The notes beneath the pieces are model-generated. The model had not been told where the DNA came from, searched no databases, and saw only the letters and a program-made list of their open reading frames with translations. DNA of 64,000 bases from the NCBI GenBank assembly GCA_903839035.1, contig CAIMAQ010000040.1, forward strand, positions 1 through 64,000, given 5' to 3'. The DNA comes from an uncultured Opitutia bacterium (GTDB lineage: Bacteria; Verrucomicrobiota; Verrucomicrobiia; Opitutales; Opitutaceae). The position numbers and the translations under genes were made by a program. This document shows positions 1 to 64,000 of the stretch, one piece after another (within the stretch, counting starts at the first letter, position 1; each line of letters opens with the position of its first letter).

Positions 1-307
1 GCACGGTGAGCTTGCCAAGTTTGGGCGAAAGGCGGCCCTGATAATAGTCGACCTTGCCCTCGACCCGGACGACTGAACCCTCGCCGGCGTTGCGGAGCAA
101 CTCGAACGCGGGGTTGTCACTGAAAACGGTGCAGCCGAACGAGCCGGTGCGGTCGCCGAGATCCACGCTGAAGAAGGGATTGCCGTTCGACGCGGTCTTG
201 GCGGCGAGCTTCCGCACGACCAGCAGGCTCGCGAACGGCTGGCTGCCGGCATGGTCGAGGGCCTTGAGTTCGCGGACGGAGGAGAGCGGCAGAGTGGCGT
301 CGGGCAT
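1..307 (-). CDS. YhaM-like 3'-5' exoribonuclease, N-terminal OB-fold part (runs off window)
   Basis: Reading leftwards from ATG at 307 gives about 102 residues beginning MPDATLPLSSVRELKALD, and the frame stays open to the window edge. Residues 20-100 look like the OB-fold nucleic-acid-binding domain of YhaM-type exoribonucleases: a FASLLVVRKLAAKTASNG segment, then DLGDRTGSFGCTVFSD, then VVRVEGKVDYYQGRLSPKL. In that family an HD phosphohydrolase domain follows and degrades RNA from the 3' end; here it would lie outside the window. The gene starts 22 nt after the metallophosphoesterase stop on the same strand, so the two probably form an operon. A stand-alone OB-fold protein is the alternative. 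Confidence 0.7.
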   Translation of the reverse strand, partial: MPDATLPLSSVRELKALDHAGSQPFASLLVVRKLAAKTASNGNPFFSVDLGDRTGSFGCTVFSDNPAFELLRNAGEGSVVRVEGKVDYYQGRLSPKLGKLTV

Positions 308-329
308 GGGAATTACGGGGCCGGGGGGT

Positions 330-992
330 TCACGGCTGGCAGTATTTCTCGCGGGCCCGGACTTGCACAATCCGTTTTTCCGGAAGAATGCACGCTGTCA
401 GGCTGCCCCCCAGCACGCAGCCGGTGTCGATGCCCAGGGACCATTTCAGGCGGGAGACGTCGGGGCGCGGGGTGTGCCCGTAGACGACAAAGGGAGGACC
501 GCTCCAGAGCTCTGACCAGTGCGGGGCGGCGGGATCCTCGGCTCGCTTGAGCGGAGTGCCATCCTTGGCGACCACCTGGATGCGGGTGACGATGCGGGCG
601 GGCTGCCGGCGCCAGGGCTGGTGGGGCAGGAAGCCGCCATGGACGAGGACGATGCCATGGGCGGCATCGTGAAAGGTCAGGGGCATGGCGCTCAGGTAGG
701 CCCAGTCCTTGTGGTTGAGCTGCTTGAGCGTCTCGTAATCGCTTTTCTTGAGATGGGTCGGGTCACCGGTTTTGCGGTAGTTGAGCAACCGCAGTTCGTG
801 GTTGCCGAGCAGGGCGAGCCGGGCGTGGGCGCGGGCCAAGGCGATGACGCGAGCGCTGTCGGGTCCGCGGTTCACCAGATCGCCGAGCAGAATCACCCGG
901 TCGTGCTTCGTGAGTTCCAGCTTCTCGAGCAGCTCCTCGAATTCCCGCGGACAGCCGTGAATGTCGCCGATGGCAATAAGGCGGCCCTTCAT
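330..992 (-). CDS. Metallophosphoesterase, PPP-type serine/threonine phosphatase-like
   Basis: A 220-residue protein with the full calcineurin-like metal-binding signature: GDIHG near residue 9, GDLVNRGPDS near 37, GNHE near 63, a VLVHGG histidine motif around 116 and YGHTP around 172. These residues bind two metal ions and hydrolyse phosphate esters. The order and spacing match small bacterial PPP-family phosphatases (PrpA/PrpB or ApaH-like), so the substrate could be phosphoprotein or a dinucleotide polyphosphate. No signal peptide, so cytoplasmic. It lies just upstream of the YhaM-like gene and is divergent from the gene at 1049. The ATG at 992 has no Shine-Dalgarno sequence. Confidence 0.88.
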   Translation of the reverse strand: MKGRLIAIGDIHGCPREFEELLEKLELTKHDRVILLGDLVNRGPDSARVIALARAHARLALLGNHELRLLNYRKTGDPTHLKKSDYETLKQLNHKDWAYLSAMPLTFHDAAHGIVLVHGGFLPHQPWRRQPARIVTRIQVVAKDGTPLKRAEDPAAPHWSELWSGPPFVVYGHTPRPDVSRLKWSLGIDTGCVLGGSLTACILPEKRIVQVRAREKYCQP

Positions 993-1048
993 GGGAGAAT
1001 GGGAATTTGGCTAGCGTTCAATTTCCGGGGGCCTAAAACTTGGGTCAC

Positions 1049-1579
1049 ATGGAACTGACCCTGCACCCCTCCGCCAAGACCTGCCGCGCCTCCGGCCGCG
1101 AATTCGCCGAGGGCGACCGCGTGGTCTCCCACCTCGTCCGCGAGGCGACCGGCGAAGTGGGCCGCCACGATGTGCTGACGAGCGAGGATGCGGCCTACCC
1201 CAAGCCCAGTTTTGTGTTCTGCAGCTGGACGGTCAGCTACAAGGCGCGTCGCGCCGACGAAAATCCGGGACGTACGCTCAAGCTCACGGCGGAGAATCTT
1301 TTTGTCACGCTCGGCGATCCGGCGGCCGAGCCGAACCCGGCGAACACCCCGCTGCTGCAATTTCTGGCCCTGTTGCTGGAGCGCAAACGCCTGCTGCGCC
1401 CGCGCGGCCTGACCCCCGATGGCGAGCGCCAGATTTACGAGCACATGCGCAGCCATCAGCTGTACGAGATCGCTGTCGGCACGCTGGATGCGGAGTTTTT
1501 TATCCGGATCCAGGGGCAGCTCGATCTGCTCGTCGGCCCGGCGAAAGCCGCCATCGAGCCCGTGGCGACCGGAGTTTGA
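1049..1579 (+). CDS. Conserved-looking hypothetical protein, 176 aa
   Basis: I do not recognise the family. The ATG at 1049 opens a 176-residue soluble protein; a TTG three codons earlier is possible. The N-terminal third contains a TCRASGREF stretch and VFCSWTVSYKAR, suggesting a small beta-rich domain that might use cysteines. The middle (LLQFLALLLERKRLLRPRG) is helical, and the C-terminus (YEIAVGTLDAEFFIRIQGQLDLLVG) is mixed. There is no signal peptide or membrane segment. The gene is divergent from the metallophosphoesterase, with 56 nt between start codons. Codon use and GC match the neighbours, which favours a real gene. Confidence 0.6.
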   Translation: MELTLHPSAKTCRASGREFAEGDRVVSHLVREATGEVGRHDVLTSEDAAYPKPSFVFCSWTVSYKARRADENPGRTLKLTAENLFVTLGDPAAEPNPANTPLLQFLALLLERKRLLRPRGLTPDGERQIYEHMRSHQLYEIAVGTLDAEFFIRIQGQLDLLVGPAKAAIEPVATGV

Positions 1580-1733
1580 GCGGGGGCGGGACATGGTTTG
1601 GGGTGGAAGACAGGGCTGGGCTTCCAGCCGGACTCGGGGAACGACTTAAACTAATGAAGGCCGGCTTTGAAACGAGCTGATACGGTCTTGTTACCTAATC
1701 GTTACCCGGATCTTCGACCGCCCCCAGGCTGGA

Positions 1734-2495
1734 TCAGCGGCGAACGGGAACACCCTGCGCGGCCAGAAAATCCTTGGCTTGGGGAATCGTGAAGGTGCCA
1801 AAGTGGAAAATGCTCGCCGCGAGGACTGCGCTGGCATGCCCGTGCTCCAGCACTTCACCCAAGTGGGCGAGGGTGCCGGCACCGCCGCTGGCGATCACCG
1901 GGACGGAAACGGCATCGCTGACCGCCCGCGTGAGCTCGAGGTCATAGCCGGCCCCCGTCCCGTCGCGGTCCATGCTGGTCAGGAGAATTTCACCTGCCCC
2001 CAGTTCGATGGCCTGGCGGGCCCAGCTGACGGCGTCGAGTTCCGTGGGATTCCGCCCGCCGTGCGTGTAGACGCGCCATGATTTACCGTCGGGCTCCCGC
2101 TTGGCGTCAATCGCGAGCACGATGCACTGGGTGCCAAAGCGCTGCGCGGCCTCGGCGATGAGAGCGGGGTTCTTGATGGCCGAGGTATTGAGCGAGACCT
2201 TGTCAGCGCCCGCCTGAAGCATGGCCTCGATGTCCGCGAGTGAGCGCAGGCCGCCGCCGACCGTGAGGGGCATGAAACATTGCTCGGCGGTCGCCGCCAC
2301 CACGCTGTGCATGATGCGGCGCTCGTCACTGGAAGCGGTGATATCGAGGAAGATCAGCTCGTCCGCCCCCTGGGCGTCGTAGGCGCGCGCGCAGGCGACG
2401 GGATCCCCGGCATCGCGCAGTTCCTGAAATTTGACGCCTTTCACCACGCGGCCCGCATTGACGTCCAGGCAGGGAATGATGCGACGGGAGAGCAT
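1734..2495 (-). CDS. hisF: Imidazole glycerol phosphate synthase subunit HisF
   Basis: A 253-residue TIM-barrel protein, full length for HisF. It forms imidazole glycerol phosphate and AICAR from PRFAR using ammonia delivered by HisH, in histidine biosynthesis. The first strand carries RRIIPCLDV with catalytic Asp11, and LAIDAK near residue 130 carries the second acidic residue. The phosphate-binding turns VGGGLRS and ASGGAG are present. HisH and other his genes are not adjacent, so the pathway genes are scattered. The start at 2495 has no Shine-Dalgarno sequence. The 154 nt between its stop and the gene at 1049-1579 hold no convincing gene or terminator. Confidence 0.97.
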
Positions 2496-2504
2496 GGGCC
2501 AAAA

Positions 2505-2587
2505 GTAGCCAGTAGTGAGTCGCGGGTAGCGAGTAGAAAAAGGCAGGGCGCCTCCATGCCCACTACCCGCAATTGGCTACTCGCTGC
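2505..2587. repeat. Inverted heptamer-array element 1
   Basis: The left arm (2505-2539) reads in exact 7-nt steps: GTAGCCA, GTAGTGA, GTCGCGG, GTAGCGA, GTAGAAA. The right arm (about 2553-2587) on the other strand reads GCAGCGA, GTAGCCA, ATTGCGG, GTAGTGG, GCATGGA, in the same 7-nt phase. The 25-nt arms at 2505-2529 and 2563-2587 pair with about six mismatches, so the element can form a long imperfect hairpin. It fills the gap between the hisF start and the stop of the upstream-facing gene. Three related elements occur at 35719, 60401 and 60973. Confidence 0.75.
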
Positions 2588-2594
2588 TTCAGTC

Positions 2595-4349
2595 TCAGAC
2601 GTGCGTGACGTCGGGCTCGAAATTTACCGCGAGGCGGTAGACGTGCCCGGGGCGCATGATGAGGGGGTGGTCGCGCACCAGATACTGCAGATAGTGGATC
2701 TTGCCGTAGTTCGTGCGGTAGGCCGGGTCGGCGCTAACCACCTCGGTCTCCTGCCAGGTGCCCTGGAAGTCATCCTTCACGACGGTGCAACGCTGGCCCT
2801 GGGGGCCAAGGGCGAGGGCGCCGTTGACGTGGTACTTCGAGTGGGGTGCGGCGATGGCGAGGACGTAGCGGAACTTGTCGAGGGTGATGGCCTGCTTGAC
2901 CGTATAGGCGAACTCGCAGCTGACCTTGCTGCCGGTGAACGTCCACTGGACCTTCACGCTGCCAAGGTTCTTCACAAACTCCTCCTTGGTGGAGATGAGC
3001 TCGGGCTGCTCGTAGCGGAAATAGAAGCTGTTCTTCAGGCCGAGACCGGTGACGCAGTTCTTGCCGTAAAAGGCCGGGATCGTGACGTGTTCGCCGAAGG
3101 TCAGCTCGGGGAGCATGACCGGCAGGTAGACATTATTCGGCCAGTCGAAGACCCCGGGACAGTGCGGGAAGGGCAGGGAGTCGCTCGTGAGCTTGCTGCC
3201 GGAGCTGATGAGCGGGACCTGCAGATGCAGGCCGCTCTCGGCGTCGCGGTAGAGGAACAAGCCCTGCTCCTTGCGGTTGCTCTTGTCGAAGATGACAAAA
3301 CGGCCCGAGGTGCGCGGTGGCTCGATCTTCGGGGTGCCAGGGGGCATGTGCACGGTTTTGGCGAGGCGGGACCACTGGCACAGGTAGCGCGCGGCGTCGA
3401 AATTCGCCATGCGCGTGGTGTGGTGCGAGTAGGCGGTGCGCTCGTCGTCGCGCAGGTCGAGGAAACCGTGCTCCTGGTCGAGGTAGGTCTCGTAGAAGAA
3501 CAGGAACAGCCGGCGGAGGATGTCGTAGTATTTCGACTTCTGGTCGTCCGCAATCCACCCGTCGCGCAGGCCCTGCAGGATAAGGCTGATGCAGTGCATC
3601 TGGCCGTAGGCGCCCGCGGCGCGGCCGAAGGCCCAGCCGAGCCCGTCGGCGCGGACCAGGTCGGGCATCATCTTGATGTATTTTTCGGCGTAGGTGCGGA
3701 GGGTCGGGAGCTTGCGGTCGCGCACGCCGCTGTTGGCGTGGAGTTGCAAAGCCGAGCGGATGAACACGAAGGTCATCACGCCGTAGAGGTTGAAATTGCC
3801 GCCGAAGCCCGTGGTGGCGTCGTCGAAGAAGCCGGCCGAGCTGGTGGCGGTGATGCGTTCGACCATCCGCTCGATCAGGCGGGAGGTCTCGTCCTTCTTG
3901 GACAAACCGAGGCTGAAGCGGGCGACGGCGCGGGCGACATTGAACGCCTGCCAGTGGTTGTCGTAGTCACTGCGGTGGAGCAGCTGCTTGTCGATGCGCT
4001 CGCGGGTTTCCTCGACGAGGCGTTCCCAGACCGGGTTGCGCTCCTTGGAGGGGCCGAAGGCGAGCAGGCCCAGCGAGGCGTACGCGAGACCGTTCTCCGC
4101 CGGCGGCTCGGTGAACATCTGCGCCGTGATGCAGCGGGCGGCGAGGTCGATCAGGTCGTAATTGCCGAGCGTGGTCTCACCGGTCGCGCGGTAAAATTCT
4201 CCGAGGGCGTAGGCGACGTGACCGGGTTCATCGGGACGCGATTGCTCGCCATTCGCGGGTAGAAGCGTGCCGTCAGCTTGGATCGAGTCGAGATTGTGGG
4301 CCAGCATTGAGCGGGCCATGTCGAGACATTGCTCGGAGAAACTGTGCAT
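2595..4349 (-). CDS. Large uncharacterised protein, 584 aa, possible alpha-toroid enzyme
   Basis: I do not recognise the family with certainty. The chosen ATG at 4349 begins MHSFSEQCLDMARSML; in-frame codons further upstream encode only a proline/serine-rich stretch and are unlikely to be translated. The N-terminal two-thirds is helical and rich in aromatics, with repeated helix pairs (DNHWQAFNVARAVARFSLG, GFGGNFNLYGVMTFVFIRS, GWAFGRAAGAYGQMHCIS), like the alpha/alpha barrels of DUF2264-type proteins and polysaccharide lyases. The C-terminal third is beta-rich. There is no signal peptide. It lies 89 nt after rho on the same strand, and its leader contains the pyrimidine-rich tract at 4376-4401. 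A carbohydrate-related function is only a guess. Confidence 0.7.
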   Translation of the reverse strand: MHSFSEQCLDMARSMLAHNLDSIQADGTLLPANGEQSRPDEPGHVAYALGEFYRATGETTLGNYDLIDLAARCITAQMFTEPPAENGLAYASLGLLAFGPSKERNPVWERLVEETRERIDKQLLHRSDYDNHWQAFNVARAVARFSLGLSKKDETSRLIERMVERITATSSAGFFDDATTGFGGNFNLYGVMTFVFIRSALQLHANSGVRDRKLPTLRTYAEKYIKMMPDLVRADGLGWAFGRAAGAYGQMHCISLILQGLRDGWIADDQKSKYYDILRRLFLFFYETYLDQEHGFLDLRDDERTAYSHHTTRMANFDAARYLCQWSRLAKTVHMPPGTPKIEPPRTSGRFVIFDKSNRKEQGLFLYRDAESGLHLQVPLISSGSKLTSDSLPFPHCPGVFDWPNNVYLPVMLPELTFGEHVTIPAFYGKNCVTGLGLKNSFYFRYEQPELISTKEEFVKNLGSVKVQWTFTGSKVSCEFAYTVKQAITLDKFRYVLAIAAPHSKYHVNGALALGPQGQRCTVVKDDFQGTWQETEVVSADPAYRTNYGKIHYLQYLVRDHPLIMRPGHVYRLAVNFEPDVTHV

Positions 4350-4375
4350 GCGGTGGTGGTTAGAGGGCGGCGGCG

Positions 4376-4401
4376 GAGAGAAGGAGAGAGAGGGAAAGGA
4401 A
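4376..4401 (-). promoter_or_regulatory. Pyrimidine-rich possible rut site downstream of rho
   Basis: On the minus (transcribed) strand this is 26 consecutive pyrimidines, mostly UC and CC dinucleotides. The rest of the leader of the following gene is C-rich and G-poor. Rho is known to load on unstructured C-rich RNA through YC contacts. The position just after the rho stop codon is suggestive of Rho-dependent control of readthrough into the 584-aa gene. Function is inference. Confidence 0.4.
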
Positions 4402-4438
4402 CCTTGCCCCGCGCAGGGCGAGGGCGGCAAGAGTGAAG

Positions 4439-5656
4439 TTAGCGGGCGATGAGCTTCAGGAACTCGGCGTTGGTCTTGGTTTTGGAAAGGCGGGCGATCA
4501 TGGTCTCGGTCGCCTCCTCGATTTTCTGCTGCACCAGGGCGCGGCGGAAGAAGTGGATGCCCTCGAGCGTCTTCGCATCGATCAGCAGCTCCTCCTTGCG
4601 GGTGCCGGAAGCGGCGATGTTGATGGCGGGCCAGAGGCGCATCTCGGCGCTCTTGCGGTCGAGCACGAGCTCCATATTGCCGGTGCCCTTGAATTCCTGG
4701 AAGATGACGTCGTCCATGCGGCTGCCGGTCTCGACGAGCACGGAGGCGATGATGGTGAGCGAGCCCGCCTCCTCGGTCTTGCGCGCGGTGGCGAAGAGCT
4801 GGCGGGGCTTCTCTAGGGCGCGAACATCGAGGCCGCCGGAGCCGGTGCGGCCGCTGTTGCGGGCCGTGTTGTGGGCGCGAGAGAGGCGGGTGATCGAGTC
4901 AACGAAAAGCACGACGTCGCGGCCCACCTCGACCAGACGCTTGGCCCGCTCGATGGCGAGATCGGCGATGCGGATGTGGTTCTCGATCTGCTCGTCATTG
5001 GACGAGGCCCAGATCTCGGCGGCGGTAACGCTGCGGCGGAAATCGGTGACCTCCTCGGGGCGCTCGTCGACGAGCAGGATCATGACGTGGCACTCGGGGT
5101 TGTTCTCGAGGACGCCGAGCGCCATGTCGCGGAGCAGGGTGGTCTTGCCGGTGCGCGGCGGCGCGACGATCAGGCCGCGGGTGCCCTTGCCGATCGGGCA
5201 GAAAAGGTCGACGGCGCGGGTAGTCATGCGGCCGTCCTTCATCTCCATCTTCAGGAACTGGTTCGGCGAGATGGTGGTGAGGGTGGGGAAATCGAAACGC
5301 GCGCGACGATCCTCGAGGGCGACGCCATCGACGGTCTCGATGAAGCGCATCTTCGGATTGGGAAAACGGCCGTCGGGCGGGAAGGCCGTGCCGCCGATCA
5401 TGGAGCCGGTGCGCAGCTTGAAACGGCGGATGAGCTCCTTGGGCACGAACGGGTCGGTGGGCCGGCGCTTGCCGCCGCGGGCGAGGTCGAGCAGCTGGCC
5501 GTTACCGCCGCGCTGGAGGTCGACGTCGAGGACGCCCTCGACGTGGATGGTTTCCACGGGCGCGGGTGCGGGAGCGGTAGTTTCAGGGCTGACGGGGGCC
5601 GCGACCGGGGTGGGCGCGGAAGTGTCCGCCGGAGCGGACGCGGTTTTCTTTTCCAT
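4439..5656 (-). CDS. rho: Transcription termination factor Rho
   Basis: A 405-residue hexameric RNA helicase that ends transcription of untranslated RNA. The chosen ATG at 5656 starts MEKKTASAPAD; an earlier in-frame Met would add only seven residues. Residues 1-35 are an Ala/Pro/Thr-rich linker. Residues about 38-90 form the OB-type primary RNA-binding domain (VEGVLDVDLQRGGNGQLLDL). Walker A APPRTGKTT lies at 165-173, followed by VDERPEEVTDF and VLFVDSITRLSRAHN. No separate helical Rho_N domain is visible before the OB fold, so the N-terminus is shorter than in E. coli. It is divergent from acs. Confidence 0.97.
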   Translation of the reverse strand: MEKKTASAPADTSAPTPVAAPVSPETTAPAPAPVETIHVEGVLDVDLQRGGNGQLLDLARGGKRRPTDPFVPKELIRRFKLRTGSMIGGTAFPPDGRFPNPKMRFIETVDGVALEDRRARFDFPTLTTISPNQFLKMEMKDGRMTTRAVDLFCPIGKGTRGLIVAPPRTGKTTLLRDMALGVLENNPECHVMILLVDERPEEVTDFRRSVTAAEIWASSNDEQIENHIRIADLAIERAKRLVEVGRDVVLFVDSITRLSRAHNTARNSGRTGSGGLDVRALEKPRQLFATARKTEEAGSLTIIASVLVETGSRMDDVIFQEFKGTGNMELVLDRKSAEMRLWPAINIAASGTRKEELLIDAKTLEGIHFFRRALVQQKIEEATETMIARLSKTKTNAEFLKLIAR

Positions 5657-5685
5657 ACGAAATGTGAGACAATGCACGCCCGCGC

Positions 5686-5714
5686 TTGACGCTTGAAACT
5701 CTGGGCGGGATAAG
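5686..5714 (+). promoter_or_regulatory. Candidate sigma70 promoter of acs
   Basis: TTGACG at 5686-5691 and GATAAG at 5709-5714 are separated by exactly 17 bp. They match the -35 box at five of six positions and the -10 box at four. They lie about 40 bp before the proposed GTG start of acs, in the gap between divergent rho and acs. Confidence 0.5.
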
Positions 5715-5754
5715 AGCCGCAGTTCGCGCCCCTAACCCCAAATCCGCCACCAAC

Positions 5755-7704
5755 GTGACAGACCAGACGATTACCTCCGTATCCCGGGAACACCGGAAGT
5801 TCAGGCCATCGGCCGAGTTCAAAGCCCAAGCCAATCTTGGGAGTGAAGCCGCCTATAAGAAGCTGTATGCGGAGTCTGTCAACTCCCCAGAAAAATTCTG
5901 GGGCCGCCAGGCGAAGGAAGAGCTCGTTTGGAGGAAGCCGTTCAAAAAAGTGCTCCAATGGAATGTGCCGCACGCTAAGTGGTTCTTGGGTGGCAAGTTG
6001 AATGTTTCTGAGAACTGTCTGGACCGTCATCTCGGCACCTACCGGGAGAACAAGGCGGCGCTGATTTTCGAGGGAGAGCCGGGCGACGTCCGGACCATCA
6101 CTTATAAACAGCTGCACTTTCATGTCTGCCGGCTGGCCCATATTTTTGAGAACATGGGCATCGGGGCCGGGGACCGTGTCGCGATTTATCTGCCGATGAT
6201 CCCCGAGGCGGTCATGGCGATGCTGGCCTGCGCTCGTGTGGGGGCCGTGCACACGGTGATTTTTGGCGGCTTCAGCGCCGAGGCGATCAAGGACCGCATC
6301 AACGACTGCAAGGCCAAGCTGGTCATCACCGCGGACGGCGGCTGGCGGCGCGGCAAGATCATCGAACTCAAGGCCGTCGTGGACAAGGCCATCGTGGGTA
6401 CGCCGACGGTGCAGTCGGTGATCGTAGTCAAGCGTTGCGGCAATCCGGTGACGATGGTCGAGGGACGTGACACGTGGTGGCGGGAAGCCTGGGAAGGCGC
6501 ACCGAACACGCACTCCGCCAAGGCCTTTGATTCCGAACATCCGCTCTTCATCCTCTACACCAGCGGCTCCACCGGCAAACCCAAGGGCGTGTTGCACACG
6601 AGTGCCGGCTACCTCCTCGGCACCAAGCTCAGTGCCCGGTATGTTTTCGATCTCAAGGAGAACGACCGCTACTTCTGCTCGGCGGACATCGGCTGGATCA
6701 CCGGTCACAGTTATGTTGTCTACGGGATGCTCGCCAACGGGGCGACCGTGTTTCTGTACGAGGGGGCGCCCAACCAGCCCGAGCCGGACCGTTTCTGGCA
6801 GATGATCGACCGCCACGGCATCACGATCCTCTACACCGCACCGACGGCCATCCGGGCGTTCATGCGCTGGGGTGACAACTATGTCCTGCGCCACCGGCTC
6901 GATTCACTGCGGCTGCTGGGCTCGGTCGGCGAGCCCATCAATCCCGAGGCGTGGATGTGGTACCACACCATGATCGGCAAGAAACGCTGTCCGATCGTGG
7001 ACACGTGGTGGCAGACTGAAACGGGCGCCATCATGATCGCGCCGCTGCCCGGCATCACCCCACTCAAGCCCGGGTCCGGCACGTGGCCGTTCTTCGGCGT
7101 GTCCGCCAAGGTGGTGGACGACAAGGGCCAGGAGGTTCCCCGCAACACCGGCGGCAAGCTCATCATCACCCAGCCCTGGCCGTCCATGTTGCGTACGCTT
7201 TGGGGCGACGACGACCGCTACCACAAGGCCTACTGGAGCGAATTTCCCGGCAATTATTTCACGGGCGACGGCGCCCGGCAGGACAAGGATGGCTACTTCT
7301 GGATCGTGGGCCGCATCGATGATGTACTCAACGTCTCCGGGCATCGCATCGGCACGGCTGAGATCGAGAGTGCGCTTGCGTCGCACCCCGCGGTCGCCGA
7401 GGCCGCCGCCGTCGGCCGGCCCGATGAACTCAAGGGTCAGGCTCTCGTGGTGTTCGTCACCCTCAAGTCGGGCCACGCGCCCAGCGATGCGCTCAAGGAG
7501 GAGCTGCGAAGCCACGTGGGCAAGGAAATCGGTTCACTGGCGAAGCCGGACCACATCCGCTTCGCCGCCGGTCTCCCCAAAACCCGCAGCGGAAAAATTA
7601 TGCGGCGCATCCTGAAGGAAATTGCAGCGGGCGGGACGGTGAAAGGTGACACGTCCACGCTCGAAGATTTCAACGTGGTCGCGACCCTGCAGCAGGAAGA
7701 ATAA
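5755..7704 (+). CDS. acs: Acetyl-CoA synthetase (AMP-forming)
   Basis: A 649-residue adenylate-forming enzyme converting acetate, ATP and CoA to acetyl-CoA through acetyl-AMP. I chose GTG at 5755 (VTDQTITSV), which gives the usual Acs length; a TTG at 5686 overlaps the likely promoter. Landmarks are [11 protein letters not shown] near residue 267 (phosphate-binding loop), [16 protein letters not shown] and [10 protein letters not shown] near 610, whose lysine is the acetylation-regulated catalytic residue in this family. The [18 protein letters not shown] segment is typical of acetyl-CoA synthetases rather than longer-chain acyl-CoA ligases. It is monocistronic as far as can be seen. The pseudopilin cassette follows 93 nt later. 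Confidence 0.95.
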
Positions 7705-7733
7705 ACCCGAAGGACTGGCGGACGGACCGGTTG

Positions 7734-7755
7734 GAAGTACTTATCGTGCTTCTTT
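7734..7755 (+). terminator. Weak hairpin after acs
   Basis: GAAGTAC (7734-7740), loop TTATC, GTGCTTC (7746-7752) form a 7-bp stem with one G-T pair, followed by only three T residues. It could end the acs transcript before the pseudopilin cassette but is weak. Confidence 0.3.
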
Positions 7756-7797
7756 CCGTTTGCCGGGGTGGGCCCGCTCGGGCCTCATGGTGGCGTC

Positions 7798-8397
7798 ATG
7801 CTGCACCCCCCGGCAGTCTGCCCTGGCGCCCGTTCGCATCGGCTCACGGGCGGTTTCTCGCTCGCCGAACTGCTGGTGGTCAGCGCCATCATTGCGACGC
7901 TGATTTTCATCGGCTTCGGCATCATTCAGGGAGTGCGCCAGCAGGCTGCCAGGTCCCACGCTCGAAGCGACCTGGCCGCGCTGAGTCAGGCCCTGGAGCA
8001 GTATCGCCGGCATTATGGCGATTACCCACAAACGGCGGATTCCCCGGAAAAACTTTATCAGGCCCTTGAGGGCAAGCTTGGGCCCACCGGAATTTCACTG
8101 CCCGAGCGCAACCTGCTCGCGGCGGTTCCGGTCCGTCTGCGCGCCCCGGATAGCCCAACGGCGACGGACAACGCCTTTGTGGATCCCTGGGGTAACGCCT
8201 ACCAATACGTATTCTTTACGCGCCAGGTGGGGACGGCACCGCTGCAACGCGGCTACGTGCTCTATTCCCTTGGCTCACGTCGATCCACAGATGCATTGCC
8301 CACCCGGGACCAGGTCGTGCCCGTTACTTCCGGAGACCGGGGTGGAGCTGTTTCGTCGGAGTCGTTCACGGTTCCGAATATCTACGCCGGGCAGTGA
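7798..8397 (+). CDS. Type II secretion/pilin-like pseudopilin (GspG-like), cassette gene 1
   Basis: A 199-residue prepilin-like protein. The leader MLHPPAVCPGARSHRLTGG ends in Gly and is followed by FSLAELLVVSAIIATLIFIG, so the type IV prepilin peptidase site is G19|F20 with Glu at +5. After the hydrophobic helix comes RSDLAALSQALEQYRRHYGDYP, the helix-plus-YP pattern of major pseudopilins. A later VDPWGNAYQYVF segment matches the GspG C-terminal region (DPWGNPYQY). It is predicted to be the major subunit of a pseudopilus. It is the first of seven tightly packed genes. The ATG at 7798 is preferred over upstream in-frame codons because it gives a normal leader length. Confidence 0.85.
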   Translation: MLHPPAVCPGARSHRLTGGFSLAELLVVSAIIATLIFIGFGIIQGVRQQAARSHARSDLAALSQALEQYRRHYGDYPQTADSPEKLYQALEGKLGPTGISLPERNLLAAVPVRLRAPDSPTATDNAFVDPWGNAYQYVFFTRQVGTAPLQRGYVLYSLGSRRSTDALPTRDQVVPVTSGDRGGAVSSESFTVPNIYAGQ

Positions 8398-8398
8398 A

Positions 8399-9001
8399 GT
8401 GTCGCCCGGATCATCCGGGTTTACCCTGATCGAGCTGCTGACTGTCATGGCGGTGATCGCGCTGCTGGCGGGGATCTTGATCCCGACCACCACGTCGGCG
8501 CGGAATGCAGCCCGGCGGGCAAAGACCAAAGTACAATTCAGCCAGTGGACGATCGCCATGGACCTGTTCCGGCACGAATACGGCTATTACCCGGCGATTG
8601 ATGGCGCAAACGGCGGCAAAGTTATCCCCGAAATTTTCACCGGCGCCCTCACCGGCCAGGCGCTAACCGGAGCGGGTCCACCCACTGACCGCCAGCTCGC
8701 GGGCAATTTCAGGCGGTTACGTTTTTATCACATCGGCGAGGGTGAGCTGAACGACGGCCACACGGATCTTGCCGACGGATTTGGCAACACGGATATCGCG
8801 GTGCTCTACGATAAAAACGGGGACGGCGTGGTGGACTCGGCTGATGGCGTCGTAACCGGCGTTCACGGACTGGAGGGTGTCTCGGATTGGACTCCGGCCA
8901 GTCGCGATCTGGATCTGGCCGTGGGCATTCGCGCCGGCGTGATCTTTTATTCCGCAGGCAACGGGCGGACTCCCAGCGACCTGGTTTTCAGCTGGAAATG
9001 A
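8399..9001 (+). CDS. Second G-like pseudopilin, cassette gene 2
   Basis: A 200-residue prepilin-like protein. The likely start is GTG at 8399, one base after the stop of the previous gene, giving the short leader MSPGSSG before FTLIELLTVMAVIALLAGIL with Glu+5. Upstream ATG codons in this frame would overlap most of the preceding gene. The body has the pseudopilin helix (KTKVQFSQWTIAMDLFRHEYGYYP) and an acidic loop, LYDKNGDGVVDSADG, that resembles an EF-hand-type calcium loop; major pseudopilins are often calcium-stabilised. It overlaps the next gene by 4 nt (ATGA), which implies translational coupling. Confidence 0.8.
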   Translation: MSPGSSGFTLIELLTVMAVIALLAGILIPTTTSARNAARRAKTKVQFSQWTIAMDLFRHEYGYYPAIDGANGGKVIPEIFTGALTGQALTGAGPPTDRQLAGNFRRLRFYHIGEGELNDGHTDLADGFGNTDIAVLYDKNGDGVVDSADGVVTGVHGLEGVSDWTPASRDLDLAVGIRAGVIFYSAGNGRTPSDLVFSWK

Positions 9002-9672
9002 CCACGGCACGTTCACAGCCCGCGTTCACGTTGATCGAACTCCTGACCGTCATGAGCACCATGACGGTCCTGGTGGGCATTTGTGGCCTCGCGCTGCAGG
9101 AGGGCAGTCCGGCCGTCGCGCTCCAATCGGCCCAAGGCACGGTTGCGAGCCTGCTGGCCGCCGCGCGGGGGCAGGCCGAGCTGAATCAGAATCGGGCCAT
9201 GCTGGTCGTGGTAGCCGATCCCGCGAATGAGCACTTCTTGCGCAGTATATCCATTGTCGTTGAAACCGCGCCCAATTCCGGCCGCTGGTGGATTGCGAGT
9301 GAGGCGACGTTGCTGCCCCGGGGGATATATATTGTCCCGGGGACCGCGGACCTGTCCGGAGCTGTTTTTGGCGGTCGTGACGCACCCGCCGGCGTGTGGC
9401 CCGCTACCCGTCTATCATCGCTCGAAGTGGTGCCTGACGGGAGTATCACGCCGCCACCGGAATATCCGGCCGGCAGATATCTGGGCATGGTCAAACCGTT
9501 GACCGCGCCCGGCCTAGCAGGCGGGGGTGGGGGTGACAAACTGGTGCTCGCGAGTGCGCGGCGTACGACCGCCGGAGTTATTTTTGATCAACCGGAACGG
9601 GTGGGTGGAGTTGCCCTCAGTTCCTACGGGGTGGCCATCCTGATCAGCGATGCAGCGGGATTCGATTTCTAG
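8998..9672 (+). CDS. GspH-like minor pseudopilin (Verru_Chthon cassette protein D-like)
   Basis: A 224-residue protein with leader MTTARSQPA and then FTLIELLTVMSTMTVLVGICG; Glu+5 is present but -1 is Ala rather than Gly. The mature part starts with a long helix (SAQGTVASLLAAARGQAELNQNRAMLVVV), then beta-rich sequence, as in GspH/FimT proteins (VASLLAAARGQAELNQ matches the FimT-type helix). Order and size agree with the D member of the four-gene Verru_Chthon cassette known from Verrucomicrobium and Chthoniobacter; that assignment is from memory of family descriptions. It overlaps the previous gene by 4 nt and the next by 23 nt. Confidence 0.7.
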   Translation: MTTARSQPAFTLIELLTVMSTMTVLVGICGLALQEGSPAVALQSAQGTVASLLAAARGQAELNQNRAMLVVVADPANEHFLRSISIVVETAPNSGRWWIASEATLLPRGIYIVPGTADLSGAVFGGRDAPAGVWPATRLSSLEVVPDGSITPPPEYPAGRYLGMVKPLTAPGLAGGGGGDKLVLASARRTTAGVIFDQPERVGGVALSSYGVAILISDAAGFDF

Positions 9673-10225
9673 TCCGGGACTAACCTTCACGGAGTCGGCC
9701 TTCACCCTTGTCGAGGTGATTGTGGCGGTGGGTTTGCTCGCGGTCACGGTGCTGGCGGTTGTCGCGGTGCAAGGCGTGATAGGCCGGTCAGTTCATGACG
9801 CTTCTGGATATGAACGAGCAGCCCAGCTTGTTGACGCCGTCACGATCGAACTTAGTCGCCTGCGGGATCGGCCCGCGGCCATCGGCCAGCCGGCAAGGCT
9901 CGATGCGCTGGCCGCGATCATCCCCGCCAGTGAAAGCCCTGATGCACTGAGATTGGTCGCTTCACGGGATGGGACGCGGGTGAGCTTCGAAAGTGAGGCA
10001 GACTCGCCGGCCACATGCATTTTGCCCAGTGAGCGCTACTTCCTGATCGAAGTGCGCCAGCAGCCAGCTCCCTTGGCTTATGTGGCAGAGGCGGGATATC
10101 TGGCCGTGAATCTCAGGGTGAAATGGCCGTACCAAGTCCCGACGGGTCCGGATCCCTCCTTGGCCACCGCGGTTGAACCGTCGCTGGCGTCGACGGCGAT
10201 CTTCCATTCAGCCCTCACGCCATGA
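9650..10225 (+). CDS. GspI/PilV-like minor pseudopilin (Verru_Chthon cassette protein B-like)
   Basis: A 191-residue protein with N-terminus MQRDSISSPGLTFTESA then FTLVEVIVAVGLLAVTVLAVVAV. The FTLVEV...GLL pattern is characteristic of GspI and PilV proteins, which sit near the tip of the pseudopilus. The rest is a soluble mixed domain. Its ATG lies 23 nt inside the preceding gene and its stop overlaps the next start, so expression is probably coupled. The -1 residue is Ala, as in the previous gene, which may matter for processing by the prepilin peptidase. Confidence 0.75.
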   Translation: MQRDSISSPGLTFTESAFTLVEVIVAVGLLAVTVLAVVAVQGVIGRSVHDASGYERAAQLVDAVTIELSRLRDRPAAIGQPARLDALAAIIPASESPDALRLVASRDGTRVSFESEADSPATCILPSERYFLIEVRQQPAPLAYVAEAGYLAVNLRVKWPYQVPTGPDPSLATAVEPSLASTAIFHSALTP

Positions 10226-11187
10226 GTGAGCAGTGGCATCACGTTTATAGTTTCGCGCGCACCGGGCATCGCGGTTTCACGCTGCTCGAATTGCTCGTGG
10301 CCATCGCGCTCACCGTGCTGATCTCGGCGACAGCGGCGAGGGTGATTGCCAGTGCCTTTACCCAATGGAATCGGACCCAAGGCTTGCTTACGACCAATGG
10401 CAAGGCCCGCGAAGTGTTGGACCGTTTGGAGCAGGATTTGCAGGGCGCACTTTACCGGGCGGATGGCCAGGCCTGGCTCATGGCGACCGTGCAGGCCGAG
10501 GCGAGTGCGAGCGGAGTCTGGGTGAATGGGACCAAGCCCATGACGGCCTCGTTGAATCATGCCGCGGAACGTCTGGTGGATTCACGCTTTGGGGTCGCGG
10601 GAACCTGGCTGAGATTTTTCACGACCGCCCAAGCCGCTCAATTGGCCACACCTGCGCCTGGGGCGCCGGTTGCGGTTTCGTATCAAATCGTTCGCCGGGC
10701 GCCGACACCATCGAGTCTGGTGTGCCAATACCTCCTTTATCGCGCCGAGGTCCCGCCGGCGGCGTCATTTGAAAGTGGTTACGACCTAGCCTCAGGCGCA
10801 TACACGACGGGTTCCGATGCCACCGGCGCGGCGGGAAACGTAACCCGGCCGGTGCTCGGCCATTTACTGGCGACCAACGTGATCGATTTTGGCGTGCGCT
10901 TTTATGGCTACCTGCCGGATGGCTCCTCGGGTGGTCGGGTGCTGCAGTCGATATTTCCGCGTCAAGCGGCCGAGTTGGAATACAGCGCCCAATCATCCGC
11001 GACGGTGGATCCCGGGCATAGCTTTCCCGTCGTGGTGGATGTATTTCTGCGCGTCCTTACCGAAGAAGGCGCCCGCCAGATCACTGGGCTGGAATCCGGA
11101 CGAGTCACCGGCGACTGGTGGGGAATTGCAGAGGCAAATTCCCTGGTTTTCCTGCGACGGATCGAACTGAAGGTTGCGCCGCCATGA
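10222..11187 (+). CDS. GspJ-like minor pseudopilin (Verru_Chthon cassette protein C-like)
   Basis: A 321-residue protein: leader MSEQWHHVYSFARTGHRG, then FTLLELLVAIALTVLISATA with Gly at -1 and Glu at +5. The FTLLELLVAIAL motif and the following helix with WNRTQ and VLDRLEQDLQGALYR are typical of GspJ/PilW proteins. At 321 residues it is longer than the usual roughly 200-residue GspJ, as expected for the Verru_Chthon C family. ATGA overlaps link it to both neighbours. It is predicted to form the tip complex with the I-like and K-like subunits. Confidence 0.78.
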   Translation: MSEQWHHVYSFARTGHRGFTLLELLVAIALTVLISATAARVIASAFTQWNRTQGLLTTNGKAREVLDRLEQDLQGALYRADGQAWLMATVQAEASASGVWVNGTKPMTASLNHAAERLVDSRFGVAGTWLRFFTTAQAAQLATPAPGAPVAVSYQIVRRAPTPSSLVCQYLLYRAEVPPAASFESGYDLASGAYTTGSDATGAAGNVTRPVLGHLLATNVIDFGVRFYGYLPDGSSGGRVLQSIFPRQAAELEYSAQSSATVDPGHSFPVVVDVFLRVLTEEGARQITGLESGRVTGDWWGIAEANSLVFLRRIELKVAPP

Positions 11188-14100
11188 GCACCGGGCTGGC
11201 TCATCCGGCAGAGAGTCCGCACGCCGGAAACCATAGACGTGGATTCGCACTGGTGATCACACTCGGATTACTGGCGCTGCTCATGCTCATCCTGCTTGCG
11301 CTTGGGGCTTGGACCAAGGTCGAGGTAACGATGGCGGAAAACGCTCGGAGCCAAGCCCAGGCGCGTCACAACGCCTTGCTCGCACTGAACCTGGCGATCG
11401 GCCGGGTCCAGAAATTTGCCGGGCCCGATAGTCGCGTCACGGCGACAGCGGAAACTTTTGGCGGGGGTCGTGGCGCAAGCCACTACACCGGCGTGTGGGA
11501 TGCCACGCAGCCCGACCCGACACCGCTGACTTGGTTGGTCAGTGGCAACGAAGGGGTGAATGCCCTCGCCATCACCCCGTCCGTGACGTCCAGCGGCATC
11601 GAACTGGTCGGGGCTTCGAGCGCGGGCACGGCCGGTGATGTCACGGCCCCGCTCCAACCCATCCTGGCATATGGACTTCGGGGGCAATCCGGCGCAGCGG
11701 TCGTGGGACATTATGCCTGGTGGGTGGGCGATGAAGGGGTGAAGGCGGATGTAACGCTCGCGGATCGTACGGATGAGCTCTCCTACGCACCCTTCGATTC
11801 CGCTGAATCTCGGCAGCGTCTGCACCAGCAGATGACACTCGGGGCCGCGCCGGTGGATGCGACCGGCGCGGCGATTTTCGAGCCACGTGATACCACCAAT
11901 GCCCCACGGGTCGCGAAGCTCATCGCGGACACGCAAATGGCATTCCTGCGCCGGCCGGATGGACTGACCCCGCTGGGGTCGGATTTGCCACGCCAATATT
12001 TTCATGACTGGTCGGCGGGTAATTGTGCGGTTCTTGCGCAGACTCAACCGGGAGGTTTGCGGCGGGATTTGTCCCGCCAGCCCGGGCTTCTGGGTCCCGC
12101 ATTTGCGTCGTGGGCGGATTATGGCGTTTACATGGAGGATACTGCGTCACCGGGAACCCCGGCAATTTCGCCGGACTATCCGGCCTTGGCTCCCCGAGAG
12201 TCATTGCGGCGCCGTTATCGCATGACCGCGCCGCTGACCGCGGCGGGTATCACCCACGGTGCAACGCCTGTGCTTTCATATTTTCTGATCACATTCAACG
12301 TCCGCACCGACCCGTCGGTTGGCGGACCCATGCGACCACTCGAGGTACGGGGCCGGTGGATGGTTTCATTATGGAATCCCTACACGAGCGCACTCGTGCC
12401 CGAGGATTTGTCGCTCGAGGTGACCGGTCTCCCGGCGACGGACGTGGTGAATGATACGCTTGGTGGCACGGTGGCGACCCTCGCGCTGGACTCCCTCTAT
12501 GGCGCGCCGCTGCGCATTAGTCTGCCCTGGATACCAGGAGGCCGGTCGGATCAGCAGTCCTGGCTGCCGGGCCGGGTCTACACCTGGTGTGCATTGGAAA
12601 ACCTGAACAAGGCCGCCGCACCGCCCGCGTCCGGATTCGCGAGTGTCTTTTATACACGCAACCTCAGCACGGCGGCCGGGCAGGGCGTGCAGCGTGCCGT
12701 CCCGTTTGCGACCATCTCCAGCTCTGCGCTGGCGCATCTCCAAGGTGCGCAGAGTCAGCTGACGCTGCGACTCTATCGAAACCTAGCTGGTGGTGGACGT
12801 GAACTGCTCCGCACCTATCTCAGTCCTACTTATGCAAGTTTCGTCACAACGCCGACAGTCGCGAGTGCCGCCACCTACCAGTTCAGCTGGGTGTTTCATC
12901 TCGCCGAAAGCATCGACCTCCCGGCCTCACCCGCTGACTGGCTGAAGACGCCCGGTCAGGATCCGCGCGAGGCGGTGCTGCCAGCGGGATCATTTCTGCC
13001 GGGGGCCAACGGACCGCGGCCGGAGTTGTATCCGAATTATACGGCAATCTCGTTTCCCGACCGGTTGCTGGACCGTGCCTTGCCGGCGAGTACGGGGTCA
13101 GCCACCGGGCAATCCTACAACGAGGATGCTCCGCTGTTTGAGCTGCCGCGCGGGCCCTTGCTCTCGATTGGCGGTCTCCAGCAACTTCACACGACCGGAA
13201 TGCAGCCCTTCGCGATTGGGAATTCGTGGGGGCAGGCTGGCCGCTGGAACCGGTTGTTCGACCAATATTTCTTCTCCGGCCTGGCCCCGGGCGTGGGCAC
13301 GCCGAATCTGGCCGCCGGTGAACCTTTACCCAATGCACTCTTGCGGATCGTCGGGCGGAATCCGGGCGGTGCAGCCCTGACGGCGTCTGAGCTTATGGAT
13401 TTGGCCCTCGGCGGATATACGTCCAAGTACCTGCTGCAGGGAGGCGCCTTTAACCTTAACTCGGTCAATCCGCTCGCCTGGCAGGCCGTTCTCCGGGGAG
13501 GGCGGCAGATTGTCGGCCAGAATTTCACGTACCTCGCGGCCTTAGCCGCCTCCGGTACTTCGGCGGATGCCCCGCTGCATTCGGTGGCCTTGGGGGAGTC
13601 AGTGTTTTTTCGATTTTCCAGTTCGGCTCAAGAAACCTACCAGGCGGATGCGGGCTATGCCGCGAGCACGACGGTGCCTCCGGCCGCGCCGAATGTTGCA
13701 TCGCTGGCCAACACCCATCTTTTTCGACGCGGAGTTCGCGCACTGACACCCGAGCAGACCTTGGTTCTGGCGCGGGCAGTGGTTTCATTGCTCCGGATAA
13801 AATTCGCCTCGTCCGGCCCATATCGGTCGCTGGAGGAATTCCTCGATGCCTCGGTGCTATTTGGCGGGATGAGTCTGCTGGAAAAAGCGCTGGCCGACGC
13901 CGAAACCGGGGATGGGAAACATCTCAATGATCCCTCGCTGGTGGCGGAATTCAGCTCTCAGTGGCTCACGCAGGGTGACCTGCTCAGCCTGCTCGCCCCG
14001 GTATTATTTCCGCGCTCCGACACCTTCCGGATCAGGGCGTACGGCGACGCGGTCAACCCGGTCACCAGGGCGGTGGACGGTCGCGCGTGGTGCGAAGCGA

Positions 14101-14240
14101 TGATGCAGCGTCAGCCTGAATACTTCGACCCGTTCCAGCCTGCCGAGACCGCGCCAGATGCACTCAATCTTTTCAACCAAACCTACGGCCGCCGCTTCAG
14201 GGTGGTTCACTTCCGATGGCTCTCTCCCGCCGAAATCTGA
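11184..14240 (+). CDS. Giant GspK-like tip pseudopilin (Verru_Chthon cassette protein A-like), 1018 aa
   Basis: The start ATG at 11184 overlaps the previous stop. The N-terminus is MSTGLAHPAESPHAGNHRRG followed by FALVITLGLLALLMLILLAL, a single hydrophobic helix. Residue +5 after the Gly is Ile, not Glu. GspK, the tip pseudopilin of type II secretion systems, is likewise the subunit lacking Glu+5, so a tip position is likely. The remaining roughly 970 residues are probably surface-exposed outside the inner membrane, about three times a normal GspK, and include many Ala/Gly/Pro-rich beta segments. The C-terminus ends RFRVVHFRWLSPAEI. Size and position fit the A protein of the Verru_Chthon cassette. 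Confidence 0.75.
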   Translation: MSTGLAHPAESPHAGNHRRGFALVITLGLLALLMLILLALGAWTKVEVTMAENARSQAQARHNALLALNLAIGRVQKFAGPDSRVTATAETFGGGRGASHYTGVWDATQPDPTPLTWLVSGNEGVNALAITPSVTSSGIELVGASSAGTAGDVTAPLQPILAYGLRGQSGAAVVGHYAWWVGDEGVKADVTLADRTDELSYAPFDSAESRQRLHQQMTLGAAPVDATGAAIFEPRDTTNAPRVAKLIADTQMAFLRRPDGLTPLGSDLPRQYFHDWSAGNCAVLAQTQPGGLRRDLSRQPGLLGPAFASWADYGVYMEDTASPGTPAISPDYPALAPRESLRRRYRMTAPLTAAGITHGATPVLSYFLITFNVRTDPSVGGPMRPLEVRGRWMVSLWNPYTSALVPEDLSLEVTGLPATDVVNDTLGGTVATLALDSLYGAPLRISLPWIPGGRSDQQSWLPGRVYTWCALENLNKAAAPPASGFASVFYTRNLSTAAGQGVQRAVPFATISSSALAHLQGAQSQLTLRLYRNLAGGGRELLRTYLSPTYASFVTTPTVASAATYQFSWVFHLAESIDLPASPADWLKTPGQDPREAVLPAGSFLPGANGPRPELYPNYTAISFPDRLLDRALPASTGSATGQSYNEDAPLFELPRGPLLSIGGLQQLHTTGMQPFAIGNSWGQAGRWNRLFDQYFFSGLAPGVGTPNLAAGEPLPNALLRIVGRNPGGAALTASELMDLALGGYTSKYLLQGGAFNLNSVNPLAWQAVLRGGRQIVGQNFTYLAALAASGTSADAPLHSVALGESVFFRFSSSAQETYQADAGYAASTTVPPAAPNVASLANTHLFRRGVRALTPEQTLVLARAVVSLLRIKFASSGPYRSLEEFLDASVLFGGMSLLEKALADAETGDGKHLNDPSLVAEFSSQWLTQGDLLSLLAPVLFPRSDTFRIRAYGDAVNPVTRAVDGRAWCEAMMQRQPEYFDPFQPAETAPDALNLFNQTYGRRFRVVHFRWLSPAEI

Positions 14241-14908
14241 GCACGGGGCTGCTGCTCTGGTTTGTGACCTGGGTAATTATGCCCGCGCAGGTTGAACCAC
14301 CCGCTGCCCGGCAATTACTCTTCTCGGTATTTGCCGCCGAGCCGGTGGGCCGCCTCTGCTATGTGGCCAAACCGGGCACGGCGCCTGAGCGCTTGGAGTT
14401 TTATCCGACGGCCCGTTCACCGCTGTATTTGTATGAGGGTCCGTCGAGAGTGCAGTTCCTTGACGTCGACACGGCTGCGATAAGGGCGGAATTCACTGTC
14501 CCGCCACGAATACGGAGGGTGCTGCTGATCCTGGCGCACGACAACGCGGCGCGGACCGGTCCGATTCAGTATCGGGTGCTGATACTGGATGACAGCGCCC
14601 AGCGACACGATACTGGGACGATCCGAATCCTTAATCTCAGCGGCCTGGAACTCTCCGGCACGATCAATCTGAGGTCTGTCACTCTGCAGGGCGGAGCCGA
14701 CGAAATTGTCCAGGTGGGCAATACGGCGGTCATCCACCTGCGGACACCATACCACAACCGGACTTATCAGGCTTACGCCGAGACACTGTCCATCGAGCAT
14801 TCCGGTAGCGCCTTCCTCCTCCTTTTGCCGCCATACCGCCCCGGGTCACTCGAGGTTCAATCCAGGTTTCTGGCCGAGGCACCGGTCGCCCGACCCCAAA
14901 GCCGCTGA
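14216..14908 (+). CDS. Exported accessory protein of the pseudopilin cassette, unknown function
   Basis: A 230-residue protein overlapping the giant K-like gene by 25 nt. The N-terminus (RRNLSTGLLLWFVTWVIMPAQ) looks like a signal peptide, so it is probably periplasmic or surface-located. The mature part is almost all beta-strand (VQFLDVDTAAIRAEFTV, RVLLILAHDNA, YRVLILDDS, AVIHLRTPYHN), suggesting a beta-sandwich. I do not recognise a family. The tight overlap suggests it acts with the pseudopilins, perhaps as a periplasmic partner. No secretin, ATPase or platform gene is in the window. Confidence 0.65.
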   Translation: MALSRRNLSTGLLLWFVTWVIMPAQVEPPAARQLLFSVFAAEPVGRLCYVAKPGTAPERLEFYPTARSPLYLYEGPSRVQFLDVDTAAIRAEFTVPPRIRRVLLILAHDNAARTGPIQYRVLILDDSAQRHDTGTIRILNLSGLELSGTINLRSVTLQGGADEIVQVGNTAVIHLRTPYHNRTYQAYAETLSIEHSGSAFLLLLPPYRPGSLEVQSRFLAEAPVARPQSR

Positions 14909-14972
14909 ATATACGCACTGGGTAAATCCCGCCTCTTGCAGGAATGCGGAGACTGGTTCACACTCGGCACAA

Positions 14973-15125
14973 ATGAGGATTGTGATCGTCGAGGACCACC
15001 TGATGTTCCGCGAGGTTTTGCGGAAGGTGTGCGCGCGTGATTTTCGGCACGAGGTGGTGGGTGAGGCGGAGGACGGTCAACTATGCCACGGTCTGGCGCT
15101 TCGCGCTGAACCCGCCCTCGGATGA
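14973..15125 (+). pseudogene. Truncated LuxR/NarL-type response regulator receiver remnant
   Basis: ATG at 14973 opens MRIVIVEDHLMFREVLRKVC, the start of a receiver domain (acidic pair ED, first helix), and continues to EVVGEAEDGQ, then turns into unrelated sequence and stops after 50 residues. The phospho-acceptor Asp region, the rest of the receiver and the HTH are missing. From about 15080 a different frame (15037 onward) reads NYATVWRFALNPPSDEFIRAGDDYLFLV, which resembles the end of a TrkA-C domain. The region therefore looks like a deletion junction between two gene remnants upstream of the histidine kinase. Confidence 0.65.
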
Positions 15126-15162
15126 ATTTATCCGCGCTGGCGACGATTATTTATTTCTGGTG

Positions 15163-17538
15163 ATGAACAGTACGGCCAGAAAATTTCCGGTTGATTCAAA
15201 CTCCCCGCTGCCGTGGCCCACTCTCGGCCAGCCTAAGCGGAGCACCCAGGATATCCGGATTTTACACTTGGAGGACAACGAGCTCGACGCGGCTCTCGTG
15301 CGCAAGCTCATCATGGCGGAGTGGCCGTCCTGCCAAATCACGCTGGTTTCCACCCGGTTCGCCTTCACCGGGGAACTCCAGCTCCGGGCCTTTGACCTGA
15401 TCCTGGCCGACTATACCCTCGAAGGATTCAACGGGTTTGAGGCTCTGGCGATCGCGCAGCAGCGGGTGCCCGAAACTCCTTTTATCCTGCTCTCCGGAAC
15501 GGTGGGAGAGGATCGGGCGATTGAGGCGATCCGGGCGGGCGCCCGGGACTACGTGCTCAAGGATCAGTTACAGCGGCTGATTGTGGTCATTCATCGGGGA
15601 TTGAAAGAGAACGAGGAGCGCGACAAGCGCCAGCAGGCGGAACGGTACAGCCGGGAACTGACCGGATTTCTCAACAAGGCCCGCGATGCCATCATTGTCA
15701 TCAATCTCGATGACCAGATCACCTTTTGGAATCACGGGGCCGAGCTGCTTTCGGGCTGGAGCGCCTTCGAGGTGGTGAACCAGACGACCGAGCGACTTTT
15801 TGGACCCGAGGTTGCGGCGCGCATCGCGCATGGGTTGACGGTCACCAGCCAGCAGGGTGAGTGGTCCGGCGAACTCGAGATCTGCACCAAGAGCGGCCAG
15901 TTCCGCCTGGTAGAAATCCGCATTTCGCTGATCAGTGACGACCGCGGCCGGGCCCAGGCCCGGCTGGCGATTTGCACGGACCTCACCACGCAGAAACAGG
16001 CGGAACGGCGCATTCGGGAACAGGCGGAGATGCTCGATCAGGCGCGGGAAGCCATTATCATCACCGACCTGCAGGGTCGCATCATCTACTGGAGTGCCGG
16101 CGCGGAACGCATTTACGGGTGGCAGAGTCATGAGGCGCAGGGGAAGTTCGCCGATGAGCTGTTTGCCGAGGAGGCTGTCACCGCCCGGCTCCGGAGCGCC
16201 CGCGACATCACCCGGGCCCAGGGTGAGTGGCATGGCACGATGCACCTGAATGACCGCCTGGGAAAACCCCGCGTGGTCGAGATCCGCCGCACCCTCATTC
16301 GCGATGAGAGCGGCCGGGCCAAGGCCCACCTGAGCATCACCAGCGACATCACCGAGCAGAAGCGCCTGGAGGAGCAATTGGTCCGCGTGCAGCGGCTGGA
16401 GAACATCGGTTTGCTGGCCGCGGGCATCGCCCACGACCTCAGCAACATGCTCGCGCCCATGCTCATGGCTGTACCGCTCCTGCGGGAAACGGTGACGGAT
16501 CCCGGTGCCGTGCGGATGCTGGATATCCTGGAGCGCAGTACGGAGCGCAGCTGCGCCCTGATCAGGCAGATCTTGGCCTTCTCCCAGGGGGCAGGCGGTG
16601 AGTCCCAGTTGGTGCAACTGCGGCACCTCCTGCGCGATATCAGCCTGTTCATGGCGGAATCCTTTCCGAAAAACATCAAGGTGGAGGAGGAGATCCCGGC
16701 CGATTTGTGGCCGATCAAGGCCAATCCTTCGCAGTTGCACCAGGTCCTGCTGAATCTGTGCGTCAACGCCCGCGATGCCATGGGCGCAGGAGGCAAGCTC
16801 TTCCTCCGGGCGGAAAATTGCTTCCTTGGGTCAGCCGAGGGGGCTGCGATCGAAGGCGGCCGGGCGGGATCGTTTGTGATGCTCCAGGTCGAAGACACGG
16901 GCACCGGTATTTCCCCGGAGGTGCTGGCCCGGATGTGGGAGCCTTTCGTCACCACCAAGCGCACCGGCAAGGGCACCGGCCTGGGACTGTCCACCGTACG
17001 CGGCGTCATCAAGAATCACGACGGCTTCATCCACTTGGAAACGACACAGGGCCGGGGGTCCTCCTTCCGGATTTACCTGCCGGCAGTTGATGCCAAGGGC
17101 GCGCCGTACGGCATTTCTTCCTCCACGGCGCGCCGCGGCAACGGCGAACTGATCTTGGTCGTGGATGATGAAGCCCCGACCCGCGACATGATCAGCAACA
17201 TGCTCACCCGGCATGGCTACCGCGTCCTCGTGGCCGCTGATGGCGCCGAAGCCACGGCTTTTTTTGCCAAGCACGTTACTCAGATCCGCCTCGTGATCTC
17301 CGATCTGAACATGCCCAATCTCGACGGGGTGATGCTGACCCGCGTGCTCAAGCGCATGAGCCCCAATGTCCGGGTGCTGGTCGTCAGCGGGATGCCTGCA
17401 CCGGGGGAAACCCTGCCCGGTTCACTCGCCGGTGAATTTGCGGGAGCGTACCTGCGCAAGCCGTTCAAGGCGCAGGAACTGCTACGCAAGACCGCCGAGC
17501 TGCTGCAGCCAGCGGCGGAGTCGCCAGCTGTGGGTTGA
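15163..17538 (+). CDS. Hybrid sensor histidine kinase: REC-PAS-PAS-HisKA-HATPase-REC
   Basis: A 791-residue cytoplasmic signalling protein. The ATG at 15163 is chosen because upstream in-frame codons encode a foreign remnant. A receiver domain (RILHLEDNELDA, LILADYTLEGF with the phospho-Asp) occupies about 28-150. Two PAS domains follow (FWNHGAELLSGW; YWSAGAERIYGW). The dimerisation helix has the phospho-His in GIAHDLSNML near 423. The ATPase domain has NLCVNARDAM, DTGTGI and GTGLGLSTV. A second receiver follows from about 662 (LVVDDEAPTRD, VISDLNMPNLDG). No transmembrane helix is present. The neighbouring response regulator is broken, so its output partner must be encoded elsewhere or phosphate ends on its own C-terminal receiver. 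Confidence 0.92.
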   Translation: MNSTARKFPVDSNSPLPWPTLGQPKRSTQDIRILHLEDNELDAALVRKLIMAEWPSCQITLVSTRFAFTGELQLRAFDLILADYTLEGFNGFEALAIAQQRVPETPFILLSGTVGEDRAIEAIRAGARDYVLKDQLQRLIVVIHRGLKENEERDKRQQAERYSRELTGFLNKARDAIIVINLDDQITFWNHGAELLSGWSAFEVVNQTTERLFGPEVAARIAHGLTVTSQQGEWSGELEICTKSGQFRLVEIRISLISDDRGRAQARLAICTDLTTQKQAERRIREQAEMLDQAREAIIITDLQGRIIYWSAGAERIYGWQSHEAQGKFADELFAEEAVTARLRSARDITRAQGEWHGTMHLNDRLGKPRVVEIRRTLIRDESGRAKAHLSITSDITEQKRLEEQLVRVQRLENIGLLAAGIAHDLSNMLAPMLMAVPLLRETVTDPGAVRMLDILERSTERSCALIRQILAFSQGAGGESQLVQLRHLLRDISLFMAESFPKNIKVEEEIPADLWPIKANPSQLHQVLLNLCVNARDAMGAGGKLFLRAENCFLGSAEGAAIEGGRAGSFVMLQVEDTGTGISPEVLARMWEPFVTTKRTGKGTGLGLSTVRGVIKNHDGFIHLETTQGRGSSFRIYLPAVDAKGAPYGISSSTARRGNGELILVVDDEAPTRDMISNMLTRHGYRVLVAADGAEATAFFAKHVTQIRLVISDLNMPNLDGVMLTRVLKRMSPNVRVLVVSGMPAPGETLPGSLAGEFAGAYLRKPFKAQELLRKTAELLQPAAESPAVG

Positions 17539-17706
17539 GCCGAGCGGGCGGGGCCGGGGAATGGGGTGCATCCCTCCACCGGGAAAAAGCTCGCGGCTCC
17601 GCGGGACTGCACCCAAACCGAAAGCTTACCCCTGAGTCAGCGCTGTCAGCCGGTTGCTCGCGCCCCCAATGCCGGCTGGCCGATGGCTCGTCGCAGCTAT
17701 CCCCCT

Positions 17707-19503
17707 ATGAATACCCGCCGTGATTTTATCCGCACCACCGCGCTCGGTGCGACTGCCGCCACCGTCCTGCCGCGTTTTTTGGAAGGTGCGCCCTTGCCCG
17801 ATTCTTCCAGTCACGCCGCCCCGACCTCGTCGGCACCAAGGAGCGACCTCACGACCCGTCATCGCAATCTCTTCAACGGCGATACCTGCACCTATTTCTA
17901 TAACCCCGAGATTTGGCAGCCGGAAGGCGGCCCTTATTCCGCCCGGGTGATCCACCGCTACGTGACGATGCTGGCGGCCAACGGCATCGACACTTTCCTG
18001 ATCAACGCCAACGCCTCGAAGGCGTGGTATCCCAGCAAGGTAATCCCGACGATTCTCGACGGGTACAAGCGGGGTGACCGTGAATTCTTCCGGGCGCACG
18101 CCATCTGCGTCGGCATCACCAAGCCCGACGAGGTGGAGGTGTTCATGGACAAGCAGGTGGTCTTTTATAACCACTATCTCGACTTGGTGGAGTCGGGCGT
18201 GGACTGGCTGGCGGAAACGTCCAAGGCCTGCCGGCAGCAGGGGGTGGCCCCCTGGGTCAGCATCCGCATGAACGACCTGCACGGGCACCGGAATTTCCAA
18301 GGCAGCTTCTTGAACCTGCCGTTGTTGAAGCGGAAGGAAATGCGGCTGCACCACAGCACGTACCCGGGCATGGCCGGTGACCTGACCTATCGGGAAGGCC
18401 TCAACTACGAGCTGAAGGAGGTGCGCGATCACATGTTCGCACAAATCCGCGAGGTGGTGGAGGACTATGACTTCGATGGCCTCGAGCTCGACTGGTGGCG
18501 CCAGCCGCTCTGCTGCGAACCGACGGTTTCGGCGTCGACCCTGGCGATGATGACGGACTGGTTCCGCGAGGTGCGCGCCCTCACGCAGCGGCGAGCGGCG
18601 AAAAACGGCCGGCCGTATTTCCTGGGCATGCGCATCCCGGGTCGTCTCGAAACCCTCAAAAGCATTGGTCTCGATATCGTGACGCTCTGCCAGGAAGGGA
18701 CGCTGGATTTTCTCTGTCCCTCCGGATTTTGGCGCACGGCCTGGGACTTGCCGCACGACGATCTCCGCCGGCAAGTCGGCGACCGCCCGGCGATTTACGG
18801 GGTCATCGAGGAAGGGGCGAATGCGATCCCCACCTGGTCGCCCCAGTACAACCTTACCAAGGAAATCCGATACATTTCCTCCAGCCCTGAAATGTTGCAC
18901 GCCAACGCGGCGGGCAAACTGGCCCTGGGCGCGGATGGCATCGAGTGGTTCAATTTCTACGTGGGCGATCAGGCCCAAGTGCCGGGAATCGCGTCGAACT
19001 ATGTCCTCTTGCGCGATATCCATCGCCTGGAAATTCTCCGCGGTCGCGAGAAGCACTACACATTTGGCGACCGGGGGTTCACCGGTCTGTCCCAGCCGCC
19101 CTTCGAGGCGCCGCCCCAAATTCCCGTGATCTTGCAGAAGAACTGGCGGCAGTCATTCCGGTTGCCCATGTGCGCCGAGCCAGGCGACCGGGGACTGCGG
19201 CTGGTGATCCAGATTGTCCTCAACCGGGACGCTGCGACGGGTCCGGTACCAGTGTCATTCAATGGGAGCTGGCCGACGGCGGAAAACACGAAGAACGACC
19301 GGCTGCTGTTTCCCTGCGGCTCACTCACGCACCATGTAAAGGAGCATGTTGGCCAAGATTACCAATTTCCGGTTACCCTCGTGCGGGAGGGTTGGAATGA
19401 AGTGACAGTGGAGAATTGCGGCGAGCAACCACTGACCGTGGTCTGCATTGAACTGGGCGTGATGGTGGCCGCGCCTGAAACGCACCCGGTGTCCGCCGGC
19501 TGA
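17707..19503 (+). CDS. Tat-exported TIM-barrel glycoside hydrolase-like protein
   Basis: A 598-residue protein. The ATG at 17707 gives MNTRRDFIRTTALGATAATV, a twin-arginine signal with RRDFIR, so it is exported folded to the periplasm. The body reads like a (beta/alpha)8 hydrolase: VAPWVSIRMNDLHG, DFDGLELDWWRQPL with acidic residues at a strand end, and LGADGIEWFNFY. A C-terminal beta-sandwich (about 490-590) follows. The pattern is common in uncharacterised Planctomycetes/Verrucomicrobia glycoside-hydrolase-like proteins; substrate and exact family are unknown. The 168-nt leader (17539-17706) is GC-rich and can form several hairpins, for example GGGTGCA at 17564 with TGCACCC at 17608. Confidence 0.7.
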   Translation: MNTRRDFIRTTALGATAATVLPRFLEGAPLPDSSSHAAPTSSAPRSDLTTRHRNLFNGDTCTYFYNPEIWQPEGGPYSARVIHRYVTMLAANGIDTFLINANASKAWYPSKVIPTILDGYKRGDREFFRAHAICVGITKPDEVEVFMDKQVVFYNHYLDLVESGVDWLAETSKACRQQGVAPWVSIRMNDLHGHRNFQGSFLNLPLLKRKEMRLHHSTYPGMAGDLTYREGLNYELKEVRDHMFAQIREVVEDYDFDGLELDWWRQPLCCEPTVSASTLAMMTDWFREVRALTQRRAAKNGRPYFLGMRIPGRLETLKSIGLDIVTLCQEGTLDFLCPSGFWRTAWDLPHDDLRRQVGDRPAIYGVIEEGANAIPTWSPQYNLTKEIRYISSSPEMLHANAAGKLALGADGIEWFNFYVGDQAQVPGIASNYVLLRDIHRLEILRGREKHYTFGDRGFTGLSQPPFEAPPQIPVILQKNWRQSFRLPMCAEPGDRGLRLVIQIVLNRDAATGPVPVSFNGSWPTAENTKNDRLLFPCGSLTHHVKEHVGQDYQFPVTLVREGWNEVTVENCGEQPLTVVCIELGVMVAAPETHPVSAG

Positions 19504-19525
19504 AGACCAGCCCTGGGGCGGGGTG

Positions 19526-20038
19526 CTATTTGTTGACGTTGAAAATCGTGCCCTTTTTACCGCCCGTGACCTGCCGGTGGTAGACTTGGGTGACCGCTTT
19601 CCCCGTCGACTTGTCCACGATCCAGAACTCGCAGAAAAGGCGTGCATCCGGACCGTCCTCATGGCCGTCCCCCAGCATGATCTGGTAGGTGACCCCGGGC
19701 TTGGCTTCCAGCGACACATCCGCCCGGGCGATGAAGTTCGAATAGGAGTATTCCACGCCGATGGTGTGATGCCCCGGGGCGAGCGCCAGGGGATGATCCC
19801 ATTGGTCAGCAGCATCCCGGACCCACTGCATATCGACCATGAAGGCAAACACCCGGTGATCGGTGCCGAAGAGCCCACCTTCACTGAAGTTTGACCCCTT
19901 GAGATACGCCGCCGCGCGGCCCGGCGCCGGAGGCTGGTAGTTGTCGTCGGATGAGGAACTGGACAGGTTCGAGCACCCGGATCCAAGGACAAGGATGACG
20001 CCAGCGAGAAAGTGGGCGCGAAAGCGGTTGTGCGTCAT
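19526..20038 (-). CDS. Lipoprotein of unknown function, 170 aa
   Basis: The ATG at 20038 starts MTHNRFRAHFLAGVILVLGS with a lipobox LGSGC; the cysteine is followed by a serine-rich linker (SNLSSSSSDDNY), as in surface or periplasmic lipoproteins. The folded part (about 45-170) is beta-rich: FAFMVDMQWVRDA, LALAPGHHTIGVEYSY, DVSLEAKPGVTYQIML. The PGHHTIGVEY and GVTYQI pattern resembles small immunoglobulin-like or PEGA-like beta-sandwiches. No known family is claimed. It is convergent with the Tat-exported gene. A 14-bp perfect palindrome (CCCGGCTAGCCGGG, 20114-20127) lies in its upstream region. Confidence 0.72.
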   Translation of the reverse strand: MTHNRFRAHFLAGVILVLGSGCSNLSSSSSDDNYQPPAPGRAAAYLKGSNFSEGGLFGTDHRVFAFMVDMQWVRDAADQWDHPLALAPGHHTIGVEYSYSNFIARADVSLEAKPGVTYQIMLGDGHEDGPDARLFCEFWIVDKSTGKAVTQVYHRQVTGGKKGTIFNVNK

Positions 20039-20204
20039 GGTTGCGGCGAAAATAATTTTGATCATCGAGCAAGTCGACTCATAGACTGTCAAGGGGAGAG
20101 CAGCCGGCTTTTTCCCGGCTAGCCGGGTATTAGCGCCGCGGATGCAGGCTACCAGACCGGCGCAGTCCGGGCGCAATTGAGCTCCGCGTGTTCGGCGAAA
20201 TTGC

Positions 20205-20234
20205 TTGTCACTCGGCTCGTCCAAAGCGTAATAC
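20205..20234 (+). promoter_or_regulatory. Candidate promoter of tRNA(CAU)
   Basis: TTGTCA at 20205-20210 and TAATAC at 20229-20234 are 18 bp apart and lie 36 bp before the mature tRNA 5' end. The -35 box matches at five of six positions; the -10 is weaker. The same TTGTCA hexamer precedes tRNA-Val at 28460. Confidence 0.4.
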
Positions 20235-20269
20235 CCGCCGCTTGATTCCCTCGTGAACGAGGTGTTTTC

Positions 20270-20344
<75 letters not shown>

Positions 20345-20509
20345 ATTTTCCCCCGGGCGGCCGCGTGGCCTTGCCGGGCGGCCACGGCAGCGCCGGCGGG
20401 CAGGTGCCGCGGATTCAATCGTCTCCAGGGCTGGACAGCAAAATGGCCAGCTTGCTTGCGCTGTGCTGGCCAAGGGGAACGCGCCGTTGTTTGGGCGCGG
20501 GCAGGGTGC

Positions 20510-21049
20510 TCAGCCGCCGCTGGACATCGAATAGGCGCCAAAGACGCACCAGAAGAAGACCAGCGTCGCGTAGGAGGGAATGTGGGCCTTGAATGAGAAT
20601 GTCCTCAGGCGCTGCTTGTCCTCGTTCTGCCAGAACCAAGAGAGCACCAGCCGCTCCACCCACACGGATAGGAAAAAGGCGGGCACAAGCATGACGATCG
20701 CCGCGGTGGGCACCATCCAGTAGAGGTCACGTCCGCTGTGGAGCAGCCAGGGTGCCTGGACTGTGACGGCGTAGAGTTTCTTCCACCAGGTCGAGAGACT
20801 GTGCACATCATTGCCCCCAACCAGCTGCTGGGCGGAGAGCCAGAAGAGCCACAGCACCGGGAAACCGATGAGCATGGAGGTGAAATTGGAAGCCGAGATC
20901 GGTCCGATCGCCTGGCCGATCGTGAGGCCCAGCAGCTTTTTGGCGGAATAGGCCTCGATCAATACGATCGGAACCAAGGCCGAAAAAATGGCGAGCATGT
21001 GCCAGAAAAGCATCGGCACACTGGAGTCGGCGAGTGTTGGGATGTGCAT
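20510..21049 (-). CDS. Integral membrane protein, unknown function, 179 aa
   Basis: A 179-residue protein with four likely transmembrane segments: about 12-32 (MLFWHMLAIFSALVPIVLIE), 57-75 (SMLIGFPVLWLFWLSA), 111-130 (WMVPTAAIVMLVPAFFLSVW) and 158-174 (YATLVFFWCVFGAYS). A hydrophilic loop, SLSTWWKKLYAVTVQAP, lies between helices 2 and 3. I see no catalytic or transport motif and no cofactor residues. It stands alone, convergent with the tRNA region. Composition matches its neighbours, so a real gene is likely. Confidence 0.7.
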   Translation of the reverse strand: MHIPTLADSSVPMLFWHMLAIFSALVPIVLIEAYSAKKLLGLTIGQAIGPISASNFTSMLIGFPVLWLFWLSAQQLVGGNDVHSLSTWWKKLYAVTVQAPWLLHSGRDLYWMVPTAAIVMLVPAFFLSVWVERLVLSWFWQNEDKQRLRTFSFKAHIPSYATLVFFWCVFGAYSMSSGG

Positions 21050-21212
21050 GGGAGTACTGTGTTGCGGGCCTTAATACTATGAGCCGAACTTCAGCCCAAA
21101 ATTTATAGGGTGTCAGTGAAATGCTGGCCTTCGGCGATAACTTACATTTCCTTTACGAACTGCCGGAAAGCTCGTGTCCATCAGTGCCACACATGCACTT
21201 ACGTAATGCGCC

Positions 21213-21292
21213 ATCCGGTAAAATACTGAGGCTGAGATACGTCGGAGAAACTGAGATGACGCAACCTCATCAAGCGTAATCCCGCCTAGGAT
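21213..21292 (+). ncRNA. Degenerate, orphan TPP-riboswitch-like aptamer
   Basis: An 80-nt segment carries the TPP (THI box) core in order: closing ATCC (21213-21216) pairing with GGAT (21289-21292); GGCTGAGATAC at 21230-21240, identical to the conserved pyrimidine-sensing segment; a P3 stem CGTC (21240-21243) with GACG (21258-21261); AACCTCATC at 21263-21271, one change from the consensus; and GCG-TAATCC-CGC, the P5-like stem and loop. The 5' GGGGTGC box is not recognisable. Both adjacent genes to the right run on the other strand, so no thiamine gene follows. It lies in a 338-nt, AT-richer gap (21050-21387) with no gene. Probably a relic. Confidence 0.45.
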
Positions 21293-21387
21293 TCCGTCAT
21301 TTCAATGGCTGCGGTGGCGGTGGTTCGCCCGATCGATGCTGGCTCACCTCCGAATTGCTCAGCCCACGCGGCCGGGCGGTCGCACTT

Positions 21388-21696
21388 TTAGGAATCCGCC
21401 AATAGCGCCCTCAGTTCCCGTTCGGGTTCCTCGTGCTGCTGTTCGATTGCCAGTAGCAGGGCGGCACTGAGCAGGGGCTTGGCCTCCTCCGGCCGGCCCA
21501 GTTGGAGCAGGACTTTGCCGAGCAGAATGCGTGGCATCATCCAGTCCGCCTTACTCGCCACGCAAAATTCGAAATGAGGTACGGACTTGGCCGCGTGTTC
21601 CTCATTGAGCAGCGCCTGGGCCAAGCTGAAACGGAACAGCGCATTCTGCGGCTGCTGGGCAACGAGGACTTGGAACTGTTCAGCGCGTGACGCCAT
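21388..21696 (-). CDS. Small tetratricopeptide-repeat protein, 102 aa
   Basis: A 102-residue helical protein: EQFQVLVAQQPQNALFRFSLAQALL, then HFEFCVASKADWMMPRILLGKVLLQLGRPEEAKPLLSAALLLA. The pattern of paired helices with L, A and G at TPR positions (LGRPEEAKPLL) indicates two to three TPR units. It is separated by 3 nt from the PP2C phosphatase upstream on the same strand, so the two are almost certainly cotranscribed and may act together, for example as an adaptor for the phosphatase. No signal peptide. Confidence 0.82.
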   Translation of the reverse strand: MASRAEQFQVLVAQQPQNALFRFSLAQALLNEEHAAKSVPHFEFCVASKADWMMPRILLGKVLLQLGRPEEAKPLLSAALLLAIEQQHEEPERELRALLADS

Positions 21697-21699
21697 GCG

Positions 21700-22425
21700 T
21701 CACGTTACATCGTCGACGAAGATGATCACGCCCGTGGCGTTGTCCGGACCGCCGCGGCGGACGGCGAGGGAGATGATCTCATGCAACAGCTCCTCCGGGG
21801 TCGCGTCACGCTCAACGATCTCGGCCAGCTCCGAGTCGCGCACCAAGCGCGTGACCCCATCCGTGCAGAAGAGATAGCGGTCGCCCTTCTCGAGCGGCCG
21901 GTCGATCACATCGACCAGCGGCGGAGTCGGCTGGCCGATGCAGCGGGTGAGCGCATTGCGATTGGCCTCGTGATAATAGACGGTTTCGCCCCGCGCGCGG
22001 CGCATGCGGGCCTCGTTCTCCACGGAATGGTCCTCCGTCAGCAACTGGAGGCGATCGCCGCGCAGCCCGTAGCAGCGCGAATCGCCCACGTGGGCCATAT
22101 GCAGGGTGTTTCCCTTGATGTAACCGAAAGTCAGGGTCGAGCCGATGCCCATGCTCGGGCTGAGCTTGATGCCCAGATTGTGCACACTGAGATTGATCTG
22201 GTGCACAATGGAAACGAGATCGATTTTCTCGTCCGCCGGCTTGTTGGCGATGGCGGCGACGACCTCGTCTACCGAACATTGGGCCGCATCCGCCCCGCCG
22301 GGCAGCCCGCCTACGCCGTCCGCCACGCCAAAGATCATGGAGGGCAGATCGAGGATATAGCGGTCCTCATTTCTTTGGCGGACCCGACCGATATCAGTGA
22401 GCGCAGCAGCGCGAATCGAAGGCAT
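21700..22425 (-). CDS. PP2C-type serine/threonine protein phosphatase (PrpC-like)
   Basis: A 241-residue soluble phosphatase of the PPM family, requiring Mn/Mg. All motifs are visible in order: RQRNEDRY near residue 17, VADGVGGLPGG near 34, GIGSTLTFGYI near 91, HMAHVGDSRCYG near 108, LTEDHS near 130, LFCTDGVTRLV near 185 and GGPDNATGVIIF near 223. Such enzymes reverse Hanks-type kinases or anti-sigma kinases. No partner kinase is in the window. It is followed 3 nt later by the TPR gene and preceded by the dinG-type helicase. Confidence 0.95.
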   Translation of the reverse strand: MPSIRAAALTDIGRVRQRNEDRYILDLPSMIFGVADGVGGLPGGADAAQCSVDEVVAAIANKPADEKIDLVSIVHQINLSVHNLGIKLSPSMGIGSTLTFGYIKGNTLHMAHVGDSRCYGLRGDRLQLLTEDHSVENEARMRRARGETVYYHEANRNALTRCIGQPTPPLVDVIDRPLEKGDRYLFCTDGVTRLVRDSELAEIVERDATPEELLHEIISLAVRRGGPDNATGVIIFVDDVT

Positions 22426-22456
22426 GAAGATAACTTGGGGTTGGCCGGGCGGAGGA

Positions 22457-24523
22457 TTAAGCGAAAGGGTGAAATTGTTCGCTGCGGTTCTCCCGAGTCA
22501 ACTTGGTAAACTGGATCTGGGGTAGACTTTCGAGAAAGAGTGAGCCGTAGGATTTGGCCAGAATGCGTGAATCGAGGATGGTAATGACCCCGCGATCTGT
22601 GGCCGTGCGGATGAGCCGCCCTGCGCCCTGGCGGAACTTGATCAGGGCATCGGGCAGCGTGAGTTCGTTGAACGGATTGCCGCCATGGTCGCGAATCCAC
22701 TCGCTCCGCGCCTCGGTGACCGGGTGCGTGGGCAGGTCGAAGGGCAGACGCGTGATGATGACCTGGGAAAGCGACGGCCCGGGGACGTCCACGCCGGCCC
22801 AAAAGCTGTCCGTGCCGAACAGGATGCCGTTGCCGGCCGCCTGCAGCTTCCGGGTCAGTTCGGTGCGGGAAAATTCCTCGCCCTGCATGAAAAATGGCCG
22901 GGACTCGCGGGCAAACTCCGCGGCCAGCGCGTCCGCGACCTGGCGCATGTCGTGGTAGCTGGTGAACAGCACCAGGGTGCCGCCGGACGCCCGCAGAACG
23001 CAGAAACGGATGTAGTCAATGAGGGACTCAATCGCGAGCCGCGCGCCCTGCGGAGAAGGCAAGGGCACGTCGGCCGCCACGTACACGCGCATGTGGCGGT
23101 CAAAATCGAACGGCGATTGGACGACGACGGCCCGCGCGTCGGTGGCGCCAATGCGGTGCTGAAATGGCAGGATCTGGCCGCCCATCGCGAGCGTGGCGCT
23201 GGTGAACACGACCGAGGTGTGGCGCTCGAGCAGCTCCGCACGCAGGTACGGCGCGACGTCGATCGGCGCGGTGCGAAGGGTGACAATATTCTGCCGCCGG
23301 CCCGAGCGCTCCAGCCAGAAGACAAATTTATCGTCCGCGACGGAAAGCCACTGGCGCAGACTGGTCTGGTAGGTCTTGAGGCGGCCGCGCTGGTCGAGCA
23401 GTTCGTCACGTTCCTGGCCCTCGTCGAGTTGGTCCGCCCGGGCCCCGACGGCCTTGATCAAGGCGAGCAGCGGGGCGTCGAGCCACGGGTCGCAATCGAG
23501 CGCGTCGCGCACACGCACCACGGGCTGTTTGTCGAGGAGCTTGTCCCGCAGGAAGCCGAAGAATTGCTCGGCCGCCTCCAGGGCATCCGTCACGAGCTGC
23601 TGCTCGAACGCACCGCCATGCTTGGCGAGCAGGCCCCGGCGGGTCTTGGGATTGTAGAGATACTTGAGCATCCGGTCGGTGCCGTAGCTGCTGAGGCGCA
23701 GGCCGAAATGCTCGGTCGCCACCTCCGGCACCGTGTGTCCCTCGTCGAGGACGACAAAGTCATCGGGAAACAACACCCCGCGGGAGCCGTCCTTCTCGGC
23801 GGCCCCACCGGCATTGAGGTGCGCAAACAGGAGCGAGTGGTTGACGATGATGACCTGAGCCAAGCGCAGCCGCGCCCGGACGCGCTGGTAAAAGCAACGC
23901 TCCCCGTCGCAGTGCTTGCGCGAGCACGCGGAGGAGTCGGCGCAAACCCATTCCCAGACTTCCGGGGCCGGCGCGGGGGAGAGTTCGTGGCGCAGCCCGT
24001 CGCGGGAAGTCTCGGCCCAGGCGGCAATGCGCTGGAGTTCACTGTGCTCGGGGGAGGCGAACAACTCCTGCTTGTCCCGCAATGCCGCCGCCAGCCGGGT
24101 GGTGCAGAGGTAGTTGGATTTTCCCACCAGCACCGCGCTCTTGAAATCGGCGTAGGGCTGGAGTTCCGGCGTAGAGCGAAACACGCGGCGGCAGAGGGGC
24201 AGATCCTTCGACTCGAGCTGTTCCTGCAGCGAAATCGTGTGGGTCGAAACGATCAGCTGCCGGGACTGGTCCATGGCGTGGATGATGCCGGGCAGAAGGT
24301 AGGCGAGGGATTTGCCGACGCCGGTGCCGGCCTCAAACAACAGGGGTTCGTCGGCCTTCATCGCGGCGGCGACGGTGCGCGCCATCTGTTCCTGCTGGGG
24401 GCGATGCTCCAGCTGCAGTCCCTCGTGCAGCCACCCGCCCTCGGCGAAGATCTTGGCGGCAAACTCGGGCGCGCGACTCGGCGGCGGGGGAGAGGAGTCG
24501 GTGTCGTCGTGCAGGCCAATCAT
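22457..24523 (-). CDS. dinG: ATP-dependent DNA helicase, DinG/XPD family
   Basis: A 688-residue superfamily 2 helicase. The start at 24523 (MIGLHDDTDSS) is chosen; the upstream frame would overlap the 5' end of the divergent ATPase gene. Walker A EAGTGVGKS lies at 64-72. A cysteine set (NYLC, then CADSSACSRKHCDGERC) forms the expected 4Fe-4S domain of XPD-like helicases. The VVLDEGH box, SATLAMGG and GTDSFWAGVDVPG with GAGRLIR follow as motifs III to VI. It unwinds damaged or structured DNA 5' to 3'. No exonuclease domain is present at the N-terminus, as in Gram-negative DinG. It is 31 nt from the phosphatase gene and probably in one transcript with it. Confidence 0.92.
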   Translation of the reverse strand: MIGLHDDTDSSPPPPSRAPEFAAKIFAEGGWLHEGLQLEHRPQQEQMARTVAAAMKADEPLLFEAGTGVGKSLAYLLPGIIHAMDQSRQLIVSTHTISLQEQLESKDLPLCRRVFRSTPELQPYADFKSAVLVGKSNYLCTTRLAAALRDKQELFASPEHSELQRIAAWAETSRDGLRHELSPAPAPEVWEWVCADSSACSRKHCDGERCFYQRVRARLRLAQVIIVNHSLLFAHLNAGGAAEKDGSRGVLFPDDFVVLDEGHTVPEVATEHFGLRLSSYGTDRMLKYLYNPKTRRGLLAKHGGAFEQQLVTDALEAAEQFFGFLRDKLLDKQPVVRVRDALDCDPWLDAPLLALIKAVGARADQLDEGQERDELLDQRGRLKTYQTSLRQWLSVADDKFVFWLERSGRRQNIVTLRTAPIDVAPYLRAELLERHTSVVFTSATLAMGGQILPFQHRIGATDARAVVVQSPFDFDRHMRVYVAADVPLPSPQGARLAIESLIDYIRFCVLRASGGTLVLFTSYHDMRQVADALAAEFARESRPFFMQGEEFSRTELTRKLQAAGNGILFGTDSFWAGVDVPGPSLSQVIITRLPFDLPTHPVTEARSEWIRDHGGNPFNELTLPDALIKFRQGAGRLIRTATDRGVITILDSRILAKSYGSLFLESLPQIQFTKLTRENRSEQFHPFA

Positions 24524-24610
24524 GAGACTGAATCCGCCAACCAATGAATTGAGGCCCCGGCGGTGCAAATGAATTTGCGGGCGAGTCTTCTCCCGTCTAG
24601 GATTGGCGGG

Positions 24611-26851
24611 ATGCACTCAAATGATCCCGACGCGAACTGGGTGGGTGAACTGGTGCAGTTTCTGCGGGTCCAACCCGAAATTAGCGCCGTCCGGGTGGAC
24701 CCGACCACGCAAAAGGTCTCGGTCGCCACGGTCGGTCCGGTGGATCTTACGGCGCTCGAGGCCAAGCTCGCGGCGACCATCGCCTCGGTGGAGGCGAAAC
24801 ACGCCGAAAAACTGACCAATCCCGCGCCCGCCGGCTACCTGCTGCGCCGGGAGGGCACCGCCACCGTCATTGGACGAGAAGCGTCCGAGACTGCGGAAAA
24901 ACTCTGGCTCTGGCGCGAGATGGAATGGCCGGAGATCAAGGCCGAGCCGACCCCGGAGGACCAGGAATGGCGAACACTCGCCGTGCTCGCCGCCGTCTGC
25001 GGGTTGCTGGGAATCGCGGGCGCACTGACGCCGTATTTCGTCCCGGGACTGCCCTGGCTGGCGCGGGTGCTGTTCGGCATCGCACTGGTGGCCGGTGCAT
25101 GGGATGCGGTGGTGGACACGCGCGAGAACCTGAGGGAGGGGCGGATAGACATCCATTTCCTCATGCTCGCAGTCGCCGTCGGGGCGGTCTTCATCGGCGC
25201 CTGGGGTGAGGCGGTGCTTCTCCTGTTTCTCTTCTCGGCGTCGGGCGCGATGGAGGAATACGCCCTCGACCGGACGCAACGCGAGGTCAGTGCCCTGCTC
25301 AAGACTTCACCCAAGCGTGCCACGGTGGTCGAGCCGGACGGTGTCGTGCGGGAACTGTCCGTCGGGGAACTGCAGGTGGGCCAGCGTGTGCGGGTCAAGC
25401 CAGGCGAGGCATTCGCCGCCGATGGCACCGTCGTGACAGGCCGGAGCGCGAGTGACGAATCCACGCTCACCGGCGAGGCCACGCCCGTGGAAAAGGCCAC
25501 GGGTGACAAGGTATTCAGCGGCACCCTCAATCTCTGGGGCGCGCTGGACTTCGACGTCGTGCGACTGCCGGCCGAAAGCACGCTGCAGAAAATCATCCGA
25601 CTCATTCAGACCGCCCAGAAACTCAAGGCCCCGAGTGAGCGGTTCACGGACAAATTCGGCACGGGCTACACCTATGCCGTAATCGGCGGATCTTTCGTGA
25701 TGTTCCTGGTCTGGTGGCTGGGGTTCCACCTGCCGCCGTTCACCAACACGCCCGACACCCGCTCGGCCTTTTACCGCGCGATGACGCTCATGGTCGTCGC
25801 GAGCCCGTGTGCGCTCGTGCTGTCGATCCCGTCCGCCATCCTCGCTGCGATCGCGTGGGGCGCGCGCCACGGCATCCTATTCCGCGGCGGCGCGGCGATT
25901 GAGAAGCTGGCGGAGATCAACGTCGTCGCCCTCGACAAGACCGGCACGCTCACGACGGGCGAGCTCACCGTGGTGGGTTACGAGAGTTTCCCGCCCGGCC
26001 GGGAGCAGGAGGTGATGGAGCTGGCGTACGCGCTGGAGGCCGAGTCCGAGCATCCGCTGGCGCGCGCGATTGTCCGCGATGCAAAGGCCCGGGGCGTGCG
26101 CATGCTGGAGATTGCCGATTTTCAGAACCTCGTCGGCGCAGGGGTGCGGGGCCGCTTGGGCGGTGCGCAAACCCTGCTCGGCCGGCGTGAACTGCTCGAG
26201 ACGGGTCCGCTGGCGCAATGGGCTGAGAAACTTCCGCCCGCCTCCGCCGATCTCTCGGAAATCTGGGTGGTGGGCAAGGATGTGCTGGGCCGTGTGTTAC
26301 TGCGCGACCAGATCCGCGCGGAGTCGCGGGCGGTGCTCGCCGAGTTGAAGCGACTTGGCATCCACACGGTCATGCTCACCGGCGACCGGCGGCAGGCCGC
26401 CGAGGCGGTGGCGCGGGAACTGGGGCTCGGCGAAGTGCGCGCCAATCTTTCGCCCGAACAAAAGGTCGAGGCCATCATGGAACTCCGGCAGAGTGGCGGC
26501 GGGCGCAAGGTAGCCATGGTCGGTGACGGCGTGAATGATGCGCCGTGTCTCGCCGCCGCGGATGTCGGCGTAGCCATGGGTGCACGCGGCAGTGATGCGG
26601 CGCTCGAGCAGGCCGAGGTTATCCTGATGCACGACCGCATTGAAAACTTTCTGTCGGCCGAACGGCTCAGCCGGCGGGCGCGGGCAATCATTCGGCAAAA
26701 TCTGAGCATTTCACTCGGCGTGGTGATCGTGATGGTGATCGCGACGGCGTTTGGCGCGGTGCCGCTCGCGGTCGGTGTTGCGGCCCATGAGGGCAGCACG
26801 CTAGTGGTCTGCCTCAACTCGCTGCGCCTGCTCTTCGGCCGCAACGCCTAG
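24611..26851 (+). CDS. P1B-4-type heavy-metal-transporting ATPase
   Basis: A 746-residue P-type ATPase. The ATG at 24611 starts MHSNDPDANWVGELVQFLR; residues 1-110 form a metal-domain-like ferredoxin fold without a CxxC motif. Transport-site motifs are SPCALVLSIPSA near residue 398 (SPC in place of CPC) and AAHEGSTLVV near 726. The SPC plus HEG(G/S)T pair is the signature of the P1B-4 subgroup (CoaT, CtpD, CzcP; Co, Fe or Zn export). Catalytic DKTGTLT is at about 442, the LTGEATPVEK actuator loop at about 295 and VGDGVNDAPCLAAADVGVAMG at about 637. It is divergent from the helicase and overlaps the L,D-transpeptidase tail to tail by 4 nt. Confidence 0.92.
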   Translation: MHSNDPDANWVGELVQFLRVQPEISAVRVDPTTQKVSVATVGPVDLTALEAKLAATIASVEAKHAEKLTNPAPAGYLLRREGTATVIGREASETAEKLWLWREMEWPEIKAEPTPEDQEWRTLAVLAAVCGLLGIAGALTPYFVPGLPWLARVLFGIALVAGAWDAVVDTRENLREGRIDIHFLMLAVAVGAVFIGAWGEAVLLLFLFSASGAMEEYALDRTQREVSALLKTSPKRATVVEPDGVVRELSVGELQVGQRVRVKPGEAFAADGTVVTGRSASDESTLTGEATPVEKATGDKVFSGTLNLWGALDFDVVRLPAESTLQKIIRLIQTAQKLKAPSERFTDKFGTGYTYAVIGGSFVMFLVWWLGFHLPPFTNTPDTRSAFYRAMTLMVVASPCALVLSIPSAILAAIAWGARHGILFRGGAAIEKLAEINVVALDKTGTLTTGELTVVGYESFPPGREQEVMELAYALEAESEHPLARAIVRDAKARGVRMLEIADFQNLVGAGVRGRLGGAQTLLGRRELLETGPLAQWAEKLPPASADLSEIWVVGKDVLGRVLLRDQIRAESRAVLAELKRLGIHTVMLTGDRRQAAEAVARELGLGEVRANLSPEQKVEAIMELRQSGGGRKVAMVGDGVNDAPCLAAADVGVAMGARGSDAALEQAEVILMHDRIENFLSAERLSRRARAIIRQNLSISLGVVIVMVIATAFGAVPLAVGVAAHEGSTLVVCLNSLRLLFGRNA

Positions 26852-27384
26852 TCCGCGATCCAAACCTGGTCCCCTGGGCGCACCTGCTCGAAGAGCTCGA
26901 TGATCTCGGCGTTGCGCATCAGCACGCAGCCGGCACTTATCCGCTCCCCGATGCGATCCTCGTGGTTGGTGCCATGGATGTAAACGTAGCGGCCGTGGGT
27001 ATCCACGTTGCCGCCGAGATTCACTTCCGGCTCGAGGCCGCGCAGCCAGAGGATGCGCGTGGTGATGAAATTTGTGTTCGTGTCGGCGTCGGGAAACTCG
27101 GAGTAGTGCTTGCCGGTGGGCACGCGGGACTTGAACACCACTCCCGGCGGCTGGCCCCCGCCGATGCGCTCGGCAATCTCGTGGAGGCCGCGCGGCGTGC
27201 CCAGCGAGTCCTTAATGTTCGAGGGCGGCTTGCGGGAAGTGGAGACCGCGTAGCTCCGGACCAGTTTCCGGCCGCTGAAAAACTGCAGGGTCTGCGCGCC
27301 GAGCCGCACGGCAAGAATCCGCGCTGCGGGCTTGATACCGAGGCGGGTGCAGGTTTTGGTGACCTGTTCAATCGGAGACTCCAT
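26848..27384 (-). CDS. L,D-transpeptidase (YkuD domain)
   Basis: A 178-residue protein from ATG at 27384 (MESPIEQVTKTC). The YkuD catalytic signature is clear: YIHGTNHEDRIG (His) followed by ERISAGCVLMRN with catalytic Cys. Earlier segments (ILAVRLGAQTLQFFSG, SYAVSTS, TPRGLHEIAERIGGG) fit the family beta-sandwich. These enzymes make 3-3 crosslinks in peptidoglycan or attach lipoproteins to it. No signal peptide is visible, odd for a periplasmic enzyme; some YkuD proteins with this arrangement (ErfK/YbiS-like short forms) share this. Its start codon is one base from the divergent asd start, so the promoters must overlap coding sequence. Confidence 0.88.
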   Translation of the reverse strand: MESPIEQVTKTCTRLGIKPAARILAVRLGAQTLQFFSGRKLVRSYAVSTSRKPPSNIKDSLGTPRGLHEIAERIGGGQPPGVVFKSRVPTGKHYSEFPDADTNTNFITTRILWLRGLEPEVNLGGNVDTHGRYVYIHGTNHEDRIGERISAGCVLMRNAEIIELFEQVRPGDQVWIAD

Positions 27385-27385
27385 C

Positions 27386-28432
27386 GTGAAAACATCATCC
27401 TTCACAGTCGGCATCGTCGGCGCCACGGGCGCCGTGGGTCAAGAGCTGCTTCGGCTCCTGGCGCAAAGGAAATTCCCGGTGGGCACGCTGCGGCTTTTCG
27501 CCTCGGCGCGGTCCGCGGGCAAGACCGTGGAGTTCGCCGGCAAGAAAATCACGATTGAAGAGGCCCGGCCGGGCGTGTTCGGCGACATCGACGTGGCGTT
27601 CTTCGCCGCGGGTGGACCCGTTACCCGCGCCCTCGCACCCGACGCCGTCAAGGCGGGCTGCCTCGTGATCGACAAGAGCTCGGCCCTGCGGATGGATCCG
27701 AACGTCCCGCTGGTCATTCCCGAGATCAACCCCGAGGCGCTGCGCACCCACCAGGGAATCATCGCCAACCCCAATTGCTCCACGGCCGTCACCCTCATGG
27801 GCCTGTGGCCGCTGCACCAGGCGTTCGGCCTCAAGCGCTACTTTTGCTCCACCTATCAGTCGGTCTCCGGCACCGGCGCCGAGGCCGTGCGCGAGTTGGA
27901 GAGCCAGGTGCAGGCCCATGTCGCGGGCCAGCCGATCACCCCCAAGGTTTACCGCTATCAGATCGCCTTCAACGTGATCCCGCAGGTCGATACGTTTGGC
28001 CCGGACGGGTACACCGGCGAGGAGACCAAGATGATGCTCGAGAGCCGCAAGATCATGGGCCTCCCGCAACTCCGCGTCTCGGCCACCTGCGTCCGCGTGC
28101 CGGTCGTGCGCGCGCATTCGATTGCCGTCCAGGCCGAGTTTGAGCGTCCCGTCAGCGTGGCCGCCGCCCGTGCCGCCATCGCGGCATTCCCGGGCGCGCA
28201 GCTTGTCGACGAGCCGGCCGAGGGCAAATACCCGACCCCGCTGGACTTTGCGGAAAAGGTGAAGTGTGGCGTCGGTCGCATCCGCATCGACACCGCACTC
28301 GACAATGGCCTTTCGTTTTGGGTCACCGGCGACAACCTCTGGAAGGGTGCCGCGCTCAACGCCCTGCAGAACGCCGAGTTTATGATCCGCGAGGGTCTGC
28401 TCCGGCCGAAAAGGACCCCGGTTATGACATGA
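27386..28432 (+). CDS. asd: Aspartate-semialdehyde dehydrogenase
   Basis: A 348-residue enzyme that reduces aspartyl phosphate to aspartate semialdehyde with NADPH, the branch point to lysine/diaminopimelate, threonine and methionine. The start is GTG at 27386 (VKTSSFTVGIVGATGAVG), with the GATGAVGQE nucleotide-binding loop directly after it. Catalytic Cys is in IIANPNCSTAVT; YQSVSGTGAEAVRE and the substrate-binding RVPVVRAHSI follow. Length and motifs are typical. The start lies one base from that of the divergent L,D-transpeptidase. tRNA-Val and ilvN follow downstream. Confidence 0.96.
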   Translation: MKTSSFTVGIVGATGAVGQELLRLLAQRKFPVGTLRLFASARSAGKTVEFAGKKITIEEARPGVFGDIDVAFFAAGGPVTRALAPDAVKAGCLVIDKSSALRMDPNVPLVIPEINPEALRTHQGIIANPNCSTAVTLMGLWPLHQAFGLKRYFCSTYQSVSGTGAEAVRELESQVQAHVAGQPITPKVYRYQIAFNVIPQVDTFGPDGYTGEETKMMLESRKIMGLPQLRVSATCVRVPVVRAHSIAVQAEFERPVSVAAARAAIAAFPGAQLVDEPAEGKYPTPLDFAEKVKCGVGRIRIDTALDNGLSFWVTGDNLWKGAALNALQNAEFMIREGLLRPKRTPVMT

Positions 28433-28459
28433 CCCGCGGGGCCCCGGCGGAATAATTCC

Positions 28460-28490
28460 TTGTCATAACCGCCCGGCAATCGCTTAGCTG
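28460..28490 (+). promoter_or_regulatory. Candidate promoter of tRNA-Val
   Basis: TTGTCA at 28460-28465 is identical to the -35 box proposed for tRNA(CAU). TAGCTG at 28485-28490 (19-bp spacing) is a weak -10 box. Transcription would begin a few bases before the tRNA at 28503 and could continue into ilvN. Confidence 0.35.
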
Positions 28491-28502
28491 CACCCTCGGT
28501 TC

Positions 28503-28579
28503 GGACGCCTAGCTCAGTTGGTTAGAGCATCTCGCTTACACCGAGGGGGTCGGGGGTTCGAGTCCCTCGGCGTCCACCA
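28503..28579 (+). tRNA. tRNA-Val (UAC anticodon)
   Basis: 77 nt with encoded CCA. The acceptor GGACGCC pairs with GGCGTCC. D stem GCTC/GAGC, anticodon stem TCTCG/CGAGG with loop CTTACAC (TAC at 28537-28539) and T stem GGGGG/CCCTC are all intact. It ends 27 nt before the ilvN start codon with no terminator between, so it may be the leader of the valine-pathway operon. Confidence 0.97.
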
Positions 28580-28606
28580 GTCACTTTCACCCATCCACCC
28601 CAACCC

Positions 28607-29077
28607 ATGCGACACACGATCTCCGTCATCGTTGAGAACAAGTTCGGCGTTCTGGCCCGCGTCTCCGGGATGTTTTCCGGCCGCGGCTTCAACATCGACT
28701 CCCTCAACGTCGCCCCGATGCACGACCCGTCAACCTCGCGGATCACCGTCGTCCTGAAGGGCGACGACGCCGCGCTCGACATGGTCATCAAGCAGTTGCG
28801 GAAGCTGGTCAACGTCGTCGACGTCCTCGACTTCAAGGAAGGCCAGGCCGTTGCCCGCGAGCTCGTGCTGGTCAAGGTCAAGGCGGACAACCGCACCCGC
28901 CCCGAGCTGCTCCAGATCAAGGACATCTTCCGCGCCAAGATTGTGCACCTGTCCCACGACGCTCTCATCATTGAGGCCACGGGCGACGACGAGAAGGTCA
29001 CCGCGCTGCTCGGCCTGCTCGAGCCGTTTGGCATCATCGAACTCGCCCGCACCGGCCGCCTGGCGCTCCGGCGCTGA
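28607..29077 (+). CDS. ilvN: Acetolactate synthase small (regulatory) subunit
   Basis: A 156-residue regulatory subunit of acetohydroxyacid synthase; it gives the large subunit full activity and valine feedback inhibition. The N-terminal ACT domain reads HTISVIVENKFGVLARVSGMFSGRGFNIDSL, the typical IlvN/IlvH signature with the valine-binding loop. The C-terminal half (ELVLVKVKADNRTRPELLQI, ALIIEATGDDEKV) is the second domain. The large subunit gene is not adjacent here. ilvC follows after 48 nt and a Val tRNA precedes it by 27 nt, which fits a branched-chain amino-acid operon. No Shine-Dalgarno sequence before the ATG. Confidence 0.96.
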   Translation: MRHTISVIVENKFGVLARVSGMFSGRGFNIDSLNVAPMHDPSTSRITVVLKGDDAALDMVIKQLRKLVNVVDVLDFKEGQAVARELVLVKVKADNRTRPELLQIKDIFRAKIVHLSHDALIIEATGDDEKVTALLGLLEPFGIIELARTGRLALRR

Positions 29078-29125
29078 GCCAACGCAATTTTACGTCAACC
29101 CGCATAACTTACACCGCTTCCCACC

Positions 29126-30154
29126 ATGCCCGCTAAAGTCTACACCGATAAAGACGCCGATCTCGGCGTGTTCAAAAACAAGACCCTGGCCATCCTTGGC
29201 TATGGTTCGCAGGGCCACGCCCACGCGATCAACCTGAAGGAGAGTGGCTGCAAGGTCATCATCGGCCTCTATCCGGGCTCCAAGTCCAAGGCCGTCGCCG
29301 AGCAGCACGGGTTCAAGGTTTACGACACCGCCGAGGCCGTCCGCCGCGCCGATGTCATCATGGTCGGCTTGCCCGACATGAAGCAGGCCGATGTGTACAA
29401 GCACGACATCCTGCCGAACCTGAAGAAGGGCAAGACGCTCGCGTTCAGCCACGGCCTCGCCGTGCACTTCGGCCTCATCAAGCCGCACAAGGACATCGAC
29501 ATCATCATGATCGCGCCGAAGGGCCCCGGCCACATGGTTCGCCGCCTCTATGCCGAGGGCAAGGGCATGCCGGCCTTGATCGCCGTCGCGCAGGACAAGT
29601 CCAAGACTGCCAAGAAGCAGGCGCTCGCCTGGGCCAAGGGCATCGGCTCGACCCGCGCCGGCGTGCTCCAGACCTCCTTCAAGGAAGAGGCCGAGACGGA
29701 TCTCTTCGGCGAACAGGCCGTGCTCTGCGGTGGCGCCAGCGCCCTCGTGCAGGCGGGCTTTGAGACCCTCGTCGAGGCCGGCTACCAGCCCGAGATGGCG
29801 TACTTCGAGTGCCTCCACGAGCTGAAGCTCATCTGCGACCTCATGTACGAGAGCGGTATCGCCGGCATGCGTTTCTCGATCTCCGAGACCGCCAAGTACG
29901 GTGATATCACCCGCGGCCCGCGCATCGTGAACAAGAAGACCAAGGTCGAGATGAAGAAGATCCTGAAGGAGATCCAGTCAGGCCAGTTCACCCGCGAATG
30001 GGTCAAGGAGTACAAGGGCGGCCTGAAGAAGTACAACGCGCTGCTCAAGAAGGGCGAAAAGCACCAGATCGAGAAGACCGGCGCCTACCTCCGCGGCATG
30101 ATGCCCTGGATGTCCAAGAAGAACCTCAAGGGCGTGCAGGCTTCCTACAACTAA
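29126..30154 (+). CDS. ilvC: Ketol-acid reductoisomerase (class I)
   Basis: A 342-residue enzyme, full length for class I, catalysing the Mg-dependent alkyl shift and NADPH reduction that follows acetolactate synthase in valine and isoleucine synthesis. The [17 protein letters not shown] loop (residues 25-41) binds the dinucleotide; serine in YPGSKSKAV fits NADPH use. Active-site segments include [28 protein letters not shown] and [10 protein letters not shown] with the metal-binding acids, and SETAKYGD. The stop is followed 24 nt later by a strong intrinsic terminator. Confidence 0.98.
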
Positions 30155-30178
30155 CACACCGCGATTGCCAAATTCCCC

Positions 30179-30210
30179 GGGGCGCAGACACTGCTCTGCG
30201 CCCCTTTTTT
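30179..30210 (+). terminator. Strong intrinsic terminator after ilvC
   Basis: GGGGCGCAGA (30179-30188), 6-nt loop, TCTGCGCCCC (30195-30204), then six T residues. The 10-bp stem is perfect. It ends only 8 nt before the hemC start codon, so hemC must have its own promoter inside or upstream of the hairpin and a very short leader, or depend on readthrough. Confidence 0.93.
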
Positions 30211-30217
30211 ATTTCCC

Positions 30218-31072
30218 ATGAGCAAACTCATCATCGCCACGCGTAAAAGCCCGCTCGCGCTTGTTCAGACTGAGCTCGTTGCCGCGCACCTGCGATCCGC
30301 GCTCAAGGTCGAGGCGGAGCTGCTCAAGTTCGTCACCACCGGTGACCGGCAGACCGAGTGGTCGCTCGAGCAGAAGGGTGGGAAGGGGCTTTTCACCGGC
30401 GAACTCGAGCAGGCCCTGCTGCGGGGCGACGCGGATGTCGCCGTGCACAGCACCAAGGACCTGCCCGGCGAGATGCCTCCCGGGCTCAGCATTGCCGGCT
30501 ACATGCCGCGTGAAAACACCCGCGACGTACTGGTCATCCGCACGGGCCTCACCGCCCCGAAAACGATCGCCACGGGCAGTCCGCGTCGCCGGCTCCAGAT
30601 TGCGAAACTCTTTCCCGGGGTGGAATTCTCGGAGATCCGCGGCAACGTCGACACCCGGCTGCGCAAGATTGCCGACCAGCATGTCGCCGATGCCACGATC
30701 CTCGCGGCGGCCGGCCTGAACCGGCTGGGGTTCACCCGCTGGCCCGGACTTGATTTTCGCCCGCTGCCGTTTGACCAGATGGTGCCCGCCGTGGGGCAGG
30801 GCGCCATTGCCATCCAAAGCCGCACGGCCGATGCCGCCCGGTTCGCCCCGGTGTTTGATGCGGCGACCGCGCGCGGCATCAACCTCGAGCGGGCCTTCCA
30901 AAACGCGATGGGCGGCGGCTGCCACACGGCCTTCGGCGTGCACGCCGAAGGCCACGAGCTGTTCTTCTTCCATGAGCAAACCGGCCTACGCCGGCTGCCA
31001 CTGGCCCCGGCGGATTTTGACGCTCCAACGGCCACGGCGGCGCGGATCCTCCATTCCCTCGGACTAAAATGA
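30218..31072 (+). CDS. hemC: Hydroxymethylbilane synthase (porphobilinogen deaminase)
   Basis: A 284-residue enzyme joining four porphobilinogen units into hydroxymethylbilane in tetrapyrrole synthesis. The N-terminus IIATRKSPLALVQTELV, the segment GLFTGELEQALL, the VHSTKDLPGEMP loop, the ATGSPRRRLQ arginine motif and the NAMGGGCHTAFGVHAE motif with the cofactor-carrying cysteine are all present. It is slightly shorter than the E. coli enzyme (313 residues), mainly at the C-terminus. Its stop overlaps hemD by 4 nt. The start codon lies right behind the ilvC terminator. Confidence 0.96.
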   Translation: MSKLIIATRKSPLALVQTELVAAHLRSALKVEAELLKFVTTGDRQTEWSLEQKGGKGLFTGELEQALLRGDADVAVHSTKDLPGEMPPGLSIAGYMPRENTRDVLVIRTGLTAPKTIATGSPRRRLQIAKLFPGVEFSEIRGNVDTRLRKIADQHVADATILAAAGLNRLGFTRWPGLDFRPLPFDQMVPAVGQGAIAIQSRTADAARFAPVFDAATARGINLERAFQNAMGGGCHTAFGVHAEGHELFFFHEQTGLRRLPLAPADFDAPTATAARILHSLGLK

Positions 31073-31863
31073 GCGAGCTCCCCCTTGCCGGACGGCGCAT
31101 CGTCCTGACTCGCGCCAGCGACCAGAATTCCGAGCTGCATACCAAGCTCGCCGCCCTGGGGGCTGAGGTCTTGGAGCTGCCGCTCATCCGCGTGAGCAAG
31201 TCGGTGAAGAACGACGATCTCGCCGAGGTTTTCCCCGAGCTGGGCGGCTACGACTGGCTCGCGTTCACGAGTGCGAACGGCGTGCGCTTTTACTTCGAGG
31301 AGTTTTTCCGGGTGTTCGACGACATCCGGTCGCTCGGCCTGATTCGCATCGCGTGTGTCGGTGAGGCCACGGGTCGGGCGGTCACGGCATTGCACCTGAA
31401 GGTGGAATGCCAGCCGGCCACCGCTACCGCCGAGGCCTTGGCCGCGGAACTCATCGCCACCGGCAGCCTAGACCACGCCAAGATCCTGGTCGTCACGGGC
31501 AACCAGAACCGCGAGGTCCTCGTGTCGAAACTCGAGGAAGCCCGCGCCATCGTGGACTGCCTCCAGGTTTACCAGACGACCAAAAATGATCTCGGCGCCG
31601 ACCCGGCGGCCGCGGACTTTCGCGCCCGCGGTGCGGATGCGATCCTCTTCGCCAGTTCCTCCGCGGTGCAGTCGTTTGCGGACCAGGCTGGAGCGCTCCA
31701 GCTGGCCAAGGACGCGCAGCGCCCGCTCGCTGGCAGCATCGGGCCGCAGACCAGCGAGACGATGAAGAAGGTCGGGCTCCCGATTGATTTTACCGCCAAG
31801 CTGCCGGGCTTGGACCCGCTGGTCGCCGCCACCGTAAAGGCGCTGGGCGCGTGCAAGAAGTGA
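31069..31863 (+). CDS. hemD: Uroporphyrinogen-III synthase
   Basis: A 264-residue two-domain protein that inverts ring D and closes hydroxymethylbilane to uroporphyrinogen III. Sequence conservation in this family is low; recognisable parts are RRIVLTRASDQNSELHTKL at the start, DWLAFTSANGVRFYFEEF, IACVGEATGRAV, ILVVTGNQNREVL and the later DAILFASSSAVQSFADQ with SIGPQTSETMKK. Position immediately after hemC, with a 4-nt overlap, supports the call strongly. No fused methyltransferase domain. Confidence 0.93.
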   Translation: MSELPLAGRRIVLTRASDQNSELHTKLAALGAEVLELPLIRVSKSVKNDDLAEVFPELGGYDWLAFTSANGVRFYFEEFFRVFDDIRSLGLIRIACVGEATGRAVTALHLKVECQPATATAEALAAELIATGSLDHAKILVVTGNQNREVLVSKLEEARAIVDCLQVYQTTKNDLGADPAAADFRARGADAILFASSSAVQSFADQAGALQLAKDAQRPLAGSIGPQTSETMKKVGLPIDFTAKLPGLDPLVAATVKALGACKK

Positions 31864-31992
31864 GCCGCGGCCACACCTGGCCACGACTCATCGCTTAACT
31901 CTTGCCGGGGAATCCTGCGGACGAGCTGAATCAGGAAAGGACTTTGGCGGATTGCCATCGCTGGCTGAACCGGCCATCTTGGACCTCTTCCC

Positions 31993-33087
31993 ATGAAAGT
32001 TCCTTTTCTCGATCTCAGCCTGCAACACCGAGCGCTTCGCACCGAGGCACTGGCCGCCCTTGCGGCCACTTATGACGCCACCCGGTTCTGTCTCGGGAAA
32101 GATGTGGAGGACTTTGAGAAGAATTTCGCCAGCACCCTCGGATATGCCCGCGTGCTGGGTATGAACAGCGGCACCGCACCGCTGCACGTCGCCTGCATGC
32201 TGGCGGGCTTCGGCCCGGGGGATGAGGTCATCACCGCGCCGTTCACCTTCATCTCCTCGGCGTGGGGTATCAATTACGTCGGCGCCAAGCCGGTTTTCGC
32301 CGACATCGAGGAGGGTACTTTCAACCTTGATCCCGCCAAACTCGCGGCGGCGATCACGCCTCGGACCAAGGGAATCATTGTCGTTCACCTCTTTGGGCAG
32401 CCGGCGCGAATGGACGAGATCATGGCCGTCGCGAAACAGCACGGCCTCTTCGTCATCGAGGACTGCGCGCAGGCGGTCGGCGCCAAATACCAAGGCACCC
32501 CGGTGGGCGTCTTCGGTGATGTCGGCACGTTTAGTTTCTACCCGACCAAGAACCTCGGCGGCTGTGGCGAAGGTGGCGCCTTTGTCTCGCGGCGCGAGGA
32601 ACTGCTGACCAAGGCCCGCCACATCCGCGTGCACGGCTCGGACCGCCGCTACTACCACGACATTGTCGGCGGCAATTTCCGCATGGATGGCTTCCAGGGT
32701 GCGCTGCTTAACGTCAAGCTGCCGCACCTTGCCACGTGGACCGCGCGCCGTCAGGCCATCGCCGCGTACTACCTGGCCGGAATCAAACTCGCCGATGTTC
32801 GCCTGCCGGACCAGCCGGGCTACGGAAAATCCGTCTTTCACCAGTTCACGATCCGCCACCCGCGCCGCGATGCCCTCCGTGAGCACCTCACGAAGCATGA
32901 GATTGGCTCCGACTTGATCTATCCTGTGCCGCTGCACCTGCAGAAATGCTATGCCAACCTGGGTTATGGCCCGGGCTCCTTCCCGGTGTCGGAAAAGGCC
33001 GCTGCCAGCTGCGTCAGTCTGCCCATCTTTCCCGAGCTGACGGACGCCCAGCTCGAGCATGTCATTGCGAGGATCAACGCATTTTAA
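31993..33087 (+). CDS. DegT/DnrJ/EryC1/StrS-family sugar aminotransferase
   Basis: A 364-residue PLP-dependent enzyme of the family that aminates keto-sugars on nucleotide carriers. Typical segments: PFLDLSLQHRAL at the start, LGMNSGTAPLHVA, VITAPFTFISSAWGI, VHLFGQPARMDEI, VIEDCAQAVGAKYQG (PLP Asp) and TFSFYPTKNLGGCGEGGA with the Schiff-base lysine. The C-terminal DLIYPVPLHLQKCY is also characteristic. Substrate cannot be read from sequence. It is followed 2 nt later by trpF, an odd pairing, and preceded by 129 nt without a gene. Confidence 0.93.
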   Translation: MKVPFLDLSLQHRALRTEALAALAATYDATRFCLGKDVEDFEKNFASTLGYARVLGMNSGTAPLHVACMLAGFGPGDEVITAPFTFISSAWGINYVGAKPVFADIEEGTFNLDPAKLAAAITPRTKGIIVVHLFGQPARMDEIMAVAKQHGLFVIEDCAQAVGAKYQGTPVGVFGDVGTFSFYPTKNLGGCGEGGAFVSRREELLTKARHIRVHGSDRRYYHDIVGGNFRMDGFQGALLNVKLPHLATWTARRQAIAAYYLAGIKLADVRLPDQPGYGKSVFHQFTIRHPRRDALREHLTKHEIGSDLIYPVPLHLQKCYANLGYGPGSFPVSEKAAASCVSLPIFPELTDAQLEHVIARINAF

Positions 33088-33089
33088 TC

Positions 33090-33740
33090 ATGACCGACGG
33101 CATCCGGCTCAAAGTCTGCGGCCTCACAACCCGCGCTGACGCGGAATTTGCCGCGCAGGCCGGGGCGGACTATCTCGGCTTCATCCTGCACCCGGAGTCC
33201 CCGCGGTATCTGGCGCTGGAGAAGTTCACGGCGTTTGCCGCGGACTTGCCAAAGGGCCGCAAGGTCGCGGTCGCCGTCGAGCCCACGCTGCCGGCACTCG
33301 CAGCCATGAACGCAGCGGGTTTCGATCTTTTCCAGCTGCACTTCCGGCATGACCTGCCCGCCACGACGGTCGCCAGCTGGGCTGAGACCGTGGGCCTCGA
33401 CCGTCTCTGGCTCGCACCGAAACTCCCGCCCGGGGTGAGCGTACCCGCGGCGATGCTGCCACTGGCTAAGACCTTTCTCTTCGACACTTACCACGTCAGA
33501 AAATTCGGCGGTACAGGTGAAACCGCGGACTGGAGCAAATTCGCCCGGCACCGGCGGGCGCATCCGAAAAAAACCTGGATCCTGTCCGGCGGACTGAATC
33601 CGGCGAACATCAGCGATGCCATCCGGCAATCCGGCGCCCGTGTGGTCGACGTGAACAGCGGCGTGGAATCCGCGCCCGGCGTGAAGGACCACGCCAAGCT
33701 GCAGCGGCTGGTGGAGCGGTTAAACGAGCGCCGGGCTTGA
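33090..33740 (+). CDS. trpF: Phosphoribosylanthranilate isomerase
   Basis: A 216-residue TIM-barrel enzyme catalysing the Amadori rearrangement of phosphoribosylanthranilate in tryptophan synthesis. ATG at 33090 gives MTDGIRLKVCGLTTRADAE with the catalytic Cys in KVCGLT; ADYLGFILHPESPRY, FQLHF and FLFDT (catalytic Asp) follow; phosphate-binding ILSGGLNPANI and VDVNSGVESAPGVKD complete it. Other trp genes are absent nearby. It starts 2 nt after the DegT aminotransferase and overlaps the convergent ogt gene by 21 nt at the 3' end. Confidence 0.96.
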   Translation: MTDGIRLKVCGLTTRADAEFAAQAGADYLGFILHPESPRYLALEKFTAFAADLPKGRKVAVAVEPTLPALAAMNAAGFDLFQLHFRHDLPATTVASWAETVGLDRLWLAPKLPPGVSVPAAMLPLAKTFLFDTYHVRKFGGTGETADWSKFARHRRAHPKKTWILSGGLNPANISDAIRQSGARVVDVNSGVESAPGVKDHAKLQRLVERLNERRA

Positions 33741-34220
33741 GGCGGCCTCGTGCGCCAGCAGCCAGCGCTTGATTTCTTCCCCGAAGGCGAAACCGGTCAT
33801 GGCACCGTCACTGCCGATCACCCGGTGACACGGCACGATCAGGGCGATAGGGTTGGTGGCGTTGGCGCGACCGACGGCCCGGGAGGCGGCGGGATTGCCA
33901 AGCTCCGTGGCGAGTTCGCCATAGCTGCGCGTTTGTCCATAGGGGATCCGCTGCAGCGCGGCCCAGACACTTTGCTGAAAGGGAGTGCCACTGGGGGCGA
34001 GCTTCAGTGTGAAGGCATCGCGTTTGCCGCCGAAATAGGCGGTGACCTCGGCGCGCGCGGCTGCGACGCGGGCGGGTTCCTGCACGACCTCATCGGCGGC
34101 GAATCGCTCGCGGAGTTCCGGCAGGGCGCCGAAGGCGGTGGCGATGACGGAGCCGTTAGCGTCAACGGCAATGGAAAAGTCTCCCACCGGGGTGGAAAAG
34201 GTGTCGTAGAATTGTCTCAT
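33720..34220 (-). CDS. ogt: Methylated-DNA-protein cysteine methyltransferase
   Basis: A 166-residue suicide enzyme that takes alkyl groups from O6-alkylguanine. The start at 34220 gives MRQFYDTFSTPVGDFSIAVD. The active-site signature IVPCHRVIGSDG is intact, preceded by GTPFQQSVWAALQRIPYGQT with the DNA-recognition helix and AVGRANATNPIAL. Its ATG overlaps the stop of the upstream ada-alkA-type gene by 4 nt (ATGA), so the two are translationally coupled and form an alkylation-repair unit. The 3' end overlaps trpF. Confidence 0.96.
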   Translation of the reverse strand: MRQFYDTFSTPVGDFSIAVDANGSVIATAFGALPELRERFAADEVVQEPARVAAARAEVTAYFGGKRDAFTLKLAPSGTPFQQSVWAALQRIPYGQTRSYGELATELGNPAASRAVGRANATNPIALIVPCHRVIGSDGAMTGFAFGEEIKRWLLAHEAASSPALV

Positions 34221-35641
34221 GTTGGAATGGGGTGATTGAATTGCCAAAGCTGCGTGGTAGCGAGGCTGCGATAAGGTGAAAAGACCGCCATGAGTCGGCG
34301 GGTGGCGTCGATGGCGGGACGTTCCGCGAGTTTCAGCAACGCCTGAAGCCCGCTGGTCACACCGGTGTCCCCGAGCGGCACGCAATCGGGCAGGCCGAGC
34401 GACCGCATCATGACGTAGTTCACCGACCAGGGTCCCAGTCCACGGATGGCCAGCAGGGTGCGTTCGACCCGGGTGGCGGACATGGTACGGAGCGCGGGCA
34501 AGTTGAGTGTTCCGGCGACGATCAGCCGGGCAGTCGCGATGACGTAGTCGGCCTTCTGTCGGGAAAATTGCAGGGGCAGCAAGTCGGCGGGCTCGAGCGC
34601 TGCGACGGCTTCGGGCGTTGGCGGAGCGTGGAGTCCATCGGCGTACAGCTCGGAAGTGCGCTCGATCAGCCGGCGTTTGAGCAGGCAGGCGAACGTGAAA
34701 TTGATTTGCTGGCCAATGATCGCCCAGAGCATGCCATCAAACACCGAGGGTGTCTGGCTGATGCGGAGTTCGAGCCGGCCAGCCACCAGGCGGCCAAGGC
34801 CGAGCTTCTTGGCGAGCCGGGCAAAGGCGGCGGTTTCCTCGTCCAGCCCGAGCAGGCCCACCACGAGGGCATGAGCTTCAGCGGCGGATCCCCGCGATAT
34901 TTCGGCGCGGACGCTTTCAGGGCTGAGGTGCAGGGTGAGCAAGGCCGGCCCGTTGGTGAGTTGAACCACGGCAGTGTAAGTGTCGCCGGCGAGTCGTTCC
35001 GTGAGGCTGTGAATGTCCCGGCTCAGGGCGCGCCGCAGGTAAGGCAGGAGATAGCCCTCGGGCAAGGAGATGGCAAAAGTCCTGGCTTTGCGCAGTTCGC
35101 GGAACGCGGCCGGGGTGAGTCCGTTCAGGCGACGGAAGTTTTCATGGAAGGCCGAGATCGACTCAAAGCCCGCGTCAGCTGCGATGCGGGACAAGGGTGA
35201 GTCGCTTGCGAGCAGCTGGCGCTTTGCGGCGGATAACCGGGCGCGCAAAAGCAGGTCGGCTGGCGTCGTGTGGTAGTGCTGCCGGAATAGTTCGAACACC
35301 CGCGTCGCCCCAAAGCCCGACCGACGCACGATGGCCCGCGCATCGGTGAAATTCTCCGGCCGGGTCCGCACCTCGGCCACCAGCGCCTCGATCGTTTCCA
35401 GCACCGGGTCGGCCCCGCGCGCAAAATCGTCCGGGTGGCATTTCTTGCAGGCGCGCAGACCGGCCTCACGGGCGGCCTCACAGGTCGGAAAGAAGCGGAC
35501 GTTGCCGGCCTTCGGTTTGCGGGCCTTGCACGCCGGCAGGCAATAGATGCCCGTGGTCAGGACCCCGGTGAAGAAACGCCCGTTGCAGGACGCGTCCCCG
35601 GCCAGCACCCGGTCGTACATGGCGGCATTGGTCATTCGCAT
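34217..35641 (-). CDS. Ada-AlkA fusion: methyl-phosphotriester sensor, AraC-type HTH and 3-methyladenine DNA glycosylase
   Basis: A 474-residue three-part protein. Residues about 1-75 form the Ada zinc domain (cysteines in DASCNGRFF, IYCLPACKARKPK, RACKKCHPDD) that takes methyl groups from phosphotriesters. Residues 80-180 are an AraC-type helix-turn-helix (FRQHYHTTPADLLLRARL, IAADAGFESISAFHENFRRLNG). Residues about 190-474 are an AlkA glycosylase: N-terminal domain, then helix-hairpin-helix IRGLGPWSVNYVMMRSLG followed by the catalytic Asp in PLGDTG. It likely activates its own operon after alkylation damage and excises damaged bases. Several near-identical starts exist (35635, 35641, 35647). 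Confidence 0.93.
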   Translation of the reverse strand: MRMTNAAMYDRVLAGDASCNGRFFTGVLTTGIYCLPACKARKPKAGNVRFFPTCEAAREAGLRACKKCHPDDFARGADPVLETIEALVAEVRTRPENFTDARAIVRRSGFGATRVFELFRQHYHTTPADLLLRARLSAAKRQLLASDSPLSRIAADAGFESISAFHENFRRLNGLTPAAFRELRKARTFAISLPEGYLLPYLRRALSRDIHSLTERLAGDTYTAVVQLTNGPALLTLHLSPESVRAEISRGSAAEAHALVVGLLGLDEETAAFARLAKKLGLGRLVAGRLELRISQTPSVFDGMLWAIIGQQINFTFACLLKRRLIERTSELYADGLHAPPTPEAVAALEPADLLPLQFSRQKADYVIATARLIVAGTLNLPALRTMSATRVERTLLAIRGLGPWSVNYVMMRSLGLPDCVPLGDTGVTSGLQALLKLAERPAIDATRRLMAVFSPYRSLATTQLWQFNHPIPT

Positions 35642-35718
35642 GGCCACACCCTAGCACACGGCGCCGGGTCTGTCGTCCGGATTTCTCCGGTGCAATCCCG
35701 GGCGCGTTATCACGCGCA

Positions 35719-35805
35719 GTTGAATGCTGAGAGATGGAGGTTGAAGGACCGGGCAGTGCATGGTCCGAATGGCGACCTTTCTTCGTTCAACTTTCACCTT
35801 TCAAC
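35719..35805. repeat. Inverted heptamer-array element 2
   Basis: The left arm in 7-nt steps from 35719 reads GTTGAAT, GCTGAGA, GATGGAG, GTTGAAG. The right arm (35778-35805), read on the other strand, is GTTGAAA, GGTGAAA, GTTGAAC, GAAGAAA, in perfect 7-nt register. The core word is GTTGAAN. It lies between the ada-alkA-type gene and yqeY, which diverge from it. Same architecture as the elements at 2505, 60401 and 60973, with a different word. Confidence 0.75.
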
Positions 35806-35833
35806 CAAATCGCGGCCCAGCCACGATTTCAAT

Positions 35834-36283
35834 ATGCCCACCATCTACGAAACCCTCCGCGCCAACATCATCCTCGCCATGAAAGCCCGCGATAGCGGCA
35901 CGGCGCTGGCCCTGCGCACCGCGGATGCAGCGATTCAACGCGCCGCGATGGACACCAACAAGCCGATCGACGATACGCTGGCCACCGCCACGCTCCGCAA
36001 GGCGATCAAGAACCTGACCGATGCGAAGACGGAGTTTGAAAAGGGCGGCCGAGCCGACCTCGTTGCGGCCAACAACGCCGAGATCGCCATTCTGGAGAAA
36101 TACCTGCCTAAGGGCCTGGATCCCGCGAAACTCGAGGCACTGGTGGTCGAGGTCATCAAGGAGACCGGGGCCACGACGAAGAAGGAGATGGGCAAGGTGA
36201 TCGGTGCGCTTAAGCAGCGCCCCGAGGCCCCGCTGATCGACTTCGGCGCAGTAAGCAAACTCGTCCAAGCCAAGCTGGTCTGA
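35834..36283 (+). CDS. YqeY/GatB-tail-like protein
   Basis: A 149-residue helical protein matching the YqeY family, which resembles the C-terminal tRNA-binding tail of GatB. ATG at 35834 gives MPTIYETLRANIILAMKARDSG, the usual start; LRTADAAIQRAAMD, FEKGGRADLVAANNAEIAILEKYLPKGLD and TGATTKKEMGKVIGALKQRP are characteristic (family pattern: A..NEAEIAIL..YLP and G..MG.VM). Its role is not established; a link to tRNA or amidotransferase function is assumed from homology. The S4-domain gene follows after 14 nt, likely in one operon. Confidence 0.9.
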   Translation: MPTIYETLRANIILAMKARDSGTALALRTADAAIQRAAMDTNKPIDDTLATATLRKAIKNLTDAKTEFEKGGRADLVAANNAEIAILEKYLPKGLDPAKLEALVVEVIKETGATTKKEMGKVIGALKQRPEAPLIDFGAVSKLVQAKLV

Positions 36284-36297
36284 AGCCCGGCACCACT

Positions 36298-36534
36298 ATG
36301 AGTGACAATAAATCCAATGCTCCGCGCTCCGTCGCTGTCCGCGAGGAACCGATCGAACTCTGTCAGTTTCTGAAATTCGGCGGACTGGCCGCCACGGGCG
36401 GCGAGGCCAAGCTGGCCATCACGGCGGGCAAGGTCCTGCTGAACGGCGTCATCGAAACGCAAAAGCGGAAAAAACTGCACGCGGGCGACAAGGTCACCCT
36501 GGGCGAGCAAACCCTGGTGGTCCGGATCGCCTGA
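36298..36534 (+). CDS. S4-domain RNA-binding protein, YbcJ-like
   Basis: A 78-residue protein that is essentially one S4 RNA-binding domain: EEPIELCQFLKFGGLAATGG, then AKLAITAGKVLLNGVIETQ and RKKLHAGDKVTL. The LxQFLKxxGLxxSGGEAK pattern is typical of the YbcJ/YaaA-type stand-alone S4 proteins, thought to bind structured RNA or ribosomal particles. It follows the YqeY-like gene by 14 nt and is convergent with the DTW gene. Confidence 0.92.
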   Translation: MSDNKSNAPRSVAVREEPIELCQFLKFGGLAATGGEAKLAITAGKVLLNGVIETQKRKKLHAGDKVTLGEQTLVVRIA

Positions 36535-36568
36535 GCCATCGCATCGCAGACACGACCCGGCACGCGCT

Positions 36569-37327
36569 TTATCGTGACGTGCGGACACTGTCCGTGGTGC
36601 TCACCGGCTGAGTTTGGCTGGATTCGGGGATGAAGCGATTGCGCCGCGCACTGGCGCCGCGGTGCGGTGTGCGTTGATCCGGCTGGCTGTACGGTTTTCG
36701 CCGATACCCGATGCGGTTGGGATCAGTGGCGCAGCGAATCTGGTAGTCCTGCATGCGGTGAAAGAGCCCGAGCAATTGATCAGGCAGGGGATAGCGGTCG
36801 AGACCCGCGTGTTCGAGCGCGACCAGCAATTCATGCGTCGCCTCGAGGGTTGAGAGACAGCCGGCCTGTGGCTGCTGCTTGATCACGTAGCGGCTCAGGG
36901 AAGTCGCCGTAAACATCACCCGCGGCAGTCGCTGCAGGCTGGGGCTGAGGCGGAGCATCTTGCGCGCCCCCGCCCAGGTCGCATCGATGAGGAAAAGGAC
37001 CAGCTCGCGGTCGCCCAATTCGGCGGGAGTTAGTCCGCCGGCGGAAAGGTTGCGGGCTTCCACGCCCGGGTAGACGAGCAGGGGCAGGTTGTGGGGATCG
37101 TTAAGCAGCGCCTGCACCTGCGCATGGCAGTCAAAGTCCGTGCCCACGTGGATTTCACTGTGCGCGAGGCAGAGATGCGTGAGCCGGCCGGTCGCGGCCT
37201 TCTCCTGCTTGTATTCCTTTGGGTGCATGAGGAACACGAACTTGGTCCGCGTCGGCATGGCCTGGATGGACGGACACCAGCAGAGGCTCTTGGGCCAGAA
37301 GCAGCGGTAGCAGGTTTCGCGGGCCAT
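36569..37327 (-). CDS. DTW-domain tRNA-uridine aminocarboxypropyltransferase-like protein
   Basis: A 252-residue protein from ATG at 37327 (MARETCYRCFWPKSLCWC). The cysteine-rich start (CYRC...CWC), the FLMHPKEYKQEKAATGRL segment and LIDATWAGARKM match the DTW family (TapT/TuaA), which adds an aminocarboxypropyl group from SAM to tRNA uridine. Here the name-giving D-T-W is DATW, a one-residue insertion often seen in this subgroup. The basic C-terminal tail (RRKPYSQPDQRTPHRG) may bind RNA. It stands between convergent genes and ffh. Confidence 0.88.
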   Translation of the reverse strand: MARETCYRCFWPKSLCWCPSIQAMPTRTKFVFLMHPKEYKQEKAATGRLTHLCLAHSEIHVGTDFDCHAQVQALLNDPHNLPLLVYPGVEARNLSAGGLTPAELGDRELVLFLIDATWAGARKMLRLSPSLQRLPRVMFTATSLSRYVIKQQPQAGCLSTLEATHELLVALEHAGLDRYPLPDQLLGLFHRMQDYQIRCATDPNRIGYRRKPYSQPDQRTPHRGASARRNRFIPESSQTQPVSTTDSVRTSR

Positions 37328-37435
37328 GATTTCGCAGATCGGAGTTAGGATGTACCGGTTAGTGGTGCGATGCACGGAATACGGGGCTCAGGCGATCTGC
37401 GTTCTTCGAACTGCGATCGGCGCGCCGCCACGGCG

Positions 37436-38785
37436 CTACATCCCCGGAAAGCCGCCTTTGCCCTGGCGCTGCATCATTTCCATCTGGCGCATCATCTTTT
37501 TCCCGCCGCCGCCTTTCATCATCTTCATCATTTTCTGCATCTGCTGAAACTGCTTCAGGAGCTGGTTGACCTCGACGATTTTCACGCCGGCGCCGTTGGC
37601 GATACGTTGGCGGCGGCTGCCGTTCAGGACCTCGGGCTTGCGGCGTTCCTGGATCGTCATCGAATGGATGATGGCCTCCGTGCGCCCCAGCTGTTTCTCG
37701 GCATCCGGGCCCACGTCGACGCCGCTCATGCCGGGCATCATGCCAATGATGCTCTGCATCGAGCCCATCTTCTTCACCTGCTGCATCTGCGCCAGGAAGT
37801 CCTCCAGGTTGAAGTCCGCCTTGCGCATCTTCTCGGCCATGCGCTCCGCCTCCTTCTGGTCCATGTTCTCCTGCGCCTTTTCCACGAGCGAGACGACGTC
37901 GCCCATGCCGAGGATGCGGGAAGCCAGCCGGTCGGGATAAAAGGTGTCGAAGTCGCCCGTCTTTTCGCCGGTGCCGATGAATTTGATCGGGACGCCGGTA
38001 ATGGACTTGATGGAAAGCGCGGCGCCCCCGCGCGCATCACCGTCGAGCTTCGTCAGGATCAGGCCGGTCAGCGTGAGCGCCTCATGGAAGGTCTTGGCGA
38101 CATTCACGGCCTCCTGGCCGAGCGCCCCGTCCACCACGAGCAGGACCTCGTCGGGCTGGACCCGGGCGCGGAGCTGTTTCACTTCCTCAATCAGGTCGGC
38201 GTCGATCTGCAGGCGGCCGGCGGTGTCGAAAATGATGCAGTCCGCGGTCGCGGCCGAGGAGGCGGCGAGCGCCGCGGTGCCAATCGCCGGGACATCGCGG
38301 GAGGCGCGGTCGGCGTAGAAACCGAGTTCCTCCTGCTTGGCGAGGATCTCGAGCTGGTCGATGGCCGCGGGTCGGTAGATGTCGCAGGCCGCAACGAACG
38401 GGCGGTAGCCGCGCTTCTTCAGGAGCTTGCCGAGCTTCGCCGTCGAGGTGGTCTTGCCGGAGCCGTGGAGGCCCACCATCAGGATCTTGAGCGGCCGGGC
38501 GGCAGAGAGGCTGGTTTCACCCTCGCCGAGGAGGCGGACGAGCTCGTCGTGGATGATTTTGACCACCTGTTGGCCCGGGGCGACGCCTTTCAGGACTTCC
38601 TGCCCAGCGCACTGAGCCTGGACCCGCTCGACAAAATCCTTGGCGACCTTGAAATGGACGTCCGCCGCGAGGAGGGCGGTGCGCACTTCCTTGAGGGCGT
38701 CCGCCATGTTGGCCTCGGACAGCTGGCCGACACCGCGAAGGTTGCGGAGGGCGCTGCCTAGTTTGTCGGTCAGGGATTCGAACAT
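37436..38785 (-). CDS. ffh: Signal recognition particle protein Ffh (SRP54)
   Basis: A 449-residue GTPase that delivers nascent membrane and secreted proteins to the Sec translocon through FtsY. The N domain starts [21 protein letters not shown]-domain motifs are [14 protein letters not shown] near 107 (P-loop), DTAGRLQID near 190 and [10 protein letters not shown] near 248. The C-terminal M domain is methionine-rich and ends [21 protein letters not shown] with Gly-Met repeats that bind signal peptides and 4.5S RNA. No SRP RNA gene was recognised in this window. Confidence 0.97.
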
Positions 38786-38936
38786 GGAAGGGGTAATGAA
38801 ACGGTTTATCCGCGCCGGTTCACGCTAAATTTGCCGCCGGGGCCGGTGAAGATTTGGGTGGATTAGTGGATTCATCTTCTGCGAAGCTGGCCTTCCCTAT
38901 GAACCCGGTTCTCACGCCTTTCACGATCCCACGGCC

Positions 38937-40151
38937 ATGTCCTCTGGCCGCGGAGGAGGTTTGGTCGTGAGCTCCGATCCCCAGTCCTGGGTGGCCGGGC
39001 ATGTGGCCGCGCTGCCGAAGAGCGGCATCCGCGACTTTTTCGACCTCGTCACCCAGATGAAGAAGCAGGGCGGGGTGATCTCGCTCGGCGTGGGCGAACC
39101 GGACTTCATTACTCCCAAGCATATTCGGGACTACGCGATTTCGACGATGAATGCCGGTCGCACGTGCTACACGTCCAACCTCGGCGAGCTGGAATTGCGC
39201 CAGGAGATCGCGAAGTACGTTGAGAAGCATTTCAACGCCAGCTACCGGCCCGAGGACCAGATCATCATCACGGTCGGCGTCAGCGAGGCCCTCGATCTCG
39301 CGTGCCGGGCGTTCATCAACCCCGGCGACAAGGTCATGTACCACCAGCCGTGCTACGTGAGTTATCACCCCAGCATCGCGCTGGCGCACGGCAGTCCCAT
39401 CGCGGTCCCGACCTTTGCCAAGGACGACTTCGCGCTGACGGCGGAGTCCCTTCGCGCGGCCTGGCAGCCCGGGGCCAAGATGCTGATGCTGAACCTCCCG
39501 TGCAACCCGACGGGCGGCACCTGCAGCCGGGAGCAACTGGTGAAGATCGCGGAGTTTTGCCGCGAGAAGGACCTGCTGGTCCTGACGGACGAGATTTACT
39601 CGGAGCTCACCTTCGACGGCACCCATACCAGCATCGCCAGCCTGCCGGGCATGGCGGAGCGGACGATTTTCCTGCACGGCTTTTCCAAGGCGTTCGCGAT
39701 GACCGGCTGGCGGATCGGCTATGCCTGCGGTCCGGCCCCGCTTATCGACGCGATGATGAAGGTGCACCAGTACACGATGCTCTGCGCCTCCATCATCGCG
39801 CAGGATGCCGCCCTGGAGGCGCTGCGGAACGGCTGGGATAGCATGCAGCAAATGCGCGCGCAGTATCACCGCCGCCGTGATCTCATTGTGCGCCGGTTCA
39901 ACGAGATCGGGCTCAAGTGCCACTCACCCCGCGGCTCGTTTTACGCGTTTCCGAATATCACCTCCACCGGGCTGTCCGAGAAGGAGTTCGCCGTCGGCCT
40001 GCTGCAGGAGCACAAGGTCGCGCTCGTGCCCGGCACCGCGTTCGGGGTGAACGGCACCGGCCATGTCCGCGCGTGCTTTGCCACGAGCTACGAACAGCTC
40101 ATCGACGCCTGCGACCGCATCGAGCGGTTTGTGCAGTCCAAGCGGACATAA
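38937..40151 (+). CDS. Class I/II PLP-dependent aminotransferase
   Basis: A 404-residue fold-type I aminotransferase. Typical motifs: VISLGVGEPDFITPKH near residue 46, CYTSNLGELELRQEIA, LNLPCNPTGGTCS (PLP-binding Asn), TDEIYSELTF and FLHGFSKAFAMTGWRIGY with the Schiff-base lysine near 245, and VRACFATSYEQL with the carboxylate-binding Arg. It resembles the aspartate/aromatic aminotransferase group (PatA- or AspC-like of subgroup I-gamma); substrate uncertain. The first 18 residues are weakly conserved, so an alternative start at the downstream GTG (VSSDPQSW) is possible. Divergent from ffh. Confidence 0.9.
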   Translation: MSSGRGGGLVVSSDPQSWVAGHVAALPKSGIRDFFDLVTQMKKQGGVISLGVGEPDFITPKHIRDYAISTMNAGRTCYTSNLGELELRQEIAKYVEKHFNASYRPEDQIIITVGVSEALDLACRAFINPGDKVMYHQPCYVSYHPSIALAHGSPIAVPTFAKDDFALTAESLRAAWQPGAKMLMLNLPCNPTGGTCSREQLVKIAEFCREKDLLVLTDEIYSELTFDGTHTSIASLPGMAERTIFLHGFSKAFAMTGWRIGYACGPAPLIDAMMKVHQYTMLCASIIAQDAALEALRNGWDSMQQMRAQYHRRRDLIVRRFNEIGLKCHSPRGSFYAFPNITSTGLSEKEFAVGLLQEHKVALVPGTAFGVNGTGHVRACFATSYEQLIDACDRIERFVQSKRT

Positions 40152-40221
40152 CCCTCCGGCGGGTCGGCGCGGGACGATTTTCGTTCTCGGTTGCCTCCGT
40201 TTTATCCTGTAAACCCACTTT

Positions 40222-41724
40222 ATGAATCGCACCGTCGCCATTGTTGGCCGTCCCAATGTCGGCAAAAGCCGCCTGTTCAACCGCCTGGCCAAAAAGCGCA
40301 TTTCCATTGTGCACGACCAGCCCGGTGTGACGCGCGATGTCATCTCAGCTGAGGTCGGCGAGGGCAACTACACGCTGCTCGACACCGGTGGCATCGGTTA
40401 CAAGGGCAAGGACACGCCGGCGGCCCTGACCGCCGCCTCTGAGGAACAGGTCAACTTCGCCATGGATACCGCCGCGCTGATCCTCTTCGTGATCGACGGC
40501 CTCGAGGGCCTCACGTCGCTCGACCAGAAGATCGCGGCGCTGCTCCGTCGCAGCAAGAAGCCCGTGCGCCTCGTGATCAACAAGGCCGACTTTGACGACG
40601 ACAAGATCCAGCTCTCCGAATCCTACCGGCTCGGCCTGGGCGAGCCGCTGCGGGTGTCCGCCGAGCATGGTCGCGGCGAGGCCGACCTGCGCGACGCGAT
40701 CATGGCCGTCCTCGGTCCGGTGGACGATCTCGACCGCGGTCGCGACGAGGCGGCAGCGCTCGGCGTCTGTTTCATCGGCCGCCCGAATGTCGGCAAGTCG
40801 TCGTTGAGCAACCGGCTGCTGCAGAGCGACCGGCTCATCGTGAGCGACGTTCCCGGCACCACGCGCGATGCAGTGGAACTGCCGTTCACCTTCAAGGGAC
40901 GAGACGGCAGGATGTATCCCTTCCGCCTGATCGACACCGCGGGCATCAAGGCGGCCACGAAACTGGCTTCGCCGGTCGAGTATTTTTCCCGCCTGCGTTC
41001 ACTCGATGCCATCAAGAACTCCGACGTCGTGTTCCTCGTGCTCGACGCTGTCGACGGAGTCACACAGCAGGACAAGGCGATCGCGGGCGAGGCGATCAAG
41101 GAGCACAAACCCATCGTCATCGTGGTGAACAAGTGGGATCTGATCCTCGAGGCGTTCAAGCAGCAGGGCGGTTTCGAGCCCTACAAGAACGAGCGCGATT
41201 TCCGCGAGAAGTACGAGTATGCGCTCTTCGAGCGGCTCTATTTCACGCCGGGCTCGCCGGTGATTTTTGTCTCGGCGGTGAGCGGCTACGAGGTGGACCG
41301 CATGCTTAACGCGGCGGTGAAGCTGAACCGTCAACTCGATATCAAGCTGCCCACGGCGAAACTGAACCAGGTGCTGGGCTTCCTGACCGAGCGCATGCCG
41401 CCGCCCGCAGTGGGTGGCCGCCGCTTCCGCATCTACTACGCCACGCAGACGGGCAACCGCCCGTTCCGCATCAAGCTGTTTTGCAACCGCGAGGAGAAGC
41501 TCACCGAGCAGTACCGCCGCTATCTCGAGGCAGGCCTCGTCAAGGAATTCGACCTGAACGGCTGCCCGGTGTATTTCGACCTGGTCGGCAAGGAAAAGCA
41601 CGAGCCCGGCACGCCTTACACCGGCAAGGCCGCCAAGGCCGAGCGCGCGGAGGCCCACACCCCGAAGTGGCGCGCCAGTGAGTCCGCCGATGACGATTCA
41701 CCCCATGAAACGATCGAAGACTGA
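40222..41724 (+). CDS. der: Ribosome assembly GTPase Der (EngA)
   Basis: A 500-residue double GTPase required for 50S subunit maturation. The first G domain has GRPNVGKSRLFNRL (residues 9-22), DTGGIGYKG and NKAD; the second has IGRPNVGKSSLSNRLL near 188, DTAGIKAATK and NKWDLI. The KH-like C-terminal domain follows (FLTERMPPPAVGGRRFRIYYATQTG). The tail from about 465 is charged and poorly conserved. Here the first P-loop has Arg after GKS rather than the common Ser/Thr, as in some family members. The next gene overlaps the 3' end. Confidence 0.97.
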   Translation: MNRTVAIVGRPNVGKSRLFNRLAKKRISIVHDQPGVTRDVISAEVGEGNYTLLDTGGIGYKGKDTPAALTAASEEQVNFAMDTAALILFVIDGLEGLTSLDQKIAALLRRSKKPVRLVINKADFDDDKIQLSESYRLGLGEPLRVSAEHGRGEADLRDAIMAVLGPVDDLDRGRDEAAALGVCFIGRPNVGKSSLSNRLLQSDRLIVSDVPGTTRDAVELPFTFKGRDGRMYPFRLIDTAGIKAATKLASPVEYFSRLRSLDAIKNSDVVFLVLDAVDGVTQQDKAIAGEAIKEHKPIVIVVNKWDLILEAFKQQGGFEPYKNERDFREKYEYALFERLYFTPGSPVIFVSAVSGYEVDRMLNAAVKLNRQLDIKLPTAKLNQVLGFLTERMPPPAVGGRRFRIYYATQTGNRPFRIKLFCNREEKLTEQYRRYLEAGLVKEFDLNGCPVYFDLVGKEKHEPGTPYTGKAAKAERAEAHTPKWRASESADDDSPHETIED

Positions 41725-42622
41725 TTATCGCGGCGGGAACGCGCTCAAATTCTCGACCCGCGCCCTCGAACTCGTGGTCACGACGGACGTCGGGCCGCGC
41801 GTCACCTCGCTCCGCTCCCTGGCGGGCAAGGCCGGCAACCTTTTCCTGGAAATGCCGGCCGATGAGCAGCGCTACCACGGGTTTTACCTGCGCGGCGGAC
41901 ACCGGCTCTGGCATTCCCCCGAGGACATCGTCCGCAGCTACCAGCCCGATGATGATCCGCTGGCCGTGAAGGATTTGCCCAAGGGCGTCGCGCTCACCGC
42001 ACCGACCGAGGCTAAAACCGGTCTGCAAAAGGGCATGAAGATCGAGTTGTTTGGCGAGCGCACAGTGAAGGTCACGCACACGCTGACCAATCGCGGGCTG
42101 TGGGCCGTGGAGTGCGCGCCGTGGGCACTGACGATGTTCCGTGCCGGCGGTTATGCCGTACTGCCGCTGGAGCCGAAAGGCGATCATGCGCGCGGGGACC
42201 TGCTGCCGACGTACGCCCTGGTGCCGTGGACATTCACCGATCTCTCGCTGCCCGTCTGGCAGCCGCGCAAGGATTTCATCGGCGTGGAAGTGGCCCGGGC
42301 GAAGCAGGCGCAGAAGCTCGGGATCACGAATTATCCCGGCTGGTCCGCCTACTGGCTCGAGGGCACGACCTTTGTGAAATATGCGCCGGTGATTCTCGGC
42401 GCGGCCTATCCGGATCTCGGCAGCTGCTTCGAGTTGTTCACCAATGGCGCGATGATCGAATTGGAAACCCTCGGGCCACTCACGCAGCTCGCCCCCGGCC
42501 GGACGGCGACGCACATTGAATACTGGGGCGTTTTTGACGGCCTGCGCCGGCCGGATACCGACGCGGCCTTTGCCAAGTCGCTGGCGCCGGCCGTGAAGGC
42601 CTGGCAAGCGAAGCTGAAGTGA
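41705..42622 (+). CDS. DUF4380-like aldose-epimerase-fold protein
   Basis: A 305-residue protein from ATG at 41705, overlapping der by 20 nt; an ATG at 41690 is also possible. The sequence is nearly all beta-strand with aromatic and His residues: NALKFSTRALELVVTTDVGPR, FYLRGGHRLWHSPED, TLTNRGLWAVECAPWALTM and LGSCFELFTNGAMIELETLG. This is the supersandwich arrangement of galactose-mutarotase-like proteins, and the N-terminal part resembles DUF4380. It probably binds a sugar; no catalytic role is assigned. It ends inside the fmt start codon (4-nt overlap). Confidence 0.7.
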   Translation: MKRSKTDYRGGNALKFSTRALELVVTTDVGPRVTSLRSLAGKAGNLFLEMPADEQRYHGFYLRGGHRLWHSPEDIVRSYQPDDDPLAVKDLPKGVALTAPTEAKTGLQKGMKIELFGERTVKVTHTLTNRGLWAVECAPWALTMFRAGGYAVLPLEPKGDHARGDLLPTYALVPWTFTDLSLPVWQPRKDFIGVEVARAKQAQKLGITNYPGWSAYWLEGTTFVKYAPVILGAAYPDLGSCFELFTNGAMIELETLGPLTQLAPGRTATHIEYWGVFDGLRRPDTDAAFAKSLAPAVKAWQAKLK

Positions 42623-43602
42623 CGCCGCTCAAACTTGTCTTTCTGGGTTCGGACGCCATCGCCTTGCCGCTCTTGGACTGGCTGGCAGGCGAGGGGAGTG
42701 ACCGCGCACAAGTCGTCGCCGTCTTCACGCAACCCGACCGCCCGGCCGGGCGCGGACAGGTGGTTTCGCCCAACGCGATCAAGACTTGGGCGCTGGCACG
42801 TGGCCTGCCCGTGCATCAACCAGAGTTGGTGGCGGATGAAGCCCGCACGCAACTTGCCGCTTATGGGGCGGATGTGTCACTGGTCATGGCCTATGGGCAT
42901 ATCCTGCGGGATGACTTCATCGGCACTCCGCGCCTGGGCACCCTGAACCTGCACACCTCGCAGTTGCCGAAGTATCGCGGGGCTTCGCCGATCCAGACCG
43001 CCATTGCCAGTGGCGAGCGCGAAACTGGCGTCACCCTGATGCGTATCGTCCGGGAACTTGACGCCGGACCCGTCGCCGAGGTCGAGCGAACCGCCATTGG
43101 GCCGTTGGACACGGCCCAGGAGATCGAAGCCAGGCTCGCCGCCGCCTGTGTGCGGCTGCTGGCCCGGACCTTGGCGCGGTTGCGCGATGGCAGTCTGGTG
43201 TTCACGCCGCAGGATGCCGCGGCCGCGACTTTTTGCCGCCGCCTTGAAAAGGTGGACGGAGCGGTCGACTTCACCCAACCCGCCGCCACGCTGGCCGCGC
43301 GGATCAACGGTCTCTTTCCCTGGCCCGCGTGTTCGGTCCCTCTGCATGGGCAGGAAATAAAACTCGGCCAAGCCGATGCGGTCCCGGGAACCGGCACTCC
43401 GGGGGTGGTCATGGGCGCCGCCGCTGAGGGTCTGTTGGTCGGGACGGGCAATGGGGTGCTCCGGTTGCACCGTCTGCAGCGTCCGGGCGGCAAACTTTTG
43501 TCCGCCGCTGATTTCCTGCGCGGCTTTCCCGTGCCGGCCGGTACGGTGATCGCTTCGCGTGCCATGCCTTCGCTGGTTTCGGTCACACCGTTCCGCCGCT
43601 AG
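42619..43602 (+). CDS. fmt: Methionyl-tRNA formyltransferase
   Basis: A 327-residue enzyme that formylates initiator Met-tRNA using 10-formyltetrahydrofolate. GTG start at 42619 (VTPLKLVFLGSDAIALPLL). The catalytic signature SLVMAYGHILRDDFIGTPRLG and LNLHTSQLPKYRGASPIQ (Asn, His), then ETGVTLMRIVRELDAGPVAE are intact. The C-terminal OB-fold tRNA-binding domain starts near 205 (CRRLEKVDGAVDF). The usual neighbour def (peptide deformylase) is not here; instead a sugar-binding-like gene precedes it with a 4-nt overlap. Confidence 0.96.
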   Translation: MTPLKLVFLGSDAIALPLLDWLAGEGSDRAQVVAVFTQPDRPAGRGQVVSPNAIKTWALARGLPVHQPELVADEARTQLAAYGADVSLVMAYGHILRDDFIGTPRLGTLNLHTSQLPKYRGASPIQTAIASGERETGVTLMRIVRELDAGPVAEVERTAIGPLDTAQEIEARLAAACVRLLARTLARLRDGSLVFTPQDAAAATFCRRLEKVDGAVDFTQPAATLAARINGLFPWPACSVPLHGQEIKLGQADAVPGTGTPGVVMGAAAEGLLVGTGNGVLRLHRLQRPGGKLLSAADFLRGFPVPAGTVIASRAMPSLVSVTPFRR

Positions 43603-43645
43603 GTCTTCCTTGTTTTTGCAGGTCATTTCCCCAAGCTCTGCCGCC

Positions 43646-44215
43646 ATGTCTCCCCGCATCATTTTCGCCTGCTGCCTGCTCCTGGGTGTCGCCGGGCCTG
43701 CCGTGGCGCAGTCCGCGCAGGTAGAGATGGCGAATCTCCGGGAGGACGTCCGCGGGCTGGTCCAGCGCGTTGGCGAACTTTCCCTCCGCATCGAGCAACT
43801 CGAGCGGCAAAACGGCGAATTGCGGGAAAAGTCGGCCGCGTCCGCCCAAGCCTATGCCACCCTCGAGCAGCTAAACTCCGCCATCGCCGAGCTCAACCAG
43901 ACCATCAAGGCCGGAGACGCTGCCACTGCCGAGCGCGCCGCCGCCCAGATCAAGCGACTCGGTGAAGCCACCAACGCCGCCCTGGATTCGCTCGCTAAAG
44001 GCATGACCACGCGCCCGGTTGTCCAGACCACCTTCAGCGACAATTACGCCAAGGAAGGCGTCAGCTACACCGTGCAGAAGGGCGACACCCTTGCCGTCAT
44101 CGCCAAGAAGAACGGCGCCCGGTCGCAGGACATCATCAACGCCAACAAAATCTCCGACCCCTCGCGGATCATGGTCGGCCAGACTCTTTTCATCCCAACC
44201 CCCGCCGGCAAATAA
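43646..44215 (+). CDS. Exported LysM-domain protein with coiled coil
   Basis: A 189-residue protein from ATG at 43646. Residues 1-22 are a signal peptide (RIIFACCLLLGVAGPAVAQS). Residues about 25-115 are a coiled coil rich in E, L, R and A (LVQRVGELSLRIEQLERQNG). The C-terminal 45 residues are a LysM module (YTVQKGDTLAVIAKKNG, IINANKISDPSRIMVGQTLF IP) that binds peptidoglycan. It is likely a periplasmic protein holding the cell wall. It is followed 4 nt later by parB and probably cotranscribed, although no functional link is evident. Confidence 0.9.
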   Translation: MSPRIIFACCLLLGVAGPAVAQSAQVEMANLREDVRGLVQRVGELSLRIEQLERQNGELREKSAASAQAYATLEQLNSAIAELNQTIKAGDAATAERAAAQIKRLGEATNAALDSLAKGMTTRPVVQTTFSDNYAKEGVSYTVQKGDTLAVIAKKNGARSQDIINANKISDPSRIMVGQTLFIPTPAGK

Positions 44216-44219
44216 CCCC

Positions 44220-45131
44220 ATGGCTGCAGCACCCAAATCACGTCTTGGCCGCGGACTCGGCGGCCTTATCGCCAGCGCCGTGGCTCACGCCCCCAAGAGC
44301 GAGGCCGCCATTCCCGCCGCGCCGGCCGCCGCCCCGGGCTACCTGGAGATCGCCGTCCATCTCGTCGAGCCGAGCCCCTACCAGGCGCGGCGCGAGATTA
44401 CAGCCGAGCAGCTCAGCGAGCTGGCGGACAGTATCCGCTCCGAAGGCCTGTTGCAGCCGATCGTGGTCCGCAAGACCGGGGATAAATTCCAGCTGATCGC
44501 CGGCGAACGCCGCTGGCGCGCGTTTCAGCAACTGAAGATCAAGTCCATCCCGGCGCGCATCGTTGACGCCAGCAACGCCTCTTCGGCCGCGCTTGGGCTG
44601 ATCGAGAACCTGCAGCGCGAGGGCCTCAACCCGATTGAGGAGGCCCATGGCTACGCGAGTCTCATCCGCGACTTTGACCTGACCCAGGAAACCGCCGCCG
44701 ACCGCGTCGGCAAGGCGCGCGCCACCGTGGCGAACACACTGCGGTTGCTCGCGCTCGACGCCGAGATTCAGGGCTTTCTCGCGAAGAACCTGCTCAGCGT
44801 GGGCCACGCCAAGGTGCTCCTCGGCGTCACCGACACCGCCCATCGGGCGTTGCTCGCCCGGCGCGTGATTGAGGAAGGCCTGAATGTGCGCCTCACCGAG
44901 AAGCTCGTACAGGAGCGCAAGGCCGCCGGCGGCACCACCCGCAAGGCCAAGCCCCGCGGTCTTTCCAGCAAAGATGCCGAGGCTGTGGCGGGGATTGAGA
45001 AGAAGCTGACCTCCCATCTCGGCGCCCGTGTGGCTGTGCTGCACACCGCTAAAAAAGGCCGCATTGTCATTGAATACCAAGGCAATGAGGATCTCCAGCG
45101 CCTGTTGGAAAAGCTCGGGGTCGAGACCTGA
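44220..45131 (+). CDS. parB: Chromosome partitioning protein ParB
   Basis: A 303-residue ParB/Spo0J protein, a CTP-dependent clamp that loads at parS sites near the origin. The N-terminus SRLGRGLGGLIA is the ParA-stimulating motif. The CTP-binding region has PSPYQARREI, GLLQPIVVRKTG and LIAGERRWRAFQ; LIENLQREGLNPIEEAHGY is the arginine/ENL motif; the helix-turn-helix (TQETAADRVGKARATVANTLRLL) follows near 155. The C-terminal dimer domain ends KGRIVIEYQGNEDLQRLLEKL. ParA is not adjacent, unlike the usual parAB pair. No perfect parS palindrome was noticed in the window. Confidence 0.96.
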   Translation: MAAAPKSRLGRGLGGLIASAVAHAPKSEAAIPAAPAAAPGYLEIAVHLVEPSPYQARREITAEQLSELADSIRSEGLLQPIVVRKTGDKFQLIAGERRWRAFQQLKIKSIPARIVDASNASSAALGLIENLQREGLNPIEEAHGYASLIRDFDLTQETAADRVGKARATVANTLRLLALDAEIQGFLAKNLLSVGHAKVLLGVTDTAHRALLARRVIEEGLNVRLTEKLVQERKAAGGTTRKAKPRGLSSKDAEAVAGIEKKLTSHLGARVAVLHTAKKGRIVIEYQGNEDLQRLLEKLGVET

Positions 45132-45182
45132 ACGAGTGGGTTAGGGCGGGTTTCCCTTCTGCCCCGCCGTTTAACCCCACGG

Positions 45183-45212
45183 TTGACAAAACCCGCGCCC
45201 GCCTGATTTTCT
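45183..45212 (+). promoter_or_regulatory. Candidate secG promoter
   Basis: A perfect TTGACA lies at 45183-45188, followed after 18 bp by TTTTCT (45207-45212), a poor -10 box. It sits 36 bp before the secG ATG, in the gap after parB. Confidence 0.35.
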
Positions 45213-45223
45213 GACCCTTTCAC

Positions 45224-45565
45224 ATGAGCATTCTCATCAACATTCTGACGGTGGTCCTCATCGCCATTTCGCTATTCCTCATCCTCGTCGTGCTGGCCCA
45301 GAAGGCCAAAACTGACGGTGGCGTGGGTGGAGCGCTCGGCGGCGGCATGACCGAGGCGACGTTCGGCGCCGATACCGGCAACGTTCTCAGCAAGGCCACC
45401 ATCAACGCGGCCATCGCCTTTTTCGTCCTCAGCTTCGTCCTTTATCTCGGCCACATTTACGTGCGCAAGCATGCCGTGGCCTCCGGCGACGCGCTCCCGA
45501 CCATCGCGGCCCCGGCCGCGAAGACGGTGACGACGCCCGCCCCGGTCGCGCCAAAGAAGCCCTGA
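45224..45565 (+). CDS. secG: Protein-export membrane protein SecG
   Basis: A 113-residue protein with two transmembrane helices: residues 3-23 (ILINILTVVLIAISLFLILV) and 65-85 (INAAIAFFVLSFVLYLGHIY), joined by the conserved loop VVLAQKAKTDGGVGGALGGG and the TFGADTGNVLSKAT segment. SecG binds SecYE and assists preprotein translocation. The C-terminal 25 residues are a low-complexity Ala/Pro/Thr tail. A hairpin with a T tract follows 31 nt after the stop. Confidence 0.95.
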   Translation: MSILINILTVVLIAISLFLILVVLAQKAKTDGGVGGALGGGMTEATFGADTGNVLSKATINAAIAFFVLSFVLYLGHIYVRKHAVASGDALPTIAAPAAKTVTTPAPVAPKKP

Positions 45566-45576
45566 TTCTCCGCGTC

Positions 45577-46461
45577 ATGCCGGAGTCGTCGCCAGCGCCC
45601 GCCGTTACCTGGCGGGCGTTTTTCATTTCTGCCGTCCTGCTCGGCATTCCCGTGATCATGCCGGCGGCGCCGGGCACGATTCAGCCGCCGACCTCCTATC
45701 TTCAGTTCGGTCAGCCTGATCAGGAGGAAGGCCGCCGCGTGCTCGCACACTTTCGCCGGGCGGGGATCGCCGGCGAGTATTACCTTGAGTTTGACCTGCG
45801 CGTGATGCCACGGCGCGGCGACGAACAGGTGTTTCACGGCCGGCTCTGGGGCAGCCGCAACGGACAGGGCGCCGTGTCGCGGGTCGCGGTCGCGGATGCG
45901 ACCGGCCATGAGCGCCGCCTGCTGATCCAGAATGGGGAGCAATCCGCGGTCTGGCGCAGTGATTCCGCCGGCGCCACGCCACGCAACGTGGACTCGTTCG
46001 AGCCGCTCGTGCCCGGGGTGGAACTGACCGCCTTCGAACTGCAAATGCCGTTCATCTACTGGCCTGATGCCACGCTTGAGAGCGTCAGCCGCATCCGCAG
46101 CCGGCCGGCGCATGTCTTTCTGTTTCGTCCTCCGGCCGCCTGGGCGGAGCAGCATCCCGAGATTTCAGGCGTGCGGGCGTATCTTGACACGCAGTTCAAC
46201 GCCCCGGTGCAGACCGAGCTGCTGGACCGGAAGGGCCGCGTGCTGCGCACGCTCTCGCTGGTGGACCTCAAGAAGATCGGCGACCAGTACATCGTCAAAA
46301 GCATCGACTTGCGCAACGACGCGACCCGCGACAAGACCCGCTTTCAAGTGACCGCCGCCGCGCTGGGCCTCGAATTTTCCCGCGTCGTGTTTGAGCCCGC
46401 CCGCCTGAGTGAGGCCCTGCAGCCGCCGGAAACCGGGAAGCTGACGCGGATTGCCCCATGA
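45577..46461 (+). CDS. Outer-membrane lipoprotein-sorting-like exported protein
   Basis: A 294-residue protein with an N-terminal signal segment (FFISAVLLGIPVIMPAAPG, residues 15-33). The mature part, with GEYYLEFDLRVMPRRGDEQVFHGRL, LIQNGEQSAVWRSD, FIYWPDATLESVSRIRSRPAHV, GVRAYLDTQFNAPVQTELLD and LRTLSLVDLKKIGDQYIVKSI, follows the half-barrel pattern of LolA/LolB-like periplasmic proteins, notably the outer-membrane lipoprotein-sorting group. It might carry lipoproteins or lipids; unproven. Its first codons contain the hairpin at 45596-45623. The HAD gene overlaps its stop by 4 nt. Confidence 0.75.
   Translation: MPESSPAPAVTWRAFFISAVLLGIPVIMPAAPGTIQPPTSYLQFGQPDQEEGRRVLAHFRRAGIAGEYYLEFDLRVMPRRGDEQVFHGRLWGSRNGQGAVSRVAVADATGHERRLLIQNGEQSAVWRSDSAGATPRNVDSFEPLVPGVELTAFELQMPFIYWPDATLESVSRIRSRPAHVFLFRPPAAWAEQHPEISGVRAYLDTQFNAPVQTELLDRKGRVLRTLSLVDLKKIGDQYIVKSIDLRNDATRDKTRFQVTAAALGLEFSRVVFEPARLSEALQPPETGKLTRIAP
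45596..45623 (+). terminator. secG terminator located inside the next reading frame
   Basis: CGCCCGCC (45596-45603), 7-nt loop, GGCGGGCG (45611-45618), then TTTTT. It has the shape of an intrinsic terminator for secG but lies about 20 nt inside the following gene, where it could attenuate expression. Confidence 0.6.
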
Positions 46462-47120
46462 GCCGCCCGACGCCGACCCGCGCCGTAATCTTCGACCTCG
46501 ACGGCACCCTGGTGGACAGCATGCCGCTGGTATTGCGGGCCTTTGCGCATGCCCTTTTGCCGCACTGCGGGGAGATGACCCCGGAGGAAATCACCGCCGA
46601 ACTCGGTGGCCCGCCTGACCGCCTGCTGCGAAAACTAATCGCCGACGAGAGCAAGGTGCCCGAGGCGATGCAGCGTCTGATGGATTACGATCTGGCCAAC
46701 TGGCGGCTAATCCAACCCTTCGCCGGTATGCACGGGCTGCTGGACCATCTGCGCGATGCGCGGCTCCTGCTCGGACTCTGGACCGGACGGGAACGCGAAT
46801 CGACCGGCTTGATCCTGCAGGAGCACGGCATCGCGCCGAAGCTCGATGCTTGGGTGTGCGGTGATGATTTGCCGACGCACAAGCCGCATCCCGGCGGATT
46901 GGAGGAGGCGCTGCGGCAACTGGCGGTGACGCGCGAGCAGGCGCTGTTCGTCGGCGATGCTGACGTGGACGTCCTGGCCGGTGCGGCCTGTGGCGTGCGC
47001 ACCCTGCTCATTTGCCATGATCGGGTGATCGATCCGGCGGTGCAGGCGAAGGCCTGGCGGACGGTGAACACGCCAGCGGAAGCTTACGTACTCGTGCAGG
47101 CCGAGTTGACCGCGCTTTGA
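46458..47120 (+). CDS. HAD-superfamily phosphatase (phosphoglycolate phosphatase-like)
   Basis: A 220-residue haloacid dehalogenase-type hydrolase. Motif I is VIFDLDGTLVDSMPL (nucleophile Asp near residue 14), an alpha-helical cap follows, motif II is LLGLWTGRERES, motif III is the lysine in LPTHKPHPGGLEEAL, and motif IV is FVGDADVDVLAGAACGVRT. The layout is that of Gph/PpaX phosphatases, which remove phosphoglycolate or pyrophosphate; the substrate cannot be fixed. It overlaps the upstream gene by 4 nt (ATGA). Confidence 0.9.
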   Translation: MSRPTPTRAVIFDLDGTLVDSMPLVLRAFAHALLPHCGEMTPEEITAELGGPPDRLLRKLIADESKVPEAMQRLMDYDLANWRLIQPFAGMHGLLDHLRDARLLLGLWTGRERESTGLILQEHGIAPKLDAWVCGDDLPTHKPHPGGLEEALRQLAVTREQALFVGDADVDVLAGAACGVRTLLICHDRVIDPAVQAKAWRTVNTPAEAYVLVQAELTAL

Positions 47121-47197
47121 CGCGGTTGATTCGGACCACCGGGCTTGCGTCTCAGGCCCGACCGCCCTTGCTCGGTGGTGTGGCCCTTGATCTCAAC

Positions 47198-48325
47198 ATG
47201 AACCGAGCGCAGCGGCGCCCGGAGGTGGCTGCCATCTATTGTCCGCTCTGGCATAATTATGACCACGCGACGGCGTGGAAGGGTGAAGGTTGGAGCGAAT
47301 GGGAACTGGTGAAAAATGCGATAGCGCGTTTCAAGGGGCATCGGTTGCCGCTGAAACCGAGTTGGGGATTCTTTGACGAGAGCGATCCGCGGTGGGCGGC
47401 GCGCGAGATCGGGCTCGCGGCCGACCACGGCATTGATGTTTTTATCTTCGACTGGTATTGGTACAGTGGCGTGAAGCTGATGGAGGAGGCGCTGGAACGC
47501 GGCTTCCTTCAGGCGCCCAATCGCCGCCGGATGAAATTCGCGCTGATGTGGGCCAACCACACCTGGTCCGATTATTTTCCCGCGCCATTTGATCAACCGT
47601 GGAACTCGTGGCTGCCTATGCGCCACTCGCCCCGGGACCTATCGCGGGTGATAGACTACGCCAGCGCGCACTATTTCCGTCAGCCAAATTACTGGTGTGT
47701 TGAAGGGCGGCTGTTCTTCAGCCTGTTCCAGGCCGAGGAACTCATGCAGCAACTCGGCGGACCGGCGGCGACGCGGCGGAAATTTGCGCAAATCGACCGC
47801 CGCTTGCGCGCGGCCGGCCTGCCGCCGATGCACTGGAACGCCATGGTCTGGGACGCCAAGCCGGTCGCCGCGCTGAAGGAGGCCGGCTTCCACAGCACGA
47901 CCACCTACAACATCACCTCAAGCGGGAAACCAAATGCCGGACTCGTCCAACCGTACGCTGACCTGGTGGAGGCGCATCCCCGCAAGTGGAAGGAACTGGC
48001 GGCCGCTGCGCTGCCGCATTGCCCCGTCGTAACCATGGGCTGGGACGTCACCATGCGCTGCGACCGGAAGCTCCCCTGGCCCTTCCCGCGCGCGAAACGC
48101 ACCGGCCGGCATGACTATCCCTACTGTCACCTCGTGGTGGGCAACACCCCGCGGCGCTTCGGCGAACTCTGCCGTCGGGCCGCCGCGCACGTGCAGCAGG
48201 ATCCGCAGCATCCCTTCGCGGTGTTTGTCAATGCGTGGAACGAGTGGACCGAGTACAGTTTCCTGCTTCCGGAAAAGCGCTACGGACTCGGTTACCTGCG
48301 GGAACTGAAAAAAGCGCTGGGTTGA
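47198..48325 (+). CDS. WbsX-like (GH99-like) protein
   Basis: A 375-residue protein resembling the WbsX family often found in polysaccharide clusters. Typical parts are VAAIYCPLWHNYDHATAWKG, the GIDVFIFDWYWYSGVKL strand, KFALMWANHTWSDYF, VVTMGWDVTMRCDRK and the end AVFVNAWNEWTEYSFLLP with conserved acid and tryptophan residues. These proteins are TIM-barrel, related to GH99 endo-mannosidases; a role in cell-surface glycan processing is inferred. ATG at 47198 is preferred; a TTG at 47117 overlapping the HAD stop would add 27 weakly conserved residues. Confidence 0.85.
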   Translation: MNRAQRRPEVAAIYCPLWHNYDHATAWKGEGWSEWELVKNAIARFKGHRLPLKPSWGFFDESDPRWAAREIGLAADHGIDVFIFDWYWYSGVKLMEEALERGFLQAPNRRRMKFALMWANHTWSDYFPAPFDQPWNSWLPMRHSPRDLSRVIDYASAHYFRQPNYWCVEGRLFFSLFQAEELMQQLGGPAATRRKFAQIDRRLRAAGLPPMHWNAMVWDAKPVAALKEAGFHSTTTYNITSSGKPNAGLVQPYADLVEAHPRKWKELAAAALPHCPVVTMGWDVTMRCDRKLPWPFPRAKRTGRHDYPYCHLVVGNTPRRFGELCRRAAAHVQQDPQHPFAVFVNAWNEWTEYSFLLPEKRYGLGYLRELKKALG

Positions 48326-48359
48326 GGTTTACGCCCTCACCCCGCAAAGCCGGACCAGC

Positions 48360-49490
<1,131 letters not shown>

Positions 49491-49629
49491 GGGGTAGGGA
49501 AGAAACTGATCGTGAAACTCTGGTAATCCCGCGCTGAGTCAATTTTTTATGCAGGCAAAATTTCGTTGCCCCACCTCTGACTCCCCGGCCAGATAGCGGC
49601 CGTTTTTGCGCGACTCGCGCCCTTCCGCC

Positions 49630-49953
49630 ATGGCTTCCCGTACCAAGACTATTACCGCGCCGCTGACCTTCGACCTGCCTCTTGGGCTGATCGCAAAAAT
49701 CAAGGCCGCGCGCAAAAGCCAAGGTCTGAAGACCGCCAGCGAGGTGGTCCGTCTGGCTATCGGGCAGTTCGATTTCGAGGCGTGCACGCCGAGCCGCGAG
49801 CCGCACCGCCAGATCTCGGTGCGCGTCGCCGCCGCGCAACGCGCCATGCTGAAGCGCTACGCGCGCAGCAAGGACACGAGCGTCGGCGATCTGCTGCGGC
49901 TCGCCCTTGAGGGCCTCGCCGTCAAGCCGGCCCGTGGCACAAGGCGCAGCTGA
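49630..49953 (+). CDS. Tandem ribbon-helix-helix DNA-binding protein, 107 aa
   Basis: ATG at 49630 gives a 107-residue protein with two similar halves. Each half is a short strand then two helices: [20 protein letters not shown] with [15 protein letters not shown], and [20 protein letters not shown] with [15 protein letters not shown]. This matches the MetJ/Arc ribbon-helix-helix fold, normally a homodimer; here one chain carries both halves. It is probably a transcription regulator. The basic tail (KPARGTRRS) may contact DNA. No partner toxin gene is nearby. The call rests on pattern reading, not on a family match. Confidence 0.6.
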
Positions 49954-50033
49954 CCCGCCGTCCGCCCCCGTGCAAATTCGAGCGCGGGGCTTGCCATCTC
50001 CCGCCGCGCCACTTTTTAGTGGCGGTCGCATCC

Positions 50034-51227
50034 ATGACCACTGCACCGCGTCTGCTCTCCGCCTGGGCCCGTAACATCTCGCCTTCACCGACCCTCGCGG
50101 TGGACGCGAAAGCCAAGGCGATGCTGGCCGCCGGCGAGGACGTCTGCAGCTTTGCGGCTGGCGAGCCGGATTTCGACACGCCGGAACACATCAAGGAGGC
50201 CTGCATCGCCGCGCTCCGCGGCGGCAAGACCAAGTACGGCCCGACGGCGGGCATGGAGTCGCTCCGCGCGGCCATCGCCGAAAGCTACGCCACGAACTAT
50301 GGGCTCAAGGTCACGCCGGCCCAGGTGATCGTGAGCCCCGGTGGCAAGTATTCCTGCTACCTCGCCATCCTGGCCACGTGCTCGCCCGGGGACGAGGTCA
50401 TCATCTCCGCGCCTTACTGGGTCAGCTATCCCGAGATGGTTAAGCTCGCCGGCGCGACGCCGAAATTTGTGCTCACTTCCGACACCACCGGCTTCAAGCT
50501 CAGCCCGGCGCAGCTGGAGCAGGCCATCACGCCCCGGACGCGGATGGTCATCCTGAATTCCCCGTCCAATCCCACCGGCGCGGTGTACACGCGGGCTGAG
50601 CTGGCGGCGATTGTCGCCGTCGCGGTGAAGCACAACCTCTACATCCTCTCCGACGAGATGTACGAACACCTGGTCTATGACGGCGCCCAGCCGGTGTGTG
50701 TGGCGACGCTCAGCCCCGAGGCGGAGGCCCGCACCCTAATCGTGGCCGGTTTCTCCAAGACCTATTCGATGACGGGCTGGCGCCTAGGTATGCTCGTCGC
50801 ACCGGCGCCCATCACCAAGGCCTGCGTGGAACTGCAGAGCCAGATGTCCTCCAACCCGACGTCGTTTGCCCAGTTCGGCGCCCTAGCCGCGCTCACCGAG
50901 AAGGAGAAGACCGCGGCCGCGCTGAAGGTCATGCTCACTGCCTTCGACCGGCGCCGCAAATTCCTGCACGCCGAGCTCAACAAGATTCCCGGGGTCACGT
51001 GCGTGCTGGCCGAGGGGGCGTTTTATCTCTTCCCGAACATCTCGAGCTTCGGGCTGACCAGTGTCGATTTCTGTGCGAAACTGCTCGAACAGGAAAAGGT
51101 GGCCGCGGTTCCCGGATCGGCGTTCGGCGCCGAGGGGTATCTCCGCCTCAGTTACGCCACGTCCGACGAGATCATCCGGAAGGGCGTGGAACGACTCGCG
51201 CGTTTCTGCGCGAGCCTGAAGCGATAA
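50034..51227 (+). CDS. Aspartate aminotransferase-type class I aminotransferase
   Basis: A 397-residue PLP enzyme from ATG at 50034 ([19 protein letters not shown]). It reads as the Thermus/Rhizobium-type aspartate aminotransferase (AspC, subgroup I-gamma): [89 protein letters not shown] with the Schiff-base Lys, and [13 protein letters not shown] with the substrate Arg. It converts aspartate and 2-oxoglutarate to oxaloacetate and glutamate; prephenate use is also known in this subgroup. It follows the tandem RHH gene, possibly under its control. Confidence 0.93.
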
Positions 51228-51260
51228 TCCGGGCGCTTCCGGCCGGATTTCCGGCCGGAA

Positions 51261-51572
51261 TCAGCCCGCCAAGGTTGGGTCCGGCGTCGTCACGGTGAGG
51301 GGCCGGCCCAGGATGCGCCGGCAGATCGTCTCCCCGCGGGTAAAATCGCGGCAGGTTTGCGGCCGTTCGGCGTAAATCGTGCAGAGCTGGGTCACCGGAT
51401 CGAGGGCCACGCAGGCACCATCGCCCCGTTGGTCCATGCAGCGCGCCCCTTCGCGCTCAACGACAAATTCCTCCGGCACCACGTCGCCCGCGCGCAACTC
51501 GACCACCAAGTGACAGCAGCGGCCGCAGCCGGCGCAGGGTGGAAGATCAGGGTGCGAAGTGATGGCTGCCAC
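51261..51572 (-). CDS. YkgJ-type cysteine-cluster (zinc/iron-chelating) protein
   Basis: A 103-residue protein. The likely start is GTG at 51572 (VAAITSHPDLPPCAGC); in-frame codons further upstream give unconvincing sequence. Cysteines are clustered: CAGCGRCC near residue 14, GARCMDQRGDGAC, CTIYAERPQTCRDF and ICRRILG. The CxxCGxCC then C...RP..CR.F pattern matches the YkgJ/UPF0153 family, thought to bind iron-sulfur or zinc. Function unknown. The region 51573-51875 to its right contains no other supported gene. Confidence 0.78.
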   Translation of the reverse strand: MAAITSHPDLPPCAGCGRCCHLVVELRAGDVVPEEFVVEREGARCMDQRGDGACVALDPVTQLCTIYAERPQTCRDFTRGETICRRILGRPLTVTTPDPTLAG

Positions 51573-51875
51573 GACGACACCGATGCCGGTGCTTGGCGAC
51601 CCTTTGTTCAAAGTTTCGCCCGCGGTCGTTGCGCAATGCTTCCGCGCGCCGTTCTGCCGGTCACCCCGGCGATCGTCCTGGTCGCCTTGGATCTTCGGGC
51701 ATGGTGAAGGGAAGCTTACATTGGGCCGTTCTCGCGCGGTAGGGGTCTTACCCGCTGAGAGTGGTGTTGTGGTGGAGTATACTTTTCGCAGACAGCCAAG
51801 CGTCCTTTCAGTTCGACCCACGGCCCCAGTTCCCAGGGGCGAAACCTGCCCGTTGCCGGAGCGTCTCAGGTCGTA

Positions 51876-52655
51876 ATGAAACGCATGCTCCTCTTAATCG
51901 GTCTGGTCGGATGGACGATTCCTGCCTCCGCTACGCTCGTTTCGCGCGAGTGGGTCGTGGACGGAGTCAAACGCGAGGCACTGGTCAGCGTCCCGGCCGG
52001 AGCTGCTGCCGGAGCTCCGCTGCCGGTGGTGTTCGCCTTTCACGGCCATGGCGGATCTATGCGGCAGGCGTCACGCAGCTTTCCGATTCATGAAGCCTGG
52101 CCCGGCGCCATCGTGGTCTATCCCCAGGGCCTCCCCACGCCGAGTCGGTTGGTGGACCACGACGGTTCCCGCGCCGGTTGGCAGGGCGCCGCCGGAGACC
52201 AGGGTGACCGGGATCTCCGTTTTTTCGATGTCATGCTGGCGAGCCTTCGCGCGGACTATCACGTCGACAACAAGCGCGTCTATGCAACCGGCCACTCGAA
52301 CGGCGGACTATTCACCTACCTGCTATGGGCGGAGCGCGGCGACACCTTCGCCGCCTTTGCCCCCTCAGCAGCGCTGCTGACACGGGGCCATGAAAAATTC
52401 CGTCCCAAACCCGTGCTGCACCTCGCCAGTCCGGAGGACCCGCTGGTGAAATTCGCCTGGCAGGCGAAGATGATCGATTACGTGCTCAAGCTCAATGGCT
52501 GCGGCCCGCGTCAGCCCGACACTCTGGGCTACCGCTCGTACGCTTCAGCGCAGGGCGCCGAGGTGGCCACTTTCCTGCACGCCGGCGGGCATCGCTATTC
52601 CCCGGAGGGCCCGCAGCTGGTCGTAAAATTCTTCCACGAGCACCCGCAGCCCTAG
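51876..52655 (+). CDS. Secreted esterase of the PHB-depolymerase/feruloyl-esterase (LpqC) type
   Basis: A 259-residue exported hydrolase. Residues 1-19 are a signal peptide (MKRMLLLIGLVGWTIPASA). The alpha/beta-hydrolase core has LPVVFAFHGHGGSMRQA (oxyanion loop), VVYPQGLPT, YATGHSNGGLFTYLLWAE with the nucleophile Ser in GHSNG, PVLHLASPEDPLVKF (Asp) and FLHAGGHRYSP (His). The YPQGLPTPSRL...GWQ region resembles polyhydroxybutyrate depolymerase and feruloyl-esterase members. It acts outside the inner membrane, likely on plant or polymer esters. Confidence 0.88.
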   Translation: MKRMLLLIGLVGWTIPASATLVSREWVVDGVKREALVSVPAGAAAGAPLPVVFAFHGHGGSMRQASRSFPIHEAWPGAIVVYPQGLPTPSRLVDHDGSRAGWQGAAGDQGDRDLRFFDVMLASLRADYHVDNKRVYATGHSNGGLFTYLLWAERGDTFAAFAPSAALLTRGHEKFRPKPVLHLASPEDPLVKFAWQAKMIDYVLKLNGCGPRQPDTLGYRSYASAQGAEVATFLHAGGHRYSPEGPQLVVKFFHEHPQP

Positions 52656-52686
52656 CGGAAAGTTCCCCGCGGTCCGCCGCCGCGCC

Positions 52687-53340
52687 TCAACCCCGGGTTT
52701 TGAAGACCGCCCGGCTCTGGAGGCTGAGTTCGGTCACCAGCAGAGGCACGGCCCAGCAGGCCCAGGCCAGGACTTTTGACCGCTCATCATCGGACAGAAT
52801 CTGCAACCGATGCATCGCGTCGTCGCACAGCCGGAAGGTGACAAAGGCAAACGTGACCACATAGCTGCGGATCATCCATTGCCGGTGCTGCTCCACGTTC
52901 TTGCGGCGGATGGCGATGAAGGCCATCCCGGTCGTGGTCAGCCACGCTACCGCCAACCCGGCCAAGCCGAGGGCGTAGGCCGGGCCGCTGTCGATCTTCG
53001 CCGCCAACCCGAGGGCGGCGATGGCACCGACCAGCACGACGGTCACATAAGCCCGCCCGGCGATCCGGTGGAAGGCCAGGTGGTCGCGGCGCAGGCGCGG
53101 CCAGAATTGCAGCGGTCCGATCAGGATCGCCACCAGTCCGGCCGCCACATGCGGGACAACCCACGAGATGCGGGACCAGAAATAAGTGCCGTAGGACTGG
53201 GGAGTGAAAACGAAATAGTGCAGCGCATATTTCCAGACAAAATACGCCATCAGGGTGAGCACAGCGGTCCAGGCGAGCAGGAGCAGCAGGTTGGGCTTCC
53301 TGGCCACATCCGCGGGGTAGGCGGGCACGGGATTGCTCAT
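52687..53340 (-). CDS. DUF2306-type membrane protein
   Basis: A 217-residue protein from ATG at 53340 (MSNPVPAYPADVA) with about six transmembrane segments: LLLLLAWTAVLTLMAYFVWK, VVPHVAAGLVAILIGPLQF, YVTVVLVGAIAALGLAAKI, YALGLAGLAVAWLTTTGMAF, MIRSYVVTFAFVTFRLC and LAWACWAVPLLVTEL. Histidines in the HLAFHRIAGRAYV and EQHRQWMIRSY segments match DUF2306 proteins, which look like heme-b or quinone-type membrane proteins (cytochrome b561-like pattern). Function not established. It is preceded on the other side by the PEP-CTERM gene on the same strand. Confidence 0.82.
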   Translation of the reverse strand: MSNPVPAYPADVARKPNLLLLLAWTAVLTLMAYFVWKYALHYFVFTPQSYGTYFWSRISWVVPHVAAGLVAILIGPLQFWPRLRRDHLAFHRIAGRAYVTVVLVGAIAALGLAAKIDSGPAYALGLAGLAVAWLTTTGMAFIAIRRKNVEQHRQWMIRSYVVTFAFVTFRLCDDAMHRLQILSDDERSKVLAWACWAVPLLVTELSLQSRAVFKTRG

Positions 53341-53401
53341 GGCGCGCGAGACTGGCCACAGGCCCACGGCTGGCAAGATTTCACTCGCCGGTCTGACAGT
53401 T

Positions 53402-54358
53402 TTACCGACGCCGGCGACGCCGGACCGCACCCACCCAGCCAAGCAGACCACCACCGGTTGCGAGCAGGGCCCAGGTGGCCGGCTCGGGGACCACGAGAAA
53501 GGTGAAATTGCCGGGGTTGTTCAGGCCCGTGATGAAGGAGCCGTTCAGCAGCGAACCGCTCGAATTATACTCGGCGATCACGTTGCTGGCATTGAGACTC
53601 ACGTAGATGTTGCCGCTGGCATCCACCGCGGTGAAGAAGGGGGCGGAGGCGAAGCTGATGAGCGAGGCGTTGAATGCGGCGCCGGTGCTGGAGTTATATT
53701 TGCCCACCTTGAGGCCCGTGGGATCGACCACGTAGAGATTGTCGCTGGCATCGATACCCAGGCCATAACAGCCGCCGCCGATGGTGATCAGGGAGGCATT
53801 AATCGCTGCTCCGGTGGTGGCGTCGTACTTGCCCACGGTGCCGGAGAAATAACTCGTGACGTAGAGGTTGCCGCTGCTGTCAAAGACCATGCCGCGCGTC
53901 CCGCCTGTCCCGGCGGTGAAGAGCGCCGCGTTGATCAAGGCACCGCCTGAGGTGTACTCGCCCACGACGCCTGAGTTGTCCGCAATGTAGATGTTGCCAT
54001 TGCTGGCGACGGCGATGGCGGAGGCCGTGGGAATGCCCGTGATGAGGGCGGCATTCACGATGGTGCCGTTGGGCGAGTACTGACCGACGGTTCCGGCGGT
54101 TTGGTCGACCAGATAAAAATCACCGTTGCCCGCCGCGGCGGTGAAGAAGGGCGTTGAGAAACCCGCGAAGAGTGACGCGTTGATGGCCGAACCATTCGTC
54201 GCATACAGCCCGACATTGCCGCCACTGCCGTTGGGGACGACGATCTGGGCCTGCAACGCGCCCGCCATTAGTAGGGCGCCGCCGAGAACGAGCGCCCGCA
54301 GGAATTTCAGACCGGGGCCGGCAGCGGTGGAAACAGTAACAGGCAATTGGGTCGTCAT
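53402..54358 (-). CDS. PEP-CTERM beta-propeller protein with NHL-like repeats
   Basis: A 318-residue exported protein from ATG at 54358 (MTTQLPVTVSTAAGPG), signal peptide about 20-38. Residues 40-290 contain six repeats of about 41 residues, each with an INAALI/INASLF-type turn (NGSAINASLFAG, NGTIVNAALITG, GGALINAALFTA, TGAAINASLITI, TGAAFNASLISF, SGSLLNGSFITG), plus NIYIADN-type strands, like a beta-propeller. The C-terminus is a PEP-CTERM sorting signal: VVPEPATWALLATGGGLLGW then GAVRRRRR. It would be processed by an exosortase, not seen here, and placed on the cell surface. Confidence 0.9.
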   Translation of the reverse strand: MTTQLPVTVSTAAGPGLKFLRALVLGGALLMAGALQAQIVVPNGSGGNVGLYATNGSAINASLFAGFSTPFFTAAAGNGDFYLVDQTAGTVGQYSPNGTIVNAALITGIPTASAIAVASNGNIYIADNSGVVGEYTSGGALINAALFTAGTGGTRGMVFDSSGNLYVTSYFSGTVGKYDATTGAAINASLITIGGGCYGLGIDASDNLYVVDPTGLKVGKYNSSTGAAFNASLISFASAPFFTAVDASGNIYVSLNASNVIAEYNSSGSLLNGSFITGLNNPGNFTFLVVPEPATWALLATGGGLLGWVGAVRRRRRR

Positions 54359-54629
54359 GCGTGTCAGGGTGAGGCGTGCAGATCCGCGGGCCGGAGTTTC
54401 CCAAAACCGACCCTGAACGTCAAGGATGGCGAGGTCGCCCGGCACCCGGCAGCCAGCCTCACATGTAATTTACGGATGTCGGCACCCTGGCTTCGTCTGC
54501 AATTATCTTTAAGCCCGGCGCGGACCGCCTATCGGTGACGCATGGGTTCGTCCATTTCACCTGTATCGGCTTGCCGATCACGCTCAGCGTGCGCCGGTAT
54601 TCATCTCCGCCGGAAAGCCAGGTGAAGGC

Positions 54630-55214
54630 ATGAAGGCCCAGCTGTACGGCCGGATATTTTGCGGTCGCGCTTGGCTGGCGGCAGTAATCGCAGCCGTGAC
54701 CCTCTTGACCTTGGGCTGCGTGGGCACCCACCGGGGTGTCCCGGCCACCGGCAGCCTCGCCAACTTCGGTCGCGTCAATGTCTCGCTCTATCGCGGTGCG
54801 CAGCCCGACGCGGCCGGTCTGGCGCAACTGCAGCGACTCGCCGTGGCGACCGTCATCAACCTCCGCATGCCCGATGACGTCCGGCCGGATGAAGCCAAGT
54901 CGGTCCGGAACCACGGCATGGTTTACCAGCAGGTGCCGTTGCATGGATTCCGTGCGCCCACCCCCGCTGAAGTGGAACGACTACTGGCCTTGATTGAATC
55001 GTCCCCTGCGCCCGTCTTCATCCACTGCGAGTACGGCGCGGACCGGACCGGCACGATCGTGGCCTGCTATCGGATCCGGCATGACGGATGGACGCCGGCG
55101 CACGCCCTTGCGGAAGCGAAGTTGTACGGCCTTTCCGGCTGGGAGTTCGGCATGAAGCGATTTGTGCTGGATTTTCCCTCCCAACCGGCGCCTGCAGTCG
55201 CGCCTGGGAGGTAA
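54630..55214 (+). CDS. Lipid-anchored dual-specificity/tyrosine phosphatase-like protein
   Basis: A 194-residue protein. The N-terminus has a hydrophobic signal and lipobox LTLGC near residue 30, so it is a periplasmic lipoprotein. The phosphatase domain has NVSLYRGAQPDAAGLAQLQ, VATVINLRMPDD and the P-loop HCEYGADRTGTIVACYR (Cys-x5-Arg) near 132, with helix WEFGMKRFVL at the end. The Asp acting as general acid may be in MPDD. A secreted protein or lipid phosphatase of this type could act on inositol phosphates or on glycan phosphates; the substrate is unknown. The 54359-54629 stretch before it holds no gene. Confidence 0.85.
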   Translation: MKAQLYGRIFCGRAWLAAVIAAVTLLTLGCVGTHRGVPATGSLANFGRVNVSLYRGAQPDAAGLAQLQRLAVATVINLRMPDDVRPDEAKSVRNHGMVYQQVPLHGFRAPTPAEVERLLALIESSPAPVFIHCEYGADRTGTIVACYRIRHDGWTPAHALAEAKLYGLSGWEFGMKRFVLDFPSQPAPAVAPGR

Positions 55215-55304
55215 GACTGAGCGGACCCTCGAGGTCGCCGACCGGGCCTCAAAATCGCCTGCTTTGCGCTTTATCACTGCCACTTCCCCGGCAATTCTCC
55301 CCGC

Positions 55305-55451
55305 ATGGGTACAAAGTATCTGCCAACCAATCAGGACCGGAAAAACGGCCAGCGCTTCCTCTCGCAGCAGCGGCCACTGCCTTTTTTCCAGAAACCGGCT
55401 GACAAGCTGACCGAGGACAAAGCCGCGGCGAAGAAGGCCAAAAAGAAGTAG
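55305..55451 (+). CDS. Small lysine-rich protein, 48 aa
   Basis: ATG at 55305 opens a 48-codon frame, MGTKYLPTNQDRKNGQRFLS then QQRPLPFFQKPADKLTEDK, ending AAAKKAKKK. It is very basic and could bind nucleic acid. It lies between the phosphatase (stop 55214) and the HD gene (stop 55466), where no larger gene fits. A start codon with no Shine-Dalgarno sequence is normal for this genome. It was found by reading the gap and has no recognised family, so it may be spurious. Confidence 0.45.
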   Translation: MGTKYLPTNQDRKNGQRFLSQQRPLPFFQKPADKLTEDKAAAKKAKKK

Positions 55452-55465
55452 GCGGTGGCGCAGCG

Positions 55466-56011
55466 TTACTCGAGCACGGCGAGAAACCTGATCAGGTTTG
55501 CGATGTGGTCGTCCACTGAAACGCCCAGGTGCTCGCAGCCCGTGAAGATCGTGGTGCGGTCCACCTTCGCGGCGAATGAGGGCTCCTTCACCTTCTTCCG
55601 GATCGAACTGGCTTTCATCTCACCGTAGCGCACCGGATTCAGCTTCCGGTAGGCGTAGAAGATTCCACAGAGCTCATCGGTCGCGAGTAGCGCCGCCGCC
55701 AGCTTCGTGCGGGGCAGGGTGGTGAAGCCGTTGTAACCGTAGGCGTGCGATTCGACGGCATGGATCAGGTCCTCGGGGTAGTCCCAGGCCTTGAACCACC
55801 CCAGCGACTCGCGCGGATGCGTCGCGGGGAATTGCTCGAAATCAATGTCATGGAGCAGGCCCGTGAGAGACCAGAGCACCGGGTCGCCCTGAAAGAGCGG
55901 CGCATAACCCTCCATTGCGGTCGCGACCATCCGCGCGTGATAACGCTGGTACTCGTCGCTGACGTGCTGTTCGAGGAGTTGGCGGGCGGCGTCCTTGGTC
56001 GGCAGGGGCAT
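55466..56011 (-). CDS. HD-domain phosphohydrolase
   Basis: A 181-residue HD-superfamily metal-dependent phosphohydrolase. YHARMVATAMEGYAPLF then WSLTGLLHDIDFEQFPATHP carries the HD pair; AVESHAYGYN and LLATDELCGIFYAYRKLNP follow, with the last conserved Asp. The pattern fits small bacterial HD proteins of unknown substrate (the RKLNPVRYGEMKASSIRKK tail is conserved in them), probably nucleotide-related. It stands alone on the minus strand, with its stop facing the small 48-residue gene. Confidence 0.88.
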   Translation of the reverse strand: MPLPTKDAARQLLEQHVSDEYQRYHARMVATAMEGYAPLFQGDPVLWSLTGLLHDIDFEQFPATHPRESLGWFKAWDYPEDLIHAVESHAYGYNGFTTLPRTKLAAALLATDELCGIFYAYRKLNPVRYGEMKASSIRKKVKEPSFAAKVDRTTIFTGCEHLGVSVDDHIANLIRFLAVLE

Positions 56012-56066
56012 GGCATCGGCATGACAGCGCCTGACGTCGCGCGCCCGCTAAAAATTCCGCCCGGCG

Positions 56067-57713
56067 CTATTTCCGGGTATCGGGCACGCGCGGGGCCCGC
56101 GGGCTCATCCCATCCTGATCGAGCACGACCGCGATGACCGTGCCCGCTTCGTCGCGCTCAAAGGTGAGGGCAGCGGCGACAACGTCGTACACGAAATGGT
56201 CCGGCCGGTCGCAAAACACCGGCACGGCGACTTGGCCGGTGAGCTTGGCAAACAACTGGTAGCCGCGCGGTGCAATTTCAAAGACCACGTTCGGTGTCAG
56301 CTGGTAGGTGCCAGCGTACTCCAGCAGTTTCTTCGGCTCCGGGAAAATCACCATAGGCGCTGGCTCTCCCGTGCGGTGGGCCGGCACCTTGCGGCCGCGC
56401 TGCGAGAGCGTCAGCGTGTCGACCTGGCCTGACGCGTCGCGGGAAAATTGAAACTCCGCCGCGACTCTTTGGAGCGTGAACCGGTCCGACCCCAGATAAA
56501 CCACGGCCCCAAAAGGCTGGCCCGTGAGGCGGATGCGCAGTCGCCCGGTTTCGTCCTGGATGACCGTGAAGCGCTGGGCATCTGTGATGGCGTAGACTCC
56601 GGTATACTCGGTGAGCTTGGTCGCCTCGATCGGAACTTCCTCGGCAGCATCCCCGGCCGCGGGCTTGGGGGTGAGTTTGCCGGTGAGATAGGGTGCGATC
56701 TGCAGCGAATCATTATTGAGCAACACGACGGTCACGCGGCGGGTGGCGGGCGCCAGTTCGAAATAGCTCCGGAAGCCGCCCGTGCCTCCGTCGTGAAAGT
56801 AAACCATCTCGCCGTTGCGGTTCTCGGCCAGGATGCCCAGGCCGATTTTCTGCTCACCCACAACCGTGACTCGCGTTTGGCGGATCAGGGCCCAAGCCGG
56901 ATAGACCGGGCTATTCGGAGTCAACAGGGCCTGCCCGAACTTGATCAGGTCGGCCGCGGTGGAACGGATGGCACCGGCACCCTGGAGAGAGCCCATCTGC
57001 CAGGGTTTGACCGGCATGGTGCCGGAATGCGGCGTGGCAAAGCGCGTTTGTTGCTCCGGCGAGAGGGTGATGACCGTGTCCGGCAGGCCGAGCGGCCCAG
57101 TGATGCGCTCCGCGAGCAGTGTCGCGTACGGCCGGCCGTGGATCCGCTCGAGCAGATGACCCAACAGTCCGGCGCCGAGATTCGAATAGGCCATGGACTG
57201 AGGGGGCGTCGCGGCGGGATGGTAACGACGGAGAAAATCCTCCAAGCGCCCGGTCGTGAAATTCGCATAAGGATCAAGCGGATCAGTGGCGCCGAGGTTG
57301 TCGGGCAGACGCGGCAGCCCCGAGGTATGCGTGGCCAGTTGCTCAAGCGTGATACCCGCGACCTTCGGATCCAGGTTCAACCCGGGTGGGAGGAATTTGG
57401 AAATTGGGTCGGTCAGCGCGGCTTTCCCTTCAATGACGGTCTGGGCCAGCAAGAGGCTGGTGAAGACCTTGGAGATGGAGCCGATTTCGAAAATCGCCTT
57501 CTCCGGAGCGAGGCCCTCGCGGGGCAACGGCGCGCCGATGGCGGCGTACTGGACCTTGCCCTCCACCGACTCGCCGGTGACAAACCCGCCGGCCTTCATG
57601 TCGGCGGCCGCCTTCTGCAAAGTCGCGGTCAACGGTGCCACGGGTGGTTCGACGGCGGCACCCAACGGTGAAACGATCAAGGCCAGCGCCAGACAGGGCA
57701 GGGGAACTCTCAT
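56067..57713 (-). CDS. Exported serine beta-lactamase-fold hydrolase (class C-like)
   Basis: A 548-residue protein from ATG at 57713, signal peptide residues 1-20 (MRVPLPCLALALIVSPLGAA). The serine motif FEIGSISKVFTSLLLA has S-I-S-K (Ser-x-x-Lys) near residue 79; SMAYSNLGAGLLG is the YxN motif; the third motif HDGGTGGFRSYFEL is of the HxG form. Such proteins include beta-lactamase-like peptidases and esterases (PF00144). Residues about 400-548 are a beta-rich C-terminal region (VYAITDAQRFTVIQDETGRL), likely a lipocalin-like domain of the AmpC-related hydrolases. Substrate unknown. Confidence 0.92.
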   Translation of the reverse strand: MRVPLPCLALALIVSPLGAAVEPPVAPLTATLQKAAADMKAGGFVTGESVEGKVQYAAIGAPLPREGLAPEKAIFEIGSISKVFTSLLLAQTVIEGKAALTDPISKFLPPGLNLDPKVAGITLEQLATHTSGLPRLPDNLGATDPLDPYANFTTGRLEDFLRRYHPAATPPQSMAYSNLGAGLLGHLLERIHGRPYATLLAERITGPLGLPDTVITLSPEQQTRFATPHSGTMPVKPWQMGSLQGAGAIRSTAADLIKFGQALLTPNSPVYPAWALIRQTRVTVVGEQKIGLGILAENRNGEMVYFHDGGTGGFRSYFELAPATRRVTVVLLNNDSLQIAPYLTGKLTPKPAAGDAAEEVPIEATKLTEYTGVYAITDAQRFTVIQDETGRLRIRLTGQPFGAVVYLGSDRFTLQRVAAEFQFSRDASGQVDTLTLSQRGRKVPAHRTGEPAPMVIFPEPKKLLEYAGTYQLTPNVVFEIAPRGYQLFAKLTGQVAVPVFCDRPDHFVYDVVAAALTFERDEAGTVIAVVLDQDGMSPRAPRVPDTRK

Positions 57714-57869
57714 GGCGGGAGTTTGGAAACCCGGCCCTGCCGCGCAATCCTCCAAGTTTAGTCCCGTGGTGCACACCTGGCCGCACCGGCGGAAGGCAGG
57801 ACGATTGGCGGGGGATTGGCGTTTTCCCTGCGATAGGCAACTACCCTGCCCACGCCGCCCTGCCTGAGT

Positions 57870-58040
57870 GTTGCCACCCGCCATTTCACGACCAAAGCCG
57901 AGGCGCTCGGCGTCTCGCGCCAGACCATCAACGCCATCAAGGCCGAAAAAACGATTCCAGCCATCCGCTGGCGTTCGCCATTGCGAAGCTCTTCAAGCAA
58001 CCCATTGAACAGATCTTTTCCGCCCCGGGCGGAAGTGATC
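57870..58040 (+). pseudogene. Broken XRE-type (HTH) transcription regulator with a 1-nt deletion
   Basis: Frame 1 gives AEALGVSRQTINAIKAEK from 57897, the core of a compact XRE helix-turn-helix. Homology then continues in another frame from 57965 as PLAFAIAKLFKQPIEQIFSA, the typical end of these small regulators (LAFKIAKLFxxPIEEIF). The shift falls in the A6 run at 57946-57951; one extra base there would restore the expected reading EKYDSSHPLAF. The first half is also eroded (the usual LAEALG segment is shortened). No intact start is evident. Confidence 0.7.
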
Positions 58041-58088
58041 CTGGGTTGCCTGACTGGCCCGGACTGCCCGCGCAGCCGGGCCCCAAGA

Positions 58089-58370
58089 TCAGCCGGCGGA
58101 CTCGGAAGTCGTCGGATCGATGATGCTCTTCACTTCGGACACGCGGTTGGCGGGAAAACCGCCCTGTTTCGCGTGCTCGCGCACCATCGCTTCGTTCGGA
58201 GCGATGTAGATGCAGTAGACCTTGTCGCCGGTGACATAGCTTTCGACCCAGTTGATGGAGGGTCCGAGTTTCTGCAGCACGCCGCAGGATTTTTGGGAGA
58301 TGGCCTGGAGGTCGCTGGCGCTGAGCTTTCCCGCGCCGGGGATTTCGCGTTCGATCACGTATTTGGGCAT
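58089..58370 (-). CDS. DUF4242 (SCO4226-type) small protein
   Basis: A 93-residue ferredoxin-like-fold protein. KYVIEREIPGAGKLSASDLQ at the start, LGPSINWVESYVTGDKVYCIY in the middle and MVREHAKQGGFPANRVSEVKSI at the end match DUF4242, where Streptomyces SCO4226 binds nickel. Candidate ligands here are Glu, His and Cys in the YCIYIAPNEAMVREHAK region. It is divergent from the HxlR regulator, with the operator palindrome between them, so it is probably the regulator's target. Confidence 0.88.
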   Translation of the reverse strand: MPKYVIEREIPGAGKLSASDLQAISQKSCGVLQKLGPSINWVESYVTGDKVYCIYIAPNEAMVREHAKQGGFPANRVSEVKSIIDPTTSESAG

Positions 58371-58455
58371 GACTAGGGTGGTTGTGGGTTAAGGCGGAAA
58401 TTCACCTCCGCCAATGGAAACACTGTAGCGAAAGTGCCCCCGGCCTTCTACGCCT

Positions 58456-58482
58456 CAATATGTAGTTACCGACTACATATTG
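58456..58482. promoter_or_regulatory. Palindromic operator for the HxlR-type regulator
   Basis: CAATATGTAGT (58456-58466), spacer TACCG, ACTACATATTG (58472-58482): a perfect inverted repeat with 11-bp arms. It lies 45 nt before the HxlR start at 58528 and 85 nt before the divergent DUF4242 start at 58370. A further half-site-like GTAGT is seen at 58484-58488. HxlR regulators bind such dyads as dimers; that this one is bound by its neighbour is inference. Confidence 0.75.
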
Positions 58483-58527
58483 TGTAGTGGCAATACCCCC
58501 GCATTTATTGTACTACTGGTCCAGACG

Positions 58528-59229
58528 ATGAGCATCCGTTATGGCCAGTTCTGCCCTGTCTCCAAGGCGGCCGAAGTTCTCGGCGAACGCTGGACCATTC
58601 TGATCATCCGTGAGCTCCTGCTCGGTTGCACGCGCTTCAGTGACCTCCAGCGCGGGCTTTCGCAGATCTCACCGACCCTCCTCACGAAGCGACTGCAGCA
58701 ATTGCAGGATTGCGGACTGATCATCCGGAAGCAGGTCCCGGAGCAACGGCGCACGGAGTACTTCCTCGCCCCCGCGGGCCGCGAACTTGAGCCGTTCATC
58801 CTGAACCTCGGCCAATGGGGCATGAAGTGGGCCCGGGGCCAGATGAGTGACGACGAACTCGACGTGGAGCTGCTCATGCATGATTTCCGCCGCCGCATTG
58901 ACCGCTCTCAGCTGCCCGGCGGGCGCGCTGTCATCCAGTTCGTGTTTCCCGGCCTGGCGAAGTTCGAACACTGGTGGATCGTTTTCGACCGCGAGGAGGA
59001 GAGCGAACTGTGCACCAAGAACCCCGGCAAACCCGTGGACATCCAGTTGCGTACCAACCTGCGGACGATGACGGAAATCTGGGCGGGTGACACCCGGATC
59101 CGTGACGCCATCAAGGACGGACGGCTGCGAGTGACCGGTGATCCGTTCCTGATGCGGACGCTGTCCAACTGGCTGCGCATCGGCATGTTCGCCGCGGTCC
59201 GCCCGGACCCGCACCCGCTCACCGTCTGA
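58528..59229 (+). CDS. HxlR-family regulator with C-terminal SCP2-like domain
   Basis: A 233-residue transcription regulator from ATG at 58528 (MSIRYGQFCPVSKAAEVLG). Residues 1-100 are a winged-helix HxlR domain: CPVSKAAEVLGERWTILIIR, then FSDLQRGLSQISPTLLTKRL and IIRKQVPEQRRTEYFLAPAG. The N-terminal Cys could sense aldehyde or oxidation stress, as in HypR-type relatives. The rest (110-233) resembles an SCP2 sterol-carrier-like domain (VFPGLAKFEHWWIVFDREE, VDIQLRTNLRTMTEIWAGD), which could bind a hydrophobic ligand. The palindromic operator lies directly upstream. The divergent DUF4242 gene is the likely target. Confidence 0.9.
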   Translation: MSIRYGQFCPVSKAAEVLGERWTILIIRELLLGCTRFSDLQRGLSQISPTLLTKRLQQLQDCGLIIRKQVPEQRRTEYFLAPAGRELEPFILNLGQWGMKWARGQMSDDELDVELLMHDFRRRIDRSQLPGGRAVIQFVFPGLAKFEHWWIVFDREEESELCTKNPGKPVDIQLRTNLRTMTEIWAGDTRIRDAIKDGRLRVTGDPFLMRTLSNWLRIGMFAAVRPDPHPLTV

Positions 59230-59246
59230 GCCGCTCCCAGTGGCGT

Positions 59247-60332
59247 TTAGCGGCTGGGGGAGATCGCCGCGCCGCGCACCGCCCAGCGGAGTTTCGCGGA
59301 CGTACTGCGCGGATTGGCCCGCCGTTCCTCCGGCCCGGCCCGGATGATCTCCTCGTTGGTTGAGGAAAAAATCCCCCTACGCACGCCGTCACGAAATACC
59401 TGCTTCACCCGCCGGTCCTCGCCGGAATGAAACGTCAGAATCGCCACACGGCCGCCGGGATTCAGGCAGTTGGGCAGCCGCTGCAGGAACAGGTCGAGGG
59501 CGCCGAATTCATCGTTCACCGCGATGCGGATGGCCTGAAATACTCGGCGCACACAGTCATCGTCCGTCGCCCGATCGTGGCTGGGCCGGTCCCGCCGGAG
59601 GATGTCGCGGATCGCGTCAGCGAGCTGCCGGGTGCGCGTGAGCGGCATCTGCCCGCGCCGCACGACCAGTTCCCGCGCCAGCAATCCGGCCTGGGGTTCG
59701 TCGGAATTATCGCTGAGTGCTGCAGACAGCATCCGCTCGGACACACGCGCGAGCCAGTCGGCAGCCGACGGCGCGCGGGACGGATTCAAGCGCAAGTCGA
59801 GCGGACTGTCGGTTTTGAACGTGAAACCCCGCGCCGGGTCGTCGAGCTGCATCGAGGAAACGCCGAGGTCCGCCAGAATGGCATCGGCGCCGGCCAGGCC
59901 GAGCTCCGCCAGGACCTTGGGGAGGCCGGCAAAGTTGGAGCGAACCGCGGTGAAGGCCCGGTCATTCCAGCCGGCGGCACGGAGGCGGGCGGTGGTCTTG
60001 GGATGTTCGACAGGGTCCACATCCAATCCGACGAGCCGCCCGCCCGGGGCGACGCGCGCGAGCAACTCCTGCGCGTGCCCGCCAAAGCCAAGCGTGCAAT
60101 CCACGACGGTTTCACCCGGCCGGAGGGCGAGGACTTCGAGAATCTCGGCGACCAAGATGGGGCGGTGGCTGCCGGCGGGCGTCTTGCCGGACGCGAGAAC
60201 CTTGGCGACATCGGCTGCGTAACGAGCGGGATTGTGTTCCTTGTACTTGTCCTCAAACCGCCGGGGATTCTTGCCCGCGTAACGCGGACGGCGCACATGC
60301 GGGACCGGTGGCGTGGCTTCGGGGTCGGGCAT
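59247..60332 (-). CDS. rsmH: 16S rRNA m4C1402 methyltransferase RsmH
   Basis: A 361-residue SAM-dependent enzyme methylating C1402 in 16S rRNA. ATG at 60332 (MPDPEATPPVPHVRRPRYAG) gives an N-terminal extension of about 45 residues compared with E. coli RsmH; the core begins at HRPILVAEILEVLALRPGE. Motifs: VDCTLGFGGHAQELL (SAM site), GLDVDP, ILADLGVSSMQLDDPARGFTF and RVAILTFHSGEDRRVKQVF. It usually heads the division and cell-wall gene cluster behind mraZ; here mraZ, ftsL and ftsI are absent, so it has been relocated. Confidence 0.96.
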   Translation of the reverse strand: MPDPEATPPVPHVRRPRYAGKNPRRFEDKYKEHNPARYAADVAKVLASGKTPAGSHRPILVAEILEVLALRPGETVVDCTLGFGGHAQELLARVAPGGRLVGLDVDPVEHPKTTARLRAAGWNDRAFTAVRSNFAGLPKVLAELGLAGADAILADLGVSSMQLDDPARGFTFKTDSPLDLRLNPSRAPSAADWLARVSERMLSAALSDNSDEPQAGLLARELVVRRGQMPLTRTRQLADAIRDILRRDRPSHDRATDDDCVRRVFQAIRIAVNDEFGALDLFLQRLPNCLNPGGRVAILTFHSGEDRRVKQVFRDGVRRGIFSSTNEEIIRAGPEERRANPRSTSAKLRWAVRGAAISPSR

Positions 60333-60400
60333 GGGGGCATTCAACGCTGAGGGCGGGCGGTAGGCGATAAGCTTTCGACGCCAAGGCCTGATCGCGAAAC

Positions 60401-60458
60401 CGCGGAGAAGCGAACGCACGGAGCCAAGATTTCCGTTCTGCGAATGCGTTCTTCCGCG
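60401..60458. repeat. Inverted heptamer-array element 3
   Basis: The left arm from 60401 in 7-nt steps: CGCGGAG, AAGCGAA, CGCACGG, AGCCAAG. The right arm (60431-60458), read on the other strand: CGCGGAA, GAACGCA, TTCGCAG, AACGGAA. The register is exact and the arms are adjacent. It lies between rsmH and the membrane-protein gene at 60528. Confidence 0.6.
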
Positions 60459-60527
60459 CCTCAGCGACCAGCTCGAGGGGTTCCAGCTCAGAATTGACTA
60501 ATTTTGGCGTTTTTTTCCTCCTGCGTC

Positions 60528-60974
60528 ATGGCAACTACCCCGACTACTGCGACCAAGACGCCTTGGCACCTCTGGGTGGTGGGCGGGATTTCCCTGCTCT
60601 GGAATCTCGTGGGGGCGCTGGATTTCTTCATGACGCAGACGAGGAACGCCGCCTACATGAAAAACTTCACTCCGGCGCAGTTGGATTTTTTCTACGGCTT
60701 CCCGTTCTGGGTGGTGGCCGCGTGGGGGATTGCGACGTGGGGTGGCGCGCTGGGCTCCCTCCTGCTGTTGCTCCGCAAGGGCGTGGCGGTGCCGGTTTTT
60801 CTGCTCTCGTTCCTCGGGATGATCCTCACGACGGTGCACAACTTCGGCCTGTCCAACGGCCTGAAGGTCATGGGCGGACTGGGGTCGCTGGCCTTCAGCG
60901 TCATCATCTTCGTCGTGGGCTACCTGCTCTTCGACTACGCCCGCGCCATGCGCGGGCGCGGCGTGCTGCGGTAG
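60528..60974 (+). CDS. Small integral membrane protein, 148 aa
   Basis: A 148-residue protein from ATG at 60528 (MATTPTTATKTPWHLWVVGG) with four transmembrane segments: WHLWVVGGISLLWNLVGALD, FFYGFPFWVVAAWGIATWGG with GSLLLLLRK, VPVFLLSFLGMILTTVHNFG and LAFSVIIFVVGYLLFDY. The FFMTQTRNAAYMKNFTPAQ loop is conserved in a widespread family that has no proven function; some databases label it 'sugar transporter', without support. No partner genes. Its stop is convergent with the small 80-residue gene. Confidence 0.8.
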   Translation: MATTPTTATKTPWHLWVVGGISLLWNLVGALDFFMTQTRNAAYMKNFTPAQLDFFYGFPFWVVAAWGIATWGGALGSLLLLLRKGVAVPVFLLSFLGMILTTVHNFGLSNGLKVMGGLGSLAFSVIIFVVGYLLFDYARAMRGRGVLR

Positions 60975-61059
60975 CTGCAAGCGGCCAGCACTCAGCCTGT
61001 AGCTGAGAGGAATCGACGTCCGGGGCTGACAGCTGAAAACTGACCGCTGAGAGCTCCCG
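60973..61059. repeat. Inverted heptamer-array element 4
   Basis: The right arm from 61025 in 7-nt steps: GCTGACA, GCTGAAA, ACTGACC, GCTGAGA, GCTCCCG. The left arm (60973-61007), read on the other strand: GCTACAG, GCTGAGT, GCTGGCC, GCTTGCA, GCTACCG. Core word GCTGANA. It sits in the 87-nt gap between convergent genes (stops at 60974 and 61062), almost filling it. Confidence 0.75.
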
Positions 61060-61061
61060 CC

Positions 61062-61304
61062 TTACTTCCGCGCGGCCAGCAGCGCCGCGAGTTCCGCCTG
61101 ATCCACCTCGCCCTTGATCGTGTTGAGGTGGCTGAGGACGACCAGGCGATCGCCGGGGCCGCAGGTGGAAATCTCGATCATCCAGTCCTCGGTCTTGGGT
61201 GCGGCGACGATCACCTCGTCAGCCCACGCGATCACTTCCGGGGCGTCCACTAAGCCCTGCGTGATGCCCTGGATGTAGTATTCCGCCTTGGTCCGGTAGT
61301 TCAT
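61062..61304 (-). CDS. Hypothetical protein, 80 aa
   Basis: The frame from ATG at 61304 reads MNYRTKAEYYIQGITQGLVD, then APEVIAWADEVIVAAPKTED, ISTCGPGDRLVVLSHLNTIK and ends ELAALLAARK. An upstream ATG at 61334 would add MRALRPECFA. The long opposite-strand frame beyond that is a shadow of the polymerase gene. The sequence is acidic, helix-rich and looks like a small conserved cytoplasmic protein. I do not recognise a family. It faces the membrane-protein gene tail to tail across repeat element 4. Confidence 0.6.
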   Translation of the reverse strand: MNYRTKAEYYIQGITQGLVDAPEVIAWADEVIVAAPKTEDWMIEISTCGPGDRLVVLSHLNTIKGEVDQAELAALLAARK

Positions 61305-61438
61305 CGCGAAACACTCCGGGCGGAGGGCGCGCATGCCAAGAGGGAAAACCATCCGTGGGCAGATATCAGGAAACGCCTCCGGGACACTGACCGCCGATGC
61401 CTTTCGCGCCACCGTGGCATTGAGATTCCTAATGACGT

Positions 61439-61472
61439 TGTCCGGCGGCGTCCTTGGGCTCACCGCCGGACA
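61439..61472. other. Perfect 10-bp inverted repeat
   Basis: TGTCCGGCGG (61439-61448), 14-nt loop, CCGCCGGACA (61463-61472). It lies in the 246-nt gap between the divergent 80-residue gene and the Y-family polymerase. No T tract follows, so it is more likely an operator or mRNA leader hairpin than a terminator. No gene is seen in this gap. Confidence 0.5.
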
Positions 61473-61550
61473 GGAAATCGGGCAGCGCAACGGCAACCCG
61501 CGCGTTTTTCGGTATAAAACTAATACCCACGGGCGTTTTCGCTTCGGTTT

Positions 61551-62882
61551 TTGACGCGGCCAAAACCGGAGCGAACATTCCGCGCCGTGCCGCTCCGGAC
61601 CCTTGCCGTTGACTTCAATTCCTTCTTCGCCTCCTGCGAGCAGCAGGAGCACCCGGCACTGCGCGGCCGGGCGCTGGCGGTCGTCCCGGTGGTCGCTGAG
61701 ACGACCTGCTGCATTGCCGTGAGCTATCCCGCCAAGGCCTTCGGGGTGAAGACCGGCATGGGCATCCCGGAGGCCCGCCAGCGCTGCCCGGGCATCACTC
61801 TTGTCGAGGCGCACCCCGAACTTTACGTGCGCTACCACCGCCGGCTGCTGGAGGCCATTGAGTCGTGTATCCACGTGACGGAGATCAAGTCCATTGACGA
61901 GGTGGAGTGCGACCTGACGGCCACCTACGCTCCGCGCGAGGAGGCGCTCGGCGTCGCGCACCGCATCAAGGCCGCGGTCAAACGGCACATCGGTCCAGCC
62001 CTGACCAGCTCCATCGGCATCGCGCCCAACTGGCTGCTGGCGAAGATGGCCACGGACATGCAGAAGCCGGACGGGCTGGTCGTGCTCGAGGAGGCTGACC
62101 TCCCGCAGAAGGTGCTCGGACTGGAACTGCAGGATTTCCTCGGCATCGGCGAGCGCATGGCCGCCCGTCTGCGGTCGCACGGCATTGATAGCGTGGAAAA
62201 GCTTTACGCGGCCACCAAGGGCCAGCTGCGCGGCGTGTGGGGCGGAGTCGAGGGCGAGCGCATGCACGCGCGCATCCGCGGCGACCGCATCCCGCTGGAG
62301 ATGGACAAGCACAAGAGTCTCGGCCACTCGCACGTGCTGCCGCCGGCCCTGCGCTCCGAGGCCAAGTCCTTCGCCGTGCTGCACCGGCTGCTGCAGAAGG
62401 CGGCGATGCGGCTCCGCGGCATCGGGCACTATGCGGGGGAGTTGTCCGTGTATGTCGGCTACCGTGATGGCGCGAAGTGGGGCGACGAGATCCGGTTCAC
62501 CGAGACGCAGGACACGTTGGTGCTGACCCGCGCGCTGAACCAGGTCTGGGCGCGCCGGACCGCGGCGCTGCGCCGGAAGACCCCGTTTCAAGTGGGGCTG
62601 GTGCTGAACCGGCTGCTGGCCATGAGCGGGCACACCTCGAGCCTGTTCGAGCCGGAGCGGGAGGAAGCGCGCGAACGGCTGCACCACGCCGTCGACCAGC
62701 TCAACCAGACCTTCGGCAACGGCTCGGTGTACTTCGGCGGCGCGTTCGGGGTAACGGCCAATGCGCCCATGCGCATCGCGTTCACCCGCATCCCCGCGCC
62801 CGAGCAGGAGGAGATCGACCCCGCGCGCGAGCGCCGCGTGCGACCGAAGAAACTTCCGCCCGTGCCGCCGGAGGAGAACTGA
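61551..62882 (+). CDS. Y-family DNA polymerase (DinB/ImpB-type)
   Basis: A 443-residue translesion polymerase. The catalytic acids lie in LAVDFNSFFASCEQQEHPAL and IKSIDEVECDLTATYAPRE; the finger region has CCIAVSYPAKAFGVKTGMG. Helix-hairpin-helix FLGIGERMAARLRSHGIDSV near 195 and the little-finger domain after 250 follow. The SIDE motif continues VEC instead of the usual AYLD/AFLD, and this subgroup is distinct from the standard DinB. The basic tail (RRVRPKKLPPVPPEEN) may carry a clamp-binding function. The start is TTG at 61551 or GTG at 61587. No imuA or dnaE2 nearby. Confidence 0.88.
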   Translation: MTRPKPERTFRAVPLRTLAVDFNSFFASCEQQEHPALRGRALAVVPVVAETTCCIAVSYPAKAFGVKTGMGIPEARQRCPGITLVEAHPELYVRYHRRLLEAIESCIHVTEIKSIDEVECDLTATYAPREEALGVAHRIKAAVKRHIGPALTSSIGIAPNWLLAKMATDMQKPDGLVVLEEADLPQKVLGLELQDFLGIGERMAARLRSHGIDSVEKLYAATKGQLRGVWGGVEGERMHARIRGDRIPLEMDKHKSLGHSHVLPPALRSEAKSFAVLHRLLQKAAMRLRGIGHYAGELSVYVGYRDGAKWGDEIRFTETQDTLVLTRALNQVWARRTAALRRKTPFQVGLVLNRLLAMSGHTSSLFEPEREEARERLHHAVDQLNQTFGNGSVYFGGAFGVTANAPMRIAFTRIPAPEQEEIDPARERRVRPKKLPPVPPEEN

Positions 62883-62933
62883 GGGCGGAAAGCTGCCCCG
62901 GTCGATGGAACGTTGAGCGGACCGAAGCAGGAC

Positions 62934-63530
62934 CTAGTTCGGTCCCGGCGTCTTTTCAGGCGAGCCGGCTCGGAGCATGGGGCCCGCCGGCGGCGGCCGA
63001 CTGCCGCTCCCTTCGACGTGGCAACGCATGAGACAGTTGGCCTCGGAGGTCACAGCCAGGTTTTGCAGCACGGCGAGACCGGCCGGGGCGGAGTCCGACT
63101 TGTGGCAGGCGGCCACAACGACACCGATATAGTTTTCGGGTGTCACTTCCGTCTTGTCCGGTTCCGCCCGGCTCAGCCCCTGCGTGACCCAGGCCGCGCC
63201 ATTGCGGGTCTTGAGCACATGCGCGACGAGCATCAGGGGGGTGATGTCCGGCTTGTAGTAAACGACGGTCATCCCAGCGCGCAGATGCTCCCATTGCAGC
63301 GGCTGGATCACGATGACGGTTCCGCTGGGATAAAGGGGCAGCATGCTGGAGCCGTGCCCAACCATCAGCATGCCCCGGGGCACCTTGGCCCCGATCAATC
63401 CCGCTTCGGCCCACGCGCTATCGCTGACGATCGCCAGAGGCGGGGACAACTTTGGTTCGGGCGGCGCCGAGGTGCAGGCCACCAGCCCGATTAATATCGC
63501 GCCCCAAGCTCCAACCAGTCCGAAGACCAT
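62934..63530 (-). CDS. Lipid-anchored S26/S24 signal peptidase-like protein
   Basis: A 198-residue protein from ATG at 63530 with a signal segment MVFGLVGAWGAILIGLVACTS, a lipobox (GLVAC). The domain has MLMVGHGSSMLPLYPSGTVI, the nucleophile-Ser motif (GxSMxPxxxxG) of signal peptidase I and LexA, followed by the beta-strand segment LRAGMTVVYYKPD, then VAHVLKTRNGAAWVTQGLSR. A clear catalytic lysine in the normal position is not evident; Lys near HVLK is the candidate. It could process exported proteins or be an inactive relative. The C-terminal tail with repeated Pro/Gly is disordered. Confidence 0.75.
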   Translation of the reverse strand: MVFGLVGAWGAILIGLVACTSAPPEPKLSPPLAIVSDSAWAEAGLIGAKVPRGMLMVGHGSSMLPLYPSGTVIVIQPLQWEHLRAGMTVVYYKPDITPLMLVAHVLKTRNGAAWVTQGLSRAEPDKTEVTPENYIGVVVAACHKSDSAPAGLAVLQNLAVTSEANCLMRCHVEGSGSRPPPAGPMLRAGSPEKTPGPN

Positions 63531-63747
63531 CGGTTGCCACCTGTCACCACGCCATTTGCACCGAAAATTTATCCCCGAGGTTACCAACGCGTTTCCAGGT
63601 ATCCAAGTGGATTTATGACCAACCCCGGATGCCAGCTCCGGCCGGTAGTGATCCACGCGTGGGTGGAGGTGACCCGCGCGGCGCGATCAACGCAGCCCCG
63701 GCGAAGTTCCGTTGCCAAGGGTCGAAACCACGCTTCATTTTTTACTC

Positions 63748-64000
63748 GTGCACCTCTCCGTCCTTGCCGCCTTCGCCGTCGCCCTGGCCATTGCCGTCGC
63801 CGTGCCGGGGCCGGGCATTTTTGCCGTGGTGTCCTGCGCCATCGGCCGGGGCTTCCGCGAGTCCCTCGCCCTGATCGGCGGCATGGTCATCGGGGATTTG
63901 ATCTATTTCACCCTCGCGGTGCTGGGCCTGGCGGCGCTGGCGCACACGATGGGAGAGTTCTTCATCGTCGTGAAGCTGGCCGGCGCCGGCTATCTCCTCT
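63748..64000 (+). CDS. LysE/RhtB-family amino-acid exporter, N-terminal part (runs off window)
   Basis: The frame from GTG at 63748 reads VHLSVLAAFAVALAIAVAVP, then GPGIFAVVSCAIGRGFRESL and continues to the window edge. The PGPxxxxVxxxxxxxGxRxx signature after the first helix and IGGMVIGDLIYFTLAVLGL are typical of LysE/RhtB exporters, membrane proteins with six helices that export amino acids. About 84 residues are visible. The 217-nt gap before it (63531-63747) holds no gene. Confidence 0.85.
   Translation, partial: MHLSVLAAFAVALAIAVAVPGPGIFAVVSCAIGRGFRESLALIGGMVIGDLIYFTLAVLGLAALAHTMGEFFIVVKLAGAGYLL

Follow-up and report, generated by a model that had tools for sequence, protein, structure and literature searches.

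Heptad hairpins in an Opitutaceae genome as probable gene-less members of a mobile element family carrying PF05635 four-helix-bundle genes

Repeats of seven-nucleotide words in cyanobacteria, Xanthomonas, Geobacter and Beggiatoaceae have a literature going back decades, and no origin for them is agreed upon. Direct heptamer repeats have been published for Beggiatoaceae and cyanobacteria (PMC4679880), and in each of two Xanthomonas genomes there are about 70 pairs of convergent, inverted GGGAATC heptamers, which are generally not associated with insertion sequences or transposable elements (PMC4692102). An earlier, sequence-only reading of the DNA described here, which held that repeats of this kind with inverted arms were undescribed, was thus not quite right on that point.

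A second puzzle is posed by PF05635 (23S_rRNA_IVP; four helix bundle, hereafter 4HB), a large protein family with a solved fold whose members are often annotated as ribosomal protein S23; we know of no function for it. The passages of PMC4990558 that treat the 23S IVS of Coxiella burnetii describe a sporadic sequence of 428-444 nt, cut by RNase III, in which a 28-bp terminal stem encloses an S23 ORF; they recall an old suggestion that the ORF served mobility, mention proposals of a selfish or mobile origin, and refer to a solved structure for the S23p/4HB protein of Xanthomonas campestris (PMC4990558). In the open-access PMC literature no paper joining PF05635 genes to heptamer arms was found. 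A mobile family built on 4HB genes would offer one testable explanation for both puzzles, the function of PF05635 and the origin of heptamer repeats, and would link several unexplained bacterial repeats.

The window analysed here is a stretch of 64,000 nucleotides from an uncultured member of the Opitutaceae (contig CAIMAQ010000040.1). It had been read as containing four hairpins of the same heptad layout, a claim to be given up if shuffled sequence scored as well. That reading left the mechanism among slipping DNA, RNA hairpins and protein-binding sites, and from sequence alone it had no means of seeing the connection with 4HB genes. An arm score, defined on two inverted arms of three or four words of one length, was compared with 1000 dinucleotide-preserving shuffles of each gap (Table 1). 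Inverted arms of about four 7-nt words were borne out at E1, E2 and E4, where p=0.001 is the minimum attainable with 1000 shuffles and where periods 5, 6, 8, 9 and 10 all scored below period 7. The claim fell for E3, which does not beat its shuffles at period 7 and scores highest, at 0.57, with period 8; it is a modest inverted repeat (RNA-fold z=-2.0) and was dropped from the heptad set. A possible fifth element has a word nearest to that of a 4HB element at the cysD-cysN site of a congener (L276, G064; similarity 0.77), but it folds as RNA no better than its shuffles (z=-0.63). All of these are intergenic, between protein genes, and not within 23S rRNA as IVS are. No PF05635 gene lies between the arms of E1, E2 or E4, elements of 85-90 bp, and Rfam gave no match at the window elements, two tRNAs being its only matches in the window.

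Table 1. Inverted-repeat elements of the window, with their arm scores against shuffled gaps
Element	Position	Strand	Type and words	Arms	Arm score (null; p)	Neighbouring genes
E1	2504..2588	.	heptad hairpin, GTAGNGA	2504-2531 + 2561-2588	0.695 (0.405 +/- 0.039; p=0.001), period 7	hisF (1734-2495, -) on one side, gene ending 2595 (-) on the other
E2	35718..35806	.	heptad hairpin, GTTGAAN	35718-35745 + 35779-35806	0.705 (0.416; p=0.001), period 7	Ada/AlkA-type gene (34217-35647, -)
E3	60401..60458	.	inverted repeat, CGCGGAR in the sequence-only reading; best period 8		0.429 (p=0.41), period 7	
E4	60969..61059	.	heptad hairpin, GCTGANA	about 60969-60996 + 61025-61052	0.638 (0.424; p=0.001), period 7	
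Candidate	37328..37413	.	possible fifth element, degraded, CAGATCG/CAGTTCG; absent from the sequence-only reading		0.667 (p=0.001 within its own gap)	

Hairpins of this kind are not confined to the window. A scan for inverted 7-nt arms, as had been proposed, was carried out on a 410-kb sample of the window's own genome and gave 19 hairpins scoring at least 0.64, a few of them similar-looking stretches of GC-rich coding sequence; one dinucleotide shuffle gave 0. At other periods the same sample held six hairpins (period 8), one (period 10) and none (period 11). Extrapolation from this sample suggests that heptad hairpins number in the order of a hundred per genome. The idea of a different word at each locus was overstated, as the words form limited families and some of those in the window recur many times; a BLAST search of one congeneric genome, for instance, matched GTAGNGA (E1) up to 31 times.

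Arms of the same architecture were found around 4HB genes. The window's own genome has four PF05635 matches, each with short-period words on both sides when the arms are read by eye (GGTNATG, GGAGATG, TCGAAAA and the 9-mer ATAGGTCCT, whose arms score 0.63). In a wider set of 109 4HB loci, comprising 77 usable loci from a GTDB-wide scan, 29 from Opitutaceae and three from the own genome, inverted arms of three words were sought up to 220 nt from the gene, and the highest-scoring pair was kept. The mean at period 7 was 0.777, falling to 0.672 on exchange of left and right flanks between loci and to 0.487 with flanks shifted 700 nt out, and no comparable excess was seen at periods 5, 6, 8, 9, 10 or 11. 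The 99th percentile of the shifted controls was exceeded at period 7 by 100 of the 109 loci (71/77 GTDB-wide, 27/29 Opitutaceae). The arms have a median of 4+4 words, typically 28 nt on each side, and the whole unit a median of 472 bp (quartiles 432-518). GIY-YIG was considered as an alternative cargo, but in Opitutaceae neither standalone genes of this type (17 scored) nor UvrC genes have such arms in their flanks (scores 0.44-0.57), and GIY-YIG serves as a negative control.

The GTDB-wide matches include Desulfobacterota, Nitrospirota, Omnitrophota, Bacteroidota and ANME-1 archaea. Heptad arms were also found at 11 of 12 4HB genes on named plasmids, almost all of them cyanobacterial, the twelfth fitting period 8. 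A partial sequence of XCC0516, a Xanthomonas campestris 4HB protein, used as query found no match in the phage set. On plasmids of Anabaena sp. 90 (L332, with type I-D cas1d annotated) and Pseudanabaena galeata (L335), 4HB elements that differ in word lie between cas6 and cas4 in CRISPR operons. At two loci of the own genome (L020 on C56, L021 on C39) the right arm codes the first codons of the downstream gene, rmlA and cysN respectively, and in L020 supplies its start codon too, so that insertion there rewrites protein N-termini.

The words of the gene-less hairpins resemble those at 4HB genes. Hairpin words of the own genome are more similar to Opitutaceae 4HB words (0.744) than to those of other phyla (0.630, p=0.0007), and than the reversed-word control (0.689, p=0.03). 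For the window elements the best similarity to Opitutaceae 4HB arm words is 0.77 (E1), 0.78 (E2) and 0.69 (E4), E2 taken alone being barely above its reversed-word control of 0.77, and some own-genome hairpin words, such as GGTGTTA, have no good 4HB match. The E1 word also flanks 4HB genes at five loci (L249, L253, L260, L269, L274), that of E2 matches arms at three (L244, L262, L283), and words related to that of E4 occur at L252, L262 and L268.

Word and protein vary together. Across 87 loci, protein identity and word similarity are correlated (Mantel r=0.515, 0/2000 permutations as high), and in three Opitutaceae genera each 4HB subfamily has one word: GTAGCGA, CAGGAGT, GTTGAGA/GCTGAGA, AGTGACA or GAGGCGG. 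The first of these, whose proteins are 78-84% identical, is the word of E1, and GTTGAGA/GCTGAGA covers E2 and E4. Linkage and shared descent alone could produce such a pattern, and covariation therefore shows that arms and gene form a unit, not that the protein recognises the word. The period varies as well. Among 164 4HB loci, 145 fit period 7 and 11 fit period 8, with single or paired cases at 6, 9 and 10 and four that fit none, so that most loci failing at 7 nt have another period instead. Five Bacteroidota proteins with period 8 are mutual neighbours in the protein tree, and the remote homologues L023, L258, L259 and L286 have arm periods of 9, 8, 6 and 6 respectively. A raw tree count of nine changes for 15 non-7 loci suggests that period may follow protein clade. 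Variants also tend to fall on the same rung of both arms (0.812 vs 0.797, p=0.0014), a weak effect.

Evidence of movement comes from Nostocales plasmids, in which, with flanks 93-99.7% identical, a 4HB element is present or absent exactly at gene junctions. Where flanks are 98% identical, one site reads AAAAAGTAATTAACAAATA when empty and AAAAAGTAAT-element-GTAATTAACAAATA when filled, with an exact 5-bp target duplication, GTAAT. A second site has TTCTA on both sides, consistent with a 5-bp duplication, and at a third filled/empty site the exact repeat is limited to ATG. The exact duplication thus comes from cyanobacterial plasmids, and none is readable at the window elements. A Geminocystis element matches the Nostoc plasmid copies across the unit including the arms and not beyond. 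Deletion intermediates were also found. One is G063 at the cysD-cysN site; two others, a truncated copy at the first plasmid site (L352) and, in Stanieria, the loss of 460 bp from between the arms (L357), show how remnants with one arm or without the gene come about.

Gene-less copies are dispersed in one congener, G063. GTAGCGA hairpins whose loops are related lie on many contigs there, numbering about a dozen or more, and one intact 4HB element has the same word. Two of the hairpin copies lie at contig ends, suggesting that the assembly breaks at them. The E1 query is matched 12 times in G069, where no 4HB gene of that word was recognised. A search of the window's own genome, which is 97% complete, likewise found no 4HB gene bearing the word of E1, E2 or E4, and these three would accordingly be relics or have been moved in trans.

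Orthologous sites were compared in 11 congeneric genomes, and the proposal that words replace each other at such positions is supported, as the E1 and E2 sites hold differing words or nothing. The E1 gap contains GTAGNGA hairpins, AAGTGAC-type hairpins or nothing; it is empty in G064, and the right arm is decayed in G068. Much of the genus could have inherited E1 from a common ancestor. At the E2 gap GTTGAAN, GTAGNGA, GGNAGTT and 9-mer forms were found, or nothing (G067, G068); the 9-nt-period hairpin there, with CGCRAAGGN words, is in G064 (L165). E3 is missing from G067, which has a 14-nt gap in its place, and E4 was found in G061 and G067. In the cysD-cysN gap some genomes have 4HB elements whose words are GGAGATG, GGAGATC or GNAGTTC; elsewhere there is a decayed form that keeps part of the gene, a one-arm relic or an empty site. 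The rmlB-rmlA gap is occupied by 4HB elements of two different words (one of these elements a pseudogene), by GGATTGC hairpins that lack a gene, or by no element at all. These last two comparisons show that gene-bearing and gene-less forms share gaps and that the words of both arms drift together.

In our reading E1, E2 and E4 probably belong to a family of small mobile elements, as MITE-like copies that lack the gene and are partly decayed. The full-length element would be about 430-520 bp long: some four 7-nt words make up the left arm, the right arm has these words in inverted form, and between the two lies one gene, encoding a PF05635 four-helix-bundle protein of about 120 aa. It would insert into short intergenic gaps, often between co-directional genes and apparently with a 5-bp target duplication; the gene may then be lost by internal deletion, leaving hairpins that would decay or be copied themselves. 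Every protein subfamily would have its own word and period, an unusual case in which a recognition word, and even its period, changes with the flanked protein. Words at one site drift in concert across both arms, presumably kept alike by slippage inside each arm and by correction of one arm on the template of the other in the hairpin, and unrelated-looking words of one layout can on this account share one origin. The hairpins of the window would have no host function.

The 4HB protein itself is related to structure 2GSC (XCC0516, Xanthomonas campestris), described in the passages of PMC4990558 devoted to it as a homopentamer. We infer that the protein recognises its tandem words, either at the DNA level or folded into an RNA hairpin, and drives or guides movement. 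The simplest model is one in which a multimeric protein binds the word ladder and takes part in insertion, a putative role, 4HB being at most a candidate for the catalyst of movement. Its near-invariant polar residues (Q40, S47, N51, E54, S74, E77) could be structural or functional. Among co-directional neighbours 4HB genes lie in sense in 60 cases and antisense in 6 (15 vs 3 in a second set), which suggests reliance on host transcripts, or tolerance only within them.

This orientation also bears on a rival explanation, that the hairpins are RNA structures of use to the host, serving to terminate, process or stabilise transcripts, which selection would preserve and to which 4HB would bind, as with the RNase III-excised IVS. 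E1 folds far better than its shuffles (z=-4.5, the best among the five window elements), and the Coxiella IVS, itself a substrate of RNase III, shows the same anatomy, its 28-bp stem enclosing an S23p ORF (PMC4990558). Against this, the fold z-scores are modest at E2 (-2.0) and E4 (-2.8), a terminator scan of E3 and E4 found no intrinsic terminator (GC-rich stem and T run) at either, and among close relatives there are decayed arms and empty sites. We consider host RNA function unlikely. Slippage of heptamers with quasi-palindrome correction, which would build inverted arms anywhere with no mobile element involved, appears less probable still. In many genomes no long simple repeat is more abundant than the heptanucleotide (PMC4679880), an excess of heptamers in bacteria is ascribed to polymerase slippage in work cited in PMC4679880 and PMC4692102, and concerted drift of both arms at orthologous sites does need some homogenising process. 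However, slippage predicts neither a strong tie to one gene family nor covariation of word and protein; a general 7-nt habit of the polymerase would not give a period-8 group of Bacteroidota proteins, or periods 6, 8 or 9 at other 4HB genes, and neither clean insertions with target duplication nor dispersed copies with related loops would be expected.

Two rivals invoke a recognised enzyme, and we regard each as very improbable. In the first, the hairpins would be REP/BIME elements moved by RAYT (Y1) transposases, and the GTAG in E1 would be the guide tetranucleotide of a RAYT; genomes of the genus have 0-3 Y1_Tnp genes, and the GTAGCGA hairpins of G063 (L291-L309) are in many cases beside or inside an outer, REP-like palindrome, GCAGGCGGCCCGCCTGC. 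However, GTAG is missing from most words, GTAGCGA pairs occur in the flanks of 0/15 scored Y1 loci of the genus, and no Y1 match was found in G062, G066 or G068 despite hairpins or 4HB elements there. The one Y1 locus of the 15 with a clear heptad pair is a small transposase gene in G015 (L324) with heptad-like arms of another word, GTAAGCT (score 0.73); with no heptads at the other Y1 genes, RAYT mobilisation is unsupported. The remaining rival is a retro-element, in which the 4HB protein would work with a reverse transcriptase in the manner of the DGR protein Avd and the element would be copied. PF05635 proteins do match the bAvd profile weakly (E=3.8e-7, below the Pfam cut-off), and 4HB genes lie in sense within transcripts, but no RVT_1 match was found in the own genome or in G003, G009, G030 and G037, which have 7-13 4HB genes each, and dependence on a reverse transcriptase is mostly refuted in cis.

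A gene-less remnant of a 4HB element thus being the preferred reading of E1, E2 and E4, it can be set beside the systems named at the outset. The 23S IVS, as its anatomy is given in the cited part of PMC4990558, likewise has one PF05635-type ORF between terminal inverted repeats; it lies inside 23S rRNA, whereas 4HB elements are intergenic, occur in many copies and also exist as gene-less hairpins, and the description there reports no heptad structure in its arms. No 23S motifs were present in any of the 4HB loci collected, and the link to IVS is therefore one of published anatomy. The Xanthomonas GGGAATC pairs share with the window hairpins intergenic, inverted heptamers, with arm length varying among strains, but they have one word per genome, are discussed as G-quadruplexes and have no 4HB link (PMC4692102). 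The STRR/TAACTGA repeats of cyanobacteria are also scattered, tandem intergenic 7-nt words; they are described as direct repeats that mostly lack an inverted partner, and neither an element nor a gene is assigned to them (PMC4679880), whereas the window elements, though tandem intergenic heptamers as well, are inverted pairs in a verrucomicrobial genome. In Geobacter metallireducens, four-heptanucleotide and paired octanucleotide elements come in groups of four, with some opposite-strand pairs and periods of 7 and 8, but were read as regulatory RNA or global regulator sites with no 4HB link (PMC2700814). Somewhat speculatively, PF05635 proteins may be an unrecognised class of minimal mobility proteins, either transposases or the sole component of one that the element encodes, reading word ladders that co-evolve with them in sequence and period, with IVS, STRR, the Xanthomonas and Geobacter heptamers and the hairpins of the window as members or debris of one superfamily. 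With bacterial MITEs and insertion sequences 4HB elements share terminal inverted repeats, apparently a target duplication, and gene-less derivatives; they differ in having no recognised transposase and in terminal repeats that are a tandem short word varying with the encoded protein. The hairpins would be gene-less members of a mobile element close to known kinds, widespread and apparently overlooked.
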